In this document: piece by piece, positions 1 to 58,255 of the stretch
Layout: each line of letters opens with the position of its first letter
Position numbering within the stretch: position 1 is the first letter of the stretch
Assembly: GCF_004403945.1 (NCBI RefSeq)
Contig: NZ_SOHM01000009.1
Span: forward strand, 1-58,255
Length of the DNA stretch: 58,255 bases
From: Cryobacterium lactosi
GTDB lineage: Bacteria > Actinomycetota > Actinomycetes > Actinomycetales > Microbacteriaceae
Direction: 5' to 3'
Notes under the pieces: model-generated
Told to the model about the DNA's origin: nothing
Databases searched by the model: none
What the model saw: only the letters and a program-made list of their open reading frames with translations
Position numbers and translations under genes: made by a program

Positions 1-75
1 ACGATCAACGATGGGCTGGACATGATCGGGGACTTCCTGGTTCTCGCCCTACATCAAACGGCGGACTTGCTCTGA
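1..75 (+). CDS. C-terminal end of an unidentified protein (partial)
   Basis: The first 75 bases read without a stop in frame 1 and end in TGA. They encode 24 residues ending in HQTADLL. The gene begins outside the window and the fragment is too short to identify. The next gene lies on the other strand, so the two converge. Confidence 0.4.
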   Translation, partial: TINDGLDMIGDFLVLALHQTADLL

Positions 76-119
76 GCTACTGGCCTCACCCAACCCTGAC
101 ACGTAGGGGATGCTGCGGT

Positions 120-776
120 CTATGTCACTAGGGGTTTCCTGGCGGACGTGACAGTGGGGGGTTCGACCTCGTCTGGCACTCGCCGCTCAAGACACGCTGC
201 TGCAGCTAATATCCCAAGGGCGACAGCGGCGGCCGAGAGACTGCCAGGCTGAACGAGCACAGCCGCGACGAGCAACGCCATTGCCACTCGGAATCCGGCC
301 GTGCGCAACCTCGGTCGAGAAACCAGCCCGGCTGCCAGGATGACGAGCACAGCGGTCACAAAGACGGCAGTCACGGGGAGAAGGGGTTGGACCCAGTAGT
401 TTGCACCCGGCGCCTGATCGACGGGACGGGCGCTTGTTGCGTACCAGGTGGACCAGCTGAACATGGCGATGGGCAAAATCGAGATACCTGCCAAGAGCCG
501 CGACTGCATCCCCGACCACTTCAAGTCCGCCATGGCGACACCGAGAGCGATCAGCAGAATAAGGCCATACACGCCGTACGTGGCCACCCCAACTCCGATG
601 TAACTGATGCCGTCTGCGCAATAGAACGAGCCAGGATCGTCGCTGCCCATCTGGTGAAAACCGCACTGGAAATGCAGGTCCTCACGCACCAGGTTCAGCA
701 GAGAGCCACTCCCCGCAAAAACGGATGCAACAAAGCCGACACTCAGACTCAGTATCGCGCTGCCCCTCGGACTCAC
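120..776 (-). CDS. Multi-pass membrane protein of unknown function
   Basis: I do not recognise the family. The protein has about five hydrophobic segments: near the N-terminus (ILSLSVGFVASVFAG), around residues 65-80, 95-115, 135-155 and 165-195. It ends in a charged, Pro-rich cytoplasmic-looking tail. A loop after the first helix contains two Cys (QCGFH and FYCADG), which could form an extracytoplasmic disulfide. The open frame extends to a GTG at 809, but the GTG at 776 follows a GAGCAGGA ribosome-binding site and is preferred. It lies upstream of palindrome copy 1 and looks like one more unit of the cassette-like array. Confidence 0.6.
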   Translation of the reverse strand: MSPRGSAILSLSVGFVASVFAGSGSLLNLVREDLHFQCGFHQMGSDDPGSFYCADGISYIGVGVATYGVYGLILLIALGVAMADLKWSGMQSRLLAGISILPIAMFSWSTWYATSARPVDQAPGANYWVQPLLPVTAVFVTAVLVILAAGLVSRPRLRTAGFRVAMALLVAAVLVQPGSLSAAAVALGILAAAACLERRVPDEVEPPTVTSARKPLVT

Positions 777-898
777 GGCGTCCTGCTCATGTCGCCCCGC
801 CAACAACACCGTTACAGTTCATCCGCCCACCCTATTGCGGTCCTGGCTTCACCCACTCAGCGCGCTGCGGGTGCGCGCCGTGATCTCGTAGATGATGT

Positions 899-942
899 GG
901 CTCATATCCCATGGGAAACGAGGCACTTGGGTTTCGAGACAC
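899..942. repeat. 26-bp recombination-site-like palindrome, copy 1 (core 899-924)
   Basis: The core is a 12-2-12 imperfect palindrome with AT at the centre, related to the half-site GTCTCGTATCCC and its reverse complement. Five bases after the core is an extra half-site, GGTTTCGAGACAC (930-942), in direct orientation with the right arm. Confidence 0.75.
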
Positions 943-1204
943 CTCACTTCGAGAGTTACGGTGTCGAGGGGCTTGCGACCGACGCACGTTCAGGTGAATC
1001 CTGAGCCACTGACACTCGACGTGTTGCGAAGCACATCACCGACGAAGGCGGCCAGAAATGATTCTCTTGAGCCCCACCGATCCATCTGTCCCGATCGCCT
1101 GGGACGCGGGTTCGACGCCCGGCACGGACATCTCAATACGTGTCGGAGCGGACGTTGGGCCGTCTGCTTTCATCATTCGCACTATGGAGCGCACCGGTCA
1201 GAGG

Positions 1205-1543
1205 ATGAACGACGCTGGGCAGGTCACAGGGGTCGTCGATGACGCACGAACTATGGCGGAGCTGGCGGTTAGGGAAGCCCTTCTTGTCATGCTCGACCAG
1301 ACCTACCCGCGAGACTCGCTGGCCACCCGAATGGAAGAGATTGCCGAGGAGGCCAGTGTCGTGGATTGGTCGGAGTGGGAGTTCACTCAGATCGTTGTCG
1401 ATGGAGTCGGCTTCGCTCTTCGAGTTCGGCACCAGCAGCCGCCAGGTTTCGTAGCCATCGCCGACTTGGGTGACGCCGTGGTCACCATGCGCGGGAAGGA
1501 ACTGCCGGCTGACCGCCGGTTCACTCTTCATCGCCGCCTGTAG
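1205..1543 (+). CDS. Hypothetical acidic protein
   Basis: The product is about 112 residues, acidic and without membrane segments or a signal peptide. I recognise no family. The open frame runs from 1058, but the first 49 residues look non-coding. ATG 1205 follows CAGAGG closely, and ATG 1184 is an alternative. A helical N-terminal half (residues 10-50) is followed by a strand-rich C-terminal half (FTQIVVDGVGFALRV, GFVAIADLG), the pattern of a small single-domain protein such as an immunity protein, which is inference only. The stop codon ends two bases before palindrome copy 2, as expected for a gene captured in a site-bounded cassette. Confidence 0.55.
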   Translation: MNDAGQVTGVVDDARTMAELAVREALLVMLDQTYPRDSLATRMEEIAEEASVVDWSEWEFTQIVVDGVGFALRVRHQQPPGFVAIADLGDAVVTMRGKELPADRRFTLHRRL

Positions 1544-1544
1544 A

Positions 1545-1570
1545 GTCTCACAACCAATGAGATACGAGAC
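1545..1570. repeat. 26-bp recombination-site-like palindrome, copy 2
   Basis: The core has 12-2-12 structure with AT at the centre. The right arm GAGATACGAGAC is close to consensus and the left arm GTCTCACAACCA is less so. No clear outer half-site is present. It begins two bases after the stop codon of the gene ending at 1543. Confidence 0.7.
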
Positions 1571-1642
1571 ACAACCGCCGACGGGGCGCAACCGATTTGC
1601 TCCGGCGGCGTCTCCCCGACTCAACCGACGACTGGGGAGGCG

Positions 1643-1996
1643 TTACTGATCGTTCTTCTTCTTCAGAAGGATGAGCGGAGCTGTCGCCACAAAGCCGAGA
1701 CCAACACCCGCCAAGGCCGTCAGGCCCCAACCAGGCGGCTGCAAAACCGTCGCCCCCGACGCCGTTTCCCACAAACACTTACGACCTAGGGGAACGACTG
1801 ACCAATCTGCGGAGATCAGCGCGTTCTCCGCGATTGAAGCGCTCGGCGGCCTCGACGAGTTCCCGACAATGCAGTTGTACTCAAGAGTGTTGTAGCTGGC
1901 CCGATAAAGCTGGATACAGACCACCGCAAGCAACCCGAATCCAACGAGCGCAACGAGAGCGGCACGTCGAACGGGGATTCTTCTCCTTAGGGGCAA
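1643..1996 (-). CDS. Small two-helix membrane protein of unknown function
   Basis: The product is about 117 residues. An Arg-rich N-terminus precedes a transmembrane helix (AALVALVGFGLLAVVCI, about 12-28). An external loop with Cys in EYNCIVGN and RKCLWE follows, then a second helix (TALAGVGLGFVATAPLIL, about 93-110) and a KKKND tail. The two loop Cys could pair. The start is uncertain. TTG 1996 has no ribosome-binding site, whereas AAGGAG at 1983-1988 lies four bases before an in-frame ATC at 1978. It sits between palindrome copies 2 and 3. Confidence 0.6.
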   Translation of the reverse strand: MPLRRRIPVRRAALVALVGFGLLAVVCIQLYRASYNTLEYNCIVGNSSRPPSASIAENALISADWSVVPLGRKCLWETASGATVLQPPGWGLTALAGVGLGFVATAPLILLKKKNDQ

Positions 1997-2044
1997 TGGC
2001 TCTTCCTAGCGCTCAGACACAACAGGATCTTCATCGCCATTATC

Positions 2045-2149
2045 CATGGGGGTCCAACACTCATGGGAGCGTTCGCGGAGTTCGAGAGATCTCTGATCCA
2101 TGAACGTCAGCGCGAAGGACCTCAAAATATGCGAGCGCGAGACGCCGGT
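2045..2149 (+). pseudogene. Serine resolvase/invertase fragment
   Basis: The translation contains LMGAFAEFERSLIHERQREG, the conserved helix E region that ends the catalytic domain of Tn3-type resolvases and DNA invertases. Neither the N-terminal catalytic serine region nor the C-terminal helix-turn-helix is present in any frame nearby, so this is a short relic. It lies between palindrome copies 2 and 3, whose 12-2-12 design matches crossover sites of this recombinase family. That makes a relative of it the natural candidate for building the array. Confidence 0.7.
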
Positions 2150-2206
2150 TACGTCCCCGTGAGTGGTGTGACCTCCGGCGGTCACTCGACTTCATCATCC
2201 AGCGCA

Positions 2207-2250
2207 GTGTCTCGCATCCGAAGTGACTCGATACCCATGGGATACGAGAC
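2207..2250. repeat. 26-bp recombination-site-like palindrome, copy 3 (core 2225-2250)
   Basis: The core is 12-2-12 with AT at the centre and a perfect right arm GGGATACGAGAC. An outer left half-site GTGTCTCGCATCC (2207-2219) lies exactly five bases from the core. The next gene's stop codon starts three bases beyond the core. Confidence 0.8.
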
Positions 2251-2253
2251 GTA

Positions 2254-2547
2254 CTAGCTGTAGTCCGACCCCAGCAAGGACCCGCCGTTCAGTACGCGTT
2301 TGACGACGTCCATCGGCAGAGAAATCTGGACCGCAATTTCGTCGGTAGTCATTCCGTTGTCTGCGCAGTCTCGGAGGGCTGTCTCCACCTGCTTCGCGGC
2401 TGCGTCCAGAGCGATCAATTGCGGCTGCATCTCGATGAGCGCCGCCCGAGCGTTGTCCAGCCGTGGATCTCTCATGGGCTGACGAATGGGACCGCTCAGA
2501 TCGATGAGCCAGTCCGGGCCCTTTGATGATTCGTCTATTCCGCTCAT
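2254..2547 (-). CDS. Small hypothetical protein with a possible C-terminal HTH
   Basis: The product is 97 residues and starts MSGIDESSKG. The open frame extends to 2667, but that part overlaps palindrome copy 4 and looks non-coding. The central part is helical (ARAALIEMQPQLIALDAAAK). The C-terminal TTDEIAVQISLPMDVVKRVL has the spacing of a helix-turn-helix, suggesting a small DNA-binding or antitoxin-like protein. This is inference and I do not recognise a named family. It fills the interval between copies 3 and 4, with its 3' end touching copy 3. Confidence 0.55.
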   Translation of the reverse strand: MSGIDESSKGPDWLIDLSGPIRQPMRDPRLDNARAALIEMQPQLIALDAAAKQVETALRDCADNGMTTDEIAVQISLPMDVVKRVLNGGSLLGSDYS

Positions 2548-2621
2548 GGCGTCGATCGCACCCAGGGATGTGGGCTTGAATTGGGCGCTCGTAGGAGCCA
2601 GCTGCAACGCGCGACCGCAGG

Positions 2622-2683
2622 CTGTCTCAAAACCCACCCGCCTCATATTGCATGGGTTCTGAGACATGCCGGTTACGGGACAC
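2622..2683. repeat. Complete 62-bp recombination-site-like element, copy 4 (core 2640-2665)
   Basis: This copy shows the full architecture. The order is left outer half-site CTGTCTCAAAACC (2622-2634), 5-bp spacer, 26-bp core with central AT, 5-bp spacer, right outer half-site GGTTACGGGACAC (2671-2683). The element is symmetric as 13-5-26-5-13. Confidence 0.8.
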
Positions 2684-2715
2684 CCCGTCTGACTTCGGCC
2701 ATCGACTCACAAGGC

Positions 2716-3471
2716 CTATTTTGAGGCGAGGCGTTGAGCAACAAGTAGCTCGAGTGCATGCTGGTCGTCTCGAAGGTACGAGAAATCGGGGTCGTGGTAC
2801 GTCTGGACTTTCAGCTGTTTGAGATAGGCAATGATGCCGGGCAGGTATCGTTCATCGCCATCGCGAAGGCGCCTCGCGGTGTCGGGATGTGCTTCGAAAA
2901 CCAGGTCGATAAGAGCCGCTGCCCGGTCGGGCGCTGGCACATCGCTGAGAGTCGGAATGATTGTCCCGGCCAAGGCGCCGTATACCCATAATTGGGCCCA
3001 GGGGGACTCGTTCTTGAGCACGACTGCTGACGAGGCCGGCTGTGGCCAGAACTGGATCAGGTAAAGCTCGGACGGTAGCGCCTGTGGGTCGTCACGGAAC
3101 TGTTGTGACCCAGTTTCGCCGTCGATAACGACGAAGCGCACACGGTACGCAATGCCGGGTGTCATTGGGATGGAGAATCCGGTTGCGCCCGGATCCCATG
3201 GGTCGATCGAGGCCGAGGCCCCTGCTGTGATGGAGAACTCCACGACGTTGCTCCAAGTGGGATCGAAAGCTGGCATGCTCGCAAAGGCTTGCGCCTCGAC
3301 GGAAACTGTCCCGACCTGCCGAAGAGTGGTCAACAACACCTGACCGATATCGTTCTCTCTCACTAGGCCCAACGGCGACCCCCAGGGGATGAAGACCTTG
3401 CCGTCCTCTCCCACGCACAAATAGATCTGTGAGAATTCGGCGGCGACCTCACCTCGAACGCTGCTATCCAT
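2716..3471 (-). CDS. Hypothetical soluble protein
   Basis: The product is about 251 residues and starts MDSSVRGEVAAEF after a GGGGGAA ribosome-binding site. An upstream ATG at 3495 lacks one. There is no signal peptide or membrane helix. The N-terminal two thirds is strand-rich (EFSQIYLCVGEDGKVFIPWG, AYRVRFVVIDGETG). The last 90 residues are helical (PDRAAALIDLVFEAHPDTAR, DDQHALELLVAQRLA). I cannot assign a family or activity. It is the single gene between copies 4 and 5 and is oriented with its 3' end towards copy 4, like the neighbouring leftward genes. Confidence 0.65.
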   Translation of the reverse strand: MDSSVRGEVAAEFSQIYLCVGEDGKVFIPWGSPLGLVRENDIGQVLLTTLRQVGTVSVEAQAFASMPAFDPTWSNVVEFSITAGASASIDPWDPGATGFSIPMTPGIAYRVRFVVIDGETGSQQFRDDPQALPSELYLIQFWPQPASSAVVLKNESPWAQLWVYGALAGTIIPTLSDVPAPDRAAALIDLVFEAHPDTARRLRDGDERYLPGIIAYLKQLKVQTYHDPDFSYLRDDQHALELLVAQRLASK

Positions 3472-3608
3472 CGTTCCCCCGTCGAATAACCACATGATGG
3501 GCCTGCTAGGCCAAGCAACACGCTACCGACTCAGCCGGGCAGGTTCCACCATAAGACGCGAAATCCATCCGGTGACGGGGCATTAAGCACGCGCTCGAGC
3601 ATCCAGTT

Positions 3609-3652
3609 GTCTTGATACCCATGGGATATGAGACACGCCGGTTACGAGACAT
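3609..3652. repeat. 26-bp recombination-site-like palindrome, copy 5 (core 3609-3634)
   Basis: The core is 12-2-12 with AT at the centre. A 5-bp spacer precedes the outer half-site GGTTACGAGACAT (3640-3652). There is no left outer half-site in the mirrored position. Confidence 0.8.
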
Positions 3653-3743
3653 CTCCGGCCGGAGCCACGTGCTGGCATAAAGGAGATCACTGAGCATGCA
3701 CCGAGCGCTCGTTCTCTCAGTAGTTTCTACTGCTCAGAACCCG

Positions 3744-4397
3744 TCACAGCTGTTGAGTCTGTCGGCTCCGCAACTCAGCCAGCAGTCGAACCAATTCCAC
3801 GATCCGGTCGCGGCTCGAAAAGTTGAAGATTCCCCATCCCGATTGGTTTGGCACGATCGGAAGCTTGAGGTCGCCATCTGGTGTGCTTACCTGTATGTCG
3901 ATTCTCGGAATCGACCGGACGCCCAATGCGAACTCTCCTTTCTTTACTGACGCCACGTTCTGCCACGGAATGTGCACGAGCAGCTTCACTGGTCGATGTC
4001 CCGAATAGACATCTAAGCCGCGATCGTTAGCGACAACCGCGAGAATAGATGCCTTTTCCGATCTAGGCGCACCGAACTGCAGCAGCGCTTCCCAAAGGCC
4101 TGTTCCATGCCTCTTGTCGACGCTTAGCACGAGACTGTTGGGTTCTACTTCCGAGAGCTCGCGCAGTCTTCTATTGAGGCGCGCGCCGTAGAGGATCATC
4201 CACAAAGAGATTAGGAGAGCTAGTCCCGCGATAACTGCAACGGAATATACAAACGCAATGGCGTTCTGCGACTCACTTAGCTTGTCGGCACGATCGACAA
4301 CGGTAAAGATTCGACCAGCTATGAAGATTGAAAATAGTACGACGAAGACGAAGAACGAGTTTCTTAGTCCTTTACCTGGGGACGATGGCTTACTGAT
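3744..4397 (-). CDS. Two-helix membrane protein with a cytoplasmic beta domain, unusual start
   Basis: The protein begins SKPSSPGKGLRN, followed by a membrane helix (SFFVFVVLFSIFIAGRIF), a short loop and a second helix (IAFVYSVAVIAGLALLISL). A roughly 150-residue soluble domain rich in strands follows (NSLVLSVDKR, DIQVSTPDGDLKLPI), reminiscent of PH-like membrane-anchored domains. I do not recognise the family. The frame is open to 4508, but the only good ribosome-binding site (AAAGGAG, about 4403-4409) lies five bases before an in-frame ATC at 4397, with no ATG/GTG/TTG there. The start may be a rare ATC or a mutated ATG. It fills the interval between copies 5 and 6. Confidence 0.6.
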   Translation of the reverse strand: MSKPSSPGKGLRNSFFVFVVLFSIFIAGRIFTVVDRADKLSESQNAIAFVYSVAVIAGLALLISLWMILYGARLNRRLRELSEVEPNSLVLSVDKRHGTGLWEALLQFGAPRSEKASILAVVANDRGLDVYSGHRPVKLLVHIPWQNVASVKKGEFALGVRSIPRIDIQVSTPDGDLKLPIVPNQSGWGIFNFSSRDRIVELVRLLAELRSRQTQQL

Positions 4398-4576
4398 GGT
4401 GACTCCTTTTCTTACAAGACCTGAAGATGGAGGACCAGTGCGGCTCAGCAAACTCGAACTTAGGGAGCCCACCAGGACACCATAGCCTTCGCACTGCTCG
4501 CCGCCCAAGCGGTCGCCCCCGACGCCCCTATCCGCGTCTCACGAGCCGCCTTTGGTGGCTCGAGAAACGATACCCA

Positions 4577-4621
4577 GTCTCGTATCGCATGGGATTCAAG
4601 ACACGTTAGGTTTCGAGACAC
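4577..4621. repeat. 26-bp recombination-site-like palindrome, copy 6 (core 4577-4602)
   Basis: The left arm GTCTCGTATCGC is near-perfect, the centre is AT and the right arm is diverged. The outer half-site GGTTTCGAGACAC (4609-4621) follows after six bases instead of the usual five. Confidence 0.75.
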
Positions 4622-5188
4622 TCTCGATCGGAGTCACGAGCTGGTGGTGAACCGGTCCAAACATTGGCCTTCGGGCGTAAGGCTCGAATGGGCGTCGGGC
4701 TGGGTCTAGGCGTCCTGGACTATCAGCCGAACGCACGAACCTGGTCCCCGTGATCCTCGACCGGGAAGACGGGGTAGAGCTCACTGTGCCGAAACCGAGG
4801 GGTTTTGCGGCACGCAGTTTGCGAGTACCTCCCGAACTGATGCCGAAGTGACTGAACGTTGGCTCCCATGGTGGGCCCTCCATCAGGTGCGCGTCCGCCG
4901 GGGACTTCGTCTTCCTGCTAGTGGCGCCACCAGAAGACCAAGTCCAAGGCGGCTTGCACGCTATTGCCCAAGAGGTCATAGAACTGAACTATGCGCGCTC
5001 GCATGCTGGACACAATTCCCCTGATCACGGAGTTGCGACGGATATGGGCCATCATCGGAGCCTAACTGACGCGAAATCGAAACGAGTCGAAACCCTGGCA
5101 TCGCTGGCCGGCGACGGACGTTGCCGTTCTTGGTGGCGATCACTTGTCGCACGACCTTCGTGAGACCGGAGTCCACGGGGCCCTGCGT
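4622..5188. other. Interval between copies 6 and 7 without a convincing gene
   Basis: About 570 bp separate copies 6 and 7. A plus-strand stretch (about 4741-4850) reads LVPVILDREDGVELTVPK and ends in a stop, with stops upstream and no start. It may be the remains of a decayed cassette gene. Nothing else reads as protein for long in any frame. Confidence 0.4.
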
Positions 5189-5232
5189 GTCGCACAACGC
5201 ATGGGTTATGAGGCAGTGAGGTAGCGAGACAC
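5189..5232. repeat. 26-bp recombination-site-like palindrome, copy 7 (core 5189-5214)
   Basis: This is a diverged 12-2-12 core with AT at the centre, a 5-bp spacer, and the outer half-site GGTAGCGAGACAC (5220-5232). Confidence 0.7.
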
Positions 5233-5281
5233 AACGCTCGGTGTCGAGGATTGGCTGCTCTGGGTGTCGATTGGGGCGGCG

Positions 5282-6784
5282 TTAGCCTTCGTAGAGCGTA
5301 ATGAGGGAACGATTCGTTGTGTGAGTGGTGGCTTCGACGAATCCCATGGGTTGAAGCGCAGCTCCTGCTTCTCGGGCTGCGTCGGAATCCAGCGATCCTG
5401 CGGTGACAACCCAGATGCGATGTACGCCAACCAGCTGTGGCCCTATTTCGGCGAGTGATCGTGTTCGGTCGGAGAACGTGCCCGTTGCTGTAAAGGGTGC
5501 CTCGAACGCGATGTCTGCGGTGGCGGTGAAGGCGTCCGGGTAGGCGTAGAGCGCTTGGCGCGGCCTGAGCGTGATGCTGCCGGTGTCTTGCAGATAAATT
5601 CCGTCTCCGGTGGCGGCGTTGGAGCGGATGTAGTCGGCGATCTGGGAGAGGTCGCTACCTCCGTTTTTTGCGAATGGGCCGCGCTGGGCGATGTAGGTGG
5701 GGACGCTGGCCAGAGCGAGAGCGGCGACCAGGATCCAGGCCACGATTGATCGCGCCGGCATGGTGCAAGCAATCGCCAGAAGAATAGCGATTGCCGGGAC
5801 GGTGAAGGAGAGATACCGGGCGGTGTACAGCGGGCCGATGAGGGCATCGGCGGTGAGCAGAAGCACCGGCGGCACGATGAACCACACCCCGGCAAGCCGA
5901 AAGAGGCCACGCTGTGGACCTGGCGCTTTCTTTTGAGCCCGATAGGCCAGTAGCAGCAGTGCGCACCACGCTGTTGCCGCAACGAGCCAGGAACTGTCGA
6001 ACGCTGGCTCTACCAGGATGGTCCACGCGTTGACGACGGGTTGGTCAGCTAGCCACGCGATCTGGTCCTTTTGGGTGACGCTCATGAGCAGGATGGGAAG
6101 CGCGGTCGCGGCGGCAGCGGAAGCGGCGATGAGCCAGGGTACGAGAATGCTCCGCACGCGTTGATGCAGCAGCAAGTAGACGAGGTGGGCGGCGAAGATG
6201 AGCACGGAATACAAAAAGAGGTAGGTTCCGGCGGCGCCGAGCGCCGAGTACGCTGCCCACCATCGCCAGCTCTTGGTGCGCGCAGCGACCAGGAGGATGA
6301 CGGTGATCCACACTGCAACCGCGGCGCTCAGTGCGAATGAGCGAGCTTCACTGCCCATGGATGTTGTCCGCGGCAGGACCGCAAAGATCAGGCCTGCCAC
6401 GACAGCCATTCTTACGCTCGTGGCCGACGCGACCAGGACTACCAGCCCAGCAGCGGCCGCCGCTACGGCGATCGCAGATAGCGACCGCGTGGCCAACTCG
6501 GACTCACCGAACGCTCCAACCCAGAGTTTCACGAGGGAGTAGTAAGCGGCGTGCACCGCGTCTTTGTGCTCGACAAATGCGAAAAGCTCGTGCCAACTCA
6601 GTCGGGAGGCCCGAAGCGTCGCGACTTCATCACTCCAATACGAGGGAATCCAAGAAGCAGCGAGGGAGATGATGAGGGCCACAATGCCCACGATGACCGC
6701 AGCCGGGTTTCTTCGACTTGGATAACTGATGCGTGAGCGGCCGGTGCGATTCAATCTGGGGATAGAGACTGGGGTTGCGTGCAT
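5282..6784 (-). CDS. GT39/GT-C-type membrane glycosyltransferase (mannosyltransferase-like)
   Basis: The product is a 500-residue integral membrane protein of the polyprenyl-phosphate-sugar-dependent GT-C class. After a basic N-terminus, the first helix (AAVIVGIVALIISLAASW) leads directly into the loop motif SYWSDEVATLRASR. The acidic pair DE there is the expected catalytic/metal site of this class. About ten further hydrophobic helices follow up to residue 360. The last 130 residues form an external soluble domain with GDGIYLQDTGS. It probably transfers sugar from a lipid carrier to an extracytoplasmic acceptor. The start ATG follows GGGGG. It is divergent from the sigma factor gene. Confidence 0.85.
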   Translation of the reverse strand: MHATPVSIPRLNRTGRSRISYPSRRNPAAVIVGIVALIISLAASWIPSYWSDEVATLRASRLSWHELFAFVEHKDAVHAAYYSLVKLWVGAFGESELATRSLSAIAVAAAAAGLVVLVASATSVRMAVVAGLIFAVLPRTTSMGSEARSFALSAAVAVWITVILLVAARTKSWRWWAAYSALGAAGTYLFLYSVLIFAAHLVYLLLHQRVRSILVPWLIAASAAAATALPILLMSVTQKDQIAWLADQPVVNAWTILVEPAFDSSWLVAATAWCALLLLAYRAQKKAPGPQRGLFRLAGVWFIVPPVLLLTADALIGPLYTARYLSFTVPAIAILLAIACTMPARSIVAWILVAALALASVPTYIAQRGPFAKNGGSDLSQIADYIRSNAATGDGIYLQDTGSITLRPRQALYAYPDAFTATADIAFEAPFTATGTFSDRTRSLAEIGPQLVGVHRIWVVTAGSLDSDAAREAGAALQPMGFVEATTHTTNRSLITLYEG

Positions 6785-7002
6785 GGTGGGCCCCCAGATC
6801 GATTTCTGAGCCTATTCCCGCCGAACTACCCAGAAGGGGTGGGTCGCCGTTCCGCCCAGTTCTGGGGGTATCCAGTCCTCGAGTCATGCGTGCCCCGCTT
6901 GCGGGGGAGATTCGAGCGCGCTGCAATTTTGGAGACGAATCGAACGTTCCTGACATTCTTTGGAAAGACCACAAATTTTCGGGGGGACAGCGTGAGAAAA
7001 AG

Positions 7003-7587
7003 ATGCAAACAGCGGTCGTGACGGACATCTCGTCGGGGCCTGTGACAGACGAGAAGCTTCTACAGCAGAGCGTTGACGGTGACCGGCGAGCCTTCGGCAC
7101 CCTCCACGACCGGCATAGCCGAGTCGTCTACGCCGTCGCCATTACGGCCACGCGAAACCCGGCCGACGCTGAGGAAGTCTCCTCAGACACGTTCTTCACG
7201 CTGTGGAAGAAGCGGGCGACGGTGCGATTCACCGACGGATCAGCCTTGCCGTGGTTGATCGCGACCGCCCGATACCAAGCGATGAATCACCAACGAGCAC
7301 GTTTCCGTGAGGCGACGATCTCGCTCAACGACGACGTGGATACCCATTCCTCGGCAAGCGCCGAAACGATCGCCGCCGAACGCCAGCTCACCGAACGGCT
7401 CGAAGAAATCATCGCCGATCTAGGCCCGCTCGAGCAGAGCATTGTGCACCTGTGCCTGGTCGACCGCCTTACGTACGAACAGGCCGCGATCAAACTCGGC
7501 ATCACTCACGCCACGGTGCGAAACCGGCTCGCCCGATCACGCACACAACTGCGCCACGAACTGCACCTGGAGGAAGGAACCTCATGA
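7003..7587 (+). CDS. ECF-type RNA polymerase sigma factor
   Basis: The product is about 194 residues. Region 2 spans roughly 20-85 (LLQQSVDGDRRAFGTLHDRH through the DAEEVSSDTFFTLWKK motif typical of sigma2). Region 4 spans roughly 135-185, with the helix-turn-helix LTYEQAAIKLGITHATVRN. The frame is open further upstream, but ATG 7003 after GAGAAAAAG fits the family length. The stop TGA overlaps the start of the next gene (ATGA), so the two are translationally coupled. The downstream partner is a CU044_5270-like membrane protein, a common partner of actinobacterial ECF factors. It is therefore likely a membrane-signal-controlled regulator (inference). Confidence 0.9.
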   Translation: MQTAVVTDISSGPVTDEKLLQQSVDGDRRAFGTLHDRHSRVVYAVAITATRNPADAEEVSSDTFFTLWKKRATVRFTDGSALPWLIATARYQAMNHQRARFREATISLNDDVDTHSSASAETIAAERQLTERLEEIIADLGPLEQSIVHLCLVDRLTYEQAAIKLGITHATVRNRLARSRTQLRHELHLEEGTS

Positions 7588-8618
7588 ACAAGTCAACTGA
7601 CCTGCACAGCGACCTCCTGCCGAACGACGAGGCTTTCACCCGAATGAAGCAGGATCTGTTCGAACGAATCGACGCCGACGAGCTCGCTCCATCAATCAAC
7701 CTGGTTACTCCGGTCACACGCAACGCTGCCAAGAAGACGACGCGGCGACGATGGGCAGGCGCCATGGCCGTGGCAGCAGCAGCGATCACCGTTGCCCTGC
7801 TGGGAGCCAACCTCTTCAGCCCGAACGTCGCACCCGCGACGGCTGCGGAAGTGCTCCGTTCAGCCGCAGCCGCGACCATAGTCACAGCCGACCCCGTGGT
7901 CGGCCCAGGCCAATACCTCATGACCCAACGCACCGAGGGTGCCCTGGGTAGAGGCAACAATTCCGGTTATATCGACAACCGTCGTAGCGCAATGTATATC
8001 CCTTACGACCGGTCCGGCACCTGGATTGAAGAGATCCAATGGCTCCCCGCTGGCGAGATCTTCGGTGATGCCGCGGAGGCACAAGCGGAGATCGACGATT
8101 TCTGGAGTACGCCGGGACGCGGTGACGCGAAGTTCTATGAGGGTCCAGCCGGTATCTTCGCCGGATCTGACCGGTCGTACCCGGAGATGGCATCCATGCC
8201 CACTGATCCCACCGAACTACTGGATTTCGTCTACAACAACCTCACCGGAGGAAACCCGCGAGACGAACAAGCCTTCGTTGACATCTGTGACCACCTATCG
8301 ACGGGTGTCGTGCCGGCCGAACTGCGCGCAGCAATGTATGAGGCCCTTGCCCGGATACCCGGAGTGTATGTCGCGGAGGGTGAAGTGACCGTCGACGGCC
8401 GTACCGGCGTAGCCATCGGCCGCAAGACCAACTCTGACTCGGAGTCCCACCAGCTCATCATCGACCCAGCCACAGGGCTGATTATCGGGACCAGAAGCGT
8501 TCAACTCATTGATCGCCAATTCGTACCGGCCGGCACGAGTGGAAACGTGACTTTGGAAACCACGGTTGTTGATCAAGCTCCCACCGGTCCGTTCACCGTG
8601 CGGTCCCCGCAGGGCTAG
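7584..8618 (+). CDS. CU044_5270-family-like membrane-anchored protein, ECF partner
   Basis: The product is 344 residues. The cytoplasmic N-terminus of about 50 residues (NDEAFTRMKQDLFERI) precedes a KKTTRRRW stop-transfer and a single membrane helix (AGAMAVAAAAITVALLGANL). A roughly 260-residue extracytoplasmic domain follows. Features such as ATAAEVLRSAAAAT after the helix, a GQYLMTQR strand and a C-terminal TVVDQAP match CU044_5270 proteins, which accompany ECF sigma factors. It probably senses an envelope signal and controls the sigma factor (inference). The start ATG overlaps the sigma stop and sits behind GAGGAAGG. Confidence 0.8.
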   Translation: MNKSTDLHSDLLPNDEAFTRMKQDLFERIDADELAPSINLVTPVTRNAAKKTTRRRWAGAMAVAAAAITVALLGANLFSPNVAPATAAEVLRSAAAATIVTADPVVGPGQYLMTQRTEGALGRGNNSGYIDNRRSAMYIPYDRSGTWIEEIQWLPAGEIFGDAAEAQAEIDDFWSTPGRGDAKFYEGPAGIFAGSDRSYPEMASMPTDPTELLDFVYNNLTGGNPRDEQAFVDICDHLSTGVVPAELRAAMYEALARIPGVYVAEGEVTVDGRTGVAIGRKTNSDSESHQLIIDPATGLIIGTRSVQLIDRQFVPAGTSGNVTLETTVVDQAPTGPFTVRSPQG

Positions 8619-8718
8619 AAAGACGCGGATGAGCACGGACCAAGAGCCGGCATCGGCGCCGTCCGCGACGTATTGGATAGACGTTACCTACGCGGTGCGA
8701 GAGATGCTCGATCGATAG

Positions 8719-8778
8719 AGACCTACATATCCGCCGGCTCGAGGACATTAGTCCTCGAGCCGGCGGATATGTAGGTCT
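8719..8778. terminator. Perfect 28-bp inverted repeat with ATTA loop
   Basis: The arms at 8719-8746 and 8751-8778 are exact reverse complements, with a 4-base ATTA loop. This gives an exceptionally strong hairpin about 100 bases after the sigma/partner operon. No T-run follows on either strand, so it is not a textbook intrinsic terminator. A bidirectional terminator or a processing site are alternatives. Confidence 0.65.
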
Positions 8779-8835
8779 GTCGCCCCTACTTGGCACCGTC
8801 GAGCACGATCTATCCGGTGGAGCTGTTCGAACTCT

Positions 8836-8861
8836 GTCTCGAAGCCCTACAGATGCGAGAC
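8836..8861. repeat. 26-bp recombination-site-like palindrome, copy 8 (TA centre)
   Basis: The arms GTCTCGAAGCCC and CAGATGCGAGAC flank a central TA rather than AT. No outer half-sites are evident. Confidence 0.65.
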
Positions 8862-8915
8862 AGGGCCAGATGCGCGAAAAGTCGCCTCTCGTCGCTTGAA
8901 CAAGCGATCTCCTGC

Positions 8916-8959
8916 GTCTCGTATCGCATGGGATATGAGGCGCCCGCGTTACGAGACAC
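8916..8959. repeat. 26-bp recombination-site-like palindrome, copy 9 (core 8916-8941)
   Basis: The left arm GTCTCGTATCGC is near-perfect and the centre is AT. The outer half-site CGTTACGAGACAC (8947-8959) follows a 5-bp spacer. It lies only 54 bases after copy 8, so the two form a close pair without a gene between. Confidence 0.8.
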
Positions 8960-9027
8960 TGCGGTCCGTGGCCAGATACACTCGGGGGCGCTCCGAGAGC
9001 AGGCAGCGAATATCAAAGGTGGATGCA

Positions 9028-9447
9028 ATGATCGATCCCGTCCCGATGCGCCTCCGCGAAAGGGTTCCGGGCCCCTCCCTGATCCGGACGGCGTACCTCA
9101 CCGTCCTTTCCGCGGCGCTGACCGTAGCGTCGACAATCGCGGTGATGGTCGCGATTTTGGTGACCCAATCCACGTTTGACAACCCCGTCGTGGCAACGCT
9201 AGCCGCGATCCTGGCAGCATGTCTTGTTGGTGGAGTCGCGTGCACGCACTTCGTGAAACGGGCTTTGAAAGCGGAGACCGCGGCGGGTTACACGACCAGT
9301 CGTTTTGGGTACCCCCAGCTAGAGCTGGTTGACCCGTCCACCAACCTCATTGTTCGGGCCGCAGGCGAGCCCCTAATCAGCCGAGAGGAATACCGGCGCC
9401 GCGTGCAGGCGTATCGCACCATGGTGCTGGAATCTGATGATGCTTAG
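9028..9447 (+). CDS. Small two-helix membrane protein of unknown function
   Basis: The product is 139 residues. ATG 9028 follows AAAGGTGG at good spacing, and longer upstream reading overlaps palindrome copy 9. Two helices (LTVLSAALTVASTIAVMVAI, about 25-45; VATLAAILAACLVGGVACT, about 55-73) are followed by a soluble tail of about 65 residues ending REEYRRRVQAYRTMVLESDDA. I do not recognise the family. It is the only gene between copies 9 and 10 and runs rightwards, the 3' end being 111 bases from copy 10. Confidence 0.65.
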   Translation: MIDPVPMRLRERVPGPSLIRTAYLTVLSAALTVASTIAVMVAILVTQSTFDNPVVATLAAILAACLVGGVACTHFVKRALKAETAAGYTTSRFGYPQLELVDPSTNLIVRAAGEPLISREEYRRRVQAYRTMVLESDDA

Positions 9448-9558
9448 AGCGCTGAGGTGCGGAGCGGACGACTTGCCATAGCCGTTGGACACGTTCAGCG
9501 CATTGGACATGAGCCGGGCGCGTTGGATCGCCGTCCGCTGAGGCCGGCATGCTCAACT

Positions 9559-9584
9559 GTCTCGAAACCCTACGGATACAAGAC
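9559..9584. repeat. 26-bp recombination-site-like palindrome, copy 10 (TA centre)
   Basis: The arms GTCTCGAAACCC and CGGATACAAGAC flank central TA, the same centre as copy 8. No outer half-sites are clear. Confidence 0.65.
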
Positions 9585-9751
9585 GTCGCATCGCCCTGAC
9601 CTGGATTTCCTCTGAAAATGCCTGAATCTCGCGGCAGGCCGGGTCTCATAACTACGTCGCAAAACCTTTGACCGGAATTTCAGTGCTCACGGTTAGTTGT
9701 GCGACATCTTTCAGACGGGTGGATGTGGGTAGCGGCTGCTTAGCTGTCGAC

Positions 9752-10010
9752 ATGGACGCTGCGACATGTCTCCCCGACGGTTACGACGCCGATTTCCTCG
9801 AGTTGCCACTGCCGCTTCCCGAACCGCCTGAGGGCACAACGACCCGCGAACTCCCCTACGTGCTCCTGAACCCTGCACGACGCCTTGCCCTCGTGAGCGC
9901 TCTTGAATAGATCGTCGGCCATAGAGAGTGATGGCGATGAGTCGTGGCGATTGACTGACGGTTCGATATCGGGCCGAATGGCCAGACGTCGTGCGCCCGA
10001 GGTGAGCGTC
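9752..10010 (+). pseudogene. DNA/RNA non-specific endonuclease (NUC1) fragment
   Basis: The frame starting at ATG 9752 reads GYDADFLELPLPLPEPPEG and then RELPYVLLNPARRLALVSALE before a stop. This matches the start of NUC1 nucleases (GYDPDFL..VPLP...PARRLAL.TA). The expected continuation (SDDWRLD-like) appears shifted as DGDESWRLTDGSI at about 9925-9965, then decays. The DRGH catalytic motif is missing, so the gene is inactive. Such nucleases occur both as free enzymes and as toxin warheads. The adjoining orphan gene at 10799 could be a former immunity partner (inference). Confidence 0.55.
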
Positions 10011-10798
10011 GCAAGAAACTACAGCTTTACAAGACGTCAGCCCGGCCCAACCTCCGACGAGGACGCAGGTTCGTGCGCCTTCCCGTCCAAATCAACCCAG
10101 GCGCGGTACTAGGCGAAGTAATCGTCACTTCTATTCAGACGGGCCCCGGCTGCTTGTCAACGCACCGAGTTTTGCGACCAGGCTCGTTTTTCTCCGACCG
10201 AACGAGAGAGCTCAGCCGTAATCGCGGTCGGGATTGATCAGTTTGCTGATGTGTGTCATAAAAGCACGCGCGAGGCCTTCGATTCCGACGATGTCGATGC
10301 AGATGAGAACCGCCATCGTGGTGTTCCCGCTCTGGGAGATAGACCATGGCGGTTGCACCCAGGCAAGATGTCATTGTGTCTGATCCAGCCATCGTTATTG
10401 AAGAGGCCGAGCGCATATTTGACGCTGTCATCACCCTCGGGTAACGGAAGGGCTTTGAGGCGCTCCTTGTGGGTTTTCGCCTACAGGCGATCCCCCTTCA
10501 CCAGGGCGGGAACCCGCAGGCGTAGACCGTGGAGGGTGGAGATCATTGACCCAGCACCCCATCCCCACGATGGGTTGTAGTCGGTTGCGTCGGCGACTCA
10601 TCCGTCGAACGTCGATGTCAATGCTGTTTTCTGCAGGCCTGCTGGCCCAACCGCCCAAGCGTCGGACAGTCCGAGGAGTTGACAGGGCTCCTTCTGAGGG
10701 TGTCAACTACGACCAAGCGCGAGTGCGCAGGGGGTTCGCTTGCGCGTGGGGGTGCTCATGAAGCTACACAGCCACATCGTCCCAACCGGCGTCGAGCC
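10011..10798. other. Degraded intergenic region
   Basis: No intact gene is visible. On the minus strand, about 10217-10440, two adjoining frames read VKYALGLFNNDGWIRHND and then AVLICIDIVGIEGLARAF to a stop. They look like one small gene broken by a frameshift. I do not recognise it. Confidence 0.3.
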
Positions 10799-11329
10799 AT
10801 GACGGCCACGGCAACTCCACGCCAAGTCTTCGACTTGGTCGCCTCACTCCTCTCGGACACGTGGCCAGTCCTTGAACACGACGCTGTCGCTCTGCTCGAG
10901 AAGCACTCCTGCAACGTGTTGCTCGAGCACCGCAACAGGGAACGCACCGTTCGAGTCGCACGGTGGCGCTGCCCTGCGCTGGATGTGTGGGGTGCCTGGA
11001 CGGCCTGTCCCCCGCGCGGGATCGGACTCAGCGTTTACCTCCTGGATACCACGACCGACGGCCCACCACTTTCGAGAGGATACGACGCTCTCACAAACGA
11101 GTTTGCCGCGCAGCTGGGAGCGCCCCAAACCATAGACCGCAACCCACACAGCCCCCGAACGACCTGGACCTGCCACAACCTTGCGTTGAGCGTGGACTCA
11201 TACGTTCAGGAGCAAAAGAGCCCGTTGATTAAATTGACCATCCAACCAGTCGCCACAGTGCTGCTATACGTCGCGTCCCGATCATGCCTACAGACACCAT
11301 CCACAACCTCCAGCCTGGAACAGGCCTAA
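10799..11329 (+). CDS. Hypothetical protein, possible immunity-type
   Basis: The product is about 176 residues and starts MTATATPRQVFDLVASLLSD. The frame is open to 10679, but the upstream part overlaps non-coding-looking sequence. The protein is mixed alpha/beta with no signal peptide or membrane helix (VRVARWRCPALDVWGAW, IGLSVYLLDT, YDALTNEFAAQLGAP). The last 20 residues look atypical, so the 3' end may be altered. It could be an orphan immunity protein related to the upstream nuclease relic. That is inference from position and size only. Confidence 0.45.
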   Translation: MTATATPRQVFDLVASLLSDTWPVLEHDAVALLEKHSCNVLLEHRNRERTVRVARWRCPALDVWGAWTACPPRGIGLSVYLLDTTTDGPPLSRGYDALTNEFAAQLGAPQTIDRNPHSPRTTWTCHNLALSVDSYVQEQKSPLIKLTIQPVATVLLYVASRSCLQTPSTTSSLEQA

Positions 11330-11593
11330 TCATGTTCCGCGCGGCTCCGCCCGGCATCGCTAGCTTGCAGATGTGGCCCGCGTGTCCCGCTGTTATGACT
11401 CTGCTCGCGAACCGGGCGCACATCGAAGCGTTGATGCGTAACCCTGCCCCGGGGGAAACCGCGCAACCGTCGGTCAGCCAATCGGAGTGACAGCGTCGCC
11501 CCACAACGCGTCGCCGAAGTGGGTGCCGCGGTCGAGGTCCCGTGCCGGCTATCGACACGGTAACCCCTCCCCCTGAATCATCGACGATTGTCG

Positions 11594-12352
11594 TTAGGCG
11601 CCTCGATGGGATCCAACGGCGCTTTCTAGCGGTGCAGAGCGCACCTTCTCGAGTCGCTTGTGCAGTAGGACGATGAATCCGATCATTATGATCGCGATGG
11701 CGCCGACGGCCACTGAATCCCACACCGCGGAATGGATGGTGAGCGTGCCGCTGAGGTTGAACAGCGCGTGGAAGACAACACCAGGCAGGATGCTCCCCGT
11801 CAGCACGACGCAATACGCGAGGGCGATTCCGATGAGGACGGCCGCTACGAGCTGCACCGCCTGGTCGGGGAGCGAATACCCGCGAAGGAGATTGACGATA
11901 TGGCCCATGCCGAAGGTGATCCCCGAGATGAGGATCGCGCGGGTGAGATTGCCCCGTGTGCGCAAGGCCTCGAGCAGGAAGCCGCGAAACAGCAGCTCCT
12001 CGATGAATCCGACCGCGGTCACAAGCAGAATGGCGAAAACGATCGTTGTCAGGTCAAGCCCCGGCGCGAAGCCCTTCGCGTATTGCACGAAGGTAATCGC
12101 GAAGAGCGGAACATACCAGAGCGTGAGGGGCAGCGTGCCCGGCTGCACCGACCGGATGCCGTAGAAAGCAAGTCGGCCGCTCCTGCGCAGGTAGACGATC
12201 AGTATGATCGACAGGGCGACGAGCACGATGCTCGTGAGTTCAGGGAACTGGAGTACTTCACCAAGTAGGTCGCCGATGTTGACCGCGAGAATGTATATCG
12301 CGATCCAGATCAGCGCGTGCCAGATGGGCTTGGTGTCCTGCAGTTTCCGCAT
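11594..12352 (-). CDS. CPBP-family intramembrane glutamic protease
   Basis: The product is a 252-residue protein with about seven hydrophobic segments. The family motifs are all present. Motif 1 is EELLFRGFLLEALR (about 118-131) with the catalytic EE pair, motif 2 is FGMGHIVN (about 148-155), and motif 3 has the His in VFHALFNLSG (about 195-204). Members are Abi/CAAX-type membrane proteases, linked in bacteria to bacteriocin immunity and protein maturation. The substrate here is unknown. ATG 12352 follows an AGAGGA ribosome-binding site. Confidence 0.9.
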   Translation of the reverse strand: MRKLQDTKPIWHALIWIAIYILAVNIGDLLGEVLQFPELTSIVLVALSIILIVYLRRSGRLAFYGIRSVQPGTLPLTLWYVPLFAITFVQYAKGFAPGLDLTTIVFAILLVTAVGFIEELLFRGFLLEALRTRGNLTRAILISGITFGMGHIVNLLRGYSLPDQAVQLVAAVLIGIALAYCVVLTGSILPGVVFHALFNLSGTLTIHSAVWDSVAVGAIAIIMIGFIVLLHKRLEKVRSAPLESAVGSHRGA

Positions 12353-13183
12353 GGGGATCCTCTGCTGAGTGACGCGCAGCGGCGAGTCGACGCCAGACTA
12401 CTCCCGAGGCACGGGGCAAGGCCCTGTGCCTGTCAGGAGGGCGCTCCCCCAAAACTGCCGCGCGCGTGTGAGCCAGCGGGCGGGCCGGACCGCGGGGCGG
12501 GCGCCGACTGGCCTGCTGGCCCACGGCAACGAGACGGGTTGATCGGCTGTTGATGCCCTCTCGACGAAGACTACAAGGCGCTGGAAACTGGCTGCGGATC
12601 GGCTGAGGCCCCAAGCCACTGGGGATTGATAGCGGGCACTTGCACACTGTGGACCGTGAAATAGGGGGACGGCGGGCCGTAAGAGGCAAAAGTCTCTTGT
12701 GCGCCGGCAGGTCGCTGTCTGGGCTCCGAGCCGGCTCGCGGGACCAGCAAATGCCGGTGACAAGACGCCGGCCGGGCAGCGCAGCTGCGGTCCCGGCGCC
12801 TTCTCTGGCGTCCCTGACTGGTTTGGGCCAGCTCGTGTACGGCCTGCTTATATGCCGGATGGGGTGACTTGTGACCGTTGACGGGTGCGAAATATCCACA
12901 GCACTCGATTTCCTAGTCAATTTTCAGGGGAGGTGATGGTGGATAAATTGAAGTTGACGGGCAATGTGGAATTCGGGGTCGATAAGGCTCAGGCAGCGTA
13001 GCGTCATGTCAGCATTCATCAAGTGACGGGGATGGCAGCGGTGGGTCCTTCATTGGAGGAGGTTGCGCCGGGACGTCGTCGACCGGGCATCTCGTTCGCG
13101 GACGACGAGAGCCAACGCAGCGCGAGCTGGATGTTGTCTGGCGAGCTGACTGCGATGGATCGCTTCGTGCGGCCCGGATCGTC
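12353..13183. other. Long stretch without a convincing gene
   Basis: About 830 bp of GC-rich sequence. The longest minus-strand frame (12258-12920) is compositionally a shadow. The only positive signal is the mini-ORF at 12936, listed separately. Confidence 0.4.
12936..13001 (+). CDS. Possible 21-residue small protein
   Basis: ATG 12936 follows a strong GGGGAGGTG ribosome-binding site. The frame encodes MVDKLKLTGNVEFGVDKAQ and ends at TAG 13001. It may be a genuine small protein or the start of a decayed CsbD-like gene. I cannot tell which. Confidence 0.25.
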   Translation: MVDKLKLTGNVEFGVDKAQAA

Positions 13184-13896
13184 TTAGACGCGAAGGTCGC
13201 CTTCGACGAGTCGTTGCGCGACGCTGCTCAGTGTTGCCTGGTGGGTTCGTGCGTACTGGCGGATCCGTTGGAATGCGTCGTCCATCGACGGTTGTGAGGT
13301 CTCGGCGACGATACCTTTAGCTTGCTCGATGACGATGCGGCTGGAGAGAGCGGTCTGGAGTTGGTCGCGGATGGCCGAGTATCGCGGATGGTGCGTTGCT
13401 GCAGAACGCCGATGGTGGCGACGTCGGCGAGGGCCTGGGCGGCGCGGATGTCGTGCTGGTTCAGTTCGCCACGTTCATTGCGCATCAGGTTCAGAGTTCC
13501 GATGGTGGCATCGCGCAGCCGCAGCGGAATGGCATAGACGGAGAGGATGCCCTGGGCTCGGGCCGTGTTGCAGAAGTCAGGCCAGCGGTCGGAGCCGACG
13601 TCGATGTCGGGTAGGGAGACGACTGTGCGGGTGCGGAAGCACTCCATGCAGGGCCCCGCGTTGGCGTCGAGCTGCATAATCTCCACGAGGGCATTCGCCT
13701 CGCTGGTAGAGGCGACGACTTCCAGCGCGTTCTCACTGCTGAGCAGAAGGATGCCGGCGGAGTCAACGTCGAGGAGGTCGTGGCAGTTCTCCACCAATGT
13801 CTGCATCAGGTCGAGGACGTCGTAGCCGGCGACGAGACTGTCGGCGAGGGTGGCAAATACTTCAAAAAGCTGCTCGGTGCGAGTGACGTCGTTCAC
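13184..13896 (-). pseudogene. GAF-ANTAR regulator, frameshifted
   Basis: The N-terminal frame (GTG 13896) encodes a GAF sensor domain (LFEVFATLADSLVAGYD... DVDSAGILLLSS...GPCMECFRT, about 10-165). After TIRD at about 13380 the frame switches. The correct continuation, QLQTALSSRIVIEQAKGIVA...YARTHQATLSSVAQRLVEGD, is an ANTAR RNA-binding domain in another frame ending at TAA 13184. The interval is 713 nt, one base short of a full frame. Either the gene is inactivated or a base is missing in the assembly. An intact product would bind two-hairpin RNA to antiterminate. GTG overlaps the stop of the upstream gene (GTGA). Confidence 0.8.
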
Positions 13897-14456
13897 GGAG
13901 TGTCCTCCAGGCGGTCAGAGACCTGAGTGAAACGAATACGGCGTTCGACGACGTCTTTGCCGACATCCTGCATCGACTGTTCCTCCCCAAAGGCTCTAGC
14001 TTGGATAATCAGATACGCGTCCGCGGCGGAGATGCCCAGTTGGGCCATAACCATCCCTGTCGCCTGGTGGACCATACGCCTCGAGAATGACGACGCGTCG
14101 GTCGTCGTCTCAGCGGTCTGCATGGCATGGCCGAGGACTATTCGGCTGATCGTCGCGGACAGGGTGAGTGTTTGCTGCTGCTGGTCGAGAGTGAGCACGA
14201 CCGGGTTGATGGAATACAGATCGATCGCGCCGATCTCGAGAGGCCCGAAGACGAGGGGGAAGGCGAAGAGCGCACCGATGTTTTCTGCCTGGATCGCTGC
14301 TGAGAAGGCCGGCCAGGCGGTGCTGGTGCTGCCGAGGTCCGGTTCGAGGATGGGACGCCGTGTCGCGACGGCATCCCAACACGGTCCCTCGCCGAGATCG
14401 AACTGGATTTCGTCGACATCGGTGCACCTCACCTCATTCCTCATAAGGCTAAGCAC
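13893..14456 (-). CDS. GAF-ANTAR regulator with a short N-terminus
   Basis: The product is 187 residues. The GAF part keeps DVDEIQFDLGEGPCWDAVATR and SAAIQAENIGALFAFPL. The ANTAR domain occupies the last 65 residues (RRMVHQATGMVMAQLGISAADAYLIIQARA). Typical family members have about 45-60 more N-terminal residues, so the start (GTG 14456) probably reflects N-terminal truncation. It is coupled by a GTGA overlap to the frameshifted paralogue downstream. Members act as cytosolic sensors that bind nascent RNA and prevent termination. The target is unknown. Confidence 0.75.
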   Translation of the reverse strand: MLSLMRNEVRCTDVDEIQFDLGEGPCWDAVATRRPILEPDLGSTSTAWPAFSAAIQAENIGALFAFPLVFGPLEIGAIDLYSINPVVLTLDQQQQTLTLSATISRIVLGHAMQTAETTTDASSFSRRMVHQATGMVMAQLGISAADAYLIIQARAFGEEQSMQDVGKDVVERRIRFTQVSDRLEDTP

Positions 14457-14760
14457 AAACGCGCGTGTCGCTACCTGATGGGTGTTGGAACGACGGCCGC
14501 ATTCTGCGGTTTTGTCGTTTCGAGCACTCGCGCCGACCGCATCACCCCTCTACGCCCGTCGAGTCAGTATCGGTGGAAGCACCCAACGGCTGGCCCTGGT
14601 GCGGTGTGACAGAGGAGAAAAGTTGCACTCTCCTGGCCAACGATCGCTGGCTTTGGGTCGCTGATCTGGACTGGGTTGGACGCTCGGTCAGACACCCGGA
14701 GGGGCACCGGTATGGTCCGGGGGCCCGGGATCGGCTGTTCGTCCGCCCGGCCCCAACCTC

Positions 14761-14779
14761 ATTTGAAAATACTTCAAAT
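14761..14779. promoter_or_regulatory. Inverted repeat ATTTGAA-N5-TTCAAAT
   Basis: Two perfect 7-bp arms are separated by AATAC in an AT-rich patch of a gene-free stretch (14457-14947), about 170 bases before the CalY-like gene. It is a possible operator or promoter element. Nothing else is evident in this stretch. Confidence 0.35.
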
Positions 14780-14947
14780 ATGCCTTGTGTTAGGTGGCGC
14801 CGTACCGCATGCTTGATGCGGGGGGCAACCGAATCTTAAGGTCTACCGGGGGTTTTTCTCGGCTAGGACAACTCAGCGTTTCGATTGGGTCGCGCTTGCG
14901 ACCTTCATTCTGGGCTCCCGTTTGCACCAATCCAAAGGACCTTCGCC

Positions 14948-15568
14948 ATGCGTAAACCCACTCCCCTCGCCCGGCGCATCGTGACCGTGGGCGTCGGCCC
15001 GGCCGCCATCCTGCTCGCCGGTGCGATGGTGTTCCAAGCCTCGAACGCCGCGTTCTCATCGTCGACACGGAACCCCGGCAACAGCTGGAGCACCGGCAGC
15101 GTGGCCCTCACCGACGACGACAACGGCACCGCCGGTTTCCAGGTCAGCAATGTCACCCCGGGCCAGACGGGGGCGAAGTGCATCGTTGTCACGGCTTCGT
15201 CGTCTGTCCCCGGGGTCGTCAAGGCTTACGTGCAGAACCTATCGCCGTCGGCGCAGGGCCTGGAGAAGTACATCGACCTGAAGATCGAACAGGGCACCGG
15301 CGGAAGTTTCGCCGACTGCACAGGCTTCGTCGCCAACTCGGTCCCGGTTCTGCCGGCCGCGTCATTGGCCACACTATCCACGGTAAACAACGACTACGCC
15401 ACCGGCGGCAGCCCATGGACGACCACCGGAAACGCGAGCGGCGAGTCCAAGACCTACAAGGGCACCTGGACCTTCGACGCGAGCGGCCTGACCCAGCTGG
15501 AGATCGACGCGCTGCAGGGAGCATCAACCAGCATCGACCTGGTCTGGGAGCTGCAGAACAGCAACTAG
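14948..15568 (+). CDS. CalY/TasA-like secreted protein with SipW-type signal
   Basis: The product is 206 residues. The N-terminus has a basic start (MRKPTPLARR), a long hydrophobic stretch (VGPAAILLAGAMVFQ) and the cleavage-site pattern NAAFSSSTRNPGNSWSTG. That pattern is typical of SipW-dependent exported proteins of the TasA/camelysin family. The mature part is beta-rich and acidic (ALTDDDNGTAGF) with two Cys. Family members form extracellular fibres or surface coats. The gene lies 45 bases upstream of a SipW-type peptidase fusion, which is its likely processing enzyme. Confidence 0.75.
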   Translation: MRKPTPLARRIVTVGVGPAAILLAGAMVFQASNAAFSSSTRNPGNSWSTGSVALTDDDNGTAGFQVSNVTPGQTGAKCIVVTASSSVPGVVKAYVQNLSPSAQGLEKYIDLKIEQGTGGSFADCTGFVANSVPVLPAASLATLSTVNNDYATGGSPWTTTGNASGESKTYKGTWTFDASGLTQLEIDALQGASTSIDLVWELQNSN

Positions 15569-15613
15569 CTCGGGTAATCACCGCCAGGTAGTTCCCCGAC
15601 AGATCAGGTATCA

Positions 15614-18526
15614 GTGTCCCTCGACAGCGGATCCACCGACAGCACAGTCGGCCCCCAGCCCCGCGCCGCACGCGGCGGTTGGGGATTCCTGACGATTGCC
15701 ACCCTGTCGAGGGCCTACCTGGTCTTGATGCTTGCCCTGGGCGCCTGCGCCACCCTGCCAATGCTCACCGGCCTGACCGGGTCGATCGTGCAGAGCGGGT
15801 CCATGGAACCGCTGATCAGCACCGGCGACATCGTGCTCTCCGAGACCATGGAGGCCGACACCCCGCCGCCCCTCGGGCGGGTCGTGAGCTTCCCCGCCCC
15901 GGCCGGGTCTGCCACGGTCGGCACCGTGCTGCACAGGGTGATCGGCGCGAACGAGGACGGTTCGCTGATCACGGCGGGCGACGCGAACGCGAGCGTGGAC
16001 AGCTCTCCCCTGGACCGGACCGACATCATCAGCCAGGCGCAACTCCTGATCCCCTGGATCGGGCTCCCCGCCTTCTGGCTGACCACGACGGCCATCACGC
16101 CCCTCGCCATCTGGCTGGTGGCAACCGCAGCGGCCGTCGTCATCGTCGCCCTGGACGGCGCCGCTCACCCGCGCCGGCCACGCCGAGGTCACCTCAGACC
16201 GTCTCGCGGGGGGCGCGGGCCGCGGGTGCCTCCGGCGGAACTAGTCGCCCTGAGCGTCGTCGCCACGCTGATCGCCGCCACCGCCGTGGCCGCACCGCCC
16301 ACCGAGGCGACCGCTGCTTTTAGTGCCACCACCACCATGGCCGGCAGTTCCTGGGAGACTGCAGGCCCGGCGACCCAACTGGCCTTCACGACCGCACCCT
16401 CGGGCTCAACGGGCGGCGTCACCTGGGCCCGCCAACCCGTCGTGTCCATCCAGAACGCCGAAGGGGAAACCACCTCGAGCACCGCCAGTGTGGCCCTGAC
16501 CCTGACCAATCCGGCTGGGGCGACCCTCGCCTGCGCGGCCAATCCGGTTGCGGCCGTCTCCGGCCGCGCGACGTTCGCCGGCTGCCGCATCGACCGGGCC
16601 GGCACGTACACACTCACCGCACGTTCCGGCGCATTGCCCACCGCCCGCAGCACCACCTTCACCATCACGACGGGCCCGGCCGCGAAGCTGGCCTACACGG
16701 CCCAACCGGGTTCCACAGGCGTGGACACCGCCTTCGCCGTCCAGCCCGTGCTGGCGATCCAGGACGCCGGCGGGAACACCGTGAGCAGCACCGCCGCCGT
16801 CACCCTGGGCCTGACCAACGCCGCAGGTGCCAGCCTCACCTGCACGACCAACCCCCGGACCGCCGTGGCCGGGACCGCGACCTTCGCCGGCTGCAAGATC
16901 ACCAAACCAGGGAACTACACCCTGGCCGCGACCGCAGCCGGGCTCACCGCGGCCGTGAGCGGATCGGTCGTGATCAGCGCCGGTCCCGCCGCCCGTCTGG
17001 TCTTCACCACCAGCCCAGCCGGCGCAACGGGCGGGATCGCGTTCGGCACCCAACCGGTGGTCGCCGTCCAGGATGCCGGCGGCAACCCCGTCGCCACAGC
17101 CGCGCCGGTCACCCTGGCGATCACCACACCGGCGGGCGCCAGCCTCGCCTGCAACGCGAATCCGGCCACGGGCACCGGCACCGTCGCTTTTGCCGGCTGC
17201 TCCATCGGGCGGGCGGGCACCTACACCCTGACCGCCAGCTCGGGAACCCTCGCGGCGGCCGTGAGCGCGAGCTTCACCGTCACGGTCGGCCCCGCCGCGA
17301 AACTGGCCTTCACGTCCGTGCCATCCACGACCGGGTACAACACCGCGTTCGATACCCAACCGAAGGTCGCGATCCAGGACGCCGGCGGAAACACCGTCGC
17401 AAGCACCGCCGCCGTGACCCTGAAGCTCACGACCGCTGCGGGGGCCACGTTGTCGTGTGTCACAAACCCCAGGGCGGCAGTGTCCGGAATCGCCACGTTC
17501 TCGGGGTGCAAGATCAACACGGCAGGCAGCTACACCCTGACCGCCACATCCGGCGTGCTGACCCCGGCGGTCAGCGGCAGCGTCACCATCACCCCCGGCC
17601 CCGCAACAAAACTCGCCTTCAGCGCCAACCCCAGTGGGTCGACCGGCGGTGTGGCCTTCTCCGGCCAGCCCACCGTCGTGGTGCAGGATGCCGGCGGCAA
17701 CACCGCGACCAGCACCACCGGGGTGACCCTGAGCCTCGTCAATGCCAATGGGGCGGTACTGACCTGCACGACGAACCCAGTCTCACCGGTTTCCGGGGTG
17801 GCCGCATTCGCCGGTTGCGCAGTCGACCGCGCGGGCACCTACACGCTGCGGGCGGTGTCCGGCGGCCTCACTGCCGCCACAAGCACAAGCTTCACGGTGG
17901 CCACTGGGCCCGCCGCCCGGCTGGTCTTCGTGTCTTCACCCGGATCGACGACCTCGGGAACCACGTTCTCCAACTCTCCTGCGGTGATGCTGCAGGACGC
18001 CGGTGGCAACACGGTCACCGCGACCGGGCAGGCCGGCCTCGCCCTGACCACTGCCGCCGGAGCGACGCTGCGCTGCACGACGAACCCGGTGTCGGCGACC
18101 TTCGGTTTGGCATTCATCTTCGCGGGCTGCAGCGTCGACAAGGCCGGCACGTACACGCTCACCGCGACCGCCGGTACCCTGACAGCAGTGAGTCCCGCAT
18201 TCACGATCACGCCCGGTGCGGCCAGCAAAGTGGTTTTCTCAGCCTCGCCGTCCGGCGGCTCGGTGAACCAGGTGTGGGGTACCCAGCCGAGCGTGAGCAT
18301 CCAGGATTCAAGCGGCAACGTTGTTGCGAGTTCGGCCGCGGTCACCGTCAGGCTGACGACCCCGGCAGGGGCCACGCTCACGTGTACCAGCAACCCTCGC
18401 GCGGCGGTGTCCGGTGTGGCGACGTTCGCCGGCTGCAAAACGAATTCGAGTGGGACCTTCACGCTCACCGCAACGTCGGGGACCCTCGCAGCGGGGGTCA
18501 GCCCCGCATTCACGATCGCGCGGTAA
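15614..18526 (+). CDS. SipW-type signal peptidase fused to a seven-repeat Ig-like surface protein
   Basis: The product is 970 residues from GTG 15614. Residues 34-54 form a membrane helix, followed by the signal peptidase motif SGSMEP (nucleophile Ser63) and TVLHRVI (His107), giving the Ser-His dyad of the S26B/SipW branch. GDANASVDSSP (122-132) is the C-terminal box. A second hydrophobic region spans 144-180. After a basic linker comes a third helix (about 210-228) followed by ATAAFSATTTMAGSSWETA, which resembles a SipW substrate cleavage region. Residues 251-970 are seven repeats of about 103 residues. Peptidase and substrate are thus apparently one polypeptide. It probably processes itself and the upstream CalY-like protein (inference). 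Confidence 0.85.
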   Translation: MSLDSGSTDSTVGPQPRAARGGWGFLTIATLSRAYLVLMLALGACATLPMLTGLTGSIVQSGSMEPLISTGDIVLSETMEADTPPPLGRVVSFPAPAGSATVGTVLHRVIGANEDGSLITAGDANASVDSSPLDRTDIISQAQLLIPWIGLPAFWLTTTAITPLAIWLVATAAAVVIVALDGAAHPRRPRRGHLRPSRGGRGPRVPPAELVALSVVATLIAATAVAAPPTEATAAFSATTTMAGSSWETAGPATQLAFTTAPSGSTGGVTWARQPVVSIQNAEGETTSSTASVALTLTNPAGATLACAANPVAAVSGRATFAGCRIDRAGTYTLTARSGALPTARSTTFTITTGPAAKLAYTAQPGSTGVDTAFAVQPVLAIQDAGGNTVSSTAAVTLGLTNAAGASLTCTTNPRTAVAGTATFAGCKITKPGNYTLAATAAGLTAAVSGSVVISAGPAARLVFTTSPAGATGGIAFGTQPVVAVQDAGGNPVATAAPVTLAITTPAGASLACNANPATGTGTVAFAGCSIGRAGTYTLTASSGTLAAAVSASFTVTVGPAAKLAFTSVPSTTGYNTAFDTQPKVAIQDAGGNTVASTAAVTLKLTTAAGATLSCVTNPRAAVSGIATFSGCKINTAGSYTLTATSGVLTPAVSGSVTITPGPATKLAFSANPSGSTGGVAFSGQPTVVVQDAGGNTATSTTGVTLSLVNANGAVLTCTTNPVSPVSGVAAFAGCAVDRAGTYTLRAVSGGLTAATSTSFTVATGPAARLVFVSSPGSTTSGTTFSNSPAVMLQDAGGNTVTATGQAGLALTTAAGATLRCTTNPVSATFGLAFIFAGCSVDKAGTYTLTATAGTLTAVSPAFTITPGAASKVVFSASPSGGSVNQVWGTQPSVSIQDSSGNVVASSAAVTVRLTTPAGATLTCTSNPRAAVSGVATFAGCKTNSSGTFTLTATSGTLAAGVSPAFTIAR
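16364..18523 (+). repeat. Seven tandem Ig-like repeats (about 309 bp each)
   Basis: Each unit begins GPA-x-[KR]-L-x-[FY]-T, contains QP-x-V-x-[IV]-QDAGGN and AGA-x-L-x-C-x-x-NP, and ends FAGC...AGTYTLTA. Two Cys per unit (before NP and in FAGC) suggest one disulfide per domain. Repeat 7 closes the protein at its stop codon, with no sortase motif or C-terminal helix. Confidence 0.85.
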
Positions 18527-18602
18527 TCGTCGCACAGAGGCGTTGGCCCCGGCCGCACGGGGCCTGATCGAACGCTGATCCGAGCCGTATTTCCGAGTCG
18601 TC

Positions 18603-18873
18603 TCAGGCGACCCGCCCGTTTGGAACGGTGGATCCTCGGGCGGGTCGCTTGTCCGCGGGCAAGGTGGTGCCGCTGGCGGTTCGGGCCTTGGAGCCAGTGT
18701 CGGTGCCCTGGGTGTGGCGGCGGGCGAGGATCGGCGTCAAGACGCCGTTTGCATTGATCCTGGCCACAAACTCGCGGCCCAGCTGCGCTTCGGTGCGCAC
18801 GTTGGCTTCTACAACGATAAAATTCGGGTCGATGTGCTCGATGGTGCCGACGTTTACGGGTGGTGTTGGTCAT
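18603..18873 (-). pseudogene. ParB-like nuclease-domain gene remnant, frameshifted and truncated
   Basis: ATG 18873 opens MTNTTRKR. The adjoining frame then reads VGTIEHIDPNFIVVEANVRT...LGREFVARINANGVLTPILARR, the N-terminal boxes of ParB/Srx-like proteins found on actinobacterial plasmids and integrative elements. After TQGTDTGSK the sequence leaves the family and stops at 18603, so most of the protein is missing. One frameshift separates start and body. It marks a former mobile element. Confidence 0.6.
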
Positions 18874-19303
18874 TGGGTTCTCTCTCTGCATTAACTGTTT
18901 TTTTTGCCTGTCTGGGGCACGCAAGCGAACTACGATGACCCGCCAGACGGACGAAATATGGAAATAGGCGTCCACGTAGCGGTCCCAGGCCCGAAGGGCT
19001 CGCCGGAGGTGGTTCGTCTGCAGGTTAGGCAGCGCTCGACCACCAGAGCGAGCCAGGGGCCAGCATTCCGTTGACAGCCCGATAGCGGGCCATGCGGTGA
19101 GCGCCTCGGCCGTCGCGGTCGCGGGGGGGGGGTAGAGCGGCCAGCTGCGCGCACCTGGTGCCAACAGCTGGCCACTGTGTAAGCACTGCGCCGGAATGTG
19201 ATCGAAAAGGGGAGGTACTCCAAGTACCTCCCCGCAGATCCCTGCAGACAACCACTCCCGCGGAAGCCGCCTGGACCCAAACCTCAACACGTGAGTAACC
19301 GGC
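18874..19303. other. Region upstream of the ParB relic with a G10 tract
   Basis: The minus strand stays open through this region in the frame of ATG 18873. It reads LRRALRAWDRYVDAYFHISS and VIVVRLRAPDRQKKQL just before the ParB start, possibly the end of an accompanying gene. A run of ten G (about 19123-19132) interrupts it. I cannot name a product. Confidence 0.3.
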
Positions 19304-19744
19304 TCAGCGCTCGATTTCCAACACCACGAGGAGGTCCATGCAGGTGTTGCTCAGACGGTGACATGCAGCGGTGCAAGTGACCCAGGGATCATAAAGCTGG
19401 GCCATCCGCTCGCACACGGCAGCTGACAACATGCACAACTCCATACACGCATCCAGAACAGCGATCGCTGCCGCTCGATTCTCACTCGTCGTCCACGACA
19501 ACACCCTGGACGTCACCAAAGCGATCTCAACGCAATTCAGATCCGCAAGAAAACACGTCGTGATGTCTCCATCACCGTTGAGTGCCAGGCACGCGTCGGC
19601 GCAATTCTCACTCACAACGACCAACTCGTCACACGCTCGTTCACAAGCGCGGATTCTCTCGCGAATGAGATCATTCGTGACGTTGTTCTCCAACATACGC
19701 ACACGATAGACCCCGACGTGATCACCATCGGCATCAAACTTCAC
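19304..19744 (-). CDS. Four-helix-bundle copper-storage-like protein (Csp/DUF326 type)
   Basis: The product is 146 residues with Cys spaced along helices: IRACERACDELVVVSENCAD, DACLALNG, CFLADLNCVEI, LDACMELCMLSAAVCERM, CTAACHRLSNTC. This layout matches cytosolic Csp3-like proteins, which load the core of a four-helix bundle with Cu(I). No signal peptide is seen. The start GTG 19744 overlaps the stop of an upstream small frame (GTGA). A truncated paralogue lies at 36293. Confidence 0.85.
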   Translation of the reverse strand: MKFDADGDHVGVYRVRMLENNVTNDLIRERIRACERACDELVVVSENCADACLALNGDGDITTCFLADLNCVEIALVTSRVLSWTTSENRAAAIAVLDACMELCMLSAAVCERMAQLYDPWVTCTAACHRLSNTCMDLLVVLEIER

Positions 19745-19950
19745 ACCAAAGAATGAGGCGTAACTTCAGCTCCCGAGGGCCAGTTGGACTTGCGGCGTCG
19801 TGGGGCCGCCGACCGGAGTGGCGCCGCGTGTAGGTGATCGCGCGCCACGTTCAGCGACTCGGCGAGGGCTCCCACGTCCTGGTGGCCGAGTGGGGCGCAG
19901 AACGGGGCCATGAGCACCTCGATGTACCCCGGGAAGACGTCGGCCAACAC
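19741..19950 (-). CDS. Small unidentified frame coupled to the copper-storage gene
   Basis: The frame reads MLADVFPGYIEVLMAPFCAPLG...LAESLNVARDHLHAA and ends in a TGA that overlaps the downstream GTG start. In-frame sequence continues upstream as VTLAITYAGRSV, so this may be the C-terminal end of a truncated gene. The family is unknown. Confidence 0.35.
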   Translation of the reverse strand: MLADVFPGYIEVLMAPFCAPLGHQDVGALAESLNVARDHLHAAPLRSAAPRRRKSNWPSGAEVTPHSLV

Positions 19951-20065
19951 CGAGCGCCCCGCATAGGTGATGGCGAGTGTGACACCTCACTCGTCGTCAA
20001 CCGTACGGAGACAGGATCAGGCTGGCTTTCTCGAGTAGTCCCACCTGGTGGGTCAACCCGCTGTC

Positions 20066-21082
20066 TCAGGCGGAGTCGCGAACGATAAGTGTGAGAGCCG
20101 TGCTTCGACGTTCGCGTTTACCTGCGGGTGCGCGGCCGGAGAGGATGTTATCGACCAGATCGATCGCGTGCTGTGCAAGTGCGGTTTTGTCGATTGCGAG
20201 ACTCGTGAGCTCGGGGGTGACGAGGGCGCCGACGGCCAACCCGTCAGTTCCGATAACGGCGATGTCGCCGGGCACGGAGATGCCGGATCGTGCAAACTCT
20301 TTAAGCGCCCCAATCGCCATGACGTCGTTGTACACCAGCACGGCATCGGCACTGGGAAAACTCTCTATGAGCTCACGAGCCGCTCGCGTGCCCCCGTCGT
20401 GGGATTCGTCGTTACGGAACTCAGATTTCTCAGTCCACGGTAGTCCGTGTTCGCGCAAGTACTGACGGTACGACTTCTGTCGGGGCGAGGCGATGTGGCT
20501 GGAATCGATCATGGCGATCTGCCGATGTCCGGTGGCTGTCAGGTGGTCGAGAGCCGCGCCGACGCCTGCGTCGTAGTCGATCTCCACGTATGCGTCGACC
20601 CGATCGTTCGCGGATCCGTCGAGCATGACCAGCGGGACGCCGTGGGCTTTTCCGCGGATCGCGTCGTCGGGGAGCATGTCAACGGTATCCGTGCGGCAGC
20701 CCGTCAGTACGAGCGCGTCCACGCGGTCCACCAGGGACTCGAGTCGCGACCGTGCCCTTTCTACGTCGTCGCCGATGTCTGACAGGATGACGCTCCAGTC
20801 GCGTTCGGAGGCTATGCGGCTAAGTGCCGACGCAAGCTCGGGATAGAACGGGTTACGAAGGTCTTCCACGACCAATCCGATCGTGATCTCCCTCCCCCGG
20901 ACCAGGCTTTGAGCGGCGCGATTGGGACGGTAGTTCAACTCGCGGGCAGCCGCGATCACGCGTTCGCGCGTTGCGGCGCTGATGTCGGGAAGGCCGTTGA
21001 GTGCTCGGGTCACTGTCTGACGAGAGACGCCGGCAAGACGAGCCACGTCCAGGATGGTGACGGGTGAGCTCATATTTGCCAT
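20066..21082 (-). CDS. LacI-family transcriptional regulator
   Basis: The product is 338 residues. The N-terminal helix-turn-helix (TILDVARLAGVSRQTVTRAL, about 9-28) and hinge helix (RPNRAAQSL) are followed by a periplasmic-binding-like sensor domain (TIGLVVEDLRNPFYPELAS... to about 330). ATG 21082 or ATG 21073 may be the start, the second having better spacing from GGAG. It diverges from an MFS permease gene. A perfect palindrome at 21119-21134 between them is the likely operator, giving autoregulation and control of the permease and acetyltransferase (inference). The effector is unknown. Confidence 0.92.
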   Translation of the reverse strand: MANMSSPVTILDVARLAGVSRQTVTRALNGLPDISAATRERVIAAARELNYRPNRAAQSLVRGREITIGLVVEDLRNPFYPELASALSRIASERDWSVILSDIGDDVERARSRLESLVDRVDALVLTGCRTDTVDMLPDDAIRGKAHGVPLVMLDGSANDRVDAYVEIDYDAGVGAALDHLTATGHRQIAMIDSSHIASPRQKSYRQYLREHGLPWTEKSEFRNDESHDGGTRAARELIESFPSADAVLVYNDVMAIGALKEFARSGISVPGDIAVIGTDGLAVGALVTPELTSLAIDKTALAQHAIDLVDNILSGRAPAGKRERRSTALTLIVRDSA

Positions 21083-21106
21083 GCTCCAACCGTACTGCTA
21101 ACCTCG

Positions 21107-21134
21107 CCGTGAACGTTCCCGTGAACGTTCACGG
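21107..21134. promoter_or_regulatory. LacI-type operator palindrome
   Basis: The sequence contains CCGTGAACGTTCACGG (21119-21134), a perfect 16-bp palindrome with central CG. It is preceded by an overlapping partial copy, CCGTGAACGTTCCC (21107-21120). It lies midway between the divergent LacI and MFS genes, the classic place for a LacI-family operator. Confidence 0.75.
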
Positions 21135-21166
21135 TTGGTCGATCGATCAGGAAGAGGCTTGTCACC

Positions 21167-22534
21167 ATGTGGATTCCCGAGACGACTCGATCCCGTCCGG
21201 CGCGCGAAGCTCTACGGGCGCGAATCGGCGTCGCGGTGCTGTTCTTCGTCAATGGCGCCATGTTTTCCAACCTGCTGCCGCGCTATCCCGAGGTCAAAGA
21301 CGATCTCGGACTGAGCAACGTGCTCATCGGGGCAGCCGTCGCCGCGCACCCGCTGGGCGCACTCATCTCGGGGCTTAGTGCAGGCATCCTGGTCCGCCGG
21401 TTCCGTTCGTCGAGAGTGGCTATCGGATCGTCACTGGTTGCCGCAGCGGCACTCATCCTGGCCGGTTTCGCAACCCAATGGGTGGTGCTCGCGCTGGCTT
21501 TCTTCATCGCCGGGGCCATGGACTCGCTCACCGACGTCTCGGCGAACTCGCACGGATTGCGTGTTCAGCGTTTCTACGGCCGATCCATCATCAACTCGTT
21601 CCATGCGGTGTGGTCCATCGGCGCCGTGGCGGGTGGCGTCATAGGTGCTGCTGCTGCCACTCTTCGTGTTCCGCTCGGATTGCACATCACTGTGGCCGCA
21701 GTCATTTTGGGGCTCGCGGCGTTGGGCTCGACCCGCCTGCTCCTGCCGGGGCCAGAGCCGGACGCCCTGGCAGAACGTGCGCCGGTTGCAGCGGTCGAGA
21801 AGAGCCCGTACCGCGCTCCACCACGTCGTACAACACTTTTCGCGCGGTACGGGATTCTGCTTGCTCTTGTCGCAATTGCCGCCGGCGGCGCGATCGTCGA
21901 GGAGGCCGGGTCATCATGGTCGGCCATCTACCTCTCGGGCAGCCTCGGCGCGACCGCGTTCGCAGCCGGTCTCGGCTTTATCGCTCTGCAAAGCATGCAG
22001 GTCATCGCCCGCCTCGTCGGCGATCGTATGGTCGACAGATTCGGTCAACGCGCAGTGGCCCGAACGGGCGGGCTCATGGTGCTCGTCGGTATGGGATCCG
22101 CCCTCGCCCACCCCAGCGTGCTCCTCACGATCATCGGGTTCGGGCTCGCCGGATTCGGAGTCGCCACATTGATCCCCGGCGCCATGCACGCCGCCGACGA
22201 AATCCCCGGACTGCGCCCCGGCACAGGCCTCACGCTCGTCAGCTGGCTATCGCGCGTGGGCTTTCTCATCTCACCGCTCATAGTCGGAGCCGTTGCCGAT
22301 ACGTGGTCGCTTCGATCAGGTCTATTGCTCGTACCCATCGCGGGTCTAGCGGTAATCGCCTTCGCGGTCGCCTTCCCCGGAAGAAAGACTCAGACGCTCG
22401 ACCCAACGGCCATCCACACGTTTTCGGAATGCCCCGAATGCCAACGCCATTCTGAGCGCTTTCTCCGTTCAAATCCCGACGAGACAAACCCCACCAAACC
22501 AACCCGGAAAAAGAGAGAAACAACCAATGAGTGA
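21167..22534 (+). CDS. MFS transporter
   Basis: The product is 455 residues with 12 predicted membrane helices (first: IGVAVLFFVNGAMFSNLLPR). The inter-helix motif ILVRRFRSSR and the second-half motif LVGDRMVDRFGQR are typical of the superfamily. The substrate is not readable, but the sugar-acetyltransferase neighbour and LacI control suggest a sugar or sugar derivative. The last 55 residues (from about 400: TLDPTAIHTFSECPEC...KKRETTNE) form an unusual hydrophilic tail that could result from loss of the original stop. The stop overlaps the next start by eight bases. Confidence 0.85.
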   Translation: MWIPETTRSRPAREALRARIGVAVLFFVNGAMFSNLLPRYPEVKDDLGLSNVLIGAAVAAHPLGALISGLSAGILVRRFRSSRVAIGSSLVAAAALILAGFATQWVVLALAFFIAGAMDSLTDVSANSHGLRVQRFYGRSIINSFHAVWSIGAVAGGVIGAAAATLRVPLGLHITVAAVILGLAALGSTRLLLPGPEPDALAERAPVAAVEKSPYRAPPRRTTLFARYGILLALVAIAAGGAIVEEAGSSWSAIYLSGSLGATAFAAGLGFIALQSMQVIARLVGDRMVDRFGQRAVARTGGLMVLVGMGSALAHPSVLLTIIGFGLAGFGVATLIPGAMHAADEIPGLRPGTGLTLVSWLSRVGFLISPLIVGAVADTWSLRSGLLLVPIAGLAVIAFAVAFPGRKTQTLDPTAIHTFSECPECQRHSERFLRSNPDETNPTKPTRKKRETTNE

Positions 22535-23186
22535 AAACACCAAGGCAACCGAGGACCAGACAATGGACCCCCGCGAACGCGACGTCCGCAACCGGATGGA
22601 CCAGCACGAGCTCTACACCGACGCCGGCCCCGGTCTGGAACACCTGACCGAAGAGCGACTTCGCGGCAAGGACCTCGCCGACGACTTCAACGCAACCCGC
22701 GCCCGCGACGAGGACGGACGTCAACGCATCTTGCACGAACTGTTCGGCAGTATGGGTGAGAACGTGTGGGTCGAACCACCCCTCCGCGTCGCATACGGCA
22801 ACCACGTGCACCTCGGCCACACGGTGTACGCGAACTTCAACCTCACTCTGGTCGACGACGTCGACATTTACATCGGTGACCGCGTGATGTTCGCACCTAA
22901 CGTGACCATAACCACCACGGGACATCCTGTGCATCCCGAACTCCGCCGCGACGGATCCCAGTTTTCCGCACCCGTGCATATCGAGAACGATGTCTGGATC
23001 GGCTCCGGCGCGATCATCCTTCCAGGCATCACTATCGGCGCCGGCTCAATCGTGGGCGCAGGCAGCATCGTCACGGCCAACGTCCCGGCCGGCGTCGTCG
23101 TAGCTGGCTCACCTGCCCGAATCATCCGCAAAATCCAAGACGCCGACAAGCAGTTCGCCTACCGCGCCCCACGCGACCTCCAATAG
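22527..23186 (+). CDS. Sugar O-acetyltransferase (hexapeptide-repeat, maltose/galactoside type)
   Basis: The product is 219 residues. The Mac N-terminal region (RNRMDQHELYTDAGPGLEHL) precedes a left-handed beta-helix of hexapeptide repeats (VHLGHTVYANFNLTLVDD ... IVGAGSIVTANVPAGVVVAG). A catalytic His lies in TTTGHPVHPE. It transfers acetyl from acetyl-CoA to a sugar hydroxyl, which in related operons detoxifies or tags non-metabolisable sugars. It overlaps the MFS gene and shares its LacI control. Confidence 0.9.
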   Translation: MSENTKATEDQTMDPRERDVRNRMDQHELYTDAGPGLEHLTEERLRGKDLADDFNATRARDEDGRQRILHELFGSMGENVWVEPPLRVAYGNHVHLGHTVYANFNLTLVDDVDIYIGDRVMFAPNVTITTTGHPVHPELRRDGSQFSAPVHIENDVWIGSGAIILPGITIGAGSIVGAGSIVTANVPAGVVVAGSPARIIRKIQDADKQFAYRAPRDLQ

Positions 23187-23548
23187 CTCTCGAGCCCACA
23201 ACGGCAGCGAATCTCAACCCATGGCGCAGGTGGTCGAATGGCCCTACCGAAGGCCAACAACACCTGCCGCTGTGGTGCCCTCATGGCAGCGTGCCAAAAA
23301 ACTAGAGCTATCTAGGACATCAGCTGGTCAAATTCCATCACTTCGTTCCCGCGCAATCAAGATGTAGGCCACGGCGCGTTGCGGCGGCATTGGTGCGGAA
23401 CTGTATGGCCTATCGATCGCTCCTTGCCCGTCGGTTTGCCCTTGCGGGTCTCCTGGATGCAGGACACTGACATCCCTAATGACCGGTCCGAAAAGAGGCG
23501 CAGTTGCTGCTACGTCAGTATCGTTTGAGACCGGTGCGGGCGGAACTA
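23187..23548. other. Intergenic region between convergent units
   Basis: About 360 bp separate the acetyltransferase and the leftward genes that follow. I see no gene and no clear terminator hairpin. Confidence 0.4.
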
Positions 23549-23774
23549 CTAATGCTCACCGTTTGCCACCTCCTCAATCCAGCCGATCGCCGCATCGGAG
23601 AGAGAAATCTCATTGGCCTGGGATTTCCCGACCCACCAAGCGCCTTCGACGGGGCCACCCCCCAGCGTCGGTGATCTCGCTCACAACGGCTGAAGGAACT
23701 ACGTCGCCATTGTTCGCCACCAGCCACTCACGTGTTGCCGCACTCAGCCTCGGCCACCACTGCTCAATATCCAT
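23549..23774 (-). pseudogene. Small conserved protein gene, frameshifted at a C6/G6 run
   Basis: Starting at ATG 23774 it reads MDIEQWWPRL...REWLVANNGD...SEITDAGG. After a base-count change at the six-base run 23658-23663 it continues in another frame as AWWVGKSQANEISLSDAAIG...EEVANGEH to TAG. The intact homologue is the 80-residue protein at 36625. The interval is 226 nt, one more than a multiple of three. Because the GH32 gene upstream has no stop before it, the first 40 codons are read as a tail of that enzyme. Confidence 0.75.
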
Positions 23775-25511
23775 AGACAAGCCTCGCAACAGCAGCGGCC
23801 AGCGGGGCAGCCCCTGCCCGACCGGCCAGGAAGCAAGATTCCCTGTCGCGTAGGTACGTCGCCACGCCACGTAATATCTCGGATTGCGCATGGCGATTCC
23901 ACGCGGCAACCCCACAGTTAAGCTCGGGTACGGCGTGTGGATCGAGGACATTTCCACGTAGAACTGCCGGCTCAGGACCAGTGGCTCTGCGATTCGCACG
24001 GCTGGCTCCACGAGTCGCGTCACTTTCAGGCAGGGGGCGGCCGCGGTCCCCCCGCTGGCGTAGAACGACAGACGGGTGCTGTCCGGGCCGGGAAATATGA
24101 GGCCGGTCATGGTGACCTGGCCGCCTTGGGCGAATACTTCCACTGAGCAGTAGTCGATGAAGAGGGTGAGAGTGTACGACCCGTCTGGGGCCGGTTTGAG
24201 TGGGGCTGTGTCGATGGAAGCAAAGGCGTCATGGAATTCCGTGTTGCCGGAGCGTGTCCGGTCCATGATGAGCCGGTTCGCGGCGGGGCGGATGCCGATG
24301 CGTGTTCCCTCGGTGCCGTTCCCTCGAATGATGAGTCCGAATTCCTCTGCGGATTCCGGGATGAGGGTCACCTCGATTATCTCTACCGGTGCCCCCTCGT
24401 CCAGGGTGCGGGTTCCTTCATCCAATAAAAGAGCAGACCAGGTGTTCACCGAGAGTGAGTTGTCGGTTCGATACTCGGCGGCGGCCTCTTGGGACAGTCG
24501 GGGCTGGCCCTGGTCTGTCACGAGGGATATTTCCCGTACCAGTGACATGGGACTGCGCCACGGCCAGGTCGGGATGGCGGCCCCGTATTGCCAGTTGTTC
24601 ATCCAACCGACCATGAGACGGCGACCCTCTGGTGCGTTGTGAAAAGACACGGCCGCGTAGTAGTCGCGTCCCCAATCCAGCCATTGGTAGGTGTCTAGCT
24701 CGGCCGTTTGGCTGCTGCCGTCGGTGACGGTTGTTTCGGAGGTGAAGGCGACGCCGTCGAAGTTGCCGACGAAGTATTGGCCCCCTGACCCGCCATTGGG
24801 CCCACCGGGGTTGATATTCACCGTGAGAACCCACTTGGTCTGCTCAGCGTCGCCGTCCAGGGGCAAGGGGAAAAGGTCAGGGCACTCCCAGACGCCGCCG
24901 GTGGCGTTGGCGGGGCCGAAACTGCTGAGGTGGTGCCAGTCCCGAAGGTTGTCGGAGCTATAGATGACCACTGTGTACTCGTTGGCTTCAACAGCCAGCA
25001 TGACCCAATAACTGCCCGTGGGTCCGTCGTAGCGGAACACCTTCGGATCGCGGAAGTCTGCAGAGTTCCTGTCGAGGACGGGGTTGCCCTGGTACTTCGT
25101 CCAGGTGTAGCCCCCATCGGAGCTCCAGGCCAGGGACTGGGCTTGTGTGCCCCGGCGGACTGAACTGTCTTTGTAGGCGCTCGTGTAAATTGCCACCAGT
25201 GGGGCCGTCTGTCCATTGCCAAGGCCGCTGGAGTTGTCCTGGTCGATGACGATGCTGCCGGAGAAGATGTCCTCTTCGGCGTCGCAGAGAATAGCCACGG
25301 GCTGCTCGTCCCAGTTGATCAGGTCCACCGAGGTGGCGTGGCCCCAGGACATGTTGCCCCACACATTCCCGAAGGGGTTGCTCTGGTAATAGAGATGAAA
25401 AATGCCCTCGTGGTAGACGAGTCCGTTCGGGTCGTTCAGCCAGGTGTTTGTGGCCGTGTAATGGATAGCGGGCCTGAAGGTGTCGGACTCGCGCGCGGCA
25501 ATGGCATTCAT
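23610..25511 (-). CDS. GH32 beta-fructosidase (levanase/inulinase/sucrose-type), with aberrant C-terminus
   Basis: The product is 633 residues. Catalytic motifs are WLNDPNG (nucleophile Asp27), FRDPKV (Asp155 stabiliser) and ECPD (Glu209 acid/base) in a five-bladed propeller, followed by the GH32 beta-sandwich to about residue 500. There is no signal peptide, so it acts in the cytoplasm on imported fructosides. The alpha-galactosidase and ABC importer in the divergent unit suggest raffinose-family sugars (inference). Residues from about 500 are unlike the family, and from Met580 the frame reads into a separate small gene (see 23549). The original stop has probably been lost. Confidence 0.88.
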   Translation of the reverse strand: MNAIAARESDTFRPAIHYTATNTWLNDPNGLVYHEGIFHLYYQSNPFGNVWGNMSWGHATSVDLINWDEQPVAILCDAEEDIFSGSIVIDQDNSSGLGNGQTAPLVAIYTSAYKDSSVRRGTQAQSLAWSSDGGYTWTKYQGNPVLDRNSADFRDPKVFRYDGPTGSYWVMLAVEANEYTVVIYSSDNLRDWHHLSSFGPANATGGVWECPDLFPLPLDGDAEQTKWVLTVNINPGGPNGGSGGQYFVGNFDGVAFTSETTVTDGSSQTAELDTYQWLDWGRDYYAAVSFHNAPEGRRLMVGWMNNWQYGAAIPTWPWRSPMSLVREISLVTDQGQPRLSQEAAAEYRTDNSLSVNTWSALLLDEGTRTLDEGAPVEIIEVTLIPESAEEFGLIIRGNGTEGTRIGIRPAANRLIMDRTRSGNTEFHDAFASIDTAPLKPAPDGSYTLTLFIDYCSVEVFAQGGQVTMTGLIFPGPDSTRLSFYASGGTAAAPCLKVTRLVEPAVRIAEPLVLSRQFYVEMSSIHTPYPSLTVGLPRGIAMRNPRYYVAWRRTYATGNLASWPVGQGLPRWPLLLRGLSMDIEQWWPRLSAATREWLVANNGDVVPSAVVSEITDAGGWPRRRRLVGREIPGQ

Positions 25512-25633
25512 GGTGTGGGTGCCTTAGTGGTTGATCGATGGAGCACGCCGCGGTAGGTGGCAGCCGCGGCGACTGATCCCGGCCCGTCACGGGCAGGTTG
25601 TCGCCTGCAGTTCAGCCTGGAAGGCTGTGTGTG

Positions 25634-26698
25634 TCAGTGGCAGCCGCAGGAAGTGCGAAGTACGAGTTCGGCGGGGAAGATATGGGTCAGAGGTTCTTTT
25701 CCGGGCGCCGCCAGGAGCGCTTCCAGGGCGGCATGCGCCAGATCGTTTATGGGCTGGGCGACGGTGCTGAGCCGGGGCCAGGTGTATTCGGATTCGGGTG
25801 ATCCGTCGAAGGCGAACACCGCGAGGTCTTCCGGTATGCGCAGGCCGCCCTCTTGGAGGGCGCAGAGCAGAGCAACAGCCTGCTGGTCGGAGCTGACGAA
25901 GACCGCGGTTGGTCGGTCGCTGGCGGCCAACAGTTCCTGCCCGGCACGGTACCCACCCTCGCGGGTGAACGGGACCCGGATGATCGGGCCAGCCGTCAGG
26001 CCGGCGTCCTGGATGCCCTGGCGCCATCCGACCTCGCGGGAGTCGACGTCGCCGCCGGGGTTCGTGCCCATGACCAGCCCGATGCGTTCGTGGCCGTGGC
26101 CGATGAGGTGCTCGACCGCCAAACGCGCTCCGTCCCGGAAGGCCACGCCCACGGAGTTGGCGCCGGGGTCCCCCGCGCCGTGTTTCAGGATCGCGGGGCT
26201 GCCAGAGGTGGCGAGGTCGGTGCTGTGGTTCAGGAGCACGACGGGAATGTCGGCCTGTTCAAAGTCCATGAGATCGGGATCGGACAGTTCGCTCCAGAGG
26301 AACAGTCCGTCCACCCTCCGGGAGGCGAAGTTCTTGACAAGGCGGCGCTCGGTGCGCAGCGAAGCCTGGGAGTCCGCCAGCAGGAGGGTGTAACCCCGCT
26401 CGGCCGCGGCGTTTTCGACCGCGCGGGAGAGCGAGGCGAAAAATGGATTCATGGCATCGGGGATGATCATGGCGAGCATCTCACTGGAACCCAACGCGAG
26501 TGCCCTGGCTGCCGCGTTGGGCCGGTAGCCCAGCGCCCTGATTGCCTGCCGAACCTTGGCCTCGTTCCCCGGGGAAACCGCCCGGGGACCGCCGTTGACA
26601 ACGTAACTGACGACGGCACTGCTGACGCCTGCCATCCGGGCAACGTCGTCGCGTGTGATGGTTTTGGCGTGTGAGGTCGGGGTCGACATGGCAACCAT
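25634..26698 (-). CDS. LacI-family transcriptional regulator of the raffinose-type locus
   Basis: The product is 354 residues. The helix-turn-helix is TRDDVARMAGVSSAVVSYVV (about 15-34), with hinge RPNAAARALA. A full sensor domain follows, ending in LRTSCGCH, a common end for actinobacterial LacI proteins. ATG 26698 and ATG 26689 are both possible and neither has a good ribosome-binding site. It lies 12 bases after the oxidoreductase gene in the leftward operon. The probable operator is the CTACGCGCGTAG palindrome in the divergent promoter region at 28.0 kb. Confidence 0.92.
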   Translation of the reverse strand: MVAMSTPTSHAKTITRDDVARMAGVSSAVVSYVVNGGPRAVSPGNEAKVRQAIRALGYRPNAAARALALGSSEMLAMIIPDAMNPFFASLSRAVENAAAERGYTLLLADSQASLRTERRLVKNFASRRVDGLFLWSELSDPDLMDFEQADIPVVLLNHSTDLATSGSPAILKHGAGDPGANSVGVAFRDGARLAVEHLIGHGHERIGLVMGTNPGGDVDSREVGWRQGIQDAGLTAGPIIRVPFTREGGYRAGQELLAASDRPTAVFVSSDQQAVALLCALQEGGLRIPEDLAVFAFDGSPESEYTWPRLSTVAQPINDLAHAALEALLAAPGKEPLTHIFPAELVLRTSCGCH

Positions 26699-26710
26699 GC
26701 TAGCGGCGTT

Positions 26711-27943
26711 TCATTTGGCGGATTCGCGAAGGACCGGGCGGAGCAGCTCTGCCGGGGCATCACCGAAATCGGGAACCGGCAGGCGTTCGCCGCCGCGCAG
26801 GGCCGACTGATGGGCGACGATACCGGGAAGCGTGTAGCGGGCCGCTTCCCAGGCGTTGACCGGCGGCAGGGTACCGGTGTTGATGGCGGTGACGAAGTCG
26901 TCCACGAGAAAGTGGTGACTGCCCTCGTGGCCGTTGGGCAGACCCCGGAACTCCACCGGCAGTCGACCGGCGTCGTGCACGGCTGCCATGCCGGAAATGA
27001 AGGCATCGCGCAGTGCAGGCGCCACGTCGGCCAACATAGGGTCATCCGAGTCCATGGTGGCCTGGGTCTCGAGCTGGTCACTGATGTCCGTCACGGTGTG
27101 CCTGTCCTGCCATACGCTGACCAGCGCGAGCTGTTCGAAGCTGGCCTCCGTGCCGAAGTAACGGAAGCGGCTCTCCCGCAGGTGGGAGGGATAGCCCACC
27201 CTGCGGAACTCGTTGATGCGCATAGACCCGCCGCCGGCGAGTTCGAACAGAGCACTGGCGTTGGAGAAGTCGTTGGCGAACATGCTTATCTCGCGGTCGA
27301 AGACGCCGTCGCCGCGCTCATCCCGGACCCCGATGCAGCTGACGCTGATGGCATGGGAGCCGGTTGCTCCGATCACCCCGCCCACGGAGTGGGTCGGGTA
27401 GAGCATGGGCGGGTAGCTGGCGGTGCGCTTCCACTGTTCTCCGCCGCTGTACTGGTAGGCGTCGTAGAAGCCGAGGTCCATGTCGTGGACGTAGTCGCCC
27501 TCGGCGTAGAAGATCCGGCCGAAGGCGCCCTCAGCATTCTTTTTGCGGGCAAAGACGGTTGCCGGGTTGTAGTAGCTGGTCTCACCCATCATGTACGTCA
27601 GCCCGGTCTCCCGGACCGCGTCAATAATGTGCGCGATCTCCTCTTCGGAGATTGCCATCGGCACGGCGGAGTAGACGTGCTTGCCAGCCCGTAGCGCCTG
27701 CAGCACCAGCGGCCCATGGGTCCAGCGCTGGGTGAAGATCGCCACGGCGTCGACGTCACTGTCAAGCATTGCTTCGAAGCTGTCGAACGTCCCTGCCGCA
27801 CCGGCGCTGGTGCTTTGGGCGTCCGCACGCTCACGGATCAGGTCGGTGAAATAGATGTCTGAGATGCCGGGGTGGGCAGCGAAGAGCTTGGCGAATACGC
27901 CTGCGAACTGTCCCGCGCCAACGATTCCAATTGAAGAAGTCAT
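26711..27943 (-). CDS. Gfo/Idh/MocA-family sugar oxidoreductase
   Basis: The product is about 410 residues. A Rossmann start (SIGIVGAGQFAGVFAKLFAA) and the central AGKHVYSAVPMA segment correspond to the usual EKP box, here SAVP. The expected Lys of EKP is therefore missing and catalysis may be altered. The C-terminal beta domain follows. ATG 27943 is preferred over 27988 because the Rossmann motif starts there. A CATACT box seven bases upstream suggests a leaderless transcript. It probably oxidises or epimerises a sugar released by the locus. Confidence 0.85.
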   Translation of the reverse strand: MTSSIGIVGAGQFAGVFAKLFAAHPGISDIYFTDLIRERADAQSTSAGAAGTFDSFEAMLDSDVDAVAIFTQRWTHGPLVLQALRAGKHVYSAVPMAISEEEIAHIIDAVRETGLTYMMGETSYYNPATVFARKKNAEGAFGRIFYAEGDYVHDMDLGFYDAYQYSGGEQWKRTASYPPMLYPTHSVGGVIGATGSHAISVSCIGVRDERGDGVFDREISMFANDFSNASALFELAGGGSMRINEFRRVGYPSHLRESRFRYFGTEASFEQLALVSVWQDRHTVTDISDQLETQATMDSDDPMLADVAPALRDAFISGMAAVHDAGRLPVEFRGLPNGHEGSHHFLVDDFVTAINTGTLPPVNAWEAARYTLPGIVAHQSALRGGERLPVPDFGDAPAELLRPVLRESAK

Positions 27944-27966
27944 GTGAAAGAGTATGCGTGAGAAAT

Positions 27967-27978
27967 CTACGCGCGTCA
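27967..27978. promoter_or_regulatory. Operator half/partial copy (CTACGCGCGTCA)
   Basis: Ten of 12 bases match the palindrome at 28043. It lies 24 bases upstream of the leftward operon start, so a repressor bound here would block that promoter. Confidence 0.55.
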
Positions 27979-28042
27979 ATCTCGTCAAGCGGATGGCCCA
28001 ACAGCGACTGATTTTTTGGGCAATCTGTTGCGCTTTTCGAAA

Positions 28043-28054
28043 CTACGCGCGTAG
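28043..28054. promoter_or_regulatory. Operator palindrome CTACGCGCGTAG
   Basis: This is a perfect 12-bp palindrome 45 bases before the ABC permease start and 76 bases from the partial copy. It lies in the divergent promoter region of a locus that encodes its own LacI regulator. Two sites could support looping. Confidence 0.7.
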
Positions 28055-28098
28055 AGTGACGGTCACTTGCTATCTACCTCATAGGAGAGGGAACACAG

Positions 28099-29043
28099 AT
28101 GACCACCCTTACCAAGCACCCACCCGCCGCAACGTATAAGGCACCGCAGCAGTCAAGCCGGGTCCGTGGCCTGTCCAAACTGCGAGACCTTAGGATCGCG
28201 CTCCTGTTCATCTTCCCGGCGATGATCGGCCTGGTCGTCTTCTCTCTGGTCCCGACCATCCGGGGCATCTACCTGAGCTTCACCGAGTACAACATCCTCG
28301 GTGAACCGAAGTGGATTGGAATCGACAACTACACGGCCATTTTCGCGGATGAACTGTTTTGGAACGCCATGGCGGTGACCCTCCAGTACGTCGTCATCAA
28401 CATCGTCTTCCAGATCGTCATTGCCATCGGCTTAGCGCTGCTGATGCACAACGTGGCCAAGTCCACGATCATCCGCGCCGCGTTGCTGCTTCCCTTCCTG
28501 GTGGCCAACGTGATCGTCGCCCTCCTGTGGTTCTGGATGCTCGACTACCAGATCGGCATCGTCAACGAGGTCATCAGCTGGCTCGGCCTGCCCCGCATTG
28601 CCTTCTTCGGCAGCGAGCAGTGGGCCATCCCCACCATCGCCGGCGTCAACGTTTGGCGCCACATGGGGTACACCGCGCTGCTCGTCTTCGCCGGCCTCCA
28701 GGCCATCCCCCACCACGTCTACGAAGTGGCCTCCTTGGACGGAGCGTCTCGCACGCGAACGTTCTGGAGCATCACAATGCCGCTCCTGCGCCCGGTCCTG
28801 GCACTGGTCCTGGTGGTCACCGTCATCGGGTCTTTCCAGGTCTTCGACACCGTCGCAGTCACCACCGGCGGCGGTCCCGTCAACGCCACCCGCGTCATCC
28901 AGATGTACATCTACCAAAAAGCATTCGGCGAATCGGACTTCGGCTATGCCTCTGCCCTCTCCGTCATTCTCTTCGTGATACTCGCACTCGTGGCCTTCAT
29001 TCAAATGAAGTTTCTCAAGGGCAACGAATCGGATCTGGACTAA
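28099..29043 (+). CDS. ABC sugar transporter permease (MalF-like)
   Basis: The product is 314 residues with six membrane helices (first: IALLFIFPAMIGLVVFSLVP). The cytoplasmic EAA loop reads YEVASLDGASRTRTFWSITMPLLRP, the contact site for the ATPase. The start follows AGGAGAGGG. It is the first gene of the rightward operon with a second permease, a binding protein and an alpha-galactosidase. It is predicted to import alpha-galactosides such as raffinose or melibiose (inference). No ATPase gene accompanies it. Confidence 0.92.
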   Translation: MTTLTKHPPAATYKAPQQSSRVRGLSKLRDLRIALLFIFPAMIGLVVFSLVPTIRGIYLSFTEYNILGEPKWIGIDNYTAIFADELFWNAMAVTLQYVVINIVFQIVIAIGLALLMHNVAKSTIIRAALLLPFLVANVIVALLWFWMLDYQIGIVNEVISWLGLPRIAFFGSEQWAIPTIAGVNVWRHMGYTALLVFAGLQAIPHHVYEVASLDGASRTRTFWSITMPLLRPVLALVLVVTVIGSFQVFDTVAVTTGGGPVNATRVIQMYIYQKAFGESDFGYASALSVILFVILALVAFIQMKFLKGNESDLD

Positions 29044-29055
29044 GGAGCCCCAGCC

Positions 29056-29958
29056 ATGAGCACTCAATCACTGACCACCCGCAAACCCGTCGACTGGCAC
29101 CGCATCGGCGCGTGGGCCCTCATTGTCCTGGCGCTGGTCGTCACGATCTTCCCGTTCCTGTGGATGCTCCGCACGGCCCTCTCCAGCAACCATTCGTTGG
29201 CCTCCAACACTGCCAACCTCCTGCCGGCGGACTTTTCCTTGGGCGCCTTCAAGCGTGTTTTCGGGCTGCAAACCACGGAAGAGGCCATCGCCGATGGGGG
29301 TTCCGGAGGAGCCATCGACTTCTGGCTGTACCTGCGCAACTCCATCCTCTTTGCCACCGTGACTACCGCGTGCCAGGTGTTCTTCAGCGCACTCGCCGCC
29401 TACGCCTTCGCCCGTCTCCGCTGGCCCGGACGTAACAAGGTCTTTGCAGTGTTCCTGGCCACCTTGATGATTCCAGGGATCTTCACCGCCCTGCCCAACT
29501 TCCTCATGATCAAGAACCTGGGCCTACTGAACACGTTCGCCGGCCTGACACTGCCCTTCCTGTTCATGTCCGCATTCGCCATCTTCTTCCTCCGACAGTT
29601 CTTCATGAGCATGTCCCGCGAAGTGGAGGAGGCGGCCATGCTCGACGGTGCCAAGAGCCTACGTATCTTCTTTCAAATCGTTCTGCCCAACGCCGTGGCA
29701 CCCATGACCACGCTCGCGCTCCTGACGTTCATCGGCCAGTGGAACGAGTACTTCTGGCCACTGCTGGTCGGAAATGACGAGAGCATCCGTGTACTCACCC
29801 TGGGCCTGAGCATCTTCAAGTCCCAGTCCCCCCAGGGCGCCCCGGACTGGACCGGGCTCATGGCCGCCACCCTCGTTGCGGCCGTGCCCATCCTCATCTT
29901 GTTCCTCGCCTTCGGAAAGAAGGTGGTGAACTCCATCGGATTCTCCGGCATCAAATAG
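29056..29958 (+). CDS. ABC sugar transporter permease (MalG-like)
   Basis: The product is 300 residues with six membrane helices. The EAA loop is EEAAMLDGAKSLRIFFQIVLP (about 193-213). Twelve bases separate it from the upstream permease, and its start follows AAGGAG. It completes the membrane channel with the MalF-like partner. Confidence 0.92.
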   Translation: MSTQSLTTRKPVDWHRIGAWALIVLALVVTIFPFLWMLRTALSSNHSLASNTANLLPADFSLGAFKRVFGLQTTEEAIADGGSGGAIDFWLYLRNSILFATVTTACQVFFSALAAYAFARLRWPGRNKVFAVFLATLMIPGIFTALPNFLMIKNLGLLNTFAGLTLPFLFMSAFAIFFLRQFFMSMSREVEEAAMLDGAKSLRIFFQIVLPNAVAPMTTLALLTFIGQWNEYFWPLLVGNDESIRVLTLGLSIFKSQSPQGAPDWTGLMAATLVAAVPILILFLAFGKKVVNSIGFSGIK

Positions 29959-30030
29959 ACCGCTACTCCCGCCACTCACTCTCCTCACACCCAATCCGGG
30001 CAACCTCCTGCCCTTTTCGAAAGGTCCATC

Positions 30031-31368
30031 ATGAAAAAAACCCTCGGCGCCGTCGCTGCCGCCGCAGCCATCGCCATGTCCCTCTCCCTCTCCGCCTGCG
30101 CCGCGACCCCCGCTGAAACCAATGGGCAAATCAACTACTGGCTGTGGGATTCCAACCAGCTCCCCGCCTATCAGCAGTGCGCTGCTGACTTCACCAAGGC
30201 CAACCCGGACATCAAGGTCAAGATCACCCAGCGTGGCTGGGGCGATTACTGGACCACCCTGAGCAACGGCTTCGTCGCCGGGAACGCCCCAGACGTCTTC
30301 GTGAACCACCTGTCAAAGTATCCGGAATACGCCGCCAATGATCAGCTCCTGTCCCTCGACGACGCCGTCGAAAAGGACGGGATCGACCTGGACATCTACA
30401 ACGAGGGTCTCGCTGACCTCTGGGTGGGCCAGGACGGCAAACGGTATGGGCTGCCCAAGGACTGGGACACCGTAGCCATGTTCTACAACAAGGGCCTCGT
30501 CGAGGACGCCGGCTACACCGAGGAACAGCTCGGGAACCTGGATTGGAACCCGCAGGACGGTGGAAGCTACGAAAAGGCCATCGCCCACCTCACCGTGGAC
30601 AAGAGTGGCACGCGCGGCGACGAGGCCGGCTTCGACAAGAACCAGGTGGCCGTCTACGGCCTCGGCCTGGAAAGCTCCGGTAGCGGCCAGGGCCAGACCC
30701 AGTGGAGCTTCCTCACCGGCACCACTGGCTGGACCCACACGGACAAGAATCCGTGGGGCACGAAGTTCAACTACGACGATCCCAAATTCCAGGAAACCAT
30801 CGCGTGGTGGGCGGGCCTTGCGGACAAGGGTTACATGCCTAAGCTCGAGACCACCGTGGGCGCCAGCGTTGCCGATGCCTTCGGTGCCGGGAAAGCCGCC
30901 ATCAATACCCAGGGATCCTGGATGATCGGCCAGTACTCCAGCTATAAGGGTATCGAAACCGGAATCGCCCCCACCCCGACGGGACCTGACGGCAAGCGCG
31001 CCAGCATGTTCAACGGCCTGGCCGACTCCATCTACGCCGGCACGAAGAGCCCTGAGGCATCCGTGAAGTGGGTCGAATACCTCGCATCGGCCGACTGCCA
31101 GGACGTCGTCGCCTCCACAGGGGTCGTGTTCCCCGCCATCAAGTCCTCTTCCGAGAAGGCCGCCGCAGCCTTCGAAGCCAAGGGCATCGACGTCAGCGCC
31201 TTCACCACCCACGTCGAGAACGGCACGACCATCCTCTTCCCCATCACCGAGAACGCAGCGAAGGTCGATGGCCTCATGGTCCCGGCAATGGACGCTGTGC
31301 TGTCAGGCAAGAAGGACGCCAGCAGCCTGACCGAGGTCAACAAGAAGGTCAACGCCCTCTTCGAGTAG
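30031..31368 (+). CDS. Sugar-binding lipoprotein of the ABC importer
   Basis: The product is 445 residues. The N-terminus MKKTLGAVAAAAAIAMSLS ends in the lipobox LSAC (modified Cys at about residue 24). The mature part is a family 1 solute-binding protein (INYWLWDSNQLPAYQQ... DVFVNHLSKYPEY). It is anchored outside the membrane and delivers sugar to the permeases at 28099 and 29056. The start follows GAAAGG. A stable hairpin follows the stop. Confidence 0.92.
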   Translation: MKKTLGAVAAAAAIAMSLSLSACAATPAETNGQINYWLWDSNQLPAYQQCAADFTKANPDIKVKITQRGWGDYWTTLSNGFVAGNAPDVFVNHLSKYPEYAANDQLLSLDDAVEKDGIDLDIYNEGLADLWVGQDGKRYGLPKDWDTVAMFYNKGLVEDAGYTEEQLGNLDWNPQDGGSYEKAIAHLTVDKSGTRGDEAGFDKNQVAVYGLGLESSGSGQGQTQWSFLTGTTGWTHTDKNPWGTKFNYDDPKFQETIAWWAGLADKGYMPKLETTVGASVADAFGAGKAAINTQGSWMIGQYSSYKGIETGIAPTPTGPDGKRASMFNGLADSIYAGTKSPEASVKWVEYLASADCQDVVASTGVVFPAIKSSSEKAAAAFEAKGIDVSAFTTHVENGTTILFPITENAAKVDGLMVPAMDAVLSGKKDASSLTEVNKKVNALFE

Positions 31369-31383
31369 GGCCATCCGTTAACC

Positions 31384-31427
31384 GGCTGCGCGTCGCGGGC
31401 ATTGTCACATCCGCGCGGCGCGCAGCC
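31384..31427. terminator. Hairpin between binding-protein and alpha-galactosidase genes
   Basis: Arms GGCTGCGCG (31384-31392) and CGCGCAGCC (31419-31427) pair perfectly, with an internal GC-rich loop. There is no T-run. It probably stabilises the upstream mRNA or partly terminates, setting more transporter than enzyme. Confidence 0.5.
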
Positions 31428-31464
31428 CCCCTCTCTTTACAAACCCGCAGAAGGACATTAATTC

Positions 31465-33654
31465 ATGAACCCGCTCCACCTCCGCTCCGCCGGCACCAGC
31501 CTCGTGATTAGCTTCGACAATGGAGAGGCCGAGATCATCCACTGGGGCGCAGATCTTGGCAGCACACTGCCGGACCTCGCTATCGTCACAGCCGCTATCC
31601 CACCGTCATCCATCGACGCCACCGTGCCAGCCGGCCTCCTGCCGCAGGCCTCATCCGGCTGGCGAGGCCGACCGGCCCTACGGGGCCACCGGATGACCGA
31701 CGGCGTATCCGGCCTGGACTTCTCGGCCCGCCTCCGCGTCGAAACTGTAAGTATCGAAGGCAAATCCGCTGTCATCGTCCAGTCCGATCCCGGCGCCGGC
31801 CTCACCGTCTCCTCCTCCCTCACCCTGCACAACGGCGGCCTGTTGGAGCTGCGCCATACGGTCACCAACTCCGGCACGTCGCCCTACCAGCTCGACGAAC
31901 TGGCTACAGTCCTCCCGGTGGCGAACAACGCCACCGAACTCCTGGACCTCACTGGGCGCTGGTGCCGGGAACGCCACCCGCAGCGCCGCACAATCCAGCA
32001 GGGCACCTGGGTCCGCACCGGCCGCCACGGCCGCACCGGACACGACTCCTCGCTGCTTTTCGCCGCCGGCACCGCCGGATTCGGCAACCGCCACGGACAG
32101 GTTTGGGCCACACACCTGGCTTGGAGCGGCAATCACGAGCAGTTTGCGGACAGCATCGGCGACGGCCGCACCATGATCGGTGGCTCCGAACTCCTCGGTC
32201 CCGCCGAAGTGATCCTCGCACCCGGCGGCAGCTACACCACCCCGGCGCTCTTCGCGGCGTACTCCGGCCACGGCATCGACGGCATCAGCGAGGCCTTCTA
32301 CAGCTGGTTCCGCTCCCGCCCGCACCACGTGCTGCCCGCCGCCACCACCGGCCTGCCCGCAGGCAAAGCACGACCGGTCGTGCTGAACGTCTGGGAAGCG
32401 GTCTACTTCGACCACAACCTGCCCACCCTCCTGGACCTGGCCGAGTCAGCCGCCGAACTCGGCGTAGAACGTTTCGTCCTCGACGACGGCTGGTTCCGCG
32501 GACGCCGGGACGACCGCGCGGGCCTGGGCGACTGGTACGTGGACGAGGATCTATGGCCCGACGGCCTCACACCACTGATCGAGGCCGTCACCTCCCGTGG
32601 CATGGAATTCGGCCTCTGGGTGGAACCGGAAATGGTCAACCTCAACTCCGATCTTGTCCGAGCCCATCCGGAATGGATCGCCGGGCCCTCGATTCACAGC
32701 TACAAGGACGGAGGCCGCCTGCCGCTGGAGTGGCGCCAACAACACATCCTCGACCTCGTCAATCCGGATGCATGGCAGTACATCTATGACCGCATGGATG
32801 CGCTGCTGCGGGAGAACAACATCAGCTACCTCAAGTGGGACCAGAATCGCGATCTGCTGGAACACGGCCACGGCGGCCGCTCCTCCGTACACGAACAGAC
32901 CCTCGCCACCTACCGCCTGTTTGACGAACTCCGCCAGGCGCATCCCGGTGTCGAGATTGAGAGCTGCTCCTCAGGCGGTGCCCGCGTGGACCTGGGCATC
33001 TTGGAACGCACCGACCGGATCTGGGGATCCGACTGCAACGACGCACTGGAACGCCAGACCATCCAACGCTGGACCGGCGTGGTGGTTCCGCCGGAGCTGG
33101 TGGGTGGACACGTCGGCCCCACCACCTCGCACACCACCGCGCGCACGCACGACCTATCATTCCGCGCCATCACCGCCCTGTTCGGCCACTTCGGCATGGA
33201 ATGGGACGTCCGCAGCGTTCAGGGCGCAGAAAGAGAGGAACTTAAACGCTTCATCGCCCTCTACAAAAAACATCGGAACCTCATCCACTCCGGACGCATG
33301 GTCCGCGCCGACGTCGCCGACGACTCCCTCATGCTCCACGGCGTAGTGGCCCCAGACGAGGCCGGTCCCGGCACGGCTGCGCTGTTCGCCCTGGTCAGCA
33401 CCCGCACCGCCTTCGCGGAACAACCGGGACGCATCTCCCTACCCGGCCTGGATCCGGACCGGGAGTACCGGATAGAGGCTGTCTTCCCGACTCCGACTGA
33501 CGCCGACTATTCGCACACGTTCACGCAGGTTCGTGCCCCGGCCTGGTTGGCCGACGGCGCCGTTGCGAGCGGCCACTTCCTGGCCGAGGTGGGACTGCCC
33601 ATGCCCGCACTGAACCCGGAACACGCCCTGCTGCTGGAATTCACCGCGCTGTAG
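31465..33654 (+). CDS. GH36 alpha-galactosidase
   Basis: The product is 729 residues, the family's usual length. An N-terminal beta-supersandwich leads into the catalytic barrel. The nucleophile Asp459 sits in LKWDQN, the acid/base Asp523 in WGSDCND, and the substrate-binding SCSSGGARVDLG box lies between them. There is no signal peptide, so it is cytoplasmic. It hydrolyses alpha-1,6-galactosides (raffinose, melibiose, stachyose), and the sucrose part of raffinose could then be cut by the GH32 enzyme. The start follows AAGGA. A strong terminator follows at 33670. Confidence 0.95.
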   Translation: MNPLHLRSAGTSLVISFDNGEAEIIHWGADLGSTLPDLAIVTAAIPPSSIDATVPAGLLPQASSGWRGRPALRGHRMTDGVSGLDFSARLRVETVSIEGKSAVIVQSDPGAGLTVSSSLTLHNGGLLELRHTVTNSGTSPYQLDELATVLPVANNATELLDLTGRWCRERHPQRRTIQQGTWVRTGRHGRTGHDSSLLFAAGTAGFGNRHGQVWATHLAWSGNHEQFADSIGDGRTMIGGSELLGPAEVILAPGGSYTTPALFAAYSGHGIDGISEAFYSWFRSRPHHVLPAATTGLPAGKARPVVLNVWEAVYFDHNLPTLLDLAESAAELGVERFVLDDGWFRGRRDDRAGLGDWYVDEDLWPDGLTPLIEAVTSRGMEFGLWVEPEMVNLNSDLVRAHPEWIAGPSIHSYKDGGRLPLEWRQQHILDLVNPDAWQYIYDRMDALLRENNISYLKWDQNRDLLEHGHGGRSSVHEQTLATYRLFDELRQAHPGVEIESCSSGGARVDLGILERTDRIWGSDCNDALERQTIQRWTGVVVPPELVGGHVGPTTSHTTARTHDLSFRAITALFGHFGMEWDVRSVQGAEREELKRFIALYKKHRNLIHSGRMVRADVADDSLMLHGVVAPDEAGPGTAALFALVSTRTAFAEQPGRISLPGLDPDREYRIEAVFPTPTDADYSHTFTQVRAPAWLADGAVASGHFLAEVGLPMPALNPEHALLLEFTAL

Positions 33655-33669
33655 CAGCTGGATGGTCTG

Positions 33670-33711
33670 CCCCGCCGTTTCCACGCTCTCTGCAGCGGCG
33701 AAACGGCGGGG
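33670..33711. terminator. Operon terminator after the alpha-galactosidase gene
   Basis: Perfect 12-bp arms CCCCGCCGTTTC and GAAACGGCGGGG enclose an 18-base loop, 15 bases after the stop codon. There is no strong T-run. Confidence 0.7.
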
Positions 33712-34280
33712 TTGCCTCGCGCTACTCATAGACGAACAAGGCTGGACCGACGAACAACGCCGCAGCGATCCACACGCCGGCGTCGTCTATCGGGTCAACA
33801 CCGACAGCATAGGAAGGCCAGCCGCGCCTTGCCGCCCACGCCCCACCGAGCGAATGTAGGCTCTTAGCCCCTGCGGCAATACCTGTCCACCCACGAAAAA
33901 CCGACCCGAACCTTGGGGTCATAGGTACAGGCGTCCGACGTCGGACTATCGTGTCCTTTACAGTCGGCACGAGGACTGCACCGCCTGAAAAAGCCTGACT
34001 CCAGTCCCGGAACAATTCCGCAAGACGCGGATCTCGTCGTCGTAAATCAGAATCGTCCCAAATGCCCTGCCGACGGCTGCCACCGGATCCTCCATGGCGT
34101 CCAGCGCGGATCCGTACTAGTCCGTACGTAGCGGGCAATCAATACGGACATCGACAACCTGGCTCAGAGTAAAACGCTTCTCATCAGGGTTTTGGCTGCC
34201 GCGTCGCGCAGCACGATTTTGTTGTCGACAACAACGCTGTGACCAGATACTCTGCCGAAATCACTATTATGTAAACAACA
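33712..34280. other. Gene-poor stretch
   Basis: A minus-strand frame (33722-33922) from ATG 33922 encodes about 66 residues ending in a hydrophobic helix (GVWIAAALFVGPALFVYE). It could be a small membrane protein, but it has no clear ribosome-binding site. Nothing else is evident. Confidence 0.3.
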
Positions 34281-34304
34281 AAACCCCCGCTTCACCGGGG
34301 GTTT
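34281..34304 (-). terminator. Intrinsic terminator of the former tRNA gene
   Basis: Arms AAACCCCCG and CGGGGGTTT pair with a 6-base loop. On the minus strand TTTTGTTG follows. It lies just downstream of the tRNA-Gln 3' end. Confidence 0.8.
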
Positions 34305-34308
34305 CTAC

Positions 34309-34340
34309 TGCTGGGGTACCTGGACTCGAACCAAGAACAA
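34309..34340 (-). other. tRNA-Gln 3' end (T arm and acceptor), probable attachment site
   Basis: The minus strand carries a T arm, CTTGG-TTCGAGT-CCAGG, followed by the acceptor strand TACCCCA, discriminator G and CA, then an intrinsic terminator. A UGGGGUA/UACCCCA acceptor with G discriminator is typical of tRNA-Gln. The D and anticodon arms are absent upstream, so this is not a working tRNA. It is the short 3' duplicate expected where an element integrated into a tRNA gene. Confidence 0.65.
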
Positions 34341-34677
34341 ATGATAGCTGTCTTGTCCGTGCCATTCCCCCGCAACTGGGGCGGAATCCCGCGGATTTCC
34401 GCGGTTTTCATGGGTCCAGTGTACGCGCTGGCACGGACGAATACGGGCTCATTCTGGTCACGCAGCGGCGTATCTGGTCCGTTTCTGGTCACAGAATAGA
34501 GGCCGCCCAGGGCAAGGGACACACCGACCGGTCGCCCGATCACTCGATGTGCGTCGACCCACACGGGCCCACGGGCACGGTGTTCTAGTGTGTCCGCCCC
34601 CTCTGCCTCGGACGGGTAGTCGCGCAGTCCTTGTCCGTCAACCAGAGGACGCGGCCCCTGTTTGCGCAAGAAGACAG

Positions 34678-35253
34678 CTAGCGGGCGGCGTTACTGGTCG
34701 AGTCGTTATCACGGGACCGATCCGGCATCAATCCCAGCGAGCCTGCCCGACGGTAGAACGTAGCTCGGGACTTTTTTGAAGTCGGGCGCGCCTTGCGCCG
34801 TCGGATCTCCAGCTTCGATGACTCGGTAGGTGCTGGGGATCTGAATGTTCGCAGTGATGTGCGGCCGACCGCCAAGGCTTTTTAGAGTCTTGTGGTGTTT
34901 GTCGATCGAGTCGAGAACCCGCTCTCGCTTGATTTCGTGTTCCATTGGCCGAGGGCCGCCATGACTGTGAACAGCATCGAGTCCAGAGGAGTCACTATGT
35001 CGACGTCTCCCCCGCCCAGATTGACAACCCGAAGGGCCTCACCCCTGCCCTGAGGATTTCGGCGAACGCGAGCACGTTCTGCGTCGACCCATCCAGCCGG
35101 TCCAGGGTTGTGATCACGAATGTGTCGCCAGGCTAGAGCCTTTGAGCGCGAGATCAAGCTGAGGCCGGGCTGCTCGAGCTCCGGCACTCCACCGATCGAC
35201 ATACAAGTAAGCTGCTGCCGATTCGATACCCGCGCGTACCCAATGAGCTTCAT
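34678..35253 (-). pseudogene. Serine resolvase/invertase gene, multiply frameshifted
   Basis: Across three frames the whole Tn3-type resolvase can be followed: MKLIGYARVSNRQQ (catalytic Ser), LYVDRWSAGARAARPQLDLA, DTFVITTLDR, LGGGDVD...DSMLFTVMAALGQ, MEHEIKRERVLDSI, and the C-terminal helix-turn-helix end SRATFYRRAGSLGLMPDRS. At least four frame changes inactivate it. It belongs to the recombinase family whose crossover sites match the 26-bp palindromes at 0.9-9.6 kb, and may be a dead copy of the enzyme that acted on them (inference). Confidence 0.85.
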
Positions 35254-35449
35254 CACCGCACTCCTCCGCTGACCCATAACTAGCGATGCATACTGCCATC
35301 TCACGAAAAAGTCACGCGACGTAGTCACAAGACCCATCAGGCGCTGCGAGAGCGCGGAATCTGTGACTTTTCATACTCCTCTTGCACAATATTTCACACC
35401 CGCCTGCACTACTCGTCTGGACTGACAGATACCAGCGGGAATTAGCGTC

Positions 35450-35734
35450 TTGACCCGTTCGGGGGACGCAGTCCAGAATGAATGCGAGCCTCTCCACCCG
35501 AAATGGAGGCGGAAAGCCAGGCACCCCGTGACCATCGAAAGCCGGCAACAGATCAGCCGATCCGCCAGGTGGTACAACCCACAGGTGCATCAGGCAACCG
35601 GGGTGATCATTGCTCAGACCCAGGCGCACCCTGACGAGGCGCTACGACGCCTAGTGCGGCGTGCAGAATCCAGAGGTCTTTCCGTGGATGCCGTGGCCGC
35701 GGACGTTATTGCGGGCAGGATCACTTTCATCTAA
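35450..35734 (+). pseudogene. ANTAR-domain relic
   Basis: From about residue 40 of this frame the sequence reads VHQATGVIIAQTQAHPDEAL and AESRGLSVDAVAADVIAGRI. This is a C-terminal ANTAR domain like those at 13.2-14.4 kb. No GAF domain precedes it, and the first 40 codons are unlike protein of this family. It is a truncated regulator in the element scar. Confidence 0.6.
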
Positions 35735-35811
35735 CGCCTTCGGTTGCCACTAGGTAAAGAGCCGCTCACCGTTGGAAACTCTTCGTGTTCCTTGCGCGGC
35801 GCCGATACAGC

Positions 35812-36132
35812 CTATGTCTGGTCGACACCGACGAATGGCGGTTCGGGCAAGATAGATAAACCGTCCGTGGTGCTCGCGGACCTCAGCATTGCGGTGATCC
35901 ACTCTGGATTGATTTCCGGCCTGTAGCTGCCGGAAAAAACATACACGAGAGAAACGCCAGGGTGCAACCAGATCATATTTCGGCCACCGCTCCCCGCATT
36001 CACCTCGTCCCGCCAGGAAAAAATGAAATATTCCTTGTCGCGCATCTTGCTGCCAATGACCGCTTGCAGGTGGGCGAGAGTTCGATCAGCGACGAAAATT
36101 GTCACGTTTGAGTTGTAGATCAACCGTCCCAT
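35812..36132 (-). CDS. DUF7882-like protein (often mislabelled DNA ligase)
   Basis: The product is 106 residues starting MGRLIYNSNVTIFVADRTLAH. The core (HLQAVIGSKMRDKEYFIFSW, GRNMIWLHPGVSLVYVFSGS, PEINPEWITAMLRSA) matches a small single-domain family common in Microbacteriaceae. Databases often label it ATP-dependent DNA ligase, although it is far too short and lacks ligase motifs. Its function is unknown. It is intact although it lies in a scarred region. Confidence 0.75.
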   Translation of the reverse strand: MGRLIYNSNVTIFVADRTLAHLQAVIGSKMRDKEYFIFSWRDEVNAGSGGRNMIWLHPGVSLVYVFSGSYRPEINPEWITAMLRSASTTDGLSILPEPPFVGVDQT

Positions 36133-36292
36133 TGGGGCGCCTCATTCATTCTGTAGATATGGCCGGTGCCCCTCCACTCCGTATCGCATGAACCTCGATA
36201 CAGGGCCACCTTATCCTCCACGTGTCATTCCCGCGCCGACCTCTCAGGGACGAACGCTGGGAGTTGCGGTGGTCTCGGGTTAGCTTGTCCTT

Positions 36293-36541
36293 ATGCGGGA
36301 CAACACGACAGACACCGCCCTGATGCGACAACGGATTCGCACCTGCGAAGACGCATGCAATGCCCTCATTCAGGTGAGCGAAGACTGCGCAGACGCGTGC
36401 CTGGATCTGGATGGCAACGGGGAAAGCACCGCCTGTTTTCTCGCCGCCCTGGATTGTGTGGAGATTGGCCTGGCCGCGACCCGAGTCCTGTCCTGGACCA
36501 CAAAGGACCACCACGCGTCCGCTTTCACCATCCTGGACGCG
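36293..36541 (+). pseudogene. Truncated second copy of the copper-storage-like gene
   Basis: ATG 36293 reads RIRTCEDACNALIQVSEDCA, DACLDLDG and CFLAALDCVEIGLAATRVLS, closely matching the first 100 residues of the protein at 19304-19744. It breaks off after ILDAC, where the paralogue continues MELCMLSAAVCERM. Unrelated sequence follows. The fourth helix and half the Cys ligands are lost. Confidence 0.8.
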
Positions 36542-36624
36542 TGCCGTCGTTCCTCGCCGTAGTCGCGGTCCTCATGGTTAAACTCGGGTACGGCGGCCCC
36601 GTGCCGAGTGACAGACTCGAGGGC

Positions 36625-36867
36625 ATGGACATTGAGCAGTGGTGGACCAAGTTGTCGCCTGAGACGCAGGAGTGGCTGACAGCCAACAACGGCGATTCTG
36701 TATCCATACCCTCGAACATGGTCACTGAAATCAGGGCGGCGGGCGGATCGGTCATAACGGATCCCTGGTGGATCTATCACATCGGCCCGACGGGCTTCTC
36801 ACTCTCAGATGCCGCGACGGACTGGATCGAAGCCGTCGCCAACGGCGAGGACCCCAACGCTCACTGA
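36625..36867 (+). CDS. Small conserved protein (MDIEQWW family), intact copy
   Basis: The product is 80 residues starting MDIEQWWTKLSPETQEWLTA after a GAGGG ribosome-binding site. It has a helical start, a central SVITDPWWIYHIGPTGF segment and an ending SLSDAATDWIEAVANGEDP. There is no signal peptide or membrane helix. The only relative in the window is the frameshifted copy at 23549-23774. Function is unknown. It lies just after the truncated copper-storage gene. Confidence 0.65.
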   Translation: MDIEQWWTKLSPETQEWLTANNGDSVSIPSNMVTEIRAAGGSVITDPWWIYHIGPTGFSLSDAATDWIEAVANGEDPNAH

Positions 36868-36975
36868 CGCCGCTGACGCTGCCTGCGACCCACCTGACAA
36901 GCTGGCCCTTCTCGGCGCGGACGAGGCCGACCCGATCATTAAGTTTTGGGTGAGGATGAAACAAGATGCAAGAGC

Positions 36976-38199
36976 CTACATATCAGCCGCGCGTCGCCAA
37001 CCGAGCTCGTCGGCGCCGAGGCGGAGCACGTCCGTTCGGGCCGCATCCAGCGCCGCCGACACAGCTCCGGTAGCAACCGCAGCGGCTCCCAGCAGGGATT
37101 GGCGCAGGTCGGGCGCAGGGAGGTCCAACTCTGTCGGCAAGCGAGTGCGGGCCACATCAATCACCTCTGCAAGTCCGTCCGCTACCGCTCCCGACACGAT
37201 CACCCGTTCGGGATCGTAGAGGCTGCCGAACACCGCGGTGACACGGGCCAGCAATGCGCCCGCGCGTTCGACAAGACCTCTCGACCACGGGTCACCGTTT
37301 CGGGCCAGGTCGAGGACCGCGCGACCAGTGAGAAACTCTTGGCCCAAGCCGCTCAAGGGGTGCCCAGCGGGGATGTCGCCGGCTGCGGCGGCCTGCACCA
37401 CCCAATCGGTGAGTTTCAGACCAATTCCGGCGGCCGATTCGACTCCGAAGACGAAGTCGAACGCCTTCATCTCGCCAACGCCGCCGTGGGCGCCTCTCAG
37501 GAGACGCCCGTCGACAACGACGCCGGCGCCCAAACGATCACCGGCCAGCAGCACCACAAAGTTGCGCAGCCCAACGGCCGCTCCTGCCGCGCCCTCGGCC
37601 ACTGCGGCCAAAGAGGCGTCGTTCTCGATTCGTACAATCGGCACCCATTCTGCGAGCAACTCGTTCAGGTCTGGGTTCATTTGGCGCCAGAAGCCGTCAC
37701 GCTGTTCCGGCGACCTGCCGAAAGAGTCCACCGGAGCGGGAACCCCGATACATGCGGCGAGCACCCCGGTGCGGGAACGGCCTGCGGCGCGCAGAACGGA
37801 GTCGATGGCATCAATCACTGCGGCTCGGCGCTCCTGGGAACCTTCCTGTCGGGCGCCCAGTTCAATCGTTTCCTGCGCGAGCTGGTTTCCGCGGAGGTCG
37901 GCCACTGTTGTGGTGAGGTGAGATCGGCCTGCATCCATACCGATGACCACCGCCGCGTCGGGTCGCAGTTCGAAGCGGCGCGCTGGCCGCCCTTTGCTGT
38001 ATTGGCCGACGGCTCTGGAGTTGGGCAATTCGCGCAGTAAGCCGAAGGCGATGAGTTCGTCGAGCGCCGTAATGGCCGTCGACCGGGTGAGACCGGTCGC
38101 GTCCATGGCTTCGGTGCTGACAAAAGCACCTGTGTCCCAGGCGAAGTCGAGCATCGCGTGCAGACTAGCGCGCGACTCGGGGGCGACGGCGTTCAACAT
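36976..38199 (-). CDS. ROK-family transcriptional repressor
   Basis: The product is about 407 residues from ATG 38199, which follows AAGAGG. The upstream in-frame ATGs at 38238 and 38370 are less likely. An N-terminal winged helix (STEAMDATGLTRSTAITALDELIAFG) precedes a ROK sugar-kinase-like domain (VVIGMDAGRSHLTTTVADL... AACIGVPAPVD...). The usual ROK zinc motif CxCGxxGC is not present where LLRGAHGGVGEMKAF and the following segment lie. It diverges from the binding-protein gene at 38328 and is its likely regulator. Confidence 0.88.
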   Translation of the reverse strand: MLNAVAPESRASLHAMLDFAWDTGAFVSTEAMDATGLTRSTAITALDELIAFGLLRELPNSRAVGQYSKGRPARRFELRPDAAVVIGMDAGRSHLTTTVADLRGNQLAQETIELGARQEGSQERRAAVIDAIDSVLRAAGRSRTGVLAACIGVPAPVDSFGRSPEQRDGFWRQMNPDLNELLAEWVPIVRIENDASLAAVAEGAAGAAVGLRNFVVLLAGDRLGAGVVVDGRLLRGAHGGVGEMKAFDFVFGVESAAGIGLKLTDWVVQAAAAGDIPAGHPLSGLGQEFLTGRAVLDLARNGDPWSRGLVERAGALLARVTAVFGSLYDPERVIVSGAVADGLAEVIDVARTRLPTELDLPAPDLRQSLLGAAAVATGAVSAALDAARTDVLRLGADELGWRRAADM

Positions 38200-38251
38200 G
38201 AATGCAAACCTCTTGACTCTCGTGTGCCTTTGTTGCATTATTGTCGCAGTC

Positions 38252-38279
38252 CTATTGATTTGATAGCTAAATCTAATAG
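38252..38279. promoter_or_regulatory. AT-rich imperfect inverted repeat, possible ROK operator
   Basis: CTATTGATTT and AAATCTAATAG form an imperfect inverted repeat around GATAGCT in the divergent region between the ROK repressor and the importer operon. AT-rich palindromes are usual ROK targets. Confidence 0.5.
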
Positions 38280-38327
38280 TCCAACTAATCAAATGATACC
38301 AATGACGGTTTTTGAAAGGACGATGAC

Positions 38328-39593
38328 GTGGACCGAACCACTCGCCGCACGGCCCAGGTGCTGGCTGCATCCCTTGGTCTCCTGATGGCTGGCGCGACGC
38401 TCACCGGTTGCGCGGCAGGCGATGCACCCGAAACGGTGAGCTTTCACCTCACCAAGCCCGAGGCGATCCCGTATTTCCGCGAACTGATCAAGGAATACAA
38501 CTCCACGCAGGACGATGTCGAAGTCGTCCTTGATTCGTCGTCGAATCTCCAGGCTGGTTTCCTCCGGGGCAACCCGCCTGACCTTGGGCTGCTGAACTAC
38601 AACATGGAGATGGCCCGCTTTATGGAACGTGGCGCCCTAAGCGACTTGTCCGACATGCCGGAGGCTGACCGCATCCTCCCCGAGGTCCAAGACCTCGTCG
38701 GCCAATACGCCACCTACCCCGGCCGAACCAGCGTTCTGCCGTACTCGGTGATGGCGGCATCCGTCATTTACAACACGGCAATGTTCGAGGAACAGGGACT
38801 GGAAGTCCCCGAGACCTACGACGAGCTGATCGCGGTGTGCGACCAGCTCACAGCCTCAGGAATCACTCCGTTCTACAGCACCTTCAAGGACCCGTGGACC
38901 GTGGCGCAAGGCTGGTTCGACTACACCGTCGGCGGCGAGGTCGATGTGGCCGACTTCTACGACGAGATGAACGAACTCGGCACCGAGGTGGGTCCCGAGT
39001 CGCCGGTCTCGTTCCAGAAAACACTCGCCGACCCGGTCGACCGCATGAAGCTGCTCATCGACAATTACACCAACGCGGATGCGGCGAGCAAAGGATACGG
39101 CGACGGCAACCTCGCATTCGCTAAGGGAGAAGCGGCGATGTATTTGCAGGGCCCATGGGCCCTCGGCGAGATCGCGAAGACCTCACCCGATCTTGAGCTC
39201 GGCACATTCCCGCTGCCGATGACCGACGACCCCGAAGACCTCCAGGTGCGGGTGAACATCGACCTCGCCGCCTGGATCCCGGAGGCGTCGAAGCATCAGG
39301 ACGCGGCCCGTGAGTTTCTCAGCTACCTCTTCCGGCAAGACGTAATGGATGCCTACAACACGGCCCAGCTCGGCTATGGCACCACGACCGACGCCGCCCC
39401 GGTCACTGACCCACGCATTATCGGAATGAAGGAGTACTACGAGGCCGCCGACTTCTACCAGGGAGCATCACGAGCGATCCCCCTCACCATTCCCACCGAG
39501 AACTACCTCCAGGGCATCGCGCTTGGCAGCAGCGTGGAAGGCACCCTCAAGACCCTCGACGCGGACTGGGCGCGACTCGCGCTCCGGCGCTAG
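38328..39593 (+). CDS. Sugar-binding lipoprotein, sucrose-like operon
   Basis: The product is 421 residues from GTG 38328 (ribosome-binding site GAAAGGA). A signal with lipobox LTGC puts the modified Cys at about residue 28. The mature part is a family 1 solute-binding protein (VSFHLTKPEAIPYFRELI... WALGEIAKTSPDLELGTFPLP). It opens the operon SBP-permease-permease-GH13-GH32-like, so the cargo is probably sucrose or a related glucosyl-fructoside (inference). Confidence 0.92.
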   Translation: MDRTTRRTAQVLAASLGLLMAGATLTGCAAGDAPETVSFHLTKPEAIPYFRELIKEYNSTQDDVEVVLDSSSNLQAGFLRGNPPDLGLLNYNMEMARFMERGALSDLSDMPEADRILPEVQDLVGQYATYPGRTSVLPYSVMAASVIYNTAMFEEQGLEVPETYDELIAVCDQLTASGITPFYSTFKDPWTVAQGWFDYTVGGEVDVADFYDEMNELGTEVGPESPVSFQKTLADPVDRMKLLIDNYTNADAASKGYGDGNLAFAKGEAAMYLQGPWALGEIAKTSPDLELGTFPLPMTDDPEDLQVRVNIDLAAWIPEASKHQDAAREFLSYLFRQDVMDAYNTAQLGYGTTTDAAPVTDPRIIGMKEYYEAADFYQGASRAIPLTIPTENYLQGIALGSSVEGTLKTLDADWARLALRR

Positions 39594-39614
39594 CCGATTA
39601 GAAAGGAATAGGCC

Positions 39615-40502
39615 ATGACAACGACGACAGCGCCCCGGCGTCCGAGGCGAAAAATCGAAGGCATCTATTATGCCTTCCTGGTACCGAGCGTCCTGATCTT
39701 CACTATCGCCATCACCCTGCCGGCCCTCATCGGCATCTTCTTCAGCTTCACGAACTCGATCGGTTTCGGCGAGTGGGAGTTTGTGGGACTGATCAACTAC
39801 ATCGCAATGTTCACCGACCCCGCCATACTCTCGAGTTACCTCTTCACCTTCGGGTTCGCCGCCGTCACAGTGGTGCTCGTGAACGCGATCGCGTTCCTGC
39901 TCGCGGTCGGTCTGACGGCGAAGATCAGACTGAAGACGGCGCTCCGGACGGTGTTCGTGATCCCCATGGTGGTGTCGGGCATCATCATCGCCTACGTCTT
40001 CAACTTTCTCTTCTCCAACTCTCTCCCCGCCTTCGGGCAAGCGACTGGAATCGGCGTGCTGAGCGAGAGCATTCTCGCCAACCCTGACCTGGCCTGGGTC
40101 GGCATCGTGATCGTCACGGCATGGCAGGCAATCCCGGGAACACTCCTCATCTACATCGCGGGGCTGCTGGCGGTCCCCGGAGATGTCTACGAGGCAGCTG
40201 ACCTCGACGGCGCGAGCAAATGGCAGCAGCTGTTTCGGATCACCCTTCCGCTCGTGGTCGGCTATGTGATCATCAACGTGCTGCTCGGCTTCAAGAACTT
40301 CCTCAACGCCTACGACGTCATCGTCGGCCTCACCAACGGCGGTCCGGGCACCGCCACCCGAAGCATCCCGATGACAATCGTCACGGGCTTCACCGGAGGC
40401 GACTACGCCTATCAGATGGCCAACGCAACGATGTTTTTCGTCATCGTCGTGGTCATCTCACTGCTCCAGCTCCGGATCACTCGTGGAAGGAACGCAATCT
40501 AA
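39615..40502 (+). CDS. ABC sugar transporter permease (MalF-like)
   Basis: The product is 295 residues with six membrane helices (first: IYYAFLVPSVLIFTIAITLP). The EAA loop is YEAADLDGASKWQQLFRITLP. The start follows GAAAGGA. Its stop overlaps the next start (TAATG), so the permeases are translationally coupled. Confidence 0.92.
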   Translation: MTTTTAPRRPRRKIEGIYYAFLVPSVLIFTIAITLPALIGIFFSFTNSIGFGEWEFVGLINYIAMFTDPAILSSYLFTFGFAAVTVVLVNAIAFLLAVGLTAKIRLKTALRTVFVIPMVVSGIIIAYVFNFLFSNSLPAFGQATGIGVLSESILANPDLAWVGIVIVTAWQAIPGTLLIYIAGLLAVPGDVYEAADLDGASKWQQLFRITLPLVVGYVIINVLLGFKNFLNAYDVIVGLTNGGPGTATRSIPMTIVTGFTGGDYAYQMANATMFFVIVVVISLLQLRITRGRNAI

Positions 40503-41425
40503 TGTCAATGCAACCTGCCCTCATCGCCGAGGGCATCGAAGCCACCGCCACACTCGAAGACGGCAAGGCCCGCCGCGGGCCCGCCAGGGCCGTCCGGAGC
40601 CGCGGAAACAAGCCCAGCCTGTCGCTAATGATCGTGCTGCTGCTGAGCGCGATCACGGTGGTCATCCCGCTCTACGTGACGATCTCAATGGCGTTCAAGA
40701 CCCAGGCGCAAGCCGTCGACGGCAACGCGTTCTCCCTGCCCGCCCCGTTCAGCATTGACGGCTTCGTCACTGCTTGGAACCTCACGAACTTTCCCGCGGC
40801 CTTCGGCGTCTCCGTGGTTGTCACGGCGGGCACCGTCATCGGAACGGTCCTCCTGGGCGCCCTGGCCTCATACGCGATCTCTCGCAACTGGGACTTCAAG
40901 CGGTTTCGCTGGTCGTTCTTCTACCTGCTCGCGGCAATGTTCATCCCGTTCCCCGTGGTCGCGCTACCGCAGATCCAGCTCACCGGACTCCTCGGACTCG
41001 ACAACCCTGTCGGCGTCACTATCCTGCACATCATGTTCCAGCTGAGCTTCAGCATCCTGCTGTTCACGGCGTTCCTCCGCTCGATCCCGGCCGAGCTTGA
41101 AGAAAGTGCACGCCTCGACGGGGCGACGACCTGGCAGACCTTCTGGCAGCTGATCTTCCCCCTGCTGGCACCGATGAGCGCCACCGTCGGCATCTTCGCC
41201 TTCCTGGCCTCCTGGAACGACTTCATGATGCCGTCGCTGATCACCTCCAACCCCGCGCTGCAGACGCTGCCGGTGGTGCAGAGCATCTTCCAGACCCAGT
41301 TCAGCAACAACTACAACGTCTCTTTCGCCTCATACCTGATGGCGATGGCACCCGCCATCATCGTCTACCTCTTTACCCAGCGATGGGTCATGGAAGGCGT
41401 CACCCAGGGTGCGGTGAAGGGCTGA
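40502..41425 (+). CDS. ABC sugar transporter permease (MalG-like)
   Basis: The product is 307 residues starting MSMQPALIAEGIEATATL, a longer cytoplasmic N-terminus than the other MalG-like proteins here. Six helices follow, and the EAA loop is EESARLDGATTWQTFWQLIFP. It is coupled to the upstream permease through TAATG. No ATPase gene follows. Confidence 0.92.
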   Translation: MSMQPALIAEGIEATATLEDGKARRGPARAVRSRGNKPSLSLMIVLLLSAITVVIPLYVTISMAFKTQAQAVDGNAFSLPAPFSIDGFVTAWNLTNFPAAFGVSVVVTAGTVIGTVLLGALASYAISRNWDFKRFRWSFFYLLAAMFIPFPVVALPQIQLTGLLGLDNPVGVTILHIMFQLSFSILLFTAFLRSIPAELEESARLDGATTWQTFWQLIFPLLAPMSATVGIFAFLASWNDFMMPSLITSNPALQTLPVVQSIFQTQFSNNYNVSFASYLMAMAPAIIVYLFTQRWVMEGVTQGAVKG

Positions 41426-41480
41426 CGCCCTCCCTGCCGAACCCCATCCCCCACCTCGACCCCCAAGGAGAATCAATCCA

Positions 41481-43187
41481 GTGAGCATCGTCGACGTCGC
41501 TACATCCCCCACCCAGAACCCGCTGAGCGATCCAGCACCCTGGTGGCGCCAAGCCGCGGTCTACCAGATCTATCCCCGCAGCTTCGCCGACTCCAACGGT
41601 GACGGTCTGGGCGACCTTCCCGGCATCACCTCAAAGGCCGACTATCTGCACGAGCTCGGCATCGATGCGGTGTGGCTGAGTCCGTTCTACCCCTCAGCGC
41701 TGGCCGACGGCGGATACGACGTCGCGGACTACCGCGACGTCGACCCGCGGCTCGGCACGCTCACCGACTTCAACGCGATGCTCCACGCCCTGCACACCCG
41801 CGGCATCCGAGTCGTCGTCGACATCGTGCCCAACCACACCTCCGACCAGCACACCTGGTTCCAGGAGGCCCTCGCCTCCGAGCGAGGGTCAGCCGCACGG
41901 GCACGCTACATCTTCCGCGAGGGCAGCGGGCCGGATGGCGCACTTCCGCCGACCGACTGGGTTGCCGCCTTCGGCGGCTCATCCTGGGAGCAGGTCCCTG
42001 ACGGGCAATGGTACCTGCACAGCTTCGCCATCGAGCAGCCGGACCTCAACTGGGCCAACCCCGAGGTGCGCGACGACTTCCTGACGACGCTGCGCTTCTG
42101 GTCCGATCGCGGCGTCGACGGATTCAGGATCGACGTGGCCCATATGCTCACCAAGGACCTCACCGAGCCACTACCGTCGCAAGCGCAGTTGGACGCTCTC
42201 CCCCGGGATGGCATGCATCCGATGGTGGACCGCGACGACGTGCACGAGATCTACGCCGAGTGGCGCCAGGTGTTCAATTCCTACGACCCGCCGCGCACGG
42301 CTGTGGCGGAGGCTTGGGTGGACAAGGCGCGGGTGCCTCTCTATGCGAGCCCCCAAGGACTGGGCCAGGCCTTCAATTTCGACCTGCTCGAAGCGGACTT
42401 CGATGCCGGCCAGTTCGAGACGGTAGTACGGGACAACCTCACCCTGGCCGAGTTGTCGGGCTCGTCGAGCACCTGGGTGCTCTCGAACCACGATGTGGTG
42501 CGGCATGCCACTCGCTACGGGCTTCCCCAGCCTGGTCGTGACGAGACCGGGCGGCCAGTGCGCAAGCACGGTGTCGACTGGGTGATCTCTGGCGGGGTCT
42601 CACCGGTGCTCGACCGCCCGGCCGGCGAGCGGCGCGCCAGCGCCGCGACCCTGTTCATGTTGGGTCTGCCGGGCTCGAGCTACCTGTACCAGGGCGAGGA
42701 GCTGGGCCTGCATGAAGTCGCCGAGATCCCCGCCGCCGACCGGCAGGACCCGACCTTCTTCCGCAGCGCCGGCACCGACCTCGGGCGCGACGGCTGCCGC
42801 GTCCCCCTGCCGTGGGAAACCGGCAGCGACGCGGGCTCAGCGTTCGGCTTCGGCACCGGCGGGTCACACCTGCCCCAACCCGGGTGGTTCTCCGACTACA
42901 CCGTGGCCGGCCAGGCACTCGATCCCGCCTCTTCCCTGGAGCTCTACCGGAGTGCCCTCTCGTTGCGGCGCATGTTGCAGACCGACGAACAGCTGGAGTG
43001 GATTCCCACGGGGCGCTCCGAGGTTCTGCGCTACCGGCGGCCCAACGGCTGGGAGATCGTGACCAACTTCGGCACCGAGCCCTATCAAGTCGACCGTGAC
43101 GACGTCTTGCTCGCCAGCCGCGCCCTCGACGCCGGCACCCTCCCGGGCGAGGCCACGGTGTGGTTCGGCGATCTCGCCGCCAACTAG
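41481..43187 (+). CDS. GH13 alpha-glucosidase (oligo-glucosidase/sucrose-hydrolase type)
   Basis: The product is 568 residues from GTG 41481 (AAGGAG upstream). A (beta/alpha)8 barrel starts at YQIYPRSFADSNGDGLGDL. The catalytic triad is nucleophile Asp218 (DGFRIDVAH), acid/base Glu277 (AVAEAWV) and Asp338 (SNHDVVRH), and VVDIVPNHT is conserved region I. There is no signal peptide. It probably splits the imported alpha-glucoside. With the GH32-like gene next and a fructokinase further on, sucrose or an isomer is the best guess. Confidence 0.92.
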   Translation: MSIVDVATSPTQNPLSDPAPWWRQAAVYQIYPRSFADSNGDGLGDLPGITSKADYLHELGIDAVWLSPFYPSALADGGYDVADYRDVDPRLGTLTDFNAMLHALHTRGIRVVVDIVPNHTSDQHTWFQEALASERGSAARARYIFREGSGPDGALPPTDWVAAFGGSSWEQVPDGQWYLHSFAIEQPDLNWANPEVRDDFLTTLRFWSDRGVDGFRIDVAHMLTKDLTEPLPSQAQLDALPRDGMHPMVDRDDVHEIYAEWRQVFNSYDPPRTAVAEAWVDKARVPLYASPQGLGQAFNFDLLEADFDAGQFETVVRDNLTLAELSGSSSTWVLSNHDVVRHATRYGLPQPGRDETGRPVRKHGVDWVISGGVSPVLDRPAGERRASAATLFMLGLPGSSYLYQGEELGLHEVAEIPAADRQDPTFFRSAGTDLGRDGCRVPLPWETGSDAGSAFGFGTGGSHLPQPGWFSDYTVAGQALDPASSLELYRSALSLRRMLQTDEQLEWIPTGRSEVLRYRRPNGWEIVTNFGTEPYQVDRDDVLLASRALDAGTLPGEATVWFGDLAAN

Positions 43188-43250
43188 TCCGCAGCATCGC
43201 TCGTTCGTCAACAGCATCGCGTCCAGCGGTGTGAAAGGTTAGGCCCGGTT

Positions 43251-44240
43251 ATGTCGCTCCAACTGCCCGATAAGTGGATCTGGGACTCCTGGTACGTTCA
43301 GGTCGACGGCGTCACGCACGCCTACTACCTGCACGCCAGCAAGGCCCTTGGCGATCCCGAGCGCCGGCACCGGCACCCCATCGTCGGCCACGCCGTGAGC
43401 ACCGACCTCACCAACTGGACCGTGGTGCAGGACGCAATCATCATCTCGGAGGCACCGGCCTTCGACGACGGCACCACCTGGACCGGCTCGGTGGTGCAGG
43501 CCGACAACGGGCTCTGGTGGATGTTCTACACCGGCACCTCCCGCGCCGAGAACACCATGGTGCAGCGGGTCGGCGCGGCCACCTCCCCCGACCTGCTCAC
43601 CTGGACCAAGGTCTCGACCGAGCCGCTCGTGGAGGCCGACCCGGCCTTCTACGAGACGCTGGACCTCTCGGTCTGGCACGACCAGGCCTGGCGCGACCCG
43701 TGGGTGTTCCGCTTCCCAGGCGAGAGCACCTGGCAGATGCTGATTACCGCCCGTTCTTCTTCCGGCGACCCGCGGGTGCGCGGCGTGCTCGGCCACGCCA
43801 CCAGCGAGAACATGCGCGACTGGACGGTGCAGCCGCCCCTCAGCCAGCCCGGCCAGGGCTTCGGCCAGCACGAGGTGTTCCAGTTCGAGATCGTCGACGG
43901 AGTGCCGATCCTGCTGTTCTGCTGCGGCGTCACCGAGCTCTCCCCCCAGCGTCGGGCGGCCGGTGAGGTGGGAGGCGTCTACAGCGTGGCCGTGGACCGG
44001 CGTCTGGAACAGGTGGACTTCACCGGCTCCGTCCTGTTCGACCGCACCGACCTCTACGCCGCCCGGCTGCTGCAGGATGCCGACGGGGGCTGGGTGCTGC
44101 TCGGCTTCATCAACATCGTCGACGGCGAGTTCGTCGGCACGCTCAGCGACCCCATCCCGGTCACGGCCGACCCGGTGCTGGGCCTCGTGCACCGACAAGC
44201 CGAGGACTCGGCCGCGGCACCCGATACCTGTGTGATTTGA
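43251..44240 (+). CDS. GH32-like glycosidase (short, single-propeller type)
   Basis: The product is 329 residues, covering only the five-bladed propeller without the GH32 beta-sandwich. WIWDSWYV near residue 10 replaces the usual WMNDPNG and supplies the candidate nucleophile Asp. WRDPWVFRF holds the second acidic residue, and GQHEVFQFEI the candidate acid/base Glu. It is probably a cytoplasmic fructosidase-like enzyme acting with the GH13 enzyme. Its leader and first codons are echoed at 54553-54620 before the fructokinase, which suggests those genes were once neighbours. Confidence 0.78.
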   Translation: MSLQLPDKWIWDSWYVQVDGVTHAYYLHASKALGDPERRHRHPIVGHAVSTDLTNWTVVQDAIIISEAPAFDDGTTWTGSVVQADNGLWWMFYTGTSRAENTMVQRVGAATSPDLLTWTKVSTEPLVEADPAFYETLDLSVWHDQAWRDPWVFRFPGESTWQMLITARSSSGDPRVRGVLGHATSENMRDWTVQPPLSQPGQGFGQHEVFQFEIVDGVPILLFCCGVTELSPQRRAAGEVGGVYSVAVDRRLEQVDFTGSVLFDRTDLYAARLLQDADGGWVLLGFINIVDGEFVGTLSDPIPVTADPVLGLVHRQAEDSAAAPDTCVI

Positions 44241-44317
44241 CGTTCCCAGGCGGCATTCCGTGATCGCCATTTAGCGCCACGAAACTACCGAGCCGATCTA
44301 GTCACGGACGACGTGCC

Positions 44318-45337
44318 TTACCTCATCGACCTCGCGGCTTGCGGGTGGGGTGGCACCGGCAGGGTAGCCGTTGCGGTCATGCCGTCGATCGCGGCGGCAG
44401 CGGTCGAAGTCTTTTTCGCGCGCCGCATGCGCGCAATTACCACGACGCCAACGATCACCAGACCGAACCCAGTGGCTTCCAACACGGTCGGCAGACGAGC
44501 CTCGAGGATGTAGGCGTACACATATCCGGAAATCGTCTCGACCGCGATGAGCAACCCGGCAAGAACGGTCGGTAGACGGCTGGAGCCTTCATTCCATAAC
44601 CACGTTCCGCCCCAGGAAACCACGAGGCCCAGAATCACGCTGACGGCCAAGAGCATACTGACATTGGCGCCGGTGGGAGGAGTAGGCGCGCTCCAGACTC
44701 CAGTGACAAGGGCCACCGGAATGAGAAGGACAGCCAGAATGCCAGTGAAAACACCAACGATGGCAGCCCACAGGGAACCTCCCACTTCAGGATTCCGTTC
44801 CAAGAAGTCCGCGTTGCTGACCCCGTAGGCGGTCCAAAGAGCCACTGCACCGATGGCAGCGATCAGCCCAATGGCGACTGAGAGAGGCGCGATATCCTCC
44901 GATGCCAGGAGTTCGGGCACACTCACCACAGCGAGGCCGGTGCCGACGAGCAGCAACGGGATAGCGAGCCTCCGCCACCTGTACGTGTGGTCACGCACGT
45001 TGGAGACGGTTGCGATCACAACCGGAAGGCTCCCGATGACCACGGTGACGACAGGCGCGCCCACTGCTTGAATCGCGACGACCAGCAGTAGGTAGTAGCC
45101 CACATTGCCAGTCACGGCGAAAGCGAGCGCAGGCCGCCAATGCCGCAAAATTGCGTCCACGCCCCCCGCCGGGCGGCGATTGAGTAGAAGGACAATACCG
45201 ACGGAAACCACTCCGTAAACGAGGTACCGGCCAGTTGTGATCGCCACTGCCGACCAGCCGGGGGCAAGGGCCGGAAGGACAAATGCGAGCCCCCAGAGCA
45301 GTCCGGCTCCTGCGCCGAATGAAATGCCTTTAGTCAT
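44318..45337 (-). CDS. EamA/DMT-type permease
   Basis: The product is 339 residues with ten membrane helices in two EamA repeats (GISFGAGAGLLWGLAFVLPA ... and the second half from about 155, AIGLIAAIGAVALWTAYGVS). Members export or import small metabolites, and the substrate cannot be read. It diverges from a CGNR zinc-finger regulator that probably controls it. The start is ATG 45337. Confidence 0.88.
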   Translation of the reverse strand: MTKGISFGAGAGLLWGLAFVLPALAPGWSAVAITTGRYLVYGVVSVGIVLLLNRRPAGGVDAILRHWRPALAFAVTGNVGYYLLLVVAIQAVGAPVVTVVIGSLPVVIATVSNVRDHTYRWRRLAIPLLLVGTGLAVVSVPELLASEDIAPLSVAIGLIAAIGAVALWTAYGVSNADFLERNPEVGGSLWAAIVGVFTGILAVLLIPVALVTGVWSAPTPPTGANVSMLLAVSVILGLVVSWGGTWLWNEGSSRLPTVLAGLLIAVETISGYVYAYILEARLPTVLEATGFGLVIVGVVVIARMRRAKKTSTAAAAIDGMTATATLPVPPHPQAARSMR

Positions 45338-45459
45338 TTGCGCGACCTTCCTTCCGAGCTTTGGTTCGTCAGCTCGTCAGTTGGTGGCAGCTGCGCGAAA
45401 TTCGAAACGCATTCAGAGTGAACGCGCTGTGAGTTGAAACGCGATAGGCGCGAACCATG

Positions 45460-45516
45460 TAAGGAGTCAAACGCGTTATGCTCATAACGTTAGCCGTCCG
45501 AAGATAAGGAGTCAAA
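45460..45516. promoter_or_regulatory. Palindrome and direct repeats in the DMT/CGNR divergent region
   Basis: The element CGTTATG-CT-CATAACG (45474-45489) is a perfect inverted repeat. It is flanked by two copies of TAAGGAGTCAAA (45460-45471 and 45505-45516). The second copy contains the ribosome-binding site of the CGNR gene. Likely the binding site of the CGNR regulator (inference). Confidence 0.55.
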
Positions 45517-46071
45517 GTGGATTTTGCCCCTGACACACTCGAGGCGTTGACGTTTGCGGTTGCACTCGGAAACACAACAGCCCGCTCTTCTCGGAACGGT
45601 GCTGACGAACTGAGCTCCCTCGCGGGGCTGTCGGACCTCATTGCTCACTACCCCTTCTCGGGCCGAATCGATGGAGACGAGAGTGAATTGCGCGACGTCG
45701 TTCTCACCCGCGAACGACTCCGAGAAATGTGGACGATGGTTCCAGACTCCGCAGCGCTGGCCATCAACAAGATGCTTGAGGATGCGCGCGCAAGGCCCTA
45801 TCTCGCCCGTCACGACGGTCTGGACTGGCACCTGCATGCCACGTCGCCTGAGGCCCCTCTGGGAGAACGGATGCGCGTGGAAGGCAGCTTGGCTCTAATG
45901 GATGTGATCCGTACTGGTGAAACCCGTCGGCTTCGGATTTGCGAGGCAGACGAGTGCGAAGGCCTGATCCTTGACCTCTCACGCAACCTCTCGAAGCGGT
46001 TCTGCAGCGCGCGGTGCGGAAGTCGAACGAACATGGCAGCCTACCGAAAGCGTCAGCATGACCATGTGTAG
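45517..46071 (+). CDS. CGNR zinc-finger transcriptional regulator
   Basis: The product is 184 residues from GTG 45517 (AAGGAG upstream). The N-terminal ABATE-like domain (TLEALTFAVALGNTTARSS) is followed by the C-terminal zinc finger LRICEADECEGLILD and RFCSARCGSRTNMAAYRKRQ, where CGNR reads CGSR. Members bind DNA and often regulate an adjacent transporter, here the divergent DMT permease. Confidence 0.85.
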   Translation: MDFAPDTLEALTFAVALGNTTARSSRNGADELSSLAGLSDLIAHYPFSGRIDGDESELRDVVLTRERLREMWTMVPDSAALAINKMLEDARARPYLARHDGLDWHLHATSPEAPLGERMRVEGSLALMDVIRTGETRRLRICEADECEGLILDLSRNLSKRFCSARCGSRTNMAAYRKRQHDHV

Positions 46072-46138
46072 CGGGCCTTCCGTTGCACGGATCGCAAATA
46101 CGATCCGTGTCCCCCGCTAACGGCATGGACCAGCCCCG

Positions 46139-46315
46139 CTACACGATCCGGTTGGCCGCTCGCGCCATCTGGGCGACGGCGCGCGCGTCGGCTGCGTTCC
46201 GGCCAAGGGGCTTGTCGACGTGTGCGTGTTTCCCCGCTGCCAAGGCCGCAAGTGTCAGACTCATCTGAATCCCTGGTTGGCCGAGGATCACCCCATCGAT
46301 TGCTGCAGCAGGCAT
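46139..46315 (-). pseudogene. Gfo/Idh/MocA oxidoreductase fragment
   Basis: The 58-residue frame reads AAIDGVILGQPGIQMSLTLA and AALAAGKHAHVDKPLGRNAA, the middle of the Rossmann domain with the DKP (normally EKP) box. Neither the NAD-binding start nor the C-terminal domain is present, and it ends at TAG 46139. It is a relic next to an aldo/keto reductase gene. Confidence 0.7.
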
Positions 46316-46374
46316 TGAGCGACACGGGTTCTATACTGCATAATGCGAGCATGTTGTACATATGGATAATGGCT

Positions 46375-46388
46375 TTGTAAGCTTACAA
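46375..46388. promoter_or_regulatory. Operator palindrome TTGTAAGCTTACAA
   Basis: This perfect 14-bp palindrome lies about 80 bases before the aldo/keto reductase start. Two close variants precede the ABC operon next to the LacI gene (48705 and 48729), so all are probably sites of the LacI regulator at 47519. Confidence 0.7.
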
Positions 46389-46468
46389 GAGCGTGGGCGC
46401 GATGTCGTGCAGCCGCGTACGGCCAGCCCGCTAAAGAACCCCGACTGTCCTGCTGAAAGGACCCCTTC

Positions 46469-47397
46469 GTGAAGACCTTCACCATGCCCGGAACCGACAT
46501 CGTCGCCCCGAACGTCTTGCTCGGACTTATGCGGATCGCCGACAAGACCGACGACGAGGTCAGGGCACTGGTGCGCACTGCCCGCGACGCCGGCATCGAC
46601 TTCATCGACCATGCCGACATCTACGGCACCGAACGGAACGGGTGTGAGCGCCGATTCGCAGAAGCGCTGCAGCTGACCCCGTCCCAGCGCGACCAGATCA
46701 CCATCCAGACTAAAACCGGGATCCGTGAGGGGTACTTCGACTTTTCCTACGAGCACATCATCGAGTCGGTCGAGGAGTCCCTCGAAGCGCTCCGCACCGA
46801 CCGCATTGATATCCTCCTGCTGCACCGGCCCGACGCCCTCGTTGAACCCCAGGAGGTCGCGCGCGCCTTTGAAGAGCTGGAAGCCAGCGGCAAGGTACGC
46901 GCCTTCGGCGTCTCCAACCACACCCCACGCCAGATCGACCTGCTCAAGAAATATGTGCGCCAGCCGATCGTGGCCAACCAACTGCAGCTCTCGATCACGC
47001 ACTCGCCAATCATCGCGCAGGGAGTGGCAACCAATATGGTCGCCGAGCAACAGTCGATCACGCTCGACGGAGGCGGCATCTTGGACTACTGCCGCCTGCA
47101 CGACATCACGATTCAGACGTGGTCCCCTTTTCAGGCCGGCTTCTTCAGCGGCGTATTCCTCGGCTCGCCGAAGCACCCCGAACTCAACGCCGTCATCGAC
47201 CGGCTAGCCACCCAGTACGACGTGCCCGCAATCGCCATCGCCACAGCCTGGATCACCCGACACCGGCCCAGATGCAAGTAGTGCTCGGCACCACCAGCCC
47301 CGACCGGGTCGCCGGCGCCGCGCTCGGCTCAGACATCCCGCTCACCCGGCCCGAATGGTATGAACTCTTTCGCGCCGCCGGGCACCTACTGCCCTAA
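46469..47397 (+). pseudogene. Aldo/keto reductase, frameshifted near the 3' end
   Basis: GTG 46469 follows GAAAGGA. The frame gives an almost complete AKR barrel: HADIYG with catalytic Asp/Tyr, Lys in TIQTKTGIR, His in LLLHRPDAL and QTWSPFQAG. After ATAWITRH (about 47262) the correct continuation PAQMQVVLGTTSPDRV...WYELFRAAGHLLP lies in another frame and ends at TAA 47397. The interval is 929 nt, one short of a full frame. The truncated product would lose the cofactor-binding C-terminus. A sequencing error is possible. Confidence 0.8.
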
Positions 47398-47518
47398 CCA
47401 TTCGCTGTCGGGGACCGATTGCCCGCCGGCATCGCCGATTCGTCGACAATGCTGGGTGTGCCGGGGAGGTCGAAGGGTGGCGAGTGCGGGGACGCAACCG
47501 CGGACACACAGGCTTAAT

Positions 47519-48577
47519 TTACCGCGCAGAGAGCTGCGCTTTCACAGGTCCCGCAGTCGTCTCGCGAACCACAAGTGCCGGTTCCAGGAGGAGATGCCGC
47601 GGATCAGAAGGGGGCTCGATCAGGATGTCCACGAGGGCCCTGGCGATCAACTGGATTGGTTGTCGGACCGATGTGATGCCGATCGAGTCGGAGGATGCCA
47701 GAGGCGCGTTGTCAAAGCCGGTAATCGCGACGTCCCTGCCCGGCACGAGCCCTCGCTCCCGCAACGCTGATAGCGCGCCGAAGGCCACACTGTCGTTCAC
47801 ACAGACCAGAGCCGTCGGCGGCCTGACCGAGTTGAGTATTGCGTGTGCCGCGTCCCGCCCGCCAGCAATGGTGCCATCACTCACAACTAGTCGGTCGGGT
47901 TGCAGCGACGTCACCAACCCGAGCCGCTCGCATTCGGTCTCATAGCCTTGGCGCCGCTCGATGGCGGACGGCTGGTCCGGCGTGTAGTCGATATAGGCGA
48001 GTTCCAGATGACCCAGGGATGCGACGTGCTCCACAGCCATCGCCACTCCACGAACGCCGTCCGTCTTGACCCAACTCCACGGTACGTCGGCGCCCTCAGC
48101 GGTGCGCCCATAGGCAACAAAAGGAACTCCTCGCTTCGCGAGTTCGCGCGGCCGGTGATCGTGTAGCCCGATGTTGGCGAGGACGAAGCCGGCGACGGAT
48201 TGACCGTAATAGAGCTTTTCACACGCATCCATATCCTCCTCCGCGTCGACCTCAACGATGAGGGACAGGTTGCGCTCCCGGCGCTGGCACGCATACGCAA
48301 GTTGGTGCGTGAATTCATCCATGTATTGAAACGACGTCGGATCTCGCTCGGTGACCAGATACCCGAGTTGCCGAGGTTGCGCCAGACGCAGACTTCGCGC
48401 GACCAGGTTATTGCGATAGCTCAGCGCGCGCATCGAATCCTGGACACGTTGGATCGTGTCCTCCGACACAATCTCCGGACGATTGATCACGTTAGAGACA
48501 GTCATCCTCGAAACACCGGCGTGCGAGGCGACATCCGACATACTCGCCAGTCTGTGCGCTGCAATGCTGTCAGACAT
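47519..48577 (-). CDS. LacI-family transcriptional regulator
   Basis: The product is 352 residues from ATG 48577, eight bases after GGGGGAG. The helix-turn-helix is SMSDVASHAGVSRMTVSNVI, and the sensor domain runs to LVVRETTAGPVKAQL. The operator candidates TTGTAAGCTGCCAA (twice, 48705 and 48729) lie between it and the ABC operon, with a perfect version before the aldo/keto reductase. It therefore likely controls both flanking units. Confidence 0.92.
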   Translation of the reverse strand: MSDSIAAHRLASMSDVASHAGVSRMTVSNVINRPEIVSEDTIQRVQDSMRALSYRNNLVARSLRLAQPRQLGYLVTERDPTSFQYMDEFTHQLAYACQRRERNLSLIVEVDAEEDMDACEKLYYGQSVAGFVLANIGLHDHRPRELAKRGVPFVAYGRTAEGADVPWSWVKTDGVRGVAMAVEHVASLGHLELAYIDYTPDQPSAIERRQGYETECERLGLVTSLQPDRLVVSDGTIAGGRDAAHAILNSVRPPTALVCVNDSVAFGALSALRERGLVPGRDVAITGFDNAPLASSDSIGITSVRQPIQLIARALVDILIEPPSDPRHLLLEPALVVRETTAGPVKAQLSAR

Positions 48578-48704
48578 AGTAATCAGCTCCCCCCATTCGT
48601 TCGGCCATTCGATAAACCCTCGCAGTCAACTATCGCATTGCTTCCAGAGCCGACACGCAGCCGACAATGCTCTCAATAAATATCTTGCACCCGTTCAGCA
48701 AAAA

Positions 48705-48742
48705 TTGTAAGCTGCCAAAAGTGCAGAATTGTAAGCTGCCAA
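48705..48742. promoter_or_regulatory. Two direct copies of operator TTGTAAGCTGCCAA
   Basis: Identical 14-mers at 48705-48718 and 48729-48742, 24 bases apart, lie upstream of the third ABC operon. Each is a variant of the palindrome at 46375. The 24-base spacing is about two helical turns, which suits cooperative binding. Confidence 0.65.
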
Positions 48743-48783
48743 TCCGCCAGAGCCGGCGGTCGTAAGAAGACAAAGGAGCCTTC

Positions 48784-49104
48784 GTGAAGACCCCCACCCG
48801 AGCACTCCGCGTTTACGTCAGGGTGCCTGCCGTCCAGGGAGCCCTTGGTTCAATCTTCTCCGGTGTCCGTCCTCCGGTCGGGTACTCCTACTGCTGGGTG
48901 CCGCTGAGTGGCGTCCGGCAGTGTGCTACTGGCACCTGCGGCTCGATTGCCAACGTGACTTCCCGATGTGGATGTGCAGATATGTCCTCCGGACAGCTTC
49001 ACAACTCGCTTCGAAGCACCCCGGTCCCGCCGATGTCCCGCGCCATGGCCGGCCGACCGGCTGCCACGACCACCTTTAGACCTGAATTCAACGAGGAGAT
49101 CTGA
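48784..49104 (+). CDS. Unidentified frame leading the third ABC operon
   Basis: GTG 48784 follows AAAGGAG at good spacing and opens MKTPTRALRVYVRV. The 106-residue frame ends in a TGA that overlaps the start of a mini-ORF (TGATG), which in turn overlaps the permease start. The composition is only weakly protein-like and I recognise no family. It may be a small leader protein or the remains of a deleted first gene. The leader resembles that of the aldo/keto reductase gene (AAAGGA..CCTTC then GTGAAGACC). Confidence 0.4.
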   Translation: MKTPTRALRVYVRVPAVQGALGSIFSGVRPPVGYSYCWVPLSGVRQCATGTCGSIANVTSRCGCADMSSGQLHNSLRSTPVPPMSRAMAGRPAATTTFRPEFNEEI

Positions 49105-49139
49105 TGACGATGACACTGGAAGCGAGGGCGATGCGATGA
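49104..49139 (+). CDS. 11-residue leader mini-ORF
   Basis: ATG 49104 follows GAGGAG and encodes MTMTLEARAMR. The stop overlaps the permease start (ATGA). Its likely role is to couple or boost translation of the permease (inference). Confidence 0.45.
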   Translation: MTMTLEARAMR

Positions 49140-50080
49140 GCGCGCTCGGCGAACTTCGTACCATCACCCACAAGCGCGGCCCGGAAAGCGCTGCCAGCAA
49201 GCGTGCGCGCACCAAGGACAACAAGGTCGCGGCGTTCTTCCTTGCACCCTGGCTGTTAGGCCTGCTCGGCATCACCATCGGCCCGATGCTGATCTCGCTC
49301 TACCTCGCGTTCACCAACTACAACCTGCTGCAGGCACCCAAATTCACCGGCTTGGCGAACATCCAGCGGATGCTGGGGGACGAACGGCTCGCGCATTCTC
49401 TGCAGGCAACCTTCACGTACGTGATAGTGTCCGTGCCCCTGCAGCTGGGAACTGCCCTCGCGCTCGCAGTCCTGTTGGACCGTGGCCTGCGTGCGCTTCC
49501 TCTGTACCGTTCCGTGTTTTACCTGCCGTCCCTGCTGGGCTCCAGCGTCGCGGTAGCCGTGCTCTGGCGACTTGTCTTCGGCGGTGAAGGACTGGTCAAC
49601 GCGTTCCTCGCCGTGTTCGGTATTGAAGGAGCCGCCTGGATCTCCTCCCCCGACACAGCCCTCAGCACATTGATCCTGCTGCACATGTGGACTTTCGGAG
49701 CTCCGATGGTGATCTTCCTCGCTGGCTTGCGCCAGATTCCACGGGAGTACTACGAAGCCTCCTCGACCGACGGGGCGACGAAATGGCGCCAGTTCCGTTC
49801 GATCACGCTCCCGCTGCTGAGCCCGATTATCTTCTTCAACCTCGTCCTGGGCCTGATCGGTAGCTTCCAGACCTTCACCCAAGCGTTCATCGTTTCCAAC
49901 GGAAGCGGAGGCCCGGCGGACTCAACGCTCTTCTTCTCGCTCTACCTCTACCAGGAAGGGTTCTCCAGCTTCCGGATGGGCTACGCCTCAGCGCTGGCCT
50001 GGCTGCTGCTGATCATTATTGGCATTTTCACTTCGCTCAACTTCTGGGCCTCCAAGTATTGGGTTTTCTACGATGACTGA
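49136..50080 (+). CDS. ABC sugar transporter permease (MalF-like), third importer
   Basis: The product is 314 residues from ATG 49136. Six membrane helices are present (first: VAAFFLAPWLLGLLGITIGP), and the EAA loop is YEASSTDGATKWRQFRSITLP. It overlaps the mini-ORF upstream and the next permease downstream (ATGACTGA). With the downstream isomerase and oxidoreductase it points to uptake of a sugar processed by epimerisation/oxidation rather than hydrolysis, as no glycosidase is present (inference). Confidence 0.9.
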   Translation: MSALGELRTITHKRGPESAASKRARTKDNKVAAFFLAPWLLGLLGITIGPMLISLYLAFTNYNLLQAPKFTGLANIQRMLGDERLAHSLQATFTYVIVSVPLQLGTALALAVLLDRGLRALPLYRSVFYLPSLLGSSVAVAVLWRLVFGGEGLVNAFLAVFGIEGAAWISSPDTALSTLILLHMWTFGAPMVIFLAGLRQIPREYYEASSTDGATKWRQFRSITLPLLSPIIFFNLVLGLIGSFQTFTQAFIVSNGSGGPADSTLFFSLYLYQEGFSSFRMGYASALAWLLLIIIGIFTSLNFWASKYWVFYDD

Positions 50081-50993
50081 AACACGCGCGATCACGACCC
50101 CCGGCCGCCGAGTAGAACCACACGCGGGCATCCCGAGTGGCTCAAGCCCGAAAGGCTCGTCGCTGCGCAGCGCTGTTGTGAGTACGCTCAAGCATGCCGG
50201 GCTGATCCTCCTCGCACTGGTGATGATCTACCCGCTTCTGTGGATGGTCGTGTCCTCCATTCGCCCAAATTCCGAGATCTTCACCACTCCTGGTCTCTTC
50301 AGCGACTCGTTTGATTTCAGCCACTACACCACCGGATGGAACGCGTTGGCTGCGCCGTTCTCGACCTATTTGTTAAACTCCGGCCTGATCGTGCTGGGAT
50401 CCGTGATCGGCAACCTGATTTCCTGCTCACTAGCTGCATACGCTTTCGCCCGCTTGAACTTCAAGCTCAAGACACTTGCGTTCGTGGCGATGCTTGTCAC
50501 GATCATGCTGCCGATCCACGTGCTGATCGTCCCCCAATACGTGCTCTTCGCCCAGCTGGGTTGGGTCAACACCTACCTGCCGCTTATCGTGCCGAAGTTC
50601 CTGGCGACCGACGCGTTCTTCATTTTCTTAATGGTGCAGTTCATTCGCGGGATCCCCAGGGAACTTGACGAGGCGGCGCGGATCGATGGTGCCAGCCACT
50701 TCCGAATCTACTCACAGATCATGTTGCCGCTGATGGTTCCGGCCCTGGCGACGACGGCGATCTTCACCTTCATCTGGACCTGGAACGACTTCTTCAGCCA
50801 ACTGATCTTCGTCACCAAACCTGACCTATACACCGTCCCTGTCGCCTTGCGCTCCTTCATCGACTCGCAATCGCAGTCCGACTTCGGCGCCCTGTTTGCG
50901 ATGAGCATCGTCTCCCTGGTCCCGATCTTCCTTGTCTTCTTGTTCGGTCAACGCTTTCTGCTCCGCGGCATCGCCACGACCGGCGGCAAGTAA
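50073..50993 (+). CDS. ABC sugar transporter permease (MalG-like), third importer
   Basis: The product is 306 residues starting MTETRAITTPGRR. Six helices are present and the EAA loop is LDEAARIDGASHFRIYSQIML. It overlaps the upstream permease by eight bases. Longer upstream reading is inside the previous gene and is rejected. Confidence 0.92.
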   Translation: MTETRAITTPGRRVEPHAGIPSGSSPKGSSLRSAVVSTLKHAGLILLALVMIYPLLWMVVSSIRPNSEIFTTPGLFSDSFDFSHYTTGWNALAAPFSTYLLNSGLIVLGSVIGNLISCSLAAYAFARLNFKLKTLAFVAMLVTIMLPIHVLIVPQYVLFAQLGWVNTYLPLIVPKFLATDAFFIFLMVQFIRGIPRELDEAARIDGASHFRIYSQIMLPLMVPALATTAIFTFIWTWNDFFSQLIFVTKPDLYTVPVALRSFIDSQSQSDFGALFAMSIVSLVPIFLVFLFGQRFLLRGIATTGGK

Positions 50994-51053
50994 CCGCACC
51001 TTCCCTCCCTTCCCCGCCCTGTCACACACAAACACAACACACAAAGGAACCTC

Positions 51054-52376
51054 ATGATTTCGCGCCTGCAACGCCGCATGCTCGCTCCGCTCGCTCTCGG
51101 AGCTGTAGCGGTCCTCGGACTAACGGGATGTGGCACCGCCACGACCGCTCAGTCAACAGAACTCACCGATGAAGACGTGACTCTGACTCTCAGCTGGTGG
51201 GGGGCAGACGCTCGCGGCCAGAAGACCAGCGAAGCGATCAAGCTCTTCGAGAAGGCCCACCCCAATATCACCGTTGAAGCTCAGAACTCAGACTGGGGCG
51301 GCTACTGGGACCGTCTGGCCACGACCACCGCGGCCGGAGACATGCCCGACGTCATGCAGTTCGACGAGCAATTCCTGGCGTCGTACGCCAATCGCGGCAC
51401 GCTGCTGGACCTCGCGGAGTTCACGGACATCCTCGACCCCAGCTACATGGACAAGAAAATCCTGGCCGGCGGCGCGGTCAACGACACGCAGTACGCCATC
51501 CCGATCAGCGGTGCTCCCAGTGCCGTACTCATTAACACAGCCCTGTTTGAGCAGTACGGCGTATCACTGCCAGATTTGACGACATGGACCTGGGACGACT
51601 ACTCCGAAACAGCCCAAGCGCTAACGGAAGCCTCCGACGGCGCGGTTCACGGTATCTCCCCTGTCGGCGTCGATTCATTCACTCTGAATGTGTTCGCCCG
51701 TCAGCACGGCGAGCAGCTCTTCGACGAAGACGGCGACATTGTCATCCCCGTTGAGACCGTCGCCGACTATTGGCAGACCGAGCTCGACCAGATCGAGTCC
51801 GGCGCAGCCCCTTCGGCAGAACAGCTCAGCGAGAGTGCCGGCGTGCCGCTGGACCAGTACGACATCGTCACTGGAAAAACCGCGATGCAGTTCATCCCCG
51901 CCGGCGTCTTCACGGCTCATCAGTCCGCAGCTCCCAATGCGAAATTCATCCTCGCGGACTGGCCGACCGACTCTGACACCGAGGAGGGCTTCCAATACAT
52001 GAAGCCAACGATGTACTGGTCCGCGGCCGCAACCTCCGCCCACCCAGCAGAGGCCGCGGCGCTGATCGACTTCCTCACCACCGATCCCGAGGTCGGCACC
52101 TTGTTCGGCACTGACCGCGGCATCTCCGTAAACCCGGACATTCAGGAAGTCATCAAGCCCACCCTGACTGGTGCGGACAAGATCGCCTTCGACTACATCA
52201 CGAATGCCGCCGAGACCGTCGGTGCCGCTGCGCCGATCACGCCCAACGGCGCCAGCGACATCAACGCAGTGATCTCTCGGTACAACCAGGAGGTGCAGTT
52301 CAAAAGCAGCACGCCCACGGAGGCAGCTGAAGCGATGATCGCGGAGATCCAGAACTCCATCGACGCAGCTAAGTAG
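51054..52376 (+). CDS. Sugar-binding lipoprotein, third importer
   Basis: The product is 440 residues with N-terminal signal and lipobox LTGC (Cys at about residue 26). The mature part is a family 1 solute-binding protein (LTLSWWGADARGQKTSEAIK, DVMQFDEQFLASYANRGTLL). The start follows AAAGGAA. A very stable hairpin lies 15 bases after its stop, before the catabolic genes. Confidence 0.92.
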   Translation: MISRLQRRMLAPLALGAVAVLGLTGCGTATTAQSTELTDEDVTLTLSWWGADARGQKTSEAIKLFEKAHPNITVEAQNSDWGGYWDRLATTTAAGDMPDVMQFDEQFLASYANRGTLLDLAEFTDILDPSYMDKKILAGGAVNDTQYAIPISGAPSAVLINTALFEQYGVSLPDLTTWTWDDYSETAQALTEASDGAVHGISPVGVDSFTLNVFARQHGEQLFDEDGDIVIPVETVADYWQTELDQIESGAAPSAEQLSESAGVPLDQYDIVTGKTAMQFIPAGVFTAHQSAAPNAKFILADWPTDSDTEEGFQYMKPTMYWSAAATSAHPAEAAALIDFLTTDPEVGTLFGTDRGISVNPDIQEVIKPTLTGADKIAFDYITNAAETVGAAAPITPNGASDINAVISRYNQEVQFKSSTPTEAAEAMIAEIQNSIDAAK

Positions 52377-52390
52377 CACAGAACAACCCT

Positions 52391-52418
52391 GCGGCCGGCG
52401 CGTTCGCGCGCCGGCCGC
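52391..52418. terminator. 12-bp hairpin with TTCG loop
   Basis: Arms GCGGCCGGCGCG and CGCGCCGGCCGC pair perfectly around TTCG, an extra-stable tetraloop. There is no T-run. It probably protects the transporter mRNA or partly terminates before the isomerase. Confidence 0.65.
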
Positions 52419-52444
52419 GCCCATGTTCGTCCCACCCCTCAAGA

Positions 52445-52508
52445 GGAGCACCACAGCTTGACTACTCCATCCGCTCTCCAGGAGCACAACAGCTTCGCGA
52501 CTCCATCC
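52445..52508 (+). repeat. In-frame tandem duplication spanning the ribosome-binding site and start
   Basis: Two 28-base copies (52445-52472 and 52481-52508) match at 24 positions with a period of 36 bases, exactly 12 codons. Both carry GGAGCAC. The first has the TTG start and the second has TTC at that position. Confidence 0.75.
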
Positions 52509-53339
52509 ACGTCCTGGACTCTTTCGGGTTTCGGCGATGAAATTTCCCCAGACCCGCACGCCCAGATCGCTGTGCTCGAGGGCCTCGGCGCTCGACACAT
52601 TGAGGTACGAAGCGCTTGGGATACTAACGTCGTCGACCTCGATGAGGACCAGCTGAGTACTTTGGCTGCCATTGTCAAGACTGCCCAGTTCAGCGTCTCC
52701 GCGATCGCATCCCCTATCGGCAAAGTTGATGTCACGCTCGACCCCGACCTCGAAGTCCAGCGCCTCCGACGGATCATCCGCGTCGCGAAGGCCCTCGACA
52801 CGACGAACATCCGCATTTTCTCCTTCTATCCGGCCCCGGGGTCGTCCATGGAGTCCGTGCGCGACGAGGTCTTGCTCCGAATGCGGCGGCTCGCCGATGT
52901 AGCTGAGCAGGCCGGTGTCGTGCTGCTGCACGAGAACGAAAAGGGCATCTACGGCGACATTCCCGAGCGGATCCTCGATATCGTCGAATCCGTCGGTTCC
53001 GCCAACCTGCGCCTGGCCTGGGACAGCGCGAACTTCGTCCAGGTCGGCGTACGCCCATTCGACGACGGCTACACCAAGCTTCGACCTTACGTCGACTACC
53101 TCCAGGTCAAGGACGCCCTCTCCTCGACCAGCGTCGTCGTTCCCGCCGGAGAGGGAGATGGGCAGCTGCGTGAAACTCTCGCCGCGCTCGCCTCCGACGG
53201 CTACGACGGTTACGCCTCGCTCGAACCGCACCTGAGCAGCACTCACTCGCTCGGCGGCTTCTCCGGCCCCTATTCCTTCGGCTTAGCGGCACGCGCATTC
53301 CGCGGGCTCACCGATGAGTTGGGAATCGAACTGCGATGA
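52458..53339 (+). CDS. Sugar phosphate isomerase/epimerase (AP-endonuclease-2-like TIM barrel)
   Basis: The product is 293 residues from TTG 52458 (GAGGAG upstream). The barrel runs from LSGFGDEISPDPHAQIAVLE, with typical metal ligands in LLHENEKGIYGD, LAWDSANF and DYLQVKD. The first 12-14 residues come from a tandem duplication and lie outside the domain. Stop and next start overlap (ATGA). It probably isomerises the imported sugar or its oxidised form together with the downstream oxidoreductase. Confidence 0.88.
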   Translation: MTTPSALQEHNSFATPSTSWTLSGFGDEISPDPHAQIAVLEGLGARHIEVRSAWDTNVVDLDEDQLSTLAAIVKTAQFSVSAIASPIGKVDVTLDPDLEVQRLRRIIRVAKALDTTNIRIFSFYPAPGSSMESVRDEVLLRMRRLADVAEQAGVVLLHENEKGIYGDIPERILDIVESVGSANLRLAWDSANFVQVGVRPFDDGYTKLRPYVDYLQVKDALSSTSVVVPAGEGDGQLRETLAALASDGYDGYASLEPHLSSTHSLGGFSGPYSFGLAARAFRGLTDELGIELR

Positions 53340-54505
53340 ATGACGGACCCGTACGACTGGGCATCCTTGGTTTCGGCAACCAAGGCTCCAACTACGCCCG
53401 CTACATCACCGAGGGCCTCGTGCCCGACATGGTCATAGGCGCGATCGCCGACACCGACCCAACCCGGCTGGTCGCCGCTCGCGAGCTCCACCCGAACATC
53501 CCGCTATTCGAAAACGGCATCTCGATGATGGACAGCGGCCAGGTCGATGCTGTCATCACATGCATTCCGCACTACGAGCACCCGCAGGCTGGCATCGATG
53601 CACTCTCTCGCGGTCTGCACGCCCTGGTCGAAAAGCCCGCCGGCGTCTACACAAAGCAGGTCGCCGAACTGAACGCCTACGCTGCCGCGCGTCCCCAACT
53701 CACCTTCGGGATCATGTTCAACCAGCGCAACAACCCGCTGTACGTCCGGATCAAGGAGATCATCGACGCCGGCGAAATCGGCGCGATCCGTCGCTCGAAC
53801 TGGATCATCACCACCTGGTGGCGCCCCCAGGGCTATTATGACCAATCTGCCTGGCGCGGCACCTGGGGCGGCGAAGGAGGAGGCGTTCTCGTCAACCAAG
53901 CCCCCCACCAGCTCGACCTCTGGCAGTGGATCTGCGGAACGCCCCGCTCAGTGTTCTCCAAAGTCGGCTACGGCTTCCGACGCAACATCGCGGTCGAAGA
54001 CGAAGTAACCGTCCTCGCTGACTACGGCAACGACGTCACCGGTGTTTTCATCACCGCGACCCACGACCTCGTGGGCACTGACCGCTTCGAAATACTCGGC
54101 GACCAGGGAAAGATCGTCGTCGAAAACAGCGCGGTCGCGACCGTCACCCGCTTGACCAAGCCAGAGCGCCAACTGAGCGACGAAGTCGCAGCCGAGGACA
54201 TCTCACGCGCACTCAGCGGCAAGCTGGACCCGGCCGATCTGTACACAACCGAGACGATCCAATTCGACTCCCGCTGGGGCTCGCAGCACGCAAACGTCCT
54301 GCAGAACTTCGCCGCGAACATCCTTCGCGGCGAACCCCTGCTGGCACCCGGCGCAGACGGCATCACCGGCGTGCGCCTCGCGAACGCCATCCACCTCTCC
54401 AGCTGGACGGGCCGCGATGTCCCCTTGGACTTCGATGAGGATGAATACATCGGCGAACTCAACGCTCGCATCCGCGCTGAAGGCAGTTTCGTTGAACGAG
54501 CTTGA
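53336..54505 (+). CDS. Gfo/Idh/MocA-family oxidoreductase
   Basis: The product is 389 residues. The Rossmann motif RLGILGFGNQGSNYARYI is at the N-terminus and the EKPAGVY box (catalytic Lys) at about residue 100. The barrel-like C-terminal domain has QAPHQLDLWQWI with the conserved His. NAD(P)-dependent dehydrogenation of a sugar or inositol-type substrate is expected. It is coupled to the isomerase by ATGA and is the last gene of the third importer operon. Confidence 0.9.
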   Translation: MNDGPVRLGILGFGNQGSNYARYITEGLVPDMVIGAIADTDPTRLVAARELHPNIPLFENGISMMDSGQVDAVITCIPHYEHPQAGIDALSRGLHALVEKPAGVYTKQVAELNAYAAARPQLTFGIMFNQRNNPLYVRIKEIIDAGEIGAIRRSNWIITTWWRPQGYYDQSAWRGTWGGEGGGVLVNQAPHQLDLWQWICGTPRSVFSKVGYGFRRNIAVEDEVTVLADYGNDVTGVFITATHDLVGTDRFEILGDQGKIVVENSAVATVTRLTKPERQLSDEVAAEDISRALSGKLDPADLYTTETIQFDSRWGSQHANVLQNFAANILRGEPLLAPGADGITGVRLANAIHLSSWTGRDVPLDFDEDEYIGELNARIRAEGSFVERA

Positions 54506-54552
54506 GCTCAGTCTGGCCTCCAACGCTTCGTCCTCCAGCTCCGCTACGCAAA

Positions 54553-54623
54553 GTTAGGCCCGGTCTGTGTCTCTCCAACTAGCCGATAAGGCGCTCTCCT
54601 CGCTCGTCCAGGTCGAGCTGTGA
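54553..54623 (+). pseudogene. Decayed copy of the GH32-like gene leader and first codons
   Basis: The leader GTTAGGCCCGGT and the codons for SLQL-DK match 43238-43275, followed after a small deletion by GT-CAGGTCGA as in that gene. The remnant frame (GTG 54567) encodes 18 residues and its TGA overlaps the fructokinase start (GTGA). Confidence 0.7.
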
Positions 54624-55552
54624 CCGGTGCCGACAAGGCCGAGTGCCGGGTGCTGGTGGTCGGCGAAGCACTGATCGACCTGGTGCAACGCGCCGACGGC
54701 TCCCGGGACGAGGCGCCCGGCGGCAGCCCCGCCAACGTAGCCCTGACGCTGGGCCGGCTCGGCCGGCATCCGCAGCTGCTCACCAGCCTGGGCGAGGATG
54801 ACCGCGGCCACGCGGTGCGGGCCTGGCTGGAGGGCTCGGGGGTACGAGTGTCAGCGGGGAGCGCGACAGGGGCGCACACCTCCAGCGCAACGGCACTGCT
54901 CGATGCCACGGGGGCGGCCACCTACGAGTTCGACCTAGCCTGGACCGTGGATGTGGAGCTGGCCGGCGCCGCCGACGTGCTGCACGTCGGGTCGATCGCG
55001 ACGGTACTCGAGCCGGGCGCATCCGACGTGGCACGCCTGGTGGAAGCCCGCCGCGCGACGGCCACCATCACCTTCGACCCGAACATCCGTCCGGCGCTGA
55101 TCGATGACGCCGAGGCCGCGCGGTCGAGGGTGGAGCAACTCGTGCGCCTCGCCGACGTGGTGAAGGTAAGCGACGAAGACCTGCTCTGGCTGCACCCCGA
55201 CCGAGAACTCGCCGAGACGGCAGCATCCTGGCTGGCCGCCGGGCCCGCCGTGGTGGTCGTCACCCAAGGCGGCGAGGGCGCGTTTGCGCTCACCGCTCAG
55301 GGACGGGTGTGGGCGTCAGCGCCCCGGGTGAGCGTGGTCGACACCGTCGGCGCCGGCGACACCTTCATGGGTGCGCTCATCGACGGGCTGATCGACGCTG
55401 ACCTGATCGGCGACGACCGTCGCCAGGCGCTGCGCGACGTGCGGCTGGGTGTGCTGGAGAGCATCATGCGGCGGAGCGCCGAGGCGGCCGCCGTCACGGT
55501 GTCCCGCCCCGGGGCAGACCCTCCCACCAGCGCGGAGCTCGCCGCGGTGTAG
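54620..55552 (+). CDS. PfkB-family fructokinase
   Basis: The product is 310 residues from GTG 54620. The N-terminal VVGEALIDLVQR and GGSPANVALTLGRLG are the substrate-binding signature. The C-terminal DTVGAGDTFMGALIDGL holds the catalytic Asp and anion hole. It phosphorylates fructose (or a similar sugar), which fits as the last step of the sucrose-like operon at 38.3-44.2 kb. It is translationally coupled to a remnant of that operon's GH32-like gene. Confidence 0.9.
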   Translation: MTGADKAECRVLVVGEALIDLVQRADGSRDEAPGGSPANVALTLGRLGRHPQLLTSLGEDDRGHAVRAWLEGSGVRVSAGSATGAHTSSATALLDATGAATYEFDLAWTVDVELAGAADVLHVGSIATVLEPGASDVARLVEARRATATITFDPNIRPALIDDAEAARSRVEQLVRLADVVKVSDEDLLWLHPDRELAETAASWLAAGPAVVVVTQGGEGAFALTAQGRVWASAPRVSVVDTVGAGDTFMGALIDGLIDADLIGDDRRQALRDVRLGVLESIMRRSAEAAAVTVSRPGADPPTSAELAAV

Positions 55553-55701
55553 TTCACGGCGCGCTCCACCGACCCACGCAAATACCCAGCCGGGCGGTCC
55601 TCGAAAACAGAATCCATTCACAGTCGTCACGACACGGGCGGGGACTCGCAGCCATCCTCATCCTCAATTATCTGGCCGGTTCGGCCGAGAAGAGCAAGCC
55701 G

Positions 55702-56760
55702 ATGAATGAACGACGCGTTTCTGATCACCCTGTGCCACGCGGCTATCGCAAATCGGCGACAATCTACGACGTGGCGCAGTTGGCAGGGGTCAGTCCCTCG
55801 ACGGTTTCCAGAGCGCTAAACATGTCTGGACGCGTCAGCGCGAAAACGGAACGACTCGTCAAGGTTGCCGCCGCCACTTTACAATTCCGCTTCAACCCCA
55901 GGGCTCGTTCGCTGCAGACGGGCCGGACCGGAACTTTCGCCCTAATCCTGTCCGACATCACAAACCCCGTGTATTTCGACCTGGTCCGTGGTGCCGAGCG
56001 CGTCGCCGCATGCGAAGGTTACGCACTCATCTTGGCCGAATCTCAGGAGAGCGCCGAGAACGAGTCGAATGCCGCCGCTGGATTACAGAGTTCAGTCGAT
56101 GGCATCATCCTTGTTGCGTCTCGGCTCGGCGACGCACGGATTCGCGAATTGGCCCAGCGTAAACCCCTGGTCGTCGTAAATCGGCAGGTCGATGCCGTCT
56201 CGGGAGTCGTGCCCAACGTGCGTACAGGAATTCGGCACGCACTGGACCACCTCGCCGCTATCGGACATCGGCGCCTTGCGTTCCTCTCCGGGCCGACGAA
56301 CTCGTGGATGAGTGAGTTGCGCTGGAACACGCTAATCGTTGAAGCACCGGCTCGCGGGATGTCGATCGTAGAAATCGGGCCAGGTGCACCGACGCTAGAA
56401 GGCGGCCGTCAGAGTCTCTGTCGCGTACGGGCAGCTGGCGTGACTGCAGTGATCGCCTATAACGACCTCATGGCAATCGGCCTCCTGCAAGCAAGTCACG
56501 AGGCACGCATTTCGGTGCCGGCCGACCTCAGTATCCTCGGATTCGACGACATCTTCGGCTCGAATTTCACGACCCCTGCACTCACCACCATCCGAAGTCC
56601 ATTCCACGAAGTCGGAACAGTTGCCGTGCAACAACTCATCATGGAGATTGAACACCAGAGGTACCAGGTCGACCACGCCATCGACACCCAGTTCATCGAA
56701 AGGGAATCAACAGCTCCCCCGAACCGTCACCATTCCAGCGACGGCATCGGCACGCTCTGA
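55702..56760 (+). CDS. LacI-family transcriptional regulator
   Basis: The product is 352 residues from ATG 55702 (GAAGAG upstream). The helix-turn-helix is TIYDVAQLAGVSPSTVSRAL, the hinge is NPRARSLQTG, and the sensor domain (FALILSDITNPVYFDLVRGA ...) is complete. The last 20 residues are non-conserved. The region 55553-55701 upstream shows no obvious palindrome. It follows the fructokinase and may control it or the ROK gene downstream. Confidence 0.9.
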   Translation: MNERRVSDHPVPRGYRKSATIYDVAQLAGVSPSTVSRALNMSGRVSAKTERLVKVAAATLQFRFNPRARSLQTGRTGTFALILSDITNPVYFDLVRGAERVAACEGYALILAESQESAENESNAAAGLQSSVDGIILVASRLGDARIRELAQRKPLVVVNRQVDAVSGVVPNVRTGIRHALDHLAAIGHRRLAFLSGPTNSWMSELRWNTLIVEAPARGMSIVEIGPGAPTLEGGRQSLCRVRAAGVTAVIAYNDLMAIGLLQASHEARISVPADLSILGFDDIFGSNFTTPALTTIRSPFHEVGTVAVQQLIMEIEHQRYQVDHAIDTQFIERESTAPPNRHHSSDGIGTL

Positions 56761-57007
56761 TCACGCGGTGTTTCTGCGAAGTACGGGGCCGGTCGCTGCG
56801 CGCTGTCCCGTGGGAGTTCCGGCCCAACTCACGTGCGACCGCCTGATTCGTCTATTCGGGAGGTAGAGGTAATCACCAAGGCTGAGATAGCCTGATCCCA
56901 CATGATTTTGGGTGCTTCAGCACCACCCGGCGGGGGCGTGACCAGGCGTATTCGATCGAGCGTCTCTTCGCTACTTAACATCGCGAAACGTCGGAAGAGG
57001 TTTTACT

Positions 57008-57715
57008 TTGCAGAACGACGTTGAAACCGCTGTCTTCACCATCGAGGTCGGGGGTTCATCGACCCAGTACTGTGAGGTATCTGGTGACGAACTGTTTCCA
57101 AGTTCTCGTCCGGCTTCCACAAACTGCCAATGGCTCTTGGCTGCACCGGGGATCGTAAACGGCGACCATGTGCGGGGCGCGCATCACATTGGATGGGGAG
57201 ACGTCTCCGCAAGTGAGCAACTGAACATGTCCCACGCCCCTCTTTGCAGCATGAACGATGCCGAGGCGGCAGCTCTCGGAGAATGGTATTTGCGAGGTTC
57301 TCACAACGGACGCTGGCTGTACATCGGACTGGGTACCGGGGTTGGGTCGGCCGTAGTGGTGGACGGAATAGTGTCCGAAGTGGACTTCAGTCACGCCACA
57401 GGTTTCGGACCGAAGATTTGTGGTGGTTGCGGCGCAAGAGGGTGCCTCGATGCGCAGATTGGGGGCCATGCATTATCCAACCCGCTAAACCTCAATGATC
57501 GCGAGCGGGTGCTCAATACCCTGACGGTGGCAATCCAGAGATTGAGCAATCAGCCAGATGCTGTCGTGCTGGCAGGAGGAATGTCCCGAAAATTTCCGGA
57601 CCTCTTCAAGGATCTCGGGCGGCGAATTGAAGCTGTCGTATTCCCTTCAGCTATCGAGCTTCCGATGAAGTCAGCTGCGCCCTGGGGCTTGTTGTGCGAA
57701 TGGAAGAAGGGGTAG
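57008..57715 (+). CDS. Short ROK-family sugar kinase
   Basis: The product is 235 residues from TTG 57008 (AGAGG upstream), against the usual 300 or so. The ATP site start (AVFTIEVGGSSTQYCEV), SMNDAEAAALGEW with the catalytic Asp, GLGTGVGSAVVVDG and the zinc motif CGGCGARGCLDAQIGG are present. The helical C-terminus is shortened. The DxGG/T-type first phosphate loop reads EVGGSS, so Asp is replaced by Glu. It is probably a glucokinase-like enzyme, with activity uncertain. Confidence 0.78.
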   Translation: MQNDVETAVFTIEVGGSSTQYCEVSGDELFPSSRPASTNCQWLLAAPGIVNGDHVRGAHHIGWGDVSASEQLNMSHAPLCSMNDAEAAALGEWYLRGSHNGRWLYIGLGTGVGSAVVVDGIVSEVDFSHATGFGPKICGGCGARGCLDAQIGGHALSNPLNLNDRERVLNTLTVAIQRLSNQPDAVVLAGGMSRKFPDLFKDLGRRIEAVVFPSAIELPMKSAAPWGLLCEWKKG

Positions 57716-57892
57716 GCCCTGCGATGGCACCCGCCAATGAAGCCCGTGCGAGGGCACCGGACCAATTCAACTGCCAACGCCGCCCGGGGCTTTGTGCGCA
57801 AACGATTCAACTGAAGGCCTTCGCGATGCTCTTCAGCGCCAATCCTGATCTGCTCGCGTTCCCTTAGTGTTGTCCGCACGGCCAAGGTACAG

Positions 57893-58186
57893 TCACCAAC
57901 CCATTTTCAGTTCGCGCTGCAACAGCTTCCGAGTGGCCAGCTCGAGCTCCGACGGCCAATTGACTTCGCACAGTTCGCAGAGTTTGCGTGCCCTGCCCAG
58001 GTATGCGCTTGCGATGCTCTGTTGTGCCTCTCTGATGCTGTGCTCGCTGAGGCCGAAGGCCGGAATTGACGTCAGGCAGTGCATTTGTTCAACGCTCAAG
58101 TGTTCGCCAATTCGTTTGTTGATCGTGTTGCTCCGAATGCCGTTTTCGGTCACGTCCCGCTGAGTGGTGGAATTTCTCAACACCAT
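57893..58186 (-). CDS. Possible C-terminal domain of a nucleotidyltransferase
   Basis: The product is 97 residues from ATG 58186. The end (AQQSIASAYLGRARKLCELC, NWPSELELATRKLLQRELKM) resembles the helical C-terminal domain that follows the catalytic domain in aminoglycoside-type nucleotidyltransferases. The catalytic GSxxxGxxxxxSDxD motif is absent, so this would be a truncated gene. The call is tentative. Confidence 0.35.
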   Translation of the reverse strand: MVLRNSTTQRDVTENGIRSNTINKRIGEHLSVEQMHCLTSIPAFGLSEHSIREAQQSIASAYLGRARKLCELCEVNWPSELELATRKLLQRELKMGW

Positions 58187-58205
58187 GCGGGTCAGTGGTT
58201 CTAGT

Positions 58206-58255
58206 CTAGGCGGCGGCGAGTTCGGGGAGGATCACCGCCTCGTCGAGGACCTCGA
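58206..58255 (-). CDS. C-terminal end of an unidentified protein (partial)
   Basis: The minus strand reads EVLDEAVILPELAAA to a TAG at 58206. The gene starts outside the window and the fragment cannot be identified. Confidence 0.35.
   Translation of the reverse strand, partial: EVLDEAVILPELAAA

What the first reader, a model, noticed from the sequence alone, without database searches (positions are those of the whole stretch)
899..9584. Array of single genes separated by ten 26-bp palindromes with serine-recombinase site geometry
Seen: ten copies (899, 1545, 2225, 2640, 3609, 4577, 5189, 8836, 8916, 9559) of a 26-bp imperfect palindrome, each exactly 12-2-12, half-site consensus GTCTCGTATCCC. 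Single small orphan genes lie between many of them. Known: crossover sites of DNA invertases (hix, gix) and resolvase site I are 26-28 bp inverted 12-mers around a 2-bp overlap. Inference: a serine recombinase has been capturing or shuffling genes between these sites, an integron-like cassette system not based on a tyrosine integrase. This is my best candidate for an undescribed system.
Basis: partly seen in the sequence, partly recalled or inferred. Interest (0 to 1): 0.9.

Follow-up and report, generated by a model that had tools for sequence, protein, structure and literature searches.

The report
Serine-recombinase gene-cassette arrays (integron-like)
Bacteria of the genus Cryobacterium carry rows of single genes separated by short palindromic sites beside a serine-recombinase gene, and whole genes are shared between species with their ends at those sites, so the rows are likely a gene-collecting system that would work like an integron but with an unrelated enzyme.

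Summary
All ten 26-bp 12-2-12 palindromes are there. Seven of the eight AT-centred ones carry a third half-site; 8836 and 9559 are TA-centred. Matches cluster on six contigs. In 5 genomes a 216-aa resolvase/invertase-type serine recombinase ends a homologous array near tRNA-Arg(CCG) in a syntenic locus, with a res site of the same half-sites 114-115 bp before it; the longest array spans about 57 kb. The ten genomes with this recombinase (>=79% identity) are the ten of 57 with >=7 site matches (cut-offs set afterwards). Cassettes are shared between species in different order: 27 of 114 homology ends fall within 20 bp of a core in both copies (shifted-site null: mean 0.17, maximum 4), and at AT cores similarity drops to background at the central 2 bp. 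Window cassette 898-1572 is 94.5% identical in Cryobacterium sp. 1639, both ends at cores. No integron integrase passes its cut-off in 60 genomes. The window's array is an orphan: res kept, recombinase lost. Recombination itself was not assayed.

The parts
899..940 (+). AT-centred core 899-924 plus outer half-site 929-940
   Evidence: left border of cassette 898-1572 shared with Cryobacterium sp. 1639
1058..1543 (+). cassette gene, 161 aa, no Pfam/NCBIfam hit; 22 related proteins listed from 5.8 billion, best 94% in Cryobacterium sp. 1639
1545..1570 (+). AT-centred core, no outer half; window 1428-1572 is 93% identical to G004 905798-905942, where the core has the same left half but centre GT
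1643..1996 (-). possible cassette ORF (117 aa), coding uncertain
   Evidence: no convincing family
2063..2143 (+). fragment of a serine-recombinase catalytic domain (PF00239 positions 117-143)
   Evidence: E 0.0012, 19.4 bits, below the curated cut-off 23.3
2209..2250 (-). AT-centred core 2225-2250 with outer half on the left (2209-2220); inverted relative to its neighbours
2254..2547 (-). cassette gene, 97 aa; second copy at own-genome C36:196810-197103 (90% DNA over 2233-2561), left border in the core in both copies
2624..2681 (.). AT-centred core 2640-2665 with outer halves on both sides (2624-2635, 2670-2681)
2716..3495 (-). cassette gene, 259 aa, near-orphan (6 proteins listed, itself included); 91.4% DNA match in another genus starting at the core edge 2665
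3609..3650 (+). AT-centred core 3609-3634 plus outer half 3639-3650
3744..4508 (-). cassette gene, 254 aa, no family above cut-off; 3617-4533 is 91.7% identical in C. zongtaii (G079:C32), one end in core
4577..4619 (+). AT-centred core 4577-4602 plus outer half 4608-4619
5189..5230 (+). AT-centred core 5189-5214 plus weak outer half 5219-5230
5282..6784 (-). mannosyltransferase-like membrane protein, 500 aa (below curated cut-offs)
6982..7587 (+). ECF sigma factor
7587..8618 (+). CU044_5270 family protein (above cut-off); 6911-8898 is 91.4% identical in a C. zongtaii array
8836..8957 (+). composite site: TA-centred core 8836-8861, AT-centred core 8916-8941, outer half 8946-8957; repeated at about 70-81% identity in other arrays
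9028..9447 (+). cassette gene, 139 aa, no family; 8836-9462 is 90.3% identical in C. adonitolivorans
9559..9706 (+). orphan res (attI-like): TA-centred site I 9559-9584, direct half-sites 9643-9654 and 9656-9667, inverted half 9694-9705; the recombinase gene that follows it elsewhere is missing
   Evidence: 93% match in G031

Best explanation
The ten palindromes are the junction sites of a gene-cassette array that a resolvase/invertase-type serine recombinase, found at the end of homologous arrays in this and other Cryobacterium genomes, likely builds and reshuffles by cutting the central 2 bp, as integron integrases do with different chemistry. SHOWN: array architecture (res site, then recombinase gene reading away from the array); shared half-sites between res and cassette sites; conserved recombinase end and variable array side at one syntenic locus in five genomes; cassettes shared between species in different order with ends at cores; drop of similarity at the centre of AT cores. 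INFERRED: the recombinase performs the exchanges; exchange requires matching centres (AT with AT, TA with TA); new cassettes enter at the TA core of the res and are exchanged further inside the array at AT cores; third half-sites and the 84-bp spacing position accessory recombinase dimers, as in res sites. The window's own array is a recombinase-less derivative that could be served in trans by the C29 recombinase.
For: Own genome: site matches on C22 (window), C29, C36, C41, C43 and C44 only (150 of 478 first-look candidates were scored), one further odd-centred core on C19 by PWM; 2 of 13 PF00239 loci have a TA core just upstream. The recombinase lies at the end of the C29, G007, G023, G024 and G004 arrays and of short site groups in G006 and G014. 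Its tRNA-Arg(CCG) side is syntenic in 5 genomes: blocks of 82-93% DNA identity over 1.7-5.7 kb link G000 with G004, G007, G023 and G024 and the last three of these with each other except G007, whose other pairs give 70-75%. Ten genomes with >=79% recombinase are the same ten with >=7 site matches; 0 of the other 47 (1/C(57,10)=2.3e-11; both cut-offs were chosen after seeing the numbers, and G031 with 7 is close to the next, 6). 27 of 114 homology ends lie within 20 bp of a core in both copies, null mean 0.17, maximum 4. AT left-shared pairs (38): left half 0.91 vs baseline 0.77, right half 0.73 vs 0.72; right-shared pairs (16): left half 0.75 vs 0.77, right half 0.95 vs 0.72. One segment ends at the TA core of a full res in G023 (981555) and at a TA core with composite-type right side in G002 (144172), 88% identical up to the core; one ends at a TA core with 42 bp of res-type sequence (G007 767871) and at a full composite (G007 811135), 99.5% identical. 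Outer halves point the same way as the recombinase in 56 of 74 AT cores of the ten arrays that end in res and recombinase (3 opposite, 3 both, 12 none). TA-to-AT type spacing 83-85 bp in 24 of 37 pairs. Recombinase under purifying selection: median dN/dS 0.177, maximum 0.40, 45 pairs.
Against: No excised circle or reaction was observed. 87 of 114 homology ends do not meet the criterion. Over all 16 regions with a recombinase hit the orientation count is weaker: 56 same, 13 opposite, 4 both, 14 none of 87; the ten-array count leaves out regions without a res beside the gene. The res has a TA centre while most cassette sites are AT, so entry of AT-only cassettes at the res is unexplained. For TA cores the break is less sharp (8 left-shared pairs: both halves near baseline). 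All ten array-type recombinases have Q, K or M where 87 of 89 distinct relatives have Arg, a residue proposed to contact the scissile phosphate in Tn3 resolvase (R71; passages of PMC4499144), and one (C. adonitolivorans) also has Cys where the others have Arg54, so activity could be reduced. Cassette ORFs show no strand bias (55 of 100 read away from the recombinase, crude caller), unlike what I recall for integrons. In G031 the recombinase has no core detected just upstream, its three nearby AT cores lie 3.5-11 kb away, and the larger site cluster is about 470 kb off. The window array has no recombinase.
Confidence: 0.84

Rival explanations
1. The sites are relics: a plasmid or transposon resolvase and its res were inserted once, copies spread, and cassettes now move only by homologous recombination or insertion sequences; the present recombinase is inactive.
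For: Related recombinases (60-80% identical in 27 of 28 records) lie on plasmids of Arthrobacter, Clavibacter, Kocuria and others. The array clade lost a conserved active-site Arg. Near-identical 1.4-kb blocks away from sites occur inside the G007 array. Two recombinase copies near arrays carry in-frame stops (G023 near its C-terminus, G070:C24).
Against: Breaks fall at the central 2 bp of AT cores with unrelated flanks, which homologous recombination between 26-bp imperfect sites would hardly give. Recombinase dN/dS is 0.177. Recombinase and large arrays coincide 10 of 10.
Confidence: 0.1
2. A site-specific inversion (shufflon) system that flips segments for phase variation.
For: Half-site geometry is like hix/gix (recalled), and the closest solved structures are DNA invertases (E 4.5e-29). 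13 of 87 AT cores point the other way in the wider count.
Against: In arrays that end in res and recombinase sites point the same way (56 same, 3 opposite of 74). Segments are exchanged between species at cores. No fixed flipped gene was seen.
Confidence: 0.03
3. Dispersed repeats (MITE-like) or operator sites of a regulator.
For: Palindromic; only 4 of 100 called ORFs overlap a core, so mostly intergenic.
Against: Clustered in a few places. Homology ends at cores. The res before the recombinase is built of the same half-sites.
Confidence: 0.02
4. A true integron with an unrecognised tyrosine integrase.
For: Array architecture.
Against: TIGR02249: 0 of 60 genomes above cut-off. The recombinase at the array end is PF00239.
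Confidence: 0.01

Closest known systems
Sedentary chromosomal integron (IntI/attI/attC)
   Same: Recombinase gene at one end, a primary site beside it, then a tandem array of small cassettes with repeated sites; orphan arrays without recombinase (cf. CALIN; passages of PMC8618304)
   Different: Serine instead of tyrosine recombinase; double-strand palindromic 12-2-12 cores with extra half-sites instead of attC; two core types; no strand bias of genes in a crude count
Tn3/gamma-delta-type resolvase and res, including Sin
   Same: PF00239 fold; site I plus accessory half-sites just upstream of the gene, two of them in direct repeat, as in Sin site II (passages of PMC9943657)
   Different: Many partner sites in an array; substitution of the Arg71-equivalent; cassette turnover rather than cointegrate resolution
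Hin/Gin DNA invertases
   Same: Best PDB matches are DNA invertases; 26-bp 12-2-12 cores (hix/gix recalled)
   Different: Sites mostly in direct orientation; exchange of genes between species
pdif modules (XerC/XerD) of Acinetobacter
   Same: Genes flanked by small recombination sites thought to move as modules (search listing and abstract start of PMC7399989)
   Different: Tyrosine recombinases, no recombinase next to the array, other site geometry (recalled)
Staphylococcal cassette chromosome (Ccr)
   Same: Serine recombinase moving cassettes (recalled)
   Different: Large Ccr proteins; CcrB model scores 23.6 against cut-off 900

Membership tests
Integron | intI tyrosine recombinase | tested here: not met
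   TIGR02249 above cut-off in 0 of 60 genomes
Integron | attC sites folding as single strands | not tested
   cassette sites are palindromes matching the res; no folding test made
Integron | tandem cassettes exchanged at sites next to a recombinase and primary site (functional analogue) | tested here: met
   by comparison of genomes only
Small serine recombinases (PF00239) | Resolvase domain and catalytic Ser | tested here: met
   107.7 bits against cut-off 23.3; Ser18 in 107 of 110 loci, 2 not covered, 1 Thr
Small serine recombinases (PF00239) | Arg equivalent to Tn3 resolvase R71 | tested here: not met
   Q/K/M in all 10 of the array clade; R in 87 of 89 distinct relatives, 1 Q, 1 stop
Resolvase/res system | site I plus accessory half-sites upstream of the gene | tested here: met
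   site I upstream in 60 of 74 related loci with enough sequence, of 80
Tn3-family transposon | tnpA transposase with the resolvase | not tested
   no dedicated search made
Shufflon / invertase system | inversely oriented sites | tested here: not met
   56 same, 3 opposite, 3 both, 12 none of 74; 56/13/4/14 of 87 in the wider count
SCC (Ccr) | CcrA/CcrB large serine recombinase | tested here: not met
   216 aa; NF047343 (CcrB) 23.6 against 900

The most novel reading that the evidence does not exclude
A second, independently evolved integron: a chromosomal gene-capture machine run by a serine recombinase, with a res-derived attI, dual-core cassette sites (TA for entry at attI, AT for exchange inside the array, 84 bp = eight helical turns apart) and a recombinase clade that gave up a catalytic arginine when it changed from resolvase to cassette recombinase.
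Probability: 0.5. Interest if true: 0.96.

Novelty: categorically new. Interest (0 to 1): 0.92.

Why it matters
Cassette capture and stockpiling in chromosomal arrays is described for integrons, with tyrosine recombinases and attC sites (PMC8618304 passages). An unrelated enzyme class doing the same would show convergent evolution of gene-cassette arrays, give actinobacteria a way to collect orphan genes, provide a new set of orthogonal recombination sites, and make testable how a resolvase turns into a cassette recombinase.

Tried and rejected
Dispersed repeats, operators, shufflon and true integron: see rivals. Synteny of the window's right flank with G031's orphan-res array: not found; the flank matches scattered places, so the place of the window array in the genus is not defined. 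Joining C36's end (210063, inside an array) to C22's start: plausible, not shown. Strand bias of cassette genes as in integrons: I assumed it in notes, but the count is 55 of 100, so it is rejected. Link between loss of the Arg and arrays: true for all ten of the clade, but a 4-AT-site array of Cryobacterium sp. 1639 (L081) lies beside an Arg-bearing copy that carries a stop, so the link is not exclusive. Arrays in other genera: 9 of 297 order genomes (own and one other of the genus included) have matches; the seven outside the genus have at most 4, counting both strands (only 26 candidates per genome were scored, so weak arrays could be missed); 14 of 71 less similar recombinase loci (three of them Cryobacterium) have 1-4 same-oriented AT sites within 10 kb upstream. 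Paper searches listed no paper that I recognised as describing such a system; I saw listings and abstract starts, and passages of four papers. Preprints and most subscription papers are not held.
Full report
CHECK OF THE OBSERVATION. All ten 26-bp cores are present at the stated positions, with 12-2-12 geometry. The PWM null (100 Markov sequences) never reached their scores; the PWM is built from the same ten, so the stronger proof is that sites of the same kind cluster elsewhere. A 26-position sequence model (24 rows: ten window cores and two from recombinase loci, both strands) gave 59 matches at E<=1 in the 4.66-Mb genome, all on C22 (the window), C29, C36, C41, C43 and C44 (150 of 478 first-look candidates scored). 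The PWM on fetched stretches added one odd-centred core on C19. The third half-site outside most AT cores and the TA/AT distinction were not in the finding.

THE RECOMBINASE. Of 13 PF00239 loci in the genome, two have a TA-centred core just upstream: C29:71626-72276 (intact, 216 aa) and C43 (truncated). Their upstream regions align as a res: TA core, 84 bp later two direct half-sites, then an inverted half-site close before the gene. Window 9559-9706 is the same res without the gene. tblastn places orthologues at the end of the arrays of G007, G023, G024 and G004, and of short site groups in G006 and G014 (61-88%), reading away from the sites. Of the 16 regions with a long recombinase hit the res core is 114-115 bp from the start in 10, at 125-173 bp in 3, and not found in 3. 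In G000, G007, G023, G024 and G004 a tRNA-Arg(CCG) follows on the recombinase side (4.3 kb further on in G007) with syntenic DNA, and parts of the far flank are conserved too, while the array between differs.

CO-OCCURRENCE. In 57 genus genomes the recombinase at >=79% identity is in 10 (G000, G004, G007, G023, G024, G031, G060, G070, G073, G079), and the same 10 have >=7 site matches; the other 47 have at most 6 (matches count both strands of palindromes, so the number of sites is about half; 135 candidates per genome scored; cut-offs set after seeing the numbers). 36 of 57 have at least one match at E<=0.003, and 29 of 57 have some recombinase at E<=1e-50. G031 is the weakest of the ten: 7 matches, no core just upstream of its recombinase. 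The genus name comes from named loci whose contig lengths equal those of G006, G014, G060, G070, G073 and G079; it is inferred for the window's own genome.

EXCHANGE AT THE SITES. Among 27 regions with 191 cores, 57 alignments of >=250 bp lie wholly in arrays; 27 of their 114 ends are within 20 bp of a core centre in both copies, against 0.17 on average (maximum 4) in 1000 circular shifts of the sites. Four have both ends at cores by this criterion: C36 208975-209861 with G007 806354-807239 (94.9%), G007 782466-783322 with G004 904058-904896 (88.3%), G007 783940-784597 with strain N22 (96.0%), G024 1489242-1489784 with strain 1639 (96.2%). An earlier count on 13 regions gave 14 of 58 ends within 30 bp. 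For the window itself: 898-1572 is in Cryobacterium sp. 1639 (94.5%, both ends at core edges), 3617-4533 and 6911-8898 on two different contigs of C. zongtaii (91.7%, 91.4%), 8836-9462 in C. adonitolivorans (90.3%), 2233-2561 on own C36 (90.3%). Gene order is thus not conserved. Four of those five matches have at least one end in or at a core (for 8836-9462 the TA core); the far ends of 3617-4533, 8836-9462 and 2233-2561 stop 56-109 bp short of a core centre, and 6911-8898 starts inside the interval and ends 30 bp before the AT centre.

WHERE THE BREAK LIES. One search used 204 sites (127 AT, 77 TA; other centres and scores under 20 left out, 3 dropped at record ends). Pairs were chosen by flanks alone. 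In AT pairs sharing only the left flank (38 pairs, 43 sites) the left half is more alike than in unrelated sites (0.91 vs 0.77) while the right half is not (0.73 vs 0.72). In pairs sharing only the right flank (16 pairs, 26 sites) it is the reverse (0.75 vs 0.77; 0.95 vs 0.72). The switch is therefore at the central dinucleotide. For TA: 37 right-shared pairs give 0.85 vs 0.80 and 0.91 vs 0.76; 8 left-shared pairs give 0.81 vs 0.80 and 0.82 vs 0.76, which does not resolve it. Pairs are not independent.

SITE ANATOMY. 104 AT sites with one outer half give GTCTCgtAtCCC-AT-GGGtTanGAGgC-4 bp-nGGTTnCGAGAC. 37 pairs of an AT core and a core of another centre lie 47-112 bp apart; 24 at 83-85 bp, partner centre TA in 32 of 37. 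Because the res also has its accessory half-sites at +84, TA core plus element at +84 is a shared plan. My inference: TA cores mediate joining to the res, AT cores exchange within the array. Two pairs bear on TA exchange between res and composite: G023 981555 (full res) with G002 144172 (TA core with 43 bp of composite-type sequence, no AT core at +84 found), and, within G007, 767871 (42 bp of res-type sequence only) with 811135 (full composite).

THE ENZYME. Closest solved structures are DNA invertases (E 4.5e-29) and gamma-delta/Tn3 resolvase. The residue aligned to the Arg after LDRLG in gamma-delta is Q, K or M in all 10 clade members; in 100 other loci it is R in 98, Q in 1, a stop in 1, which after removal of repeated records is R in 87 of 89. 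PMC4499144 (passages) describes R71 as proposed to contact the scissile phosphate; that residue 80 is its equivalent rests on the alignment. dN/dS is low (0.177; Arg-bearing relatives 0.080, 15 pairs), so the protein is maintained, though less strictly. How it works without this Arg is open.

CARGO. 100 ORFs called crudely in ten arrays: 55 read away from the recombinase, 4 overlap a core. Of these, 96 were scanned: 67 Pfam families at E<=1e-4 (25 shown), none in more than 4 members; hydrolases, GNAT, ECF sigma, transposases; one strong match to oligonucleotide-cyclase models of anti-phage systems. Two window genes have 6 (itself included) and 22 proteins listed from 5.8 billion.

LIMITS. No reaction was observed; most homology ends do not coincide with sites; the window array is an orphan; large arrays were seen in one genus only, with capped searches elsewhere.

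Noticed in passing
L015:9627-10274 (C29 recombinase, residue 80): All ten array-clade recombinases have Q/K/M in place of a near-universal active-site Arg, while 87 of 89 distinct relatives keep Arg.
   Followed up: partly
8719-8778: Perfect 28-bp inverted repeat with a 4-bp loop just after the CU044_5270 gene, not followed by a T run.
   Followed up: no
2063-2118: Serine-recombinase fragment whose DNA recurs at 84-98% in several other genus genomes.
   Followed up: no
34778-35257: A second serine-recombinase-like stretch (40% identity to the C29 enzyme) in the window, on the minus strand, far from the array.
   Followed up: no
   Followed up: partly
L076-L155: In relatives across Micrococcales the res site I centre varies: TA 37, TT 17, AT 3, TC 1, AC 1, GA 1 of 60 found, suggesting centre switching in evolution.
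   Followed up: partly
L062-L065 (G007 array): Three near-identical (99.6-99.9%) 1.4-kb blocks inside the array, probably an insertion sequence.
   Followed up: no
1-108: 100% identical to G031 C1:890669-890562, possibly the end of a repeated element at the contig start.
   Followed up: no
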